DNA of 33,103 nucleotides from assembly GCA_027483245.1 (NCBI GenBank), contig JAIXVB010000570.1, positions 1 through 33,103 of the forward strand, written 5' to 3'. The DNA is from Verrucomicrobiaceae bacterium. Its GTDB lineage: Bacteria > Verrucomicrobiota > Verrucomicrobiia > Verrucomicrobiales > Verrucomicrobiaceae. The notes beneath the pieces were generated by a model. It was not told the DNA's origin. It ran no database searches and saw nothing but the letters and a program-made list of their open reading frames with translations. This document shows positions 1 to 33,103 of this stretch, piece after piece (position 1 is the first letter of the stretch; each line of letters begins with the position of its first letter). The translations under genes and the position numbers were made by a program.

Positions 1-666
1 AGCGCCACCGCCCTGACAGCAGCAGGCGGCAAACGCGTGAAAGGCGGCGAGCCCCAGACCCTGCGCAATCCCAAGGCCGACTTTGAGCAGGCTGGATTTG
101 CCGTCACGGAGGCGCTGAAAAAGGGCAATCGCGACAAAGGCTGGGCCGTCTCACCCGAAGGCGGCCAGCGTCATGAGGCCACCTTTGAGTTCACTCAACC
201 GCTGGCTTTCAAAGGCGGCGCGCAGTTGATCATCCAGATGAGCCAGCCCTTCCAAAACGGGAAATACAATCTGGGCCGCTTCCGCCTCTGGGTCACTAGC
301 AATCCCAACGTGCGCTTCGGCACGGCCAAGGTCATCGGCGATGCCATCAAGACGCCCGTGGCCAAGCGCACGCCGGAACAAAAGGCCGCCCTCAGCGCGC
401 ACTTCTTGGCTCAGTTCAAAGACTATCAAGCCACTCAGAAGCTCCTCGCCGCCGCAAAGAAACCGCTAGCGCCTGATGCCCCCCTGCTCGCGCTGGAAGC
501 CAAACACGCCGCGACCCAGAACCCAATCGTGCTTGACCCCAAACTCGTGCAACTGCGGCGCGATGCGGAACTGAGCCAAAAACAACTCGGCAACAAACGC
601 CTCACAGCCGCCCAAGATCTAGCCTGGGCCCTGATCAACTCCCCTGCATTCCTGTTCAATCACTGA
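1..666 (+). CDS. C-terminal part of a DUF1553 (PSD1)-type protein, 5' end outside window
   Basis: The reading frame is open from the first base of the window and stops with TGA at 664-666, so only the last 221 residues are present. The text LGRFRLWVTSNPNVRFG and the very end ALINSPAFLFNH are typical of the C-terminus of the large DUF1549/DUF1553 proteins of Planctomycetes and Verrucomicrobia, which often carry an N-terminal cytochrome c-like (PSCyt) domain and are thought to be exported. Function is not established. The segment before the end is Lys/Ala-rich and probably helical. Any catalytic or haem-binding part lies upstream of the window. A GTG at position 37 is only an internal codon. 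Family confidence is good; function is unknown. Confidence 0.82.
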   Translation, partial: SATALTAAGGKRVKGGEPQTLRNPKADFEQAGFAVTEALKKGNRDKGWAVSPEGGQRHEATFEFTQPLAFKGGAQLIIQMSQPFQNGKYNLGRFRLWVTSNPNVRFGTAKVIGDAIKTPVAKRTPEQKAALSAHFLAQFKDYQATQKLLAAAKKPLAPDAPLLALEAKHAATQNPIVLDPKLVQLRRDAELSQKQLGNKRLTAAQDLAWALINSPAFLFNH

Positions 667-713
667 CGCTTGAGCGGATAGGCGACCCATGGCAGGAGCC
701 GCGTCTGTGCGGA

Positions 714-748
714 GCACACTTTATTGCTTAGAAGTGTGCCTTCTGAGC
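714..748 (+). other. Two overlapping, mutually exclusive inverted repeats
   Basis: A perfect 8-bp inverted repeat (GCACACTT at 714-721 with AAGTGTGC at 732-739) overlaps a second 9-bp stem (726-734 with 740-748, one G-U pair, 5-nt loop). Both cannot form at once. They lie after the DUF1553 gene stop and about 110 bases before the PTPDL gene start. No T-run follows, so neither is a classical terminator. An RNA switch, a processing site or a protein-binding palindrome are all possible; which one is not shown. Confidence 0.4.
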
Positions 749-857
749 TCCTTGGGGTGTTTCGCGCTTTACTCACGAAACGAATCCAGATTAAATCCGC
801 AAATTCGGCGACTTCCGCCATCATTGCACCTCTATCCCCCCATTCATCATCCGAGCC

Positions 858-2390
858 ATGAAACTCAGCCGATCCCGCCTCGCCATCCTGGCGCTTCTCT
901 GCGGCACCTCCCTGACCCAGGCCGATATCTTGATCCTCAAGAACGGCAACAAAGTCGAAGGAACCATCCTCCAGGAAAGCCCCACCGCGGTGCGCATGAA
1001 GTATCGTCTCACGCCCAAGATCTGGGACGAGAAGGACTTCCCCATGACGGACATCCAGCAGGTGGTGAAACAAACGCCTGAAGAGGTTGAAGTCATCGAG
1101 CTGCGCAAGCTGCTGCCCACGCCTGACCTCATGACGGCCGACAAATATGAGCAGACCATTCAGGACCGTCTGCGTCCCTTTGTGAACAAATACAAAGGCA
1201 CCAAGGAAGCCACCGAGGTCGAAGCCATCATCGCCACCTATCAAGAGGAGAAAGCCAAAGTCTCCAACGGTCAGGCCAAACTCGAAGGCAAATGGCTCTC
1301 TGCCGCAGAGGCCAAGGCCAGCGAGTATGACATCGGAGCCTTCAAACTGCTGGTCAGCCTGCGTGCCAAGATCGCCGATCAGAAGTGGAATGAAGCCCTG
1401 CGTGAGTTCGACAAGTTTTACAACGTGCGCACCGGGTACCCTGCCTCCATCTACTACGTGGAAGCCATCCGCGAGATCATGGTGGTGATCGAGAAATACG
1501 ACGCCCTGATCGCCAAGATGGTCAGCGATCAACCCCAGGCGCTGCAAGCCCGCAACGACGGTCTGAAGAAGCTGGTCGATCCGGATCTCTCCCGCACCAA
1601 GGCCGCGATCGCACGTGAGCAAGACAGCTGGAAGGCCACCTACGATGCCGAGCGCCGCGCTGCTGTGCGCTGGTTGGTGCCCTACAAGTATGATCTCCGC
1701 TCCCTCCAGGATTGCCAGCGTGTCGTCGCTGCCGAGCGCACCCGCCTCGCTGCGTATGATCTGGAAGTGCTCCGCCAGCAAAACGAATCTCTGGGCGCAG
1801 CCATCCGTGCCATCGCAAGCTACAATCCGGCGGACGCCGAAGCGGCCATCGATCGTGCGATGAAGATCCCAGGCGGCAATCCACGTGAGTTCAATGCCGT
1901 CCTCAATGACGTGCGCATGCGCTACGCCGCCATGCGTGGTGAAATGGCCAAAAGACAAATGTCCGGCATCCCAACGACAAGTGGTTCCACCGCGATCGGC
2001 GGCACCGCCAGTGCAGGAGTGGATGATCGAGTCGCACGCATTTTGGCTGAGGCCAATGGCACTGCCCCGCCCCCTGCTCCAGGCACCATGCCTGCCGCCA
2101 GCGGCACGGCTCCAGCCCCAGCACCTGTTGCCCCCGCTCCCGTCGCGCAATACGCTCCAGGTGCCCCTGGTGCTGCCCCTGTGGCCCCTGGCGTGAATCC
2201 AGCCCTGGCCCAGCAGCGTCCCATGGTCGCCCCGCAGCCGATGCCTGCTCAGCCCATTGCTCCTGTCGCCGCCTATGTGCCGCCACCCGAAGAGTCCAGT
2301 TTCCAGACCTACATCATTGTAGGCATGGGCGCGCTGCTCGTTCTTCTGGGCGTGATGCTCTTCCAGCAAAAGAAGAAGCAGCAAGACTGA
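858..2390 (+). CDS. Secreted, C-terminally membrane-anchored PTPDL-motif protein
   Basis: 510 residues starting at ATG 858. An N-terminal signal peptide (about residues 1-22, charged MKLSRSR then a hydrophobic run ending LTQA) is followed by a short beta-rich segment (DILILKNGNKVEG), and then the sequence PTPDL at residues 87-91, a motif I associate with a family annotated by that name in Verrucomicrobia. Residues about 95-370 are mostly helical. A Pro/Ala/Gly-rich low-complexity linker (about 395-475) leads to one transmembrane helix (about 483-503) and a basic tail, QQKKKQQD. The layout implies an exported domain tethered to the membrane with the tail in the cytoplasm. No enzyme motif is visible. 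No Shine-Dalgarno precedes the start. An intrinsic terminator follows within 25 bases of the stop. Function unknown; reality as a gene is near certain. Confidence 0.85.
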   Translation: MKLSRSRLAILALLCGTSLTQADILILKNGNKVEGTILQESPTAVRMKYRLTPKIWDEKDFPMTDIQQVVKQTPEEVEVIELRKLLPTPDLMTADKYEQTIQDRLRPFVNKYKGTKEATEVEAIIATYQEEKAKVSNGQAKLEGKWLSAAEAKASEYDIGAFKLLVSLRAKIADQKWNEALREFDKFYNVRTGYPASIYYVEAIREIMVVIEKYDALIAKMVSDQPQALQARNDGLKKLVDPDLSRTKAAIAREQDSWKATYDAERRAAVRWLVPYKYDLRSLQDCQRVVAAERTRLAAYDLEVLRQQNESLGAAIRAIASYNPADAEAAIDRAMKIPGGNPREFNAVLNDVRMRYAAMRGEMAKRQMSGIPTTSGSTAIGGTASAGVDDRVARILAEANGTAPPPAPGTMPAASGTAPAPAPVAPAPVAQYAPGAPGAAPVAPGVNPALAQQRPMVAPQPMPAQPIAPVAAYVPPPEESSFQTYIIVGMGALLVLLGVMLFQQKKKQQD

Positions 2391-2414
2391 TTTCTCGCTC
2401 TGTCCCTAACCATG

Positions 2415-2454
2415 AAGCCGGGTGTCCTTTGCAGGGCATCCGGTTTTCTTCTTT
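2415..2454 (+). terminator. Rho-independent terminator after the PTPDL gene
   Basis: The 10-bp stem 2418-2427/2434-2443 pairs completely (two G-T wobbles), with a 6-nt loop. It is followed by TTTTCTTCTTTT. It sits 25 bases after the stop at 2390. A GTG at 2422 that would lengthen the next gene lies inside this stem, which argues against that start. Confidence 0.8.
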
Positions 2455-2514
2455 TCAACGGCCCCTTCTCTGACCAAAGAACCCGCAGTTGAACCGCGTA
2501 ACTCTCCCTCTGCC

Positions 2515-3846
2515 ATGAATTCTGCCTCTGCTCATCCCACGCGCCGTCGTTTCCTCACCCAAGCAGCCAGCACGCTGTTTGCGGCTCCTTTTGTCACCTC
2601 CGGCATGCGTGCGGCATCTCCGAACGGGAAACTGCGCCATGCGGCCTTTGGTGCCTCCGGCATGTCATGGACAGACATGACCGCGATGTCCAATCACGAT
2701 CAGTGGGAACTGCATGCCATCTGCGATGTGGACACGCGCAACTTCGCCCGTGTGAAAGAAAAGTGGCCGCAGGTGAAATGCTACCAGGACTGGCAGGAGC
2801 TGCTGGAGAAGGAGGCCGACAACATCGACTCCGTCAATGTCTCCACCCCTGATCACATGCATGGCCCCATCGGCCTGCGCGCTCTAGAACTCGGCAAACA
2901 CATGTATGGTCAGAAACCCCTGGCGCAGAACCTGCACGAATGCCGTCAGCTCATGCTAAAAGCGCGTGAAAAAGGTGTCATGACCCAAATGGGCATCCAG
3001 GTCTCCTCCTCATTCACGGAACGCCACGCCGTGGCCATCATCCAGCAGGGTGCCATCGGAAAGGTCAAGGAAGTGCACACCTTCTCCAACAAATTCTGGG
3101 GTGACATGGCCCCGGTGCCCGCCAAAAGCGATCCTGTCCCTGCCGAGTTCGATTGGCAAAAGTGGCTGGGCACCGCCACCGATCGCCCGTTCATCCAGGG
3201 CTACTACCACCCCGGCCAATGGCGCAAGCGCCGCGACTTCGGCACCGGCACCCTCGGAGACATGGGCTGTCACATGTTCAGCGGCTGGTTCCGCGCCTTG
3301 GATCTCGCCGCTCCAGTCGCCGTGAAGTCCACCGGCCCCGCTCCCCTCAATGCCACCAACTGGGCCATCAATGCCGTGGTCGAATACACCTTCAAAGGCA
3401 CCGCTTACACCGCAGGAGACACCGTCAAAGTCACCTGGTATGATGGCGATGCCCGCCCACCCGCAGAGGTCATGGCTTTGGCCGATGCCGCCAAGTTCCC
3501 CGGCCAAGGCAGCCTCTACATCGGCACCGATGGGGTGCTGCTTTCCTCTCACGGCAGCACTCCCCTGCTCTACCCACGCGAGAAATTCACCGGCTTTAAA
3601 TACCCCAAACTAGAGCCCCGCGATCACTGGAAAGACTTCATCGACTGCTGTCTGAAGGGTGACAAACAACCCAGTGCCAACTTCGACTACGCGGGCCCCC
3701 TCACGGAAGCCGTGCTCCTCGGTTGCCTAGCCAGCCCCTTCCCCGGTGAGACTCTGCAATGGGATGCCCCGGCACTCAAAATCACCAATCACGAAGCCGC
3801 CAACAGCCTCGTGAAGCGGCAGTATCGTCCTGGAACCGAAATCTGA
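2515..3846 (+). CDS. Tat-exported Gfo/Idh/MocA family oxidoreductase
   Basis: 443 residues from ATG 2515, chosen because it puts a twin-arginine signal at the N-terminus (RRRFLTQA, residues 10-17, then a hydrophobic stretch ending at about 34). A longer frame to GTG 2422 would start inside the preceding terminator. The mature part begins with a Rossmann-type NAD(P)-binding region (HAAFGASGMSWTDM...ICDVD). It has the family signature STPDHMH and a QKP motif at residues 133-135 where many members have EKP; the lysine is kept. The C-terminal alpha/beta domain is about 160-440. Members oxidise or reduce sugars and similar polyols, and exported members are abundant in Planctomycetes and Verrucomicrobia. 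The substrate cannot be told. It ends just before a hairpin shared with the convergent gcvH. Confidence 0.92.
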   Translation: MNSASAHPTRRRFLTQAASTLFAAPFVTSGMRAASPNGKLRHAAFGASGMSWTDMTAMSNHDQWELHAICDVDTRNFARVKEKWPQVKCYQDWQELLEKEADNIDSVNVSTPDHMHGPIGLRALELGKHMYGQKPLAQNLHECRQLMLKAREKGVMTQMGIQVSSSFTERHAVAIIQQGAIGKVKEVHTFSNKFWGDMAPVPAKSDPVPAEFDWQKWLGTATDRPFIQGYYHPGQWRKRRDFGTGTLGDMGCHMFSGWFRALDLAAPVAVKSTGPAPLNATNWAINAVVEYTFKGTAYTAGDTVKVTWYDGDARPPAEVMALADAAKFPGQGSLYIGTDGVLLSSHGSTPLLYPREKFTGFKYPKLEPRDHWKDFIDCCLKGDKQPSANFDYAGPLTEAVLLGCLASPFPGETLQWDAPALKITNHEAANSLVKRQYRPGTEI

Positions 3847-3862
3847 TCAGGCCTGAACGTGG

Positions 3863-3890
3863 AACGAGGCGCTCTTGGGAGCGCCTCGTT
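3863..3890. terminator. Hairpin between convergent oxidoreductase and gcvH genes
   Basis: A perfect 12-bp stem (3863-3874 with 3879-3890) around a TTGG loop lies between two genes that end toward each other. T-runs are weak on both sides. By position and stem strength it is most likely a bidirectional transcription stop. Confidence 0.65.
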
Positions 3891-3920
3891 CTGAAGTCAA
3901 AGGACCGTCGAAAAACAGCC

Positions 3921-4298
3921 TCAGCCAATGTGTGCCCGGTAAGCCGTGGCATCCATCAGAGCAGCGGCAGCATCTGGGCCACTGGTCTTGATTTTAAAAA
4001 TCCAGCCTGCGCCGTAGGGGTCCGTATTGATCAGTCCTGGCTCACCATTCAGCGCTTCATTCACCTCCACGATCTCGCCAGCCACGGGGGCATAGATGTC
4101 GCTCGCGGCTTTCACGGACTCGATCACACAGACCTGCTGGCCTGCCGTCACGGAGCCCAGCTTGGGCAGGTCCACAAAAACCACATCCGTCAGCTCTGCT
4201 TGGGCATGATCGGTGATGCCCACAGGAGACACCGCTTGGGTTGGGTCCACCCATTCATGGGAGTCACGGTAGCGGAGTTGATCAGGAACAGAGCTCAT
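3921..4298 (-). CDS. gcvH: Glycine cleavage system H protein
   Basis: 125 residues, the usual size for the family. GcvH is the lipoyl carrier that shuttles the aminomethyl group between the P, T and L proteins of the glycine cleavage complex in the cytoplasm. The N-terminus RYRDSHEWVD, the central GITDHAQAELTDVVFVDLP and the lipoylation site IESVKAASD (lysine 63) are all present, followed by the usual GEIVEVN and the C-terminal segment GAGWIFKIK. It starts 26 bases after the leuD stop on the same strand, so the two are probably co-transcribed. gcvT and gcvP are not in the window. The L protein (lpdA) lies 1.6 kb away but behind its own terminator. Confidence 0.96.
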   Translation of the reverse strand: MSSVPDQLRYRDSHEWVDPTQAVSPVGITDHAQAELTDVVFVDLPKLGSVTAGQQVCVIESVKAASDIYAPVAGEIVEVNEALNGEPGLINTDPYGAGWIFKIKTSGPDAAAALMDATAYRAHIG

Positions 4299-4324
4299 GG
4301 AGGTTCGACTGGTTGAATTGGAAA

Positions 4325-4924
4325 TTAGGCAGCGAAACCCAGCGCCGTCATGCGCTCGTGGATGGCGTCTTTAGCCTCCAGCAGTTCCGCGATCGGGTCC
4401 CACTTACCGCTTGTGAGCGCCTCATGCGCGGTGGTCGGGATCGTCACTTCAAAGCTTTCGTCACCGTAGTTCACGCGGCTGTTTGCCACATCCACCGTCA
4501 CCGCCAGTTGCGGGTTGGCTTCCACCGCCGCCGCGGCTTTCGCGATGTCTTCGGCCGAGGCCATCACGCAGGGAATGCCCAGCGTCGTGCAATTGCCGAA
4601 AAAGATCTCGGCGAAGCTTTGGGCGATGACGGCGCGGAAACCAAACCGATAGAGTGCCTGGGGGGCGTGCTCACGGGAGCTGCCGCAGCCAAAGTTCGTG
4701 CCCGAAAGCAGGATCGAGGCGCCTTTGAAGCGAGGATCATCCAGCGGGTGACCCGTCAGCTTGCCGTCCTTGTCGTAGCGCACATCATAAAAGGCATATT
4801 CCCCGAGACCATCAAAGGTCACGCACTTCATGAAGCGAGCAGGGATGATGCGGTCCGTATCGATGTCGGAACCAGGAACGTGAACGGCAGTGCCGGCGAC
4901 TTGTGTGATCTTTGCGAGGGCCAT
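4325..4924 (-). CDS. leuD: 3-isopropylmalate dehydratase small subunit
   Basis: 199 residues from the ATG at 4924. A longer frame reaching 5068 overlaps the upstream membrane-protein gene and adds unrelated sequence, while MALAKITQ gives the normal family length of about 200. LeuD pairs with LeuC, which carries the Fe-S cluster, to isomerise 2-isopropylmalate to 3-isopropylmalate in leucine synthesis. Visible family motifs are DIDTDRIIPARF (residues 20-31) and NFGCGSSREHAPQAL (77-91), the swivel-domain substrate loop. A purine-rich AAAGG lies upstream of the start as a weak ribosome site. leuC is not in the window. It is flanked by the membrane-protein gene (55 bases upstream) and gcvH (26 bases downstream). 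Confidence 0.95.
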   Translation of the reverse strand: MALAKITQVAGTAVHVPGSDIDTDRIIPARFMKCVTFDGLGEYAFYDVRYDKDGKLTGHPLDDPRFKGASILLSGTNFGCGSSREHAPQALYRFGFRAVIAQSFAEIFFGNCTTLGIPCVMASAEDIAKAAAAVEANPQLAVTVDVANSRVNYGDESFEVTIPTTAHEALTSGKWDPIAELLEAKDAIHERMTALGFAA

Positions 4925-4979
4925 GGGAAGCCGACCTTTAGCAGGCAAACCGACAGGATCAAATGCGGAGAATGACAGA

Positions 4980-5603
4980 TCAGAGGGCCCCCGCAGCCCC
5001 CACGGCACCTTGCTGCTGCCGCGACCGATGGAAAACCCAGCCAATTCCCGCCCCGAATCCGAGTCCATAACACAGGCCCCAGGACAACTTCGCCACGGTG
5101 CCCAGTTGCGCCTTGGTCAGTGTCCCCTCAGCGATCAGGTGCTTTTTCGGCAGCCAAAAATCATACATCGCCCAATCCCCCGTAAAATAACCCGCCGAGT
5201 GCAGGGCAAACAGCCCCACCGCCGCCACCCACCAGCCACGCGCACTCCCCTGCATCCGCAGAATGATCCAAGCAAAGGCCGCACACCCAGCCGCAGCACC
5301 GACCCATTCCCCCAGCCGCCCGTGCAGACCAAACCACGCCGCGCACCACAGCACCGCATAGATGAAAAACGCCGGCAGAAACGCCCGGTAAAATCGCCCC
5401 ATCCCACCGGCCAATCCTCCTAGCACCAGCCCAGACAACCCCAGAAACACCAGCGCGATCGCCCCATACATGCCCAGCTCACCGCCGAAATTTCTGAACC
5501 AGCCCGCCGCAAAAGCCCACACCGAAAACGCCGCCACACTCACCAGCGCAAAACCCAGCGCCCCCTGCACCACATCCCACACTCCATGACGAAACGAATT
5601 CAT
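4980..5603 (-). CDS. Hypothetical six-helix inner-membrane protein
   Basis: 207 residues from ATG 5603. Six hydrophobic segments are visible at about 14-36, 45-67, 75-93, 100-117, 124-142 and 173-191. The region between helices five and six carries DFWLPKKHLIAEGTLTK, probably a surface loop. I recognise no family, no catalytic motif and no transport signature. Gly, Ala and Trp are abundant. It reads in the same direction as leuD, ending 55 bases before it, so it may head a three-gene transcript (this gene, leuD, gcvH). No metabolic link is evident. That it is a real gene is supported by codon continuity, the helix pattern and the lack of a better gene on the other strand. Confidence 0.75.
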   Translation of the reverse strand: MNSFRHGVWDVVQGALGFALVSVAAFSVWAFAAGWFRNFGGELGMYGAIALVFLGLSGLVLGGLAGGMGRFYRAFLPAFFIYAVLWCAAWFGLHGRLGEWVGAAAGCAAFAWIILRMQGSARGWWVAAVGLFALHSAGYFTGDWAMYDFWLPKKHLIAEGTLTKAQLGTVAKLSWGLCYGLGFGAGIGWVFHRSRQQQGAVGAAGAL

Positions 5604-5701
5604 CCCCTCAAAACGTCCCCCACCCCCTGCCGATTGCAGCCTTTCTGGGATAAGCCAGTCTCAAATCGCGAAGGCCAGGCAGATCATCGTTCGAACCGGA
5701 T

Positions 5702-5830
5702 TCATGTTTCGTCCCTGTTCAGTCCTTCGATATCGGCCAGATCCTTGTGACGACCGCTTGCTCTTTTGTTTTGGATCAGATCCTCCACCGCAATTACCGG
5801 CACTAGGAGCCCGTCAAAATCCGCCCATTC
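5702..5830 (-). pseudogene. Relic of a nucleotidyltransferase C-terminus
   Basis: An open frame on the minus strand ends with VPVIAVEDLIQNKRASGRHKDLADIEGL. This is the characteristic end of small nucleotidyltransferase-like proteins (DUF6036 and toxin-antitoxin-associated relatives), where PVI-x-x-E-x-L-I-x-NKR-A-x-GR-x-KDLAD is conserved. Intact members have well over 100 residues before this point. Here the matching part begins only about residue 29 of the frame, and everything upstream is the lpdA terminator, so the catalytic N-terminal domain is gone. I read it as a decayed fragment left by deletion or recombination, not a functional gene. Confidence 0.6.
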
Positions 5831-5852
5831 CCTCCGTTGGATGCAGTCGGCG

Positions 5853-5923
5853 AAAAAAAGGGGAATGCCTCGATTGCGACATTCCCCTCTTTGATTATTC
5901 GAGTAGCTCACCTTTGATGAGCT
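5853..5923 (-). terminator. Rho-independent terminator of lpdA, with a second hairpin before it
   Basis: On the minus strand, after the lpdA stop at 5944, a short hairpin (GCTCA/TGAGC, about 5906-5922) is followed by a stronger one. Its 8-bp perfect stem (5880-5887 with 5860-5867) has a 12-nt loop and is followed directly by seven T (5859-5853 in minus reading). This is the clearest terminator in the window and closes the recQ-lpdA group. Confidence 0.88.
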
Positions 5924-5943
5924 TCCCGGATTATTGATTCACC

Positions 5944-7320
5944 TCACACGTGAATCGGATGCCCCTTGGCCACTTCCGTCGCTTCTTTGATCATCTCGGA
6001 CAGGGTCGGATGGGCGTGGATGGTGGCTTCGATCTCGTCCCAGGTGGCTTCGAGGTTCATGGCGAGGCCGATCTCGGCGATCATCTCGGTGCTTTCGCTG
6101 CCGATGATGTGCGCGCCGATGATTTCTCCGTGAGGCTCTCCGTAGAGGATCTTGACGAAACCTTCGGGCTCAGCGGCAGCGAGGGCCTTGCCACTGGCGA
6201 CGTAGGGGAACTTACCGACCTTGAATTTGAGGCCTTTTTCCTTCGCGGCACGCTCGGTGAGACCGATGCTGGCGACCTGCGGATGGCAGTAAGTGCAACC
6301 TGGGAAAACGGTGACTTTCTTGGGCTTGGTCTTCGTGAACATGCCTTCGACGCACTGCACGGCCTCGTAACTGGCGACGTGGGCGAGCCAAGGTGGCCCG
6401 ATGATGTCACCGGCACCGTAGATGCCTTTGACGCTGGTTTCGTAACGATCGTTGGTGTCCAACCAGCCGCGATCACTGAGCTTCAGCTCGATGCCGCCGG
6501 GCAGCACGGGGGAGACGCCGATGGCGACCAGGGCCACATCGGCTTCCAGGGTTTCATTGGCGGCACCTTCGACAGTGATCTTCACGCCTTTGCCGTCTTC
6601 GGAAGTACTCGTGATCTTGGTGTTGGTGAGGATGCGGATGCCTGACTTGGTGAGGCTCTTTTCCAGGGTCTTGCTGACCTCGGTGTCCTCGACCGGGAGA
6701 ATGTCTGGCTGCATTTCAACGACGGTGACCTTGGTGCCGTAAGCGTTGAAGAAATAAGCGAATTCGATGCCGATGGCACCTGCACCAATGACGATGACGC
6801 TCTTCGGCTGGGTGGCCAGGGTCATGGCTTCTTTGCTGCCAATGACGGTGGTGCCGTTGAAGGGGAAACCGGGCATCGGGCGGCTCTTCGCCCCCGTGGC
6901 GATGAGGATGTTTGCGGCGTCATAGGTCGCCTTGGTGCCATCGGCCGCGGTGACTTCGACCTTGCCCGCAGCGGGGATGCTGGCGGTGCCTTTGAGGTAA
7001 TCGACCTTGTTCTTCTTGAAGAGGAACTCGATGCCTTTGTTCAGCTTGTCGGACACCCCCCGGCTACGACCGATGACCTTGGACCAATCATACTCGATGC
7101 TGCCAATCTTGAGGCCAAACTCCTCCGCGCGATGCGTGAGGGTGTGATACAACTCCGCATTTTTCAGCAGGGCCTTCGTCGGGATACAACCCCAGTTCAG
7201 GCAGGTGCCACCGGCGCGGTCGTTTTCGACGCAGGCCACTTTTTTACCGAGTTGAGCGCCGCGGATGGCTGCGACATAGCCCGCAGGGCCGCCGCCAATG
7301 ACAATGAGGTCGTAGTTCAT
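5944..7320 (-). CDS. lpdA: Dihydrolipoyl dehydrogenase (E3 / L protein)
   Basis: 458 residues from the ATG at 7320. A longer frame to 7395 adds 25 residues before MNYDLIVIGGGPAG and is unlikely. The enzyme is a FAD disulfide oxidoreductase that reoxidises dihydrolipoyl groups of 2-oxoacid dehydrogenases and of GcvH, passing electrons to NAD. Seen in order: the FAD-binding GGGPAGYVAA (9-18), the redox pair Cys40 and Cys45 in GGTCLNWGCIPTKA, the NAD-binding VIVIGAGAIGIEFA, the second FAD motif GIYGAGDI, and the dimer-interface active-site pair His437 and Glu442 in HPTLSE. All key residues are intact. It follows recQ by 81 bases on the same strand and is closed by a strong terminator. No E1 or E2 genes are adjacent. 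Confidence 0.96.
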   Translation of the reverse strand: MNYDLIVIGGGPAGYVAAIRGAQLGKKVACVENDRAGGTCLNWGCIPTKALLKNAELYHTLTHRAEEFGLKIGSIEYDWSKVIGRSRGVSDKLNKGIEFLFKKNKVDYLKGTASIPAAGKVEVTAADGTKATYDAANILIATGAKSRPMPGFPFNGTTVIGSKEAMTLATQPKSVIVIGAGAIGIEFAYFFNAYGTKVTVVEMQPDILPVEDTEVSKTLEKSLTKSGIRILTNTKITSTSEDGKGVKITVEGAANETLEADVALVAIGVSPVLPGGIELKLSDRGWLDTNDRYETSVKGIYGAGDIIGPPWLAHVASYEAVQCVEGMFTKTKPKKVTVFPGCTYCHPQVASIGLTERAAKEKGLKFKVGKFPYVASGKALAAAEPEGFVKILYGEPHGEIIGAHIIGSESTEMIAEIGLAMNLEATWDEIEATIHAHPTLSEMIKEATEVAKGHPIHV

Positions 7321-7401
7321 GTGAGGTGTGATGGGGGAAAAATGAGACTTGAGAGAAAAGCGCAGGGGGTGGGGATGTTCAACCGGGGATTCCACTTCGG
7401 C

Positions 7402-9345
7402 TCACAACATCGTCTCCGCCTGGGCGAGCACGTCGGCAAAGGGGATACGCTCGAAAAGTCCAAAGGTCTCTTGTCGGGTGAGGCGAGCGCGAGACGTGGC
7501 GGGACTGGTGATACCGCAAAGGAAGCGAGTCACCTGACGCGGGGTGCGCAACGCAGCATGACGCTGGCTAATCAGATCACGCATGATGGCCACGTCTTCG
7601 GTGTTAAGGTCACGCGCTGGGCTCTGGGGAATCGGGCGCGGTTCGGTCATGTCCTGGCCTTTCGCGCGCTCTTGACAGCTGGTGCAGGTGCCGCAGTCCG
7701 CCTCCATTTCCTCACCAAAATAGCGCAACAACCAGCGGGTGAGGCAGCCGCGATGACTGGCGAGTTCGAGGATCTGACTGAGGCGCTGGACATCCCGCTC
7801 CTCACGCCCGGCAAAGAGGCGCTGCATCTTCACCGTGACCCGCTCAGGATCACGCGCGGCGGCATCGCCACACAGGCGGTAGCGCTGGCGGGCACCGCTA
7901 GGTTTCATCTGGATTTCTCCCGACTCCTCCAGCCAACTCAACGCCTTCATGATGCGCTCACGCGGTTCCTGAAGGTCAGCAGCGGCTTCATCCGGGTTCA
8001 CCGTGGTCCATTTCGGTCCGCGTTTGCCACAGGCGAAGAGGCGGCGCAAAAAGGCCTGTCGCTCCGGTTTGTGACCCGCCAAAATGCGTGCCTCGGGCTG
8101 GAGAAACTGATACTGATAGGTGGCGTAGAACATGCCGAGCGGATGCACCAGGCCATCCAGCTCCAGGTTGGTCAGCACGGTCTCGATCACCAGCGGCCGG
8201 ATGTCAGTGCTGCCAGAGAGCTCATAAATGGAGACATCGAACTCCTCTCCCTGACGCAGCAAATGATCCACCAGCTGACGCAGCGCCTGAGGGGTCGGCG
8301 TGTCACCAAACGTGAAGTTCTCCAGCACGATGCAGTCATCCTGGGAGGCCAGCATTTCGCACACCGAGGCCTTGCCATCCCGGCCCGCACGTCCGGTTTC
8401 CTGCATGTAATTTTCCAGCGTCTTTGGCAGATTGTAGTGATACACCGCGCGGATGTCGGCTTTGTCGATGCCCATGCCGAAGGCAATCGTGGCGACGATT
8501 ACTTCCGTGCGACCGGTCATGAAACCATCCTGCGCCGCATGGCGATGTTCATCTGGCAGACCGGCGTGATAGGCCAGGGCATTCACGCCCTGACGCTGAA
8601 GATGCGTGGCCACTTCCTCCGCCGTTTGCTGAAGCGTGACATAGACGATCGAGGGCACCTTGCGTTTGAGCAGCAGCTTGGTGAGCAGCTCTTTGCGTTT
8701 CGCCGCAGCGCAGGGCGTGATGCGATAGTGCAAATTCGGCCGGTGAAAGGAGGTCTGCACGTGATCTGCCTCGGCGATCTCAAAAGCCCGTCGAATGTCA
8801 GCGGCGACACTGGGGGTGGCCGTCGCGGTCAAGGCCAGCACGGGTTTGATCCCCAGTTCACGGGCCACCAGGGCTAGGCGCAGATATTCAGGCCTGAAAT
8901 TGTGCCCCCACTCCGAGATGCAATGCGCCTCATCCACGGCCATCATGGCGATCTTCAAACGCTTCAGTCTCTCAATGAAGTTCTCATTCATCAGCCGCTC
9001 CGGCGCGATGTAGAGCAGCTTCACCGCACCCGTGCGCAGGTCCTCGAAGACTTGCTGCACCTCCTCGAGCTTCAGTGACGAATCCAATCGTGCCGCGCCA
9101 ATGCCCCGTGCTCGCAGGCCCTCGACCTGATCTTTCATGAGGGCGATCAGAGGAGAAATCACCAACGTCACCCCATCCATCAGCAGCGCTGGCAACTGAT
9201 AACACAGCGACTTCCCTGCGCTGGTGGGAAACAGCGCCAGGGCACTCCGACCCGCCAGCAAAGCCTGCATCACCTGTTCTTGTCCCGGTCGAAACGCGGC
9301 ATGGCCAAAATGCTGGCGGAGGGTGGCTGAGAGGTCAGAAGGCAT
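7402..9345 (-). CDS. recQ: RecQ-family ATP-dependent DNA helicase
   Basis: 647 residues from ATG 9345. RecQ enzymes unwind DNA 3'-5' in repair and recombination. Seen: the N-terminal FRPGQEQVM motif 0, Walker A TSAGKS at 41-46 (TGGGKS in most RecQs), DEAH at 138-141 followed by the aromatic-rich loop HCISEWGHNFRPEY, and motif VI QETGRAGRDG. A cysteine cluster (about 534-558, CLTRWLLRYFG...CGTCTSC) matches the RecQ zinc site. It lies about 200 residues after the helicase core, with winged-helix-like sequence between, so the C-terminal half is arranged differently from the E. coli enzyme. No HRDC domain is evident. It is transcribed toward lpdA and divergently from the hydrolase fusion gene. 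Confidence 0.93.
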   Translation of the reverse strand: MPSDLSATLRQHFGHAAFRPGQEQVMQALLAGRSALALFPTSAGKSLCYQLPALLMDGVTLVISPLIALMKDQVEGLRARGIGAARLDSSLKLEEVQQVFEDLRTGAVKLLYIAPERLMNENFIERLKRLKIAMMAVDEAHCISEWGHNFRPEYLRLALVARELGIKPVLALTATATPSVAADIRRAFEIAEADHVQTSFHRPNLHYRITPCAAAKRKELLTKLLLKRKVPSIVYVTLQQTAEEVATHLQRQGVNALAYHAGLPDEHRHAAQDGFMTGRTEVIVATIAFGMGIDKADIRAVYHYNLPKTLENYMQETGRAGRDGKASVCEMLASQDDCIVLENFTFGDTPTPQALRQLVDHLLRQGEEFDVSIYELSGSTDIRPLVIETVLTNLELDGLVHPLGMFYATYQYQFLQPEARILAGHKPERQAFLRRLFACGKRGPKWTTVNPDEAAADLQEPRERIMKALSWLEESGEIQMKPSGARQRYRLCGDAAARDPERVTVKMQRLFAGREERDVQRLSQILELASHRGCLTRWLLRYFGEEMEADCGTCTSCQERAKGQDMTEPRPIPQSPARDLNTEDVAIMRDLISQRHAALRTPRQVTRFLCGITSPATSRARLTRQETFGLFERIPFADVLAQAETML

Positions 9346-9506
9346 CGCGATTCATGCCACAGACTGCTGGAGAACCGAAACAAGTTTTATCCCCAGCCTT
9401 TCCGCACGAGACGGAAATGTGATCAACATCGGTATCAATGTTTCCAGCTCCGACAAAGACACCCCACGGACTCCGTAGCTCTCATTCGCGATCGCTGCTT
9501 TCCACC

Positions 9507-11117
9507 ATGAGAACTCTCCTGCTGCTCCTCACCCTCACCTTGTCAGCCCTGGCCGCTGATGAACCCTTCCCTGTGGTGCTGCAAAGCCGTAATCTCACCG
9601 GCAAAAAACTCTACACCCGCGAGCAATGGTTGCCCTCCAAGACGGCCATGATCGTTTGCGACATGTGGGATCGCCACACCAGCCCCAACGCGATGAAGCG
9701 TGAAGGCGAGATCGCTCCACGCATGAATGAGCTGCTGGAAAAGGCACGCGGTCAGGGCATCCTGATCATTCACGCCCCCAGCAGCTGCATGAAAAGCTAT
9801 GAGGGACACCCCGCTCGACTGCGCGCCCAAAGCGCCCCAACCGCAGCGCGACTACCCGACAAAATCGCCGAGTGGTGCAAACAAATTCCCACTGAGGAGC
9901 AGGCAATCTATCCCCTGGACCAGAGCGATGGTGGCTCGGATGACGATCCTGCCGTTCACGCCGCCTGGGCCCAAGAGGTCGCAGCTCAGGGCCTGAATCC
10001 CAAAGCACCTTGGACAAAACAGATCGATGTCTTGCGCATCGACCCAGCGACGGATGCGATCAGTGACTCTGGCATTGAGATCTGGAACCTCCTCGAAGCG
10101 CGCCAGATCGACAACGTCATCCTCATGGGCGTGCACACCAACATGTGCGTCTCCGGCCGCCCCTTTGGCCTGCGTCAAATGGCCAAGAATGGCAAACACG
10201 TCGCTCTCATGCGCGACTTGACCGACACGATGTACAACCCCCAACGCTGGCCCTTTGTCAGTCATCAGCGCGGCACGGAGCTCTACATCCAGCACGTGGA
10301 AAAGCGCATCTGCCCCACCCTCAGTTCCGATCAATTTCTCGGCGGGCAGCCCTTCACACTCAGCCAAGCCACGGCGGGTAAAAAACGGCTACAAATCCTT
10401 TTGTTAGGCGATAGCACCACCGAGGCGAAGTTTCCCAAGCTCTTGGCTCCCGATGAACCTCAACTGGAAGACAGTCTGCGCATTCTCCTCGCCAGCGAGC
10501 CCGATCTGCCACCCACCGATGTTCACAATGAAGGTCTCAGTGGCGAATACATCCGCCGACTGCTCGACACACGCTATGACCAAGCCGTGAAAGACAAACC
10601 TCAGGCCGATTACATCTTCATCCGCTACGGCATCAATGACTTGGCCAAACGAGAGTCGTTCGACACCCAATTCGTCCTGGATTACACCGAACTGATCAGT
10701 CGTCTGCGCCGCGATCATCCGCAGGCACAGATCATTCCCATGACTGTAATTCCCTATGGCTCAGAAGAGAACAACCAGAAGGTCAATCAGCTCATCCAAC
10801 AGGTCGCCAAGCAGCAGCAATTGACACTTTTTGACCTCTACCCTGCCTACGCCACCGCCCTGAAAGCGGGGCCCAACATGCTGAACTATCGGCGCATGGC
10901 TCTCTCGAAAATCCCTGCGCCGCTTCAGGCATTGGTCACGCCTTATGTCCAACCCGGCACAGTGCCAGAAGTGGTGGTTTTAGACAATCGACTGGATGCT
11001 CATCTGGGGCACCTCCCAGGCTGGTATGGCGATCGTCATCCCAACCTCGCGGGCTATCAAGTCATTGCCAGTGAAACTGCCAAGTTCCTGGCTCCGCTGA
11101 TCCGCCAGCGGAAGTAG
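9507..11117 (+). CDS. Secreted fusion of isochorismatase-like hydrolase and SGNH/GDSL hydrolase
   Basis: 536 residues from ATG 9507, chosen because MRTLLLLLTLTLSALAA is a classic signal peptide; an upstream frame to 9438 adds only an unlikely leader. Residues about 45-265 form a cysteine-hydrolase (isochorismatase-like) domain: Asp52 in IVCDMWD and the nucleophile Cys214 in GVHTNMCVSG. Residues about 292-536 form an SGNH hydrolase: GDST (301-304) with the serine, the glycine in NEGLSG, GIND (375-378) and the DRH catalytic Asp/His at 509-511. Both active sites look complete. The first class cleaves amide-type or enol-ether bonds, the second esters, so the protein could deacylate and then hydrolyse one exported substrate. 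That is inference. It converges on the next gene with 8 bases between. Confidence 0.9.
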   Translation: MRTLLLLLTLTLSALAADEPFPVVLQSRNLTGKKLYTREQWLPSKTAMIVCDMWDRHTSPNAMKREGEIAPRMNELLEKARGQGILIIHAPSSCMKSYEGHPARLRAQSAPTAARLPDKIAEWCKQIPTEEQAIYPLDQSDGGSDDDPAVHAAWAQEVAAQGLNPKAPWTKQIDVLRIDPATDAISDSGIEIWNLLEARQIDNVILMGVHTNMCVSGRPFGLRQMAKNGKHVALMRDLTDTMYNPQRWPFVSHQRGTELYIQHVEKRICPTLSSDQFLGGQPFTLSQATAGKKRLQILLLGDSTTEAKFPKLLAPDEPQLEDSLRILLASEPDLPPTDVHNEGLSGEYIRRLLDTRYDQAVKDKPQADYIFIRYGINDLAKRESFDTQFVLDYTELISRLRRDHPQAQIIPMTVIPYGSEENNQKVNQLIQQVAKQQQLTLFDLYPAYATALKAGPNMLNYRRMALSKIPAPLQALVTPYVQPGTVPEVVVLDNRLDAHLGHLPGWYGDRHPNLAGYQVIASETAKFLAPLIRQRK

Positions 11118-11125
11118 CAGAGCTC

Positions 11126-12175
11126 TCACTTTGCCCGTGTCGGATAGGTCCGTGAATGCTTTTGAGAGGGGACGTTCATCGTGTAGCTTTTGCCATCGTC
11201 ACTGACTTGGCAGTGCAGATGATGAGCGGCACAGGCATCCCCTGAGTCCGCGTGATTGGCGATCATCGACTTGTCTGCGGTGTTCTCTCGATCTTCACGT
11301 ATGTTCTCATGGACTTGATACATGGCCTGAATGGATGGAGTGGATTTGAGCGCGTCCATCGCTGATTGGCTGGTGCCTTTCTTCGGTCCATTGTTCATCA
11401 CCGAAACCGTGGGCTGAAGGCTGCGGATGAGCACGGGATTGTTGCTGGTATCCAGACCGTGATGATTCACCTGATACAGATCGACAACCCCCACGAGATT
11501 GATCGGTGTCACCAGCTTCTCCTCCACATTCCAGGTCAGATCACCTCCATCAAAGAAACGGAAGTCTCCGAACTCGAGCACCAGCACCACACTGTTGGCA
11601 TTGTCGCTGGGATCTGGCGCTTTTGGCGGCACTGAGCCTGTCAGCGGATTCTGTGCAGCACCCTCAGGAGCCTTGATGAACTTTTGGTTCGCGCCTAAAC
11701 AACGCAGCTTCAGCTTGGGGCCACGTGTGGGTTGCTTCAAAGTCACCTCATCGCCGGCTGTCAGCGTCGATCTTTTCGCCACCTTTGCGTTCAGATAAGG
11801 ACGACTCATCAGGGTCCAGCGCATGTCCTGGGGCTTGCCATCAGGACTGCCCTCCGGCACACCTTTGTCATGCAACGTGCCGATGGGCAGAAGCTCCGCC
11901 AGTTCTGCCAACCCACCGAAGTGATCCGCATGAAAATGCGTGATGATCACATGGTCGATCCGCTCCAGACCCGCAACTTCGCGAGCGATCTTGGCGATGC
12001 GCTGGGGATCACGCCCGCCAGGGTTCCCTGTGTCCACCAGCACTGACTCACCCTCGGGCGTCACGATCAACGTCGATCCCCCGCCCTCAGAGTCGATCCA
12101 ATAAAAATCCAGAGTCTGCTCACGAGCAAAGGCGGTGAAGGTAAGTGCCCAAAGGGCAACCAAAAGTAGTTTCAT
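11126..12175 (-). CDS. Secreted metallo-beta-lactamase-fold hydrolase (ComEC/Rec2-like)
   Basis: 349 residues from ATG 12175, which follows an AGGAG ribosome site by 10 bases (one of very few in this window) and gives a signal peptide (MKLLLVALWALTFTAFA). The metal-binding HxHxDH motif is THFHADHFGG (His80, His82, Asp84, His85). Further family positions are DGGDL and the late histidines in YQVNHHGLD. The layout resembles the ComEC C-terminal hydrolase group, whose members cleave phosphoesters or nucleic acid, but here it is a stand-alone exported protein. The C-terminus is His- and Asp-rich (NHADSGDACAAHHLHC). The substrate is unknown. It lies 115 bases downstream of the CehA/McbA-type gene on the same strand. 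Confidence 0.88.
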   Translation of the reverse strand: MKLLLVALWALTFTAFAREQTLDFYWIDSEGGGSTLIVTPEGESVLVDTGNPGGRDPQRIAKIAREVAGLERIDHVIITHFHADHFGGLAELAELLPIGTLHDKGVPEGSPDGKPQDMRWTLMSRPYLNAKVAKRSTLTAGDEVTLKQPTRGPKLKLRCLGANQKFIKAPEGAAQNPLTGSVPPKAPDPSDNANSVVLVLEFGDFRFFDGGDLTWNVEEKLVTPINLVGVVDLYQVNHHGLDTSNNPVLIRSLQPTVSVMNNGPKKGTSQSAMDALKSTPSIQAMYQVHENIREDRENTADKSMIANHADSGDACAAHHLHCQVSDDGKSYTMNVPSQKHSRTYPTRAK

Positions 12176-12290
12176 GATGTGTGTGCTCCTATCACCCCAG
12201 CTGAACGGACAAACTTTCATCTGAATCGAATTTCTCAGACGAGGCAGCGTTCGCAGAAAGGGTTCTCTGCCCAAGCATAACCAGCGGAAG

Positions 12291-14777
12291 TCAGTCTTTT
12301 TTCTGCAGGAGCGCCTTGGCCTTGTCAGCAGTCATGCCCATCGCGGGCAGATCATAGTCCAGCGTGTCGCCATTGGGCTCAAAGCCCTGACCATCGACAT
12401 CCACATAAATGGGATTGTTGTAAGCGCAGGGCCGCATCTTCGCGTAGTCGCTGGTTCCGTAGCCGATCTTTTGATTGCCCTTTTCGTCCAGGGCCACAAC
12501 GATCAAGTGGGCGTCCTGCTGCAAGGGCACGTGAATCGTTTGATCAAACTTCACCACGCCCTGCTGGAACATCTGCGGATGGGTTTCGCGCGTGAAGTTG
12601 AGCTTGGGATCCGGGCGGCTATTGACCAGCACCTGCACACGATTGATGTCCATCCAGTCAGTGCATTGCACGCGCACTTTGAGATCCAGACCACCTGTGG
12701 CGCGGTCATCATCGCCGGCGATTTTACCATTCTGCGTGGTGACCTCTAAAAACGGACCGGTCGTGAGCACGATGTTGCCCTGTTTGACCCTGGGAGCCAA
12801 TTCTGCCCAGTCAATCTTTGCCGGATCATCCGTGCTGCTGGGGATGTAACCCCGCCAGCAGCCAACACCATTTCCATAAACGCTGTGGGCATCCGCCACC
12901 CCCACGGCCGTGACTCGCAGGCCTTGATTCAAAAGCTGACGCCAGATGAACTCACGCACGCTGCGCGCCTTGGCCGCCAGCGCACCTGGAGCACGACTGA
13001 CAATGAAAGGCGCATCATGCAGGATGTCGGTCCCAGGGCCATTTTGCGTCTCGGAACCATCAATCATCGAGCCCACTCCGACAAACCCACCATCGGCGAT
13101 GCTGTCCCCATCCCGATCGACGAACATGTTGGAGAGATCCGGGTGATTGAACTGAATCCAACGATCCGCACGCTCACCCTGCCAACGGCGAAGAGTGAGG
13201 GCGGTGATGCGCGGGTCATCATTCCAAACCGGCGCTCCCCCATCCTGAGCCAGCGGATCGGGCTCAAAAGGAAAGGCATTGAAGTGCTGACGACTGCCCG
13301 TGAGTTCCATGCCTTTGACGGTCTTGATGTGCGCCTCCAGGCCCAACTGTTTGATCATCGGCTCCCAATCATAGAGTCGATTGTGCTCCGTTGTCGGTGC
13401 GAATTCCAAATGCTCGGCAGCGATGTTGATGAGCCGACCATCGGTATCGCAGACATTGTCGCCGCTCGGGGTACTGTGATTGTGGAAGTCACTGCTGATC
13501 CAGCCCTTGGTATCCACCAGACGCTTCAGCGTGCCTTTGAAAACAAACTCCTGCTCTGTAGCCAGGGTGACCTCCTGAGACAGATGACCATACTCGGGGC
13601 CGCGCACCACCACCACACGATACTTGCCAGCGGGCAGTTGAACGGAGAACTGGCCTTTTTCACTGTGATACTGATCCACACAGCCATGAGCACGGTGTTT
13701 CGGGCCGAGATGGAGCTTCGGGGCCCCTGCGTCGAGCGGCTCAAAGTGCGCCTTGCACGGCATGGACAGGCCGGAGTCATCGGTGATGTCAAAGCGAATG
13801 CTTGAGGCACTGGCCAGCACCACAGGCTTGCCGGGCGTGATGGCGGTCTTCAAAGAAGCACGGCCCAGATCTTCAATCACAAGTTCGGTTTCTTTCGAAG
13901 CCAGTTTCAAAGTGAAATTCCCTTCGCTGTCGGCATACGCAGGGATGGGGTCCTTGCCCTCTGGGACAAACAACGTCGCCGTGGAGATGCCCTTGCCCTG
14001 TTTATCCACGAGCCGCCCACTGACCGTTTCCAGAGCCGTGCCACCTTTCACTGCACGAAATTCACCCACCGCCTGGGCAGGCGAAGTGCCGACCGCAAAG
14101 AAACGCGCGATGACCACCTCCTGCTTGGGCGCGAGCTCCAGCGTGTCGGTCAGCTTCTCCACGCCCGTTAAATTGAGCGTCCCCACCGCGTAACCACATT
14201 TGTGGGCAGGGTTGATGGCATCGGTCCAAAAAATACCATCTTCAGTCATGCCCGTGGATTCAAATCGAGTGAAGTCCGACTTCGTGTTCACCTTCTGGGC
14301 TTTGTCCGATTCATTGCGCAGAATCGTGGTGATGAAGACCCCCTGAACACCGTCTTTGACCCGGTATTCGTGACGTTTGAAGATCCCGCCGTTTTTCGCC
14401 GACGTTGTCACGGACTCGACCGCCGCAGCACTGTCTTCTTTGACCGCGACCGTCTTCACATACGATACCGGGCCATGACCGCAGGGACCATAAACCACGA
14501 GCTGATCATTGTTAGTCCCACGCAGGGTCAAATCATAAAGACAACCCGGCGAGACACCCTCTGGACCATAAAAGGTGCTCATGTTGGCGCGACGCAGCGG
14601 CGCATTGTGCGAGATGACCGCTTCCACCCTGTCACTACGCAGCACAAAGTCCCCACGAATGCCATCCGCCTCCTTTCCCCCCGGCAGTTCAGTTTCGCGC
14701 CCCAGCGCCGCCTCAAACACCTCCGCCGAATGAAGAGTCGAAAGGGAAGCGAAACAAAGAATCAAGAGGGTGCGCAT
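12291..14777 (-). CDS. Secreted CehA/McbA-type PHP-domain metallohydrolase
   Basis: 828 residues from ATG 14777, giving a signal peptide (MRTLLILCFASLSTLHSA); a frame extending to 14921 adds unlikely sequence. Residues about 250-420 hold two carboxypeptidase-regulatory-like beta domains (TVSGRLVDKQGKG..., then FDITDDSG...). The catalytic part (about 425-690) is PHP-like. Its metal ligands are visible as DFHNHS (His432, His434), TTEH (His465), GMELTG (Glu491), FNHP (His545) and VADAH (Asp629, His631). CehA/McbA hydrolases are known from carbaryl degradation, but most relatives have unknown substrates, so pesticide degradation should not be assumed. The N-terminal 230 residues look like a beta-rich carbohydrate-type domain. 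Probably co-transcribed with the metallo-beta-lactamase-fold gene. Confidence 0.88.
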   Translation of the reverse strand: MRTLLILCFASLSTLHSAEVFEAALGRETELPGGKEADGIRGDFVLRSDRVEAVISHNAPLRRANMSTFYGPEGVSPGCLYDLTLRGTNNDQLVVYGPCGHGPVSYVKTVAVKEDSAAAVESVTTSAKNGGIFKRHEYRVKDGVQGVFITTILRNESDKAQKVNTKSDFTRFESTGMTEDGIFWTDAINPAHKCGYAVGTLNLTGVEKLTDTLELAPKQEVVIARFFAVGTSPAQAVGEFRAVKGGTALETVSGRLVDKQGKGISTATLFVPEGKDPIPAYADSEGNFTLKLASKETELVIEDLGRASLKTAITPGKPVVLASASSIRFDITDDSGLSMPCKAHFEPLDAGAPKLHLGPKHRAHGCVDQYHSEKGQFSVQLPAGKYRVVVVRGPEYGHLSQEVTLATEQEFVFKGTLKRLVDTKGWISSDFHNHSTPSGDNVCDTDGRLINIAAEHLEFAPTTEHNRLYDWEPMIKQLGLEAHIKTVKGMELTGSRQHFNAFPFEPDPLAQDGGAPVWNDDPRITALTLRRWQGERADRWIQFNHPDLSNMFVDRDGDSIADGGFVGVGSMIDGSETQNGPGTDILHDAPFIVSRAPGALAAKARSVREFIWRQLLNQGLRVTAVGVADAHSVYGNGVGCWRGYIPSSTDDPAKIDWAELAPRVKQGNIVLTTGPFLEVTTQNGKIAGDDDRATGGLDLKVRVQCTDWMDINRVQVLVNSRPDPKLNFTRETHPQMFQQGVVKFDQTIHVPLQQDAHLIVVALDEKGNQKIGYGTSDYAKMRPCAYNNPIYVDVDGQGFEPNGDTLDYDLPAMGMTADKAKALLQKKD

Positions 14778-15154
14778 GATCGGGAAGAGAAGCTGGGCAG
14801 AAAGAACGCTCCTGCACCCCCATCTCTCTCGTGACAAGATCGATGCAGAGGGCAATCGTTTGAAACCCCACCGAGAAAAATCCAAGACCTCAGCGACCTG
14901 AATCAGGCCCTTGGCAATCAAGGCATCGAACTCAGCCAGAATAGTTCGGCGATCCAGTCCCGCACAGTGCGGGGCAAGTTAGGTTTCATTCTAGCTTCAT
15001 GACTCATAGCCATCAGCCTCTGGTTTCAGTAACAGATTTGAGAAATTCCACAGACTGAAGCCTGGGATTCAACTAAAGATCTGCTTACAGCGGCTGATTT
15101 TTTGCATTGTGCCAAAGACCTCCCCAGCTTTGACTGTTCTCGATTTCCAAGTTC
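14778..15154. other. Non-coding gap between divergent genes, with a small palindrome
   Basis: These 377 bases separate the CehA/McbA-type gene from the Mrr gene and should hold promoters for both. The only clear structure is a perfect 7-bp palindrome with a one-base centre (CCCGCAC A GTGCGGG, 14959-14973), which could be an operator. I see no convincing -35/-10 pair and no gene. The minus frame that runs on from the CehA start through part of this gap does not resemble the family and has no plausible start context. Confidence 0.4.
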
Positions 15155-16066
15155 ATGACCGTCCCCAGTTACCAAGATCTGATGTTGCCGCTTTTGCGGG
15201 TGCTAGGCACCGTGGAAAAAGATCTGCACCAGAAGGAATGCACGCAGCATGTTTCGGAGTTGCTCAAACTGACACCAGAACAACGGGAAGAGAGGCTGCC
15301 CAGCGGCTATCAGACCTATGTCCACAATCGCATCGGCTGGGCGGGGTGGTACATGCAACAGGCAGGACTGGTGATGAAGCCCAAGAAGGGGTTTCTCCGC
15401 ATCACCGATGAAGGCAGAGCGCTCCTCGCGAAAAATCCGGCTGCGATAGATACCAAGTTGCTGGCCACCTATGCCAGTTTTCAGAAGAGAGTGATGCAGA
15501 GCGGAGAAACGGCCACCGAGGCCACAATTCTGACCGCGATTCCTAACGAACAAACGCCAACTGACCAGATCGAGGAAGCTCATCAGAAGCTAAACCAGAC
15601 ACTTGCTTCAGACCTTCTCGATCTGATGGCCAAGATGGACCCTTACAAGTTTGAGCAGCTAGTGGTCGATCTGTTGTTTGCCATGGGCTACGGCGGCTCG
15701 AGGGCTGAGGCGGCCTTGGTCACGAAGAAATCGGGAGATGAAGGCATTGACGGCATCATCAATGAAGATCGCCTGGGACTGGATGTGATTTATGTCCAAG
15801 CCAAGCGCTGGCAGGCCACCGTTGGGCGTGTAGAGGTGCAGAACTTTGTCGGCGCGCTCGTTGGCAAACACGCACACAAGGGGGTCTTCATCACCACGAG
15901 TGACTTCCACAAAACCGCCATCGAGTATGCCAAAAACGTGCAGCACAAGGTCATCCTGATTAGTGGCCAGCGCCTCGCCGAGCTGATGATCGAATACGGT
16001 GTCGGAGTCTCCACCATCCGCACCATCGCCATCAAGCGACTGGATTCAGACTACTTTGAAGAGTGA
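15155..16066 (+). CDS. mrr: Mrr-family type IV restriction endonuclease
   Basis: 303 residues from ATG 15155. Mrr proteins cut DNA, in E. coli preferentially methylated DNA. Residues 1-95 match the Mrr N-terminal winged-helix domain (VPSYQDLMLPLL..., ITDEGRALL). The C-terminal nuclease domain has the PD-(D/E)xK variant of this family: Glu167 in FEQLVVDLL, Asp199 in GDEGIDG, and the Gln215-Lys217 pair in QAKRW, all present. GVFITTSDF follows as in other Mrr proteins. No methyltransferase or specificity gene lies beside it, as expected for a methyl-directed or solitary enzyme. The start has no Shine-Dalgarno. Function is inferred from family; the target modification is unknown. Confidence 0.92.
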   Translation: MTVPSYQDLMLPLLRVLGTVEKDLHQKECTQHVSELLKLTPEQREERLPSGYQTYVHNRIGWAGWYMQQAGLVMKPKKGFLRITDEGRALLAKNPAAIDTKLLATYASFQKRVMQSGETATEATILTAIPNEQTPTDQIEEAHQKLNQTLASDLLDLMAKMDPYKFEQLVVDLLFAMGYGGSRAEAALVTKKSGDEGIDGIINEDRLGLDVIYVQAKRWQATVGRVEVQNFVGALVGKHAHKGVFITTSDFHKTAIEYAKNVQHKVILISGQRLAELMIEYGVGVSTIRTIAIKRLDSDYFEE

Positions 16067-16195
16067 GTTCTAGGCTGCCCATAGGGTAACATGGCTTCAG
16101 CAAACCCAAAACCAGGGCAAACGGCCTCAAAACTTGCGAAGCGCACATCCAGCCATGGAGGCGCCTTCAGAACAAAGGCAAGGAGCCGACTCTGA

Positions 16196-17557
16196 CTACC
16201 CCTTCATGCCTTCCTGGCGCAGGAAGTTTTCGACCCAGGTGATGTCGTAGTTGCCTTGCTGGAAGTCGCTGGTGGTCAGGACTTTGCTTTGCAGGGGAAT
16301 GGTGGTTTTGATGCCTTCGACGACGAACTCGCTTAGGGCACGACGCATGCGCCGGATGGCGATCTCGCGGGTGGCTCCGGTGACGATGAGCTTGGCAATC
16401 ATCGAGTCATAATACGGGGGCACATCGTAACCTGAATAGACGTGGCTATCGACACGGACGCCGCGGCCACCGGAGGTATACCAGAGATTGATCTTGCCGG
16501 GGCTGGGGGCGAAATTGCGGGCAGGATCTTCAGCGTTGATGCGGCACTCAATGCTGTGTCCGCGTGGGACGGCGTTGAGGACGTGCTCACTCAGGGGCAG
16601 GCCTGCCGCGATGCGGATCTGTTCTTTGATCAAATCACAGCCATAAACTTCTTCCGTGATCGGATGCTCCACCTGAATGCGGGTGTTCATCTCCATGAAG
16701 TAGAAATCTTCACGGTTGTTATCGACGAGGAACTCGATCGTGCCGCAGTTCTCGTAACCGATTTCTTTGCAGATGCGGACGGTGGCGTCGCCCATCTTTT
16801 TGCGCAGCGCGTCGGTCATCTTCGGGCTGGGGCACTCTTCGATGATCTTTTGATTGCGACGCTGCATGGAGCAGTCGCGCTCGCCGAGATGAACGACGTT
16901 ACCGAGGCTGTCGGCGACGATTTGGAACTCGATGTGATGGGGTTTCTCGACGAGTTTTTCCATGTACATGGAGCCGTCTCCGAAGCACTTGAGCGCCTCG
17001 AGCGAAGCGGCTTGGAAGCTGGAGATCAGGGTCGCCTCATTCAGCACCGGGCGCATGCCGCGTCCACCACCGCCAGCGCTGGCTTTGATGATGACGGGGT
17101 AGCCGATTTTACGGGCCCAAAAAAGTGCTTCTTCTTCCGTGTGGATCAGTCCGTCAGAGCCAGGTGTGACAGGCACACCAGCAGCACGAGCGGTGGCACG
17201 GGCGACGTTTTTGTCACCCATCATCGCGATGACGCGTGAGCTGGGGCCGATGAACTTGATTTTGCACTGCTCGCAGACGTCCGCGAACTCGGCCTTTTCA
17301 GAAAGGAAACCGTAACCGGGATGGATGGCATCCACGTTGGCGATTTCAGCCGCGCTGATGATGCGGCTGATCTTCAGGTAGCTCTCACTGCTGGGGCCAG
17401 GGCCGATGCAGATGGCCTCGTCGGCGAGGTGAACATGCATGGAGTCCACGTCCGCTTCGGAGTAAACAGCGACGGTTTTGACATCCAGCTCTTTGCAGGC
17501 GCGGATGATGCGGACAGCGATCTCACCACGATTGGCGACGAGGACTTTGCGGAACAT
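16196..17557 (-). CDS. accC: Acetyl-CoA carboxylase biotin carboxylase subunit
   Basis: 453 residues, normal length, from ATG 17557. AccC uses ATP and bicarbonate to carboxylate biotin on AccB, the first step of fatty acid synthesis in the cytoplasm. Seen: [17 protein letters not shown] at the N-terminus, HPGYGFLSE (79-87), the ATP-grasp Lys158 and glycine-rich loop [10 protein letters not shown] (161-170), [15 protein letters not shown] (223-237), and the [11 protein letters not shown] metal and biotin region (289-299). All key residues are intact. It lies 108 bases downstream of accB on the same strand, separated by a sizeable inverted repeat. Confidence 0.98.
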
Positions 17558-17584
17558 GTAGGGGGAGTGAAAAGGAGTGCGTGT

Positions 17585-17636
17585 CTTGACTTTCTGACGG
17601 TTGACCTCCTGGCCCGCCTGACCGTCAAGAAGTCAG
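17585..17636 (-). other. Inverted repeat between accB and accC
   Basis: A 7-bp perfect core stem (TGACGGT 17595-17601 with ACCGTCA 17621-17627) extends outward with small bulges to about 17587 and 17635. It sits between the accB stop and the accC start, with no T-run after it in the direction of transcription. It may be an RNA-processing or stabilising hairpin that sets the accB:accC ratio; that is inference. Confidence 0.45.
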
Positions 17637-17665
17637 GCAGTCAAGGATGCGTCCTGGGGACTGCC

Positions 17666-18193
17666 TCAGGCCTTCAACTCGAACAGCGGTTGACCGTATT
17701 GGACGGGTTTGCCGTCCTCGACCAAGATGCGGGCGATGGTGCCCCGCAATTCGGCTTTGATTTCATTCATTACCTTCATGGCCTCAATGATGCAAACATT
17801 GCTGTTTTCATCCACCGAGTCGCCGATGTTGACGAAGGCTTTTTCACCTGGGGCGGCAGAACGATAAAATGTGCCCACCATGGGGCTGTTGATCGTTGGG
17901 CCCGCAGGCTCAGAAACAGGTGCAGCGGCGACTGCTGGGGCTGCGGCTGCAGGGGCTGCGACCAGGGCGGGGGCTGCCGCGACTGACATGGGAGCAGCGG
18001 ATTGGACTGGCAGGGCCTTCAGGAGTTCCTTGGCAGCTTCCAGGTCGGAGCCGCGGCGGAGTTCCAGTTTAGACCCCTGATTTTCGAAATGAAAATAACT
18101 CAGGCCGTTTTCAGCCATGAGGCTCACGATTTGGCGAATTTGCTTCAGGTCCAAGGCCGTGGCCTCCTTTTCAGGTGCTTTGTTAGCGTCCAT
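17666..18193 (-). CDS. accB: Acetyl-CoA carboxylase biotin carboxyl carrier protein
   Basis: 175 residues from ATG 18193. AccB carries biotin between the carboxylase and transferase subunits of acetyl-CoA carboxylase. The N-terminal helix pair (about 14-60) is followed by an Ala/Pro/Val-rich mobile linker (about 62-100). The biotinyl domain follows: PMVGTFYRSAAPGEKAFVNIGD, then CIIEAMKVMNEI with the biotinylated lysine at 140. Length and layout are typical. It is transcribed ahead of accC and divergently from ftsK, so the 218-base gap to 18412 should contain promoters for both directions. Confidence 0.97.
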   Translation of the reverse strand: MDANKAPEKEATALDLKQIRQIVSLMAENGLSYFHFENQGSKLELRRGSDLEAAKELLKALPVQSAAPMSVAAAPALVAAPAAAAPAVAAAPVSEPAGPTINSPMVGTFYRSAAPGEKAFVNIGDSVDENSNVCIIEAMKVMNEIKAELRGTIARILVEDGKPVQYGQPLFELKA

Positions 18194-18340
18194 TCTCGGG
18201 ATAGTGTGGGTGCGGGATGCGGATGCGAGAGTAGCGGCTGCAACGACGGTGGCAAGGATAAAACCGGGCTTGGCAAGCCCGAGGGGTCCAAGAATTCAAA
18301 AACTGCATCCACTAGAATCACTCAAACACCACCTTAGAGA

Positions 18341-18368
18341 TTGAGTCGCTCATTTATTTTGGTAATGT
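18341..18368 (+). promoter_or_regulatory. Possible promoter for ftsK
   Basis: TTGAGT (18341-18346) and TAATGT (18363-18368) are separated by 16 bases in an unusually AT-rich stretch, 44 bases before the ftsK start. The boxes match the sigma70 consensus only partly and the call rests on position. No binding site for a regulator is visible. Confidence 0.35.
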
Positions 18369-18411
18369 TAAAGGTCTAATTCTCTGAGTTAATTCTCACC
18401 CCTCACTTTCC

Positions 18412-21060
18412 ATGGCTGCCGAACTCGTCAAATCTCGCCCTGCCCGTGCCCGTGTGCAGGAAAAAGAAAGCCCCTGGAATGATGCCATCGGCATCGCCAT
18501 GCTGGTGCTCGCCGCCATGTATCTCCTGGCGCTCATTTCGTATGACCCACTGGATTTGCCCGCCTGGTTCTGGCTGAGCGTCACGGATCAACCCAGCGTG
18601 GTGGTGAAAAACTTCGTCGGGCGCTTTGGAGCCATGCTCGCGGGGGCCTCTCTGCATCTGGCTGGCATGGCGACATATCTGCTGCCCTTCAGCGTCACGT
18701 GGTTCGGTGTGTGCAAACTGGCCTCGAATGTGAAGGTCACCGGGCGCTCTTGGCTCGGAGTCGCGCTCATGGTGGTGACGACTGCAGCCATTTTTGAGGT
18801 GCAGGATATTTTAAATCAACGGGATGACATCACGCCGCTGGGTGGCGGTGGTGGAATAGGTTATCTGATTGGCGGCAGTATTTTGGCCAATTTGCTCGGC
18901 AAAGTCGGCTCCACGGTGATCCTCGCGGCCATTTACGCGGTTGGATTTTTTCTCGCCAGCGGCATTCATCCACTTCAGGCCATCCAGGCGATCCGCCTGG
19001 AAATCACCAAGGCCTGGGAAACCTATCAAATCCGCCGTGAGATCGCCGCCCGCGAGGCGGAATTGCAAGACAACCCGAACGCTGTGCCTGCACCCCTGCG
19101 ACGGAAAAAACCCGCGACTGAGATCCGAGCTGAAACGGCACCTGCGGGCCCGCTTGTCACACCGGAACTCGGGCTCACCTTTGAGCCGCCCAAGCCGAAA
19201 ATCATCGACGCCTCCGCCACGCGCCATCAGACGGATTCCGCCGATAAACCGCGCCTTTCTGAAGTGTGGGAGAAAAAACGCGCGCAAAAAATGGAGCAGG
19301 CCCCGCATGGATCTCTGGGGAATCTGGCCGTGCGCTTCAAAGACTACAAACTGCCAGAACTGGACCTGCTTTCCTGGCCGGATGAATCTCAGCGCACGCC
19401 GACTGACACGGGTGAACTGATCGCGATTCAGGACACCATTATTAAATCCCTGGCCAGCTTTGGCGTGAAGGTGGAGGCCGGTGACATCACGCGCGGTCCT
19501 GCCATCACTCGTTATGAGGTGCGCCCGGTCGATGGTCTGCGTGTCGCCCGAATCGCCGCACTCGATGACGACATCGCCCGTGCTACCTGTGCCGAGCGCA
19601 TCAACATTTTGGCACCGATCCCTGGCAAGGACACGGTCGGCATCGAGTTGGCCAATCGTGATAAAATCATCGTGCCGATTCGTGAGCTTTTGGAGGATGA
19701 GGTTTTCTCCAATGGCAAAGCCAAACTGCCCATCGCCCTCGGCAAGGACGTTTATGGCAAGACGATCATCGGTGACCTCGCTGCCATGCCTCACTTGCTG
19801 GTCGCCGGGGCCACGGGTTCGGGTAAATCCGTCTGCATCAATGGCATTATCACCAGCCTGCTGTGCCGTTTCGCTCCAGACGAGCTGCGTTTCATCATGA
19901 TCGACCCCAAAGTCGTGGAAATGCAGAATTATGCTGAGCTACCTCACTTGGCGGTGCCAGTCGTGACCGATCCGAAAAAAGCGCTGCTCGCCCTGCGCTG
20001 GGTGGTGCGGGAGATGGAAAACCGGTATCAAATGTTCGCCCAAGAAGGCTGCCGTAACTTTGAGACCTTCAACAACCGCAATCGCAAACGGGCAGCGGCC
20101 AACGAGGCCAAAAAAGCCGCGGCTGCTGCTCAAGAGGCGGCCAATCCCACACCGGTTGCTCCGGTCAAGCCGACTCTATCTGCGGGCACTGACGATGTTC
20201 GTGTCTCAGCAGCCTTTGCCAAAGCCGCCGCCGCTGCGGACAATTTGGTGGATGGCACCACTCCGCCCTGGGAAGAAACCAGCGCCGAAACCGAGGTCCT
20301 GCCTGTCGATCTGCCCGTGGATCACAATGGCGATTGGATCGGCGATTCCCAGCCGCCGCCACGCGTGAAACCACGCCAGGAAATGGTCATTCCAGACACC
20401 CTGCCCTACATCGTGGTCATCATCGATGAGCTGGCGGACCTGATGCAGACCGCGCCTGCGGACATCGAAGTCGCCATCGCCCGCATCACCCAAATGGCGC
20501 GTGCCGCTGGCATTCACCTCATCGTCGCCACGCAGACTCCGCGAGCTGACGTGCTCACGGGCGTCATCAAAGCCAACATCCCCACCCGCATTGCCTTCCA
20601 AGTTTCCAGCGCCCTGGACAGCCGCGTCATCTTAGATCGCAAAGGCGCGGAAAATTTGGTCGGCAAAGGGGACATGCTTTATGTCCCACCTGGCGGTGCC
20701 CAGCCCATCCGCAGCCAAGGCGCCCTGGTCACCGATGATGAAATTCATGCCGTGGTCGAGCGTTGCGTTGCCCAAGGCAAACCGGTCTTTGACGTCAAAG
20801 TGGACGATGAGAGCGGTGAAATGGGGGACGACGATGAAGACGGCGGCGGGGTGAACAGCGAAGAGGAAGAGACTTTGGAAAAATGCCTCGAAGTCATTCG
20901 CCAGGAGAAAAAAGCCTCTACATCTCTCTTCCAACGTCGCTTGAAACTCGGTTACGGTCGCGCCGCCCGCATGATGGACATCCTGGAGGATCGCGGCATC
21001 ATCGGTCCTGGCGAAGGAGCCAAACCGCGTGAGATCCTCGTGGACATGGACATGATCTGA
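18412..21060 (+). CDS. ftsK: FtsK/SpoIIIE-type DNA translocase with an extra insert in the motor
   Basis: 882 residues from ATG 18412. FtsK pumps chromosome ends across the division septum. Four hydrophobic segments (about 22-200) form the N-terminal membrane domain. A basic/Pro-rich linker runs to about 310, then the alpha and beta motor domains: Walker A GATGSGKS (466-473) and Walker B PYIVVIIDELADLM (Asp672, Glu673), followed by QMARAAGIHLIVATQTPRADVLTG. The C-terminal gamma winged helix, which reads orienting sequences, is about 820-882 (RRLKLGYGRAARMMDILEDRGII). Between FNNRNRKR (about 553) and LPYIV (664) there are about 100 residues, rich in Ala, Pro and acidic residues, where SpoIIIE and FtsK have only 25-45. 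The insert keeps frame and codon style, so it is not a sequencing artefact. Confidence 0.96.
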   Translation: MAAELVKSRPARARVQEKESPWNDAIGIAMLVLAAMYLLALISYDPLDLPAWFWLSVTDQPSVVVKNFVGRFGAMLAGASLHLAGMATYLLPFSVTWFGVCKLASNVKVTGRSWLGVALMVVTTAAIFEVQDILNQRDDITPLGGGGGIGYLIGGSILANLLGKVGSTVILAAIYAVGFFLASGIHPLQAIQAIRLEITKAWETYQIRREIAAREAELQDNPNAVPAPLRRKKPATEIRAETAPAGPLVTPELGLTFEPPKPKIIDASATRHQTDSADKPRLSEVWEKKRAQKMEQAPHGSLGNLAVRFKDYKLPELDLLSWPDESQRTPTDTGELIAIQDTIIKSLASFGVKVEAGDITRGPAITRYEVRPVDGLRVARIAALDDDIARATCAERINILAPIPGKDTVGIELANRDKIIVPIRELLEDEVFSNGKAKLPIALGKDVYGKTIIGDLAAMPHLLVAGATGSGKSVCINGIITSLLCRFAPDELRFIMIDPKVVEMQNYAELPHLAVPVVTDPKKALLALRWVVREMENRYQMFAQEGCRNFETFNNRNRKRAAANEAKKAAAAAQEAANPTPVAPVKPTLSAGTDDVRVSAAFAKAAAAADNLVDGTTPPWEETSAETEVLPVDLPVDHNGDWIGDSQPPPRVKPRQEMVIPDTLPYIVVIIDELADLMQTAPADIEVAIARITQMARAAGIHLIVATQTPRADVLTGVIKANIPTRIAFQVSSALDSRVILDRKGAENLVGKGDMLYVPPGGAQPIRSQGALVTDDEIHAVVERCVAQGKPVFDVKVDDESGEMGDDDEDGGGVNSEEEETLEKCLEVIRQEKKASTSLFQRRLKLGYGRAARMMDILEDRGIIGPGEGAKPREILVDMDMI

Positions 21061-21078
21061 AGCGCGCCTCGTTAGCCC

Positions 21079-21645
21079 TCATTTGAAATCCAGGTCCGGC
21101 GGGAAATTGCGGATCTGATCATCATCCGTGTAGGGCAACTTGTCGGGGCCATCATAAATGAGCTGAAAAGCACAACCGCTGCTGGAGATGACATGAAGTC
21201 GAATGCCGGGTGACTCTGGCGCAGAACGAAAGGCATCCCCTCTCAGCGCAGGATGCTCTTTGGGAACCAGGGCCAACTGCTTGCGATTGGCCCCGGCGAG
21301 TTGAGCCCGGACATCCTCCCAATTGCCGTTCGGCAGAGAGCGAACGGTCGTCCAATAATCGATCAGCATCTGGCCAATGATCGTCGTTTGCTGCTCTGGA
21401 GTCAGGTCAGGTTTCAGCAGATCATTGAGCGGCGAAGGCGGCAATCCAGCCGCTGGATCAGGCTGAGGCAGCCCAGCTTTCAAGGCAAGGTCCAGAGGAA
21501 CAAGCGCATCACTTTTCGGAGCCACCCAGCTTTTCAAATCCGCCCACAATCCCGAAAACCCTCCCCCCTGCCCCAGCATCAGTCCAAACAGAACCGCCAG
21601 CAGCAGCAGGAAAGCAAAAGCCAAGGGGCGAAGAAGACGTTTCAA
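21079..21645 (-). CDS. Hypothetical membrane-anchored protein, TTG start
   Basis: 188 residues. The frame has no ATG near its start; TTG at 21645 begins KRLLRP followed by a strong hydrophobic segment (about 7-27), which fits an uncleaved N-terminal anchor with the rest outside the cytoplasm. A Pro-rich stretch (about 60-85) leads to a helical region. The C-terminus DGPDKLPYTDDDQIRNFPP resembles the Asp-rich calcium-loop ends of some type II secretion pseudopilin-like proteins, but no prepilin cleavage site is seen, so I do not assign it. It starts 41 bases after the DUF1501 stop on the same strand and may belong to that transcript. It ends 18 bases from the convergent ftsK end. Confidence 0.65.
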   Translation of the reverse strand: MKRLLRPLAFAFLLLLAVLFGLMLGQGGGFSGLWADLKSWVAPKSDALVPLDLALKAGLPQPDPAAGLPPSPLNDLLKPDLTPEQQTTIIGQMLIDYWTTVRSLPNGNWEDVRAQLAGANRKQLALVPKEHPALRGDAFRSAPESPGIRLHVISSSGCAFQLIYDGPDKLPYTDDDQIRNFPPDLDFK

Positions 21646-21686
21646 GGCAGTCTGGCGGGGCGGTGAGGTTGGAAGGCAACTCTTGG

Positions 21687-23093
21687 TTAGGCCTTCATGA
21701 ATCCAAGATCCGCATCGAAATTCTGAATGTTCGGAAAGACCTCACGGATCTGCGTTGGACTAAGACCAAACCACTTGGCCATCGTCGCCGCGTATTGATC
21801 GACCGCCGTGGTGGGAATCCAGTTGCCGCGTCCGGTGTTGAGCGGATGCCCCGCGAGATTGATGTCAGGATCAGGATACGAGCCATAGATCCTTTGGCCG
21901 TTCACACCTCCGCCCATGACCAAATGATGGCCACCCCAACCGTGGTCGGACCCGCGACCATTGGAGTCGTAGGTGCGATTAAAATCCGAGGCGGTGAAAC
22001 TGGTGACGGAATCTCCCATGCCGATGGTTTCCAGTCCATCTTGAAAGCCCTTCAACGCGGCACTGACCCCGCCCAACAGACCCGCATGGGTATCGAGCTG
22101 CGGTCCATGCGTGTCGAAACCACCGGTGGCGACAAAGAAGATCTGGCGAGTGATGCCCAGCGGTCCTTGGGCTTGAATCATCTTGGCCACCGTGCGCAAT
22201 TGCTCACCGAGACCCGAGTTCGGAATCGTGGGGAAATTGGACGTGCCCTGCAGCGCGGTGTTGATGGTATCCGCTTCGATGATCGACTTGTTCGAGAGAT
22301 CCGCAAAAGCGTCTTCCATCAGGTTCGCATACTCCGCGTTGAGGATGTTGCGAAAGGCGGTGTAGCGCGTCACATCCTGACTGCTGCTGCCTTGTCCCAG
22401 ACGAAACACAGGCGTGCCTCCTGGTCCTGGACGGAAGGGCAGCAGCGTCTTGCCTACTTGGAAAAAATTGGTGCCGCTGAGAGAGACCAGCATGGACACC
22501 GAGGTGCGTGCTTGGGTGCCGACCAGGGCCTCCGCCATGCGTGCGCCCCAACCCGTCTGGTTGTAGGCCGAATTCATCGTGCTGGCCGAGGTTTGCCACT
22601 GCAGTTGCTGATCGCTGTGTGAAAAAAGATTGTCTGGGATCGCCGCAGTGCCATTGCGGTAATCCTGCATCGTCGCTGGCGCGATGAGCGTGCCAACATT
22701 CGAGAGCAACGCCAATTTCCCCTGATTGTAGAGATCTCGACAGCCCGTCATGGAGGGATGCAGGCCCAGTTGCAGGCCATTGTCGTTGAGCGTGTTCAGC
22801 GCCAGGATATTGGCCTGCGGAATCGTCAGCACGCTGCGGCTAGCGGCATACTTGGAATGCGCCGAGGACTCGCGCGGCATGAGCAGATTGTTTGAGTCAT
22901 TGCCACCGTAGAGAAAAACACAGACAATCGCCTTGTAGGGCGTGCCTGGCGCCAGCACATCAGCTGCCTGGGCGTTCACGTGACGCAGCGTGAGGATCGT
23001 GTTCAGCAGGCAGGTCGTGGACATCGCCGAGCACGCGCTGGAGCCGAGGAAGTTCCGCCGCGTGAGAAGCGTGGGCATGTCATTGGGAGTCAT
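21687..23093 (-). CDS. Tat-exported DUF1501 family protein
   Basis: 468 residues from ATG 23093. A TTG at 23117 overlapping the upstream stop is an alternative. A twin-arginine signal (LTRRNFLGSSACSA, arginines 12-13) opens the protein. DUF1501 proteins are sulfatase-like in fold and of unproven function. Family features seen are VCVFLYGGNDSNN with its Asp/Asn pair, ATGGFDTHGPQ (the DTH motif), and SDHGWGGHHLVMGGGV near the C-terminus, which supplies the late Asp/His residues. Metal ligands thus appear intact. It directly follows the DUF1800 gene, the usual pairing in Planctomycetes, Verrucomicrobia and some Proteobacteria, which suggests joint export or complex formation. The substrate is unknown. 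Confidence 0.93.
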   Translation of the reverse strand: MTPNDMPTLLTRRNFLGSSACSAMSTTCLLNTILTLRHVNAQAADVLAPGTPYKAIVCVFLYGGNDSNNLLMPRESSAHSKYAASRSVLTIPQANILALNTLNDNGLQLGLHPSMTGCRDLYNQGKLALLSNVGTLIAPATMQDYRNGTAAIPDNLFSHSDQQLQWQTSASTMNSAYNQTGWGARMAEALVGTQARTSVSMLVSLSGTNFFQVGKTLLPFRPGPGGTPVFRLGQGSSSQDVTRYTAFRNILNAEYANLMEDAFADLSNKSIIEADTINTALQGTSNFPTIPNSGLGEQLRTVAKMIQAQGPLGITRQIFFVATGGFDTHGPQLDTHAGLLGGVSAALKGFQDGLETIGMGDSVTSFTASDFNRTYDSNGRGSDHGWGGHHLVMGGGVNGQRIYGSYPDPDINLAGHPLNTGRGNWIPTTAVDQYAATMAKWFGLSPTQIREVFPNIQNFDADLGFMKA

Positions 23094-23113
23094 GAGGAAA
23101 GAAAAGGCGGGGA

Positions 23114-26100
23114 TCAACGCTCCGTGGAGAACTCAGGGGAAGCCGTCAGCAGTTGCAGCATGACCTTCACTCCGTTGCTGGCATTGCTGGCATGCAGTGT
23201 GTGCAGACTGAGCAGGGACGCGCGCAGGTCTGCCGAGGCAGCGCGGCCTAACAAGAGGGTCTCTAATTTGGCAATCAAATCATTCGGGGTGCTCCACAGG
23301 GCGATCAAAGGAGCCAGGTCGAGACCGATGCGGCTGCCTTCATTGGTGTAGAAACCATGGGTCACGCCTTCAAAGAAATAGTTCGCCGTATCGGTGACCG
23401 TCAGCTCCGTGGTGATCTCATACTCAGGCGCAACAAAGCCGGCGTCCAAAATCGGCCCTGGAGGCTGGTAAGTGGGAACGAAGAAATTAAACACCGTCGG
23501 TGCCTGCATGGGCCACTGACCGAGTTCATCTCCCGCATTCCACAGGATGTAACGTCCTAAAGTCGGTGGATTGCTGCTCGGTGGCTTCGGAAAGGCGCGC
23601 AACAGACGCGTGAGGCGGATCATCGGCTCACTGAGTTTACCCGCACTGGCCGTGCTGCCGAGCGTGCGCGCTTCAGGGTCCAAAAGCAGCGCTTTCACCA
23701 CCGCGCTAAGATCACCCCGCACGCCTTTGCCATTGTCATCCCAGACTCGGCTCACACGAAAGACAAACGCAGGGCTGGGGTTGCTGGTGACCAAACGCTG
23801 TATGAGTTGTTTGGCAATGAACGGCCCGACATTCGGGTGCGCGGCCAAGAGATCCAAACAACGACGCACATCTTGCAGCGCCGTTTGGCCCGCAGGCACC
23901 GTGGCTCCACCGATGATGACTTTTTGTCCGCGATCATGCTGATCTTCAAAGGACATCAGCGGGTTGATTTCATCGGTCGCATTGCCACTCCAGGTGAAGG
24001 AGCGTGAGTTGTTGTAGGTCCAGCCCGTGAAAGCTCGAGAGAGCTCGCGAATCTGAGTCTGGTTGTAAGTCGGGATGGCATTGCCTGAGCCATCACGCTT
24101 GAAGGTGCCATCCTTGTTCAGATGCTCCAAACCAATGCTGAAGAGCTGCATGATCTCGCGCGGATAGTTTTCATCGGGCTGGGTCTTCGAGCTGCGCACG
24201 AGAGTCAGCCAAGTGGCCATCATGGGATTCAAGGTGACGTCTTCCAGCAGCTTGCGATATGTGGTGCCAGGCGTGATGCCACGCACCAGCAGATCGTAGT
24301 AGTTCGTGCAGCCTCGTGGGTAATTGCGCAGCGAGCCTGATTTGTCAGAAATCACCAGGATCTCGCTCAATGCGAGCGCAACTCTTTGACGCAACTGATC
24401 TGGGGCCGTCGCGGCCAAGGTCCACCAACTGTAAAGGCGATCTTCCGTGTTCAGAGGCGTGTTCGTCATCGGCATCACCGCTCCGGGCAAGCCCAAGGTG
24501 GTGGCCGTTCTTGAGAGCTCCAGTAGCTTTTCTTGAGCGCCTTCAAACAACGCCATGCGATCCAGATGCGTGAGGTGTGAGGACACCGGCAACGCGAGCT
24601 GTTCGTCGATCCACTTGGAGAAACCGATCTGCTTCACACGGGCAATGTCAGCCTCCGAAGGACCAAAACTGGCCTGCTTCAGAAAACGCGACGCCTCCGC
24701 GTCCGAGATCGTCGCAGGCGCAGTCCAGGGGGTGGTGGAATGGGTGCCACTGGCGTCTGCAGGATACGTCGGTGCCGTGCCTTCCGCGACCGCCACCGTG
24801 ACACGTCGAGTCGCCACCACGGACTGATTTCCGGCTGAATCGGTCACGACATAGCGCAGCACATAGGTGCCCGGTGTGGACGTGTCCACCGTGCCCTGCG
24901 TTGTCACCGAACCCGTGAGATCGCCATCTTCCAAATCCTGCGCGCTGAAGCCGGGATCGATGAAACTACCACCAACGCCGACCGTGACATCGCCTCCGCC
25001 TGTGAGGGTGATGGTGGGGGCCTGTCTGTCAGCCAGCTTGAAGGGTGAAAGAAACGCACCGTCGATGACTTCAAAATTGGTTAATCCAGGTCGCAGCCAA
25101 GCCAGCGCCAAGTGATCTCTCCAACCGGATTCTTTGTAGCGAATCTCGATGTAAACCGGCTTGCCCTTGGTCAGCATGATCGGACGCGAAAGCTGGTAGT
25201 CTGGGAACTTCCGCCACTCATAGTAGTCCGTGGCGGCTGGCACAAAACAGACGAGCTCCTTTTTCTCCGGCGTGAGATCCGAGCTGAGATAGACCTCGCT
25301 CCATTCATCGGAGGCGAGATTAAACCGGTGAATGCCTGTGGTCGGCACATGCAAATAACCGCGTAGCAGCATGCCGTAATTGTCGCCCGTGTTGGACACG
25401 ATCTCTGCCGAGCGAAGCTGGATGCGGTCATCCGGGCTGTTCGGGAACTTCGGGGACTTCACCAAATCTGTCACCCAACTGCCCGTGATGCCCGTGAAGG
25501 TTTCCGCGAGGATCGAACCAGTGCCTGGAGCCAGCGCCGGGGCTAGAACAAAAGTCGCCGTCGAACTGCGTGAGTGCGTGCCATCGGTGGCCGTGAGTTG
25601 GACCTGATAGGTGCCTGCCGAGGCAAATTCCACCTGTGTCGTCAGCGCTGTGGGTGCATCGAAGACCGTGTTGGCAACCGCGCCCGCCGGACCACTGATC
25701 ACAGACCAACGATAAGCCAGGGCTTGCGGTCCAGGCACATAATCCACCGCTGTGCCACGCAGAGTGAATCGAGCCCGCGGCCAGTAACTGCTCTGCCCAT
25801 CACCCGCACGCACACTGATCTCACCATCAAAGGCCGCCGCGTTGGTGCCATCAGGCGGGCTGAGCAAGACACCGGGCACAATCTGCGCTTCGGCATCGGT
25901 TTGTGAAGCGAGCCGATACGCCACGGCAAAGTAGTCATCGCTATTGCCCTCTTTGTGCAGCGCTTGCAGGTAATAACGTTTACCAGGAACCAAACGAATC
26001 GACGCGGACTTTTGCGAGGCATAACGGGTCCAGTTGTGATAACCCGTCGCCTGTGGTGTAAAGGCAATCTTCTGCGCGCCCGCCGCGGCTTCACCTGCAG

Positions 26101-29100
26101 GATTCAACCACAGCGCGCTTTCATCATCGCTAGCCACCAAGAATACATAATCGCCTTCGACGGGCACTTGGAGGTAACCCGTGAGCCGCTGCCCATAGTT
26201 GTCGGACCAGTTGCTCGGGGCTTCCAGATTTGGCAGGAGGTCACTGAAATTGGGCCGGCCGCTGTAGGCACTTGATTGGGTGAGGTTGGCCAATTGATAA
26301 CCCGAGACACCTGTCCACACTTCCCGAAGTAAACCGCCAGCCTTTGGCGCGAGTGGGTTTTGCACCGTGACGAGCAGGATATCGCTGCCCGTATTCGCTC
26401 CATCCGTGGCCGTGACTTTGATCTCATACACGCCCGGGCCTGTGAACTTCGCCATGGCAACCGGACCTGTTGCGCTGTCAAAACTCACCTTGGTGGACTT
26501 CGAGGACCATTGATAGGTCAAGGCTCGGGGTCCCTGCTTCAAATCATAAACCAGTGCTGCCAGTGCCAGCTGATTTTGTGGCCAGAGAATCGTGCGATCC
26601 GTGCCCAGGGCGACGGTGATTTCAGGATTGAATGCCGGAGCCACGCCTTCAGGTTTCAAAAATGCCCGTGAAAGCACTTCCCGCCCATTCGTGGCAGGAC
26701 CTTCGAGGGCGGCTGAGAAGTGATCATTGCCATTGCGTTCCTTGTGCAAGAACTGAATCGGATAAGCCACGTTCGCCACGAGATCCACCGTGCTGGATTT
26801 ATGATTTGGATGCCCATCCCAATCGCGGGGTGCGTGGCCTTCGTGATCGACATAAGCCAACCGCGTCGGCCCGGCCCCATCCTTCAAGTCCAATTGGAAA
26901 TCCGCCGAATCATCTGCGGCGATCCAAAAGGTGTAGCGTCCAGAAATCGGCACCGTGAGGGACCCCTTCAATCGCGTCGCATAATAATCTGCCCAGTTTT
27001 GCGGAGGCTCAACACCGGGCAGTTGATCCACCAGATGAGGGTAAGAGAGCGTGGAATCATAGGCCAAGAGGTCCTGCAAGGTTCCGCCTTCCACATCCAG
27101 CCAGACAGAGCGTGTCAGCGCGCCCGTGCCTGTCGCGATGGCTTTTTGAATCGTGAAGACGACGCTGTCACGATGCGTGTAAGTGCCCTCCGTCACGGCC
27201 AGTTCAAAGGTGTAAGTGCCGACGGCTGAGAAGATCACTTCACTGGTTAGGCTCGTGGGTTCCAACAGCGTGGCTTTCGGACCTGAAAGCTGTTTCCAAA
27301 GCGCCGTCGGTGTGTTGCTGGAGCTCAGGACCTTGATCGACGAACCTGCGAGTCGAGTGCGATCATGCGGCCACCAGTAGGTGCGATCGCGACCTGCGTT
27401 GGCATAAAAGGTCAAGGTTGGGTCAAAGGCGGAGGCTTTTTGTGCGGGCTCCAGGTAGCTGCCTTCAATGACCTGCGGACGACGATCTCCTTGCTTCGCC
27501 CACGCGACCGCAAAGTAATCGCTGCTCCACATTTCCTTGTGCAGCAGCTCGACAAAATAACGTCCGCCTGGCTTCAGCGATACAGGGGCAGATGTCTGGC
27601 TCGCTTCGTTCGTCCAGACTTCACGACCACTGGCAGTGGTGGTGAAGGCGACTTTTTGCAAATTGGCCGGGCTCGTGTCCGTGCTGATGGAAAACTCCGC
27701 GACATCATCTCCACTGACATAAAAAGTGTAATTCACCGGTGTCGTGCCAGAGCCAGGCACATTCAAGATGCCCGTGACTCGCGTGCCATAACGATCCGCC
27801 CAGTTGTTGTGCTGTTTCAGATCAGGAATCGTGTCCACGATGTCCGGCTGATGAGGAAAGGCCGGATCCGCACGCAGGGCATCCAGGTTGGCATAACTGC
27901 GATTCCACCAGATTTGACGAGTCAGGCTGCCCACGTTGGCATTGAGGGTAGGTTTTACTTCCACCGTCACTTCATCCGTGCTGGTGTTGTTCACCGTCGT
28001 CACGCTGTAGCGCAGCACATAAGTTCCGACTTTTGGAAAAGTGACCAGCGTTTGCGCCTTGTCTGCGGTCGAAAACAACACTCCAGGTGGGCCGCTGACC
28101 AGTGACCAAAGGCGTGTGGGAGTGTCGGCTCCCCAGATGCGGCGGGATTCATAGGCACTGAGGGAAAGGGAATTGCGCGGCCAATGGAGCAGGCCATCAC
28201 GACCTGCATTCAAAAGGTAATCATGCGTGAGATCAAACTCCTGCGTGCCCGCGATCACGGCTGCTGCGTTCGCCGGTGGGGCCAAATACTCACCGCTGAT
28301 CTCACTCAGGTATTCCTGCCCTGGTTGCTGCCACATGACCGTGAGATGGTCTGTGCCCCATTCCTCTTTGTGACGAATTTCAAATGCATACTTCTGCCCC
28401 GCAGTCAGCGAGATTGCCTCTGAGGCCTGCGTGACTTGATTGGCAAAGTCAGCCGGATTCACCGCTGTCGTGACCGAGGCGCGCAATTGCAGATTCTCAG
28501 GTGACGCATCCGTGCTCAGATGAAACTCCGCCTTTTCATTCGCTGCGATGAAGAAACGATAACTCCCTGTCGCAGGCACCAAGATAAAACCCCGGGTGCG
28601 AGTGCCAAAAAGATCCGCCAGACTCTGGGTGTTCGTGAGCGAGGTCACGAGGCGATGCGCATGCGGGAAGTTCGGGTAGTCGATGCTGCCCATGAGCGCC
28701 GCCACGGTGCTGCCATTCACGCCGAACCAATATTCTGACAACGCTTTGCCAGCATCCGCCGCAAGGGCTGGCAAGATCGTCACGGTGACGTCATCCGTCG
28801 CACTGTTCCCGGAGTGAGTGGCCGTGGCGCGAAAGACATAGGTGCCTTCACGAGTCACCGTCACAGGGGTGGAAGCCTGGGCAGGCGTGGTGATCGTCGC
28901 GGTCGGGCCGCTGACTTGACTCCAAAGAATCGACGGCGTCGTGTTCGCATTGGCGATATTCAGGGTCTGTGCCGTGAGCTGGATGCGATAGTTGGGGGCG
29001 TATTGCGTGACCGCTTTTCCAGCTTCGACCAAGAGACCCGTGGGGATGACTGCAGGCACTTCGAAAGGTGTCAGATTGGCCCCTGGAATCACCTGCGGTG

Positions 29101-29614
29101 TTGCATCAGGGGAGGTCGCCCAGCCAACAGCCAGACTATCACCGCCATTGCCCTCTTTCATCAGCGCCTCGATGTAATAACGCTGTCCGGCTTGCAGCGA
29201 GACCGGTGCGGATTTCTGTTCCGGGAACTTGGTCCAGCGCTGCGCCTCCGTCCAACCGGGCACATGAGCGATGCGCACCTTTTGGTTTGGCGAGTCATTC
29301 GTGCTCAGCCAGAGTTCGCAATGGTCATCACCACTGACCCAAAAAGTGTAACTGCCCGTGGTCGTGGGGGTCAAAAAGGCACGCATCCGTGTCCCATACA
29401 GTTCGGCCCAGTTGACCGGTGCCGCAAAGGTCGCCTCCACCGTTCTAAGAATCGGATTGCTGGGATAATCCGCCGACAAAGTCAGGTCCGCGATCTCCCC
29501 GCCTTCGAGCTGGGTCCACACCTCTCGCAGCACCCCTGAGGTCTGCGCTTGCATCGCCGGTGTCGCCGCCAAGAAAACAGCCAGGGAACTGGAAAAGAGG
29601 AAACGCATTACCAT
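23114..29614 (-). CDS. Giant secreted protein: six PA14 domains, PKD-like domains and a DUF1800 domain
   Basis: 2166 residues from ATG 29614 (a second ATG at 29608 is possible), with a signal peptide (about 1-23, ending MQAQ). Six PA14-type blocks are visible at about 26-185, 285-445, 560-722, 830-990, 1092-1252 and 1365-1525. Each has a YTFWVSGDD-like strand, an R/K-YY-IE or similar strand and an HKE(x)2(S/D)D(H/Y)-type turn. Between them lie five PKD/Ig-like domains with GTYxF/L strands. A DUF5011-type domain (about 1531-1608, APTITLTGG...DSAGN) precedes the DUF1800 domain (about 1640-2166, ASRFLKQASFGPSEADI, REIMQLFSIGL, FTGWTYN). PA14 domains often bind carbohydrate. The role of DUF1800 is unknown. 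The DUF1501 partner follows with a 21-base gap. Confidence 0.92.
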   Translation of the reverse strand: MVMRFLFSSSLAVFLAATPAMQAQTSGVLREVWTQLEGGEIADLTLSADYPSNPILRTVEATFAAPVNWAELYGTRMRAFLTPTTTGSYTFWVSGDDHCELWLSTNDSPNQKVRIAHVPGWTEAQRWTKFPEQKSAPVSLQAGQRYYIEALMKEGNGGDSLAVGWATSPDATPQVIPGANLTPFEVPAVIPTGLLVEAGKAVTQYAPNYRIQLTAQTLNIANANTTPSILWSQVSGPTATITTPAQASTPVTVTREGTYVFRATATHSGNSATDDVTVTILPALAADAGKALSEYWFGVNGSTVAALMGSIDYPNFPHAHRLVTSLTNTQSLADLFGTRTRGFILVPATGSYRFFIAANEKAEFHLSTDASPENLQLRASVTTAVNPADFANQVTQASEAISLTAGQKYAFEIRHKEEWGTDHLTVMWQQPGQEYLSEISGEYLAPPANAAAVIAGTQEFDLTHDYLLNAGRDGLLHWPRNSLSLSAYESRRIWGADTPTRLWSLVSGPPGVLFSTADKAQTLVTFPKVGTYVLRYSVTTVNNTSTDEVTVEVKPTLNANVGSLTRQIWWNRSYANLDALRADPAFPHQPDIVDTIPDLKQHNNWADRYGTRVTGILNVPGSGTTPVNYTFYVSGDDVAEFSISTDTSPANLQKVAFTTTASGREVWTNEASQTSAPVSLKPGGRYFVELLHKEMWSSDYFAVAWAKQGDRRPQVIEGSYLEPAQKASAFDPTLTFYANAGRDRTYWWPHDRTRLAGSSIKVLSSSNTPTALWKQLSGPKATLLEPTSLTSEVIFSAVGTYTFELAVTEGTYTHRDSVVFTIQKAIATGTGALTRSVWLDVEGGTLQDLLAYDSTLSYPHLVDQLPGVEPPQNWADYYATRLKGSLTVPISGRYTFWIAADDSADFQLDLKDGAGPTRLAYVDHEGHAPRDWDGHPNHKSSTVDLVANVAYPIQFLHKERNGNDHFSAALEGPATNGREVLSRAFLKPEGVAPAFNPEITVALGTDRTILWPQNQLALAALVYDLKQGPRALTYQWSSKSTKVSFDSATGPVAMAKFTGPGVYEIKVTATDGANTGSDILLVTVQNPLAPKAGGLLREVWTGVSGYQLANLTQSSAYSGRPNFSDLLPNLEAPSNWSDNYGQRLTGYLQVPVEGDYVFLVASDDESALWLNPAGEAAAGAQKIAFTPQATGYHNWTRYASQKSASIRLVPGKRYYLQALHKEGNSDDYFAVAYRLASQTDAEAQIVPGVLLSPPDGTNAAAFDGEISVRAGDGQSSYWPRARFTLRGTAVDYVPGPQALAYRWSVISGPAGAVANTVFDAPTALTTQVEFASAGTYQVQLTATDGTHSRSSTATFVLAPALAPGTGSILAETFTGITGSWVTDLVKSPKFPNSPDDRIQLRSAEIVSNTGDNYGMLLRGYLHVPTTGIHRFNLASDEWSEVYLSSDLTPEKKELVCFVPAATDYYEWRKFPDYQLSRPIMLTKGKPVYIEIRYKESGWRDHLALAWLRPGLTNFEVIDGAFLSPFKLADRQAPTITLTGGGDVTVGVGGSFIDPGFSAQDLEDGDLTGSVTTQGTVDTSTPGTYVLRYVVTDSAGNQSVVATRRVTVAVAEGTAPTYPADASGTHSTTPWTAPATISDAEASRFLKQASFGPSEADIARVKQIGFSKWIDEQLALPVSSHLTHLDRMALFEGAQEKLLELSRTATTLGLPGAVMPMTNTPLNTEDRLYSWWTLAATAPDQLRQRVALALSEILVISDKSGSLRNYPRGCTNYYDLLVRGITPGTTYRKLLEDVTLNPMMATWLTLVRSSKTQPDENYPREIMQLFSIGLEHLNKDGTFKRDGSGNAIPTYNQTQIRELSRAFTGWTYNNSRSFTWSGNATDEINPLMSFEDQHDRGQKVIIGGATVPAGQTALQDVRRCLDLLAAHPNVGPFIAKQLIQRLVTSNPSPAFVFRVSRVWDDNGKGVRGDLSAVVKALLLDPEARTLGSTASAGKLSEPMIRLTRLLRAFPKPPSSNPPTLGRYILWNAGDELGQWPMQAPTVFNFFVPTYQPPGPILDAGFVAPEYEITTELTVTDTANYFFEGVTHGFYTNEGSRIGLDLAPLIALWSTPNDLIAKLETLLLGRAASADLRASLLSLHTLHASNASNGVKVMLQLLTASPEFSTER

Positions 29615-29622
29615 TTATAGTT

Positions 29623-29651
29623 ATTATAATCGAAAAGCCAGCAACTGGCAA
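29623..29651 (-). promoter_or_regulatory. Near-consensus sigma70-type promoter of the DUF1800 gene, overlapping a palindrome
   Basis: On the minus strand TTGCCA (29651-29646) and TATAAT (29628-29623) are separated by exactly 17 bases, close to the sigma70 consensus. Transcription would start near 29616, only about two bases before the ATG at 29614, so the mRNA would be almost leaderless. A palindrome, GCCAG CAA CTGGC (29637-29649), covers the spacer and part of the -35 box and is well placed for a repressor. Confidence 0.7.
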
Positions 29652-29783
29652 TCCATGTCATGCGACAAATACGCTGGAAAGTCTTGAGCCTCAACGTTTT
29701 GCCTTTCTCAGCCGGGCCACCCCGCCATGACGATGCTTCTTGAATGCCGCCGTCATTGCCCTTATGACGACGCCCCTCGCCTC

Positions 29784-30716
29784 ATGCTCGACTTTGCCAG
29801 CATCCTCACCGTCATCCTGCCCGTGTATCTGATCATGGCGACAGGCGCTGCGGTGCGGAAGATCGGAATCGTGCCCCAGGAGGCTGATGCAGGGCTGATG
29901 CGCCTCGCCGTTGCGGTGCTGACGCCCTGTCTGATTCTGGAGCGAGTCGTCGGCAATGAAGCGGTGATGTTGCCAGGTCCCGTGCTGGTGGCCGCTGGTC
30001 TGGGGTATGGCCTGGTGACCCTCGGCATCGCGATCTCTTACTTTGCCGCTCTCTTGATTGGCTTGAGAAAACACGAAGGGCGGCGGACCTTTGCGGTGTC
30101 TTGTGGTCTGCAAAATTACGGTTTTGTGGCCATCCCCATCGTCACGGCCTTGTTTCCTGACAAAGGCACACTGGGGGTCATGTTCACCTTTACCCTGGGG
30201 GTGGAGTTAGCCTGCTGGACAGCCGGAGTCAGCCTGCTGACAGGCCTGGGAAAGGCTCCCTGGAAACTGGCGCTGAATCCACCCGTGATCACGATCCTGA
30301 TCTCTCTGATCCTCAATTTCACGGGCCTTCACGCGCATGTTCCTCAGGTCCTTCACAACACCCTTGGCATGTTGGGAAACTGCGCCGTTCCTCTTGCCCT
30401 GCTGCTGATCGGAGCCTCCATCGCCGATATCTGGGGTCAGGAAAAGATGCGCTGGTCCATTTCCATCCTCGCTCCGGTGCTGCGGCTGGGCGTGATCCCG
30501 ATCGCCTTTCTCGCCGCCGCGTTTTACCTGCCCGTGTCCACTGAACTGAAGCGAGTCCTCATTGTTCAGGGAGCCATGCCGAGCGCCGTCTTCAACATCA
30601 TGATCGCACGCCATTACGGCGGCCACGCCCCCACGGCCGTTCAGTGCGTACTGGCCACCACGCTGGTGAGTTTGGTCACAACCCCCTTGGTGATCGCCTG
30701 GGCCTTGCGAGATTGA
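29784..30716 (+). CDS. AEC-family (auxin efflux carrier-like) permease
   Basis: 310 residues from ATG 29784. The frame is open back to 29727, but MLDFASILTVILPVYLIMATG is the typical N-terminus of the family. About nine to ten hydrophobic segments fill the protein. Family-typical stretches are the early PCLILERVV and the central CGLQNYGFVAIPIV with NYG, then GNCAVPLALLLIGASIAD, then QGAMPSAVFNIMIARHYGG. AEC proteins export or import small organic acids and similar compounds in bacteria and are related to plant PIN carriers. The cargo here cannot be told. It diverges from the DUF1800 gene across a 170-base gap and ends only 6 bases before the convergent polysaccharide co-polymerase gene. Confidence 0.9.
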   Translation: MLDFASILTVILPVYLIMATGAAVRKIGIVPQEADAGLMRLAVAVLTPCLILERVVGNEAVMLPGPVLVAAGLGYGLVTLGIAISYFAALLIGLRKHEGRRTFAVSCGLQNYGFVAIPIVTALFPDKGTLGVMFTFTLGVELACWTAGVSLLTGLGKAPWKLALNPPVITILISLILNFTGLHAHVPQVLHNTLGMLGNCAVPLALLLIGASIADIWGQEKMRWSISILAPVLRLGVIPIAFLAAAFYLPVSTELKRVLIVQGAMPSAVFNIMIARHYGGHAPTAVQCVLATTLVSLVTTPLVIAWALRD

Positions 30717-30722
30717 GCCGAC

Positions 30723-33103
30723 TCACGCTGGTCCGTGAACGATCATGCCACGGAAGGCGCTGCTGCTCATCATCGGCTGCAAGAGGCTCATGGCCGCACG
30801 CAGCTTAGCTGGATTGGAAACCGACGGATTATTGACAATGAGGACATCGGTGGCCAGAGGCGCGAGCGGGGCGACATCGGCAAAGTTCCGCAAGATCGGT
30901 CCGCCATCCAGGATGATCCAGTCCACCTGCTGACGTGCGCGGTCGATCCAGGAGCGATAGCCATCCAGCAACTCGTTGGTCGCATAGGCAGGCAAATCAT
31001 GCGCTGGCAGCAGGAAAAGATTGGTTTTGCCATAACGCAGCGACTCCAGGTCATGCGCCCAGGAGCTGTGATTCGACGCGTGGGGGAACCATTGATGCAA
31101 GGTGGGAGACACGGCATTGCACTCCATCATGAAAACACTGCGGCCTTGATGACAGAAAGCGGCGGCCAAGGCAGCTGCGGAGAGGGTCTTGCCTTCCCCC
31201 GCTTCAGCACTGGTCAGCAGAATGATGCCCCCAAGACCGCTGCGGCGCAGAGCCTGGAGTTCCAGGGTGGTGGTAAGCTGCGAGAGTGCCCCCGCGGCCC
31301 CCTGCGGCTCCGGTTTTAAAAGCTGACCAAGCATGGTCTCGGGGTGTCCTTGACCGATGAGAGGCAGCCGAGCGAGCACCGGCGCTTGATTCGGTGTTTG
31401 CAGAGACAGAGGCGAGGGCGCTTGCTGCTGCGGAGCACTCATCACAGGTGGCTGGGGTCGTGCGCTGGGCATGGGCGCAGGAGCAGGAGAGGCCATTGTC
31501 TGTCCCGCCTGCATCGTCGCCATGTGAGGCACTTCTTTGACCGACGGGATATTCGCGGAAGGGGAACCGCCCTGGCGCAGCATCTTCAGCACATGATCGT
31601 CGAACAATCCCCAAGTCACCGGCAGGCCAATGAGGATGAAGCCAAACAGGATCATGCTGGCCACCGCAGCGATGGGTTTGTTCGGTTTCACAGGCTTGTC
31701 AGGTGCTGTCGCGATGTCGGATAAACTCAGGGCTCCGCTGTCTTTGAACTGGCCCGTGACCTCAGCCTGATTCAGCCGCTTCACGATGGTCTGATACATT
31801 TCACGATCTGCGGCCACCTGATCACTCAGGAGTTTTTGCTGCACATTCTTGCCGCTCATGTCCAGGACCTGACCGCGCGCGGACTGGCTTTGATTTTGAA
31901 AGTCGGTGATCTGGCGTTCCAGATTGGCCACTTCCGCCTCGGCCATTCTGACCACGCCGCCTGAAGCTTGATCGAGCGCAGCTCTGGCCGACTCAATCTT
32001 ACCTGCGAGAGCGATCATCTGCGGATGGCGACGACCACACAACGGCTCGAGCTGTTTGCGCTCGGTGATGGCGGATTCGAGTTCTTTGCGGTTGAAAGCG
32101 ACATCGGGATTGTCCGCGATGAGGCGCACCTCTAGGAGATCGCGCCCTGCTTGTTGAGTGGTGCGGATGCTCTGCAAATCGCTTTTGGCTTTCGCGAGTC
32201 GGATCTCGGCATCGGTGATGGCCGTGGTGAGCTGGCGGACACGATCACTGTCCACATCCTTGGTCTCATCACTCTGCATGAGGTTCTCTGACTTGCGATA
32301 CTCCGCCAGCTTGCGCTCACTGTCCTCCAGACGCTGTTTCAGCTCGTCCGCTTTCGACTGCAAAAAGTCGCGCTCACCTTGAGTTTGGCCGCTTTCTTGT
32401 TCGCCATAAAAACGGATGTAACCCTGGGCAAAGCTATTGGCGATGTCAGCCGCCATGCGCGGATCGCGATTGCGCACCAGCACACGCAAGATGTGACTTT
32501 CCTTTTGGGGTTCGACACGCACCGCGCTGTTGATGCTCTCGGCAAAAATCTCTTTTGGAAGGCCCGGTTTCCCAGGTTTGTAGAGTCCGAGCAGCTTGAG
32601 GAGCTCGTCTTTACGCCCAAGAGCGCTGCCCTCAGCCTTCACAAACGTGTCTCGTTTGGTGGGATCAAATTGCTCGTGAAAATAATCGATGAACCGACGC
32701 GACTTCAGCTCGGTAAGGTGATTGTTGATCAACTGCGGGGCACTCAGTTCCGTGACTCCCTGGCGACCCATTTCATTGAAGTTAAAGACGTTGGTGTCTT
32801 GCAGACGCAGGCGCAACTTGGCCTCTGCTTCATACACATTGGCTCCCATGCCCAGCACATAAAAGACAGCCGCTGCCGTGGGAAGCCCCACCAGAAAACC
32901 CAACCACCAACGCTTCTTCAGGTAACCCAGCAGATCCACGAGGCTGATGATCGCCTCACTGAACTGCGGGGCTGGCGTGGAAAGATACGGATTGGTATCA
33001 ACCTGCGGCAGAGGCAGCGGTGCTCCGAGTGCGGACGGTGCCAGCGGCACGAGTCCCCGCGACCCAGCACCCGCACCGGGCTGAGTGTGGACGGTATCAA
33101 GAG
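30723..33103 (-). CDS. Wzz/Wzc-like polysaccharide co-polymerase with degenerate kinase-like ATPase domain (5' end may lie outside window)
   Basis: The frame is open to the window edge. The first internal start is GTG 33050, giving 775 residues, which is used for numbering. A transmembrane helix (about 48-68) precedes a Wzz-type periplasmic domain with long coiled coil (about 225-430). A second helix follows (about 459-482), then a Pro/Gln-rich cytoplasmic linker (about 500-570) and a P-loop domain (about 600-775). Such proteins set chain length in exopolysaccharide export. Walker A is intact (SAEAGEGKT, Lys621) and Walker B reads WIILDGG. In Walker A' the usual DxD pair is replaced (VFMMECN, Glu642 and Asn644), and no tyrosine cluster ends the protein (stop after IVHGPA). 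It probably cannot autophosphorylate like Wzc. No other exopolysaccharide gene is in the window. Confidence 0.88.
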   Translation of the reverse strand, partial: LDTVHTQPGAGAGSRGLVPLAPSALGAPLPLPQVDTNPYLSTPAPQFSEAIISLVDLLGYLKKRWWLGFLVGLPTAAAVFYVLGMGANVYEAEAKLRLRLQDTNVFNFNEMGRQGVTELSAPQLINNHLTELKSRRFIDYFHEQFDPTKRDTFVKAEGSALGRKDELLKLLGLYKPGKPGLPKEIFAESINSAVRVEPQKESHILRVLVRNRDPRMAADIANSFAQGYIRFYGEQESGQTQGERDFLQSKADELKQRLEDSERKLAEYRKSENLMQSDETKDVDSDRVRQLTTAITDAEIRLAKAKSDLQSIRTTQQAGRDLLEVRLIADNPDVAFNRKELESAITERKQLEPLCGRRHPQMIALAGKIESARAALDQASGGVVRMAEAEVANLERQITDFQNQSQSARGQVLDMSGKNVQQKLLSDQVAADREMYQTIVKRLNQAEVTGQFKDSGALSLSDIATAPDKPVKPNKPIAAVASMILFGFILIGLPVTWGLFDDHVLKMLRQGGSPSANIPSVKEVPHMATMQAGQTMASPAPAPMPSARPQPPVMSAPQQQAPSPLSLQTPNQAPVLARLPLIGQGHPETMLGQLLKPEPQGAAGALSQLTTTLELQALRRSGLGGIILLTSAEAGEGKTLSAAALAAAFCHQGRSVFMMECNAVSPTLHQWFPHASNHSSWAHDLESLRYGKTNLFLLPAHDLPAYATNELLDGYRSWIDRARQQVDWIILDGGPILRNFADVAPLAPLATDVLIVNNPSVSNPAKLRAAMSLLQPMMSSSAFRGMIVHGPA

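Follow-up and report, generated by a model that had tools for sequence, protein, structure and literature searches.

The locus considered here encodes a protein in which an isochorismatase-like domain and an SGNH hydrolase domain follow one another behind a single hydrophobic leader, and it raises the question of whether both halves are enzymes and whether they serve a common purpose outside the cytoplasm. The gene lies in a stretch of 33,103 nucleotides from a Verrucomicrobiaceae bacterium (the window). The frame and coordinates given in a preliminary description, made from the sequence before any search, and the positions it named for Asp52, Cys214, Ser303, Asp509 and His511, proved exact (Table 1). 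Another in-frame ATG, at 9438, would lengthen the protein by 23 residues; alignments of homologues begin at residue 1 as numbered here. The reading favoured below, to which we give equal measures of credence and doubt, is that of an exported bifunctional hydrolase: a divergent cysteine hydrolase, probably active, would share one periplasmic pathway with an SGNH esterase of the normal kind.

Table 1. Coordinates, in the window, of the fusion gene, its parts and its convergent neighbour
Feature	Position	Strand	Basis or remark
Fusion gene, 536 aa	9507..11117	+	Single open reading frame; homologues align from residue 1
Predicted Sec-type signal peptide, residues 1 to about 16-17, without lipobox Cys	9507..9557	+	Sequence reading
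Isochorismatase-like module, residues about 20-285	9564..10361	+	Pfam, alignments, AlphaFold2, Foldseek
Linker, residues about 286-293, short and well ordered in the model	10362..10385	+	AlphaFold2 and alignment
SGNH/GDSL hydrolase domain, residues about 294-536	10386..11114	+	Pfam, alignment, Foldseek
MBL-fold hydrolase with hydrophobic leader, resembling the ComEC C-terminal part	11126-12274	-	Convergent with the fusion gene

Export of the fusion protein, whether to the periplasm or beyond, is supported by the leader, which was read by eye as MRTLLLLLTLTLSALA with cleavage before ADEP. Residues 1-15 are disordered and form the sole poor part of the full-length AlphaFold2 model. A hydrophobic leader precedes the first domain in all 44 fused loci, so that the exported fusion of two folds described at the outset is borne out by the leaders, by a confident model and by homologues in single open frames. 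The same description held isochorismatase-like enzymes to be mostly cytoplasmic; in these phyla exported ones are not uncommon, since 37 of the 39 isochorismatase-like loci that have no SGNH part also begin with a hydrophobic leader.

The C-terminal half matches PF13472 over residues 300-452 (E 4e-19, 70.1 bits against a cut-off of 32.9), and among solved structures Foldseek matches it with SGNH esterases of the Axe2 and PARMER_00689 types (E 1e-7). Its catalytic set is complete and invariant as read from the aligned sequences: block I with Ser303 (GDS), block II with Gly346, block III with Asn377 (GxND) and block V with Asp509 and His511 (DRHP, of the DxxH type, here D509-R-H511) are all conserved in 25 relatives and in 32 fused proteins. 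This half would thus be an ordinary active esterase or deacylase, with Ser303-Asp509-His511 as the triad and Gly346 and Asn377 in the oxyanion hole. The acetylxylan esterase models of NCBIfam were scored far below their cut-offs (AxeC2, NF042969, 23 of 500 bits; AxeA1, NF042968, 13 of 700 bits).

The N-terminal half belongs to the isochorismatase-like superfamily by fold. PF00857 is matched partially but above the cut-off at residues 191-241 (E 2e-9), and it is matched by all 34 aligned N modules. The full-length AlphaFold2 model, built with 82 related sequences, has a mean pLDDT of 93.1 and a pTM of 0.89, with both domains confident and the linker ordered, and the module modelled alone reaches a pLDDT of 94.1. 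Among solved structures Foldseek matches this half with RutB, TrtA and BiuH (E 1e-8 to 1e-6); for the lone module RutB is the top match (E 1e-8, TM-score about 0.53 by query), and the model thus shares the fold of RutB at a distant relation. A profile of the module compared by hhalign with a canonical superfamily profile of 18+4 sequences gave a probability of 98% (E 3e-13). The NCBIfam model of the biuret hydrolase BiuH (NF050097) was not reached, with 14.7 bits against a cut-off of 370. What places the module in the superfamily is its fold rather than an Asp-Lys-Cys chemistry.

The residues of this half set it apart. Asp52 and Cys214 are invariant in every aligned sequence (34 relatives from the wider family and 32 fused proteins), and so, in 32 of 32 fused proteins and in the wider family, are His210 and Arg218; further invariant positions of the module are Trp54, Ser92 and Asp183. 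The superfamily is characterized by a constellation of five residues (PMC12553813). Trp54 stands at the place of the substrate-holding Gln (D+2) and Ser92 at that of RutB Asn73; His210 lies four places before the Cys, where canonical members mostly have a small residue, and Arg218 is carried by a three-residue GRP insertion after Cys214. By alignment, Trp54, Asp183, His210 and Arg218 would form a constellation unlike the canonical one.

In RutB, PncA and EntB the canonical Lys, about 30 residues before the Cys, is part of a KxxYSAF-type motif, of which YecD has a close variant; the alignments show no conserved counterpart in the 34 relatives, and residues 179-183 of the fusion protein, DPATD, contain no Lys. 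The register was checked by MAFFT, by hhalign against single E. coli enzymes and by hhalign against the canonical profile. An invariant Lys in another register was considered and rejected: the three alignments differ, with column 179, 181 or 182 taking the canonical Lys, and none gives a conserved Lys. Most relatives have a gap at the first of these columns, the second is mostly acidic, and at the third K, E, Q or R predominate. At column 182 Lys occurs in 12 of 34 wider-family proteins and in 27 of 32 fusions, with Thr in the protein studied here; its frequency among the fusions is such that absence of Lys at this column is not claimed for the fused clade as a whole. The preliminary description had called both catalytic sets complete and had itself named the Lys as the residue on which its reading could fail. 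Its account stands for the SGNH set and falls short for the isochorismatase-like one.

In TrtA the pKa of the Cys is lowered by the Lys (PMC7948467), and RutB and Mhpg cannot do without it (PMC12553813); its lack of conservation in the module counts against an active N-terminal half. This half might then be catalytically dead and, as a binding or scaffold module, guide or stabilize its partner (SGNH here, ThuA elsewhere), which would leave the SGNH domain as the sole enzyme. Such a reading, which we judge unlikely, would account for the unconserved Lys, for the replacement of the D+2 Gln of the described constellation (PMC12553813) by Trp54 and for the joining of the module to several unrelated partner domains. 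It accords poorly with Cys214, Asp52 and a dense polar set that are invariant across phyla, beyond the usual conservation of scaffolds, and with the occurrence of the module without any partner. YcaC, moreover, retains a reactive Cys with Arg instead of Lys (PMC4519933) and provides a precedent for a superfamily member lacking the Lys. We consider enzyme activity of the module likely. In the bifunctional reading favoured here, Cys214 would attack a carbonyl or similar group with Asp52 as the base, and the positive charge usually contributed by Lys would most likely be supplied by the invariant His210 or by Arg218 of the GRP insertion.

The fusion is present in 29 of 34 genus-mates sampled, in 25 of them as one open frame (full-length homologues, 65-77% identity) and in four as pieces at contig ends or as a frameshifted copy; three of the others have the SGNH protein only and two have neither part. 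It also occurs in another genus of Verrucomicrobiaceae, in two genera that belong to a different family within the order, and in the cultured type strain Brevifollis gellanilyticus (L010). A chance join or assembly artefact is rejected on account of the 25 intact homologues in genus-mates and the cultured type strain. The fusion is a conserved speciality of Verrucomicrobiaceae, with few occurrences in other Verrucomicrobiota. Searches of the literature on the fusion, on isochorismatase with ThuA and on isochorismatase with Planctomycetes or Verrucomicrobia found no description; of the earlier proviso that the fusion might be widespread with a known role, only the first part applies.

Whether the tree is built from the module (99/97) or from the SGNH domain (100/100), the fused proteins fall into one clade, and this agreement indicates that the fusion arose once. 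Two stand-alone modules make up the sister group of the fused ones; they come from two Verrucomicrobiales-like genomes, each of which carries an unfused SGNH gene on another contig (G348, L109 and L039; G346, L110 and L037). The simplest history suggested by these trees is a single fusion of two pre-existing exported proteins, which would have taken place in an ancestor of Verrucomicrobiaceae.

The unfused genes also tend to occur together. The module is present in 15 of 18 genomes picked solely for an unfused SGNH protein, and in the order of Blastopirellula it is found in 6/6 SGNH genomes against 67/148 overall (one-sided p 0.008, shared ancestry not corrected). The converse is weak, with SGNH in 2 of 22 module-chosen genomes of Planctomycetota. 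This asymmetry fits a dependence of the SGNH protein on the pathway of the module better than the reverse. The presence of the module in 15 of the 18 genomes makes a functional link between the halves plausible. The proposal first made for this protein was that its two sites strip two groups in turn from one extracellular substrate, and the short ordered linker of the fusion and the co-occurrence of the unfused genes are what it would predict. We nevertheless consider it improbable, given that outside Verrucomicrobiaceae the module joins ThuA far more often than SGNH and that SGNH is found without the module. The three genus-mates with SGNH alone, together with the pairing of the module elsewhere with ThuA and other domains, indicate that the pairing is not obligatory.

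The neighbourhood of the gene bears on a third alternative, that co-export or stability was the gain when two exported hydrolases of related expression were fused, each of which would work on its own without shared chemistry. The fusion gene is flanked by genes for a RecQ-type helicase and the MBL-fold hydrolase, both on the minus strand, so it is probably transcribed alone; a promoter and terminator scan gave no signal exceeding shuffles. Across the fused loci no stable operon was found around the fusion. About half of the named fused loci have the convergent MBL-fold gene, and in six a ceramidase_alk-type gene lies upstream; both were judged too weak as clues to the substrate. Independent action would agree with this lack of a consistent operon, and with the unfused genes on different contigs, with no operon seen, in the nearest relatives; it is rated unlikely, as the fusion is kept in so many genus-mates with both sites conserved. 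Elsewhere in the window are a DUF1501 gene and, next to it, one whose 2,166-aa product combines PA14, PKD, Ig-like and DUF1800 domains (21687-29614, minus strand), and an Mrr-type restriction endonuclease gene (15155-16066, plus strand), with no methylase gene identified among the neighbours scanned.

Outside the fusions of Verrucomicrobiaceae the module is found mainly in Planctomycetota. Of the 39 loci that have the module but no SGNH part, ThuA follows in 26, ThuA and then a long C-terminal part in four, and the module stands alone in seven. In three of the four (L028, L035 and L042) the long part was identified as the DUF7133/TIGR02604 domain, and its C-terminus is of a heme-binding kind in L028 and L042. 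Three planctomycete chains of this architecture are export-type and 1,500 aa long (L028:5803-10401, L042:412-5076 and L043:5665-10335), the long part in L028 and L042 being a PVC-type propeller followed by a heme-binding domain with CxxCH. In L047 (5968-10476) the module is combined with a hydrazine-synthase-alpha middle domain (HZS_alpha, PF18582) and an FGE-sulfatase domain. In the genome studied here (G000) ThuA domains score above the Pfam cut-off at eleven places, and at none of these is an isochorismatase-like module attached. SGNH homologues are exported-type and mostly single-domain; in Verrucomicrobium sp. (L033:5806-7581 and L036:4750-6513) the SGNH family protein is followed by an SMP-30/gluconolactonase domain.

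The partner domains found elsewhere, namely ThuA, the PVC-type heme-binding CxxCH protein and SMP-30/gluconolactonase, suggest exported sugar or oxidative processing with carbohydrate derivatives as substrates. Under the bifunctional reading one periplasmic pathway would use both halves, the probable substrates being esters, lactones or amides derived from carbohydrates. A bolder proposal, speculative and unlikely, is that the module founds a widespread family of exported isochorismatase-fold enzymes, spread over Planctomycetota and Verrucomicrobiota and sparse in Acidobacteriota and Bacteroidota, with a new constellation Asp52-His210-Cys214 (perhaps with Arg218). Such a family would be coupled by turns to SGNH, ThuA or heme-binding PVC proteins as periplasmic partners and would carry out a step, so far not described, in the breakdown of sugar derivatives outside the cell. 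Many exported enzyme families of Planctomycetota and Verrucomicrobiota have no assigned function, and the near-invariant active site, the export leader and the partner swaps (esterase, ThuA, cytochrome-c proteins) offer a handle on one such pathway. This wider exported family is of greater interest than the fusion itself; the single-origin fusion in Brevifollis gellanilyticus, for its part, is a testable protein from a cultured strain, on which assays of both activities can be run side by side.

Compared with known systems, the module resembles RutB, TrtA and BiuH in fold, in the positions of Asp and Cys and in the TNxC motif. It differs from them in identity (about 15%), in its export leader, in Trp54 for Gln and Ser92 for RutB Asn73, in the lack of a conserved Lys, in the His four residues before the Cys, in the GRP insertion after it and in a long insert at about 95-165. 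YcaC is cytoplasmic and, unlike the fusion protein, single-domain; as judged from published accounts alone it is like the module in lacking the canonical Lys, in having Ser in motif II and in keeping Asp and Cys. Its residue at the Lys position is given as Arg84 (PMC4519933) or as Ala83 (PMC12553813). The SGNH half shares its fold and all catalytic blocks with Axe2-type esterases and with exported planctomycete GDSL proteins (among L037-L067), the latter being 55-61% identical to it; these relatives stand alone or are joined to SMP-30/gluconolactonase (L033, L036), and have no isochorismatase-like module. Exported isochorismatase-like/ThuA proteins of Planctomycetota (among L026-L080) are 50-65% identical to the module and have its invariant residues and export-type leader, and differ in that a C-terminal ThuA domain, or ThuA with a TIGR02604/TIGR02603 heme-binding protein, takes the place of the SGNH domain.
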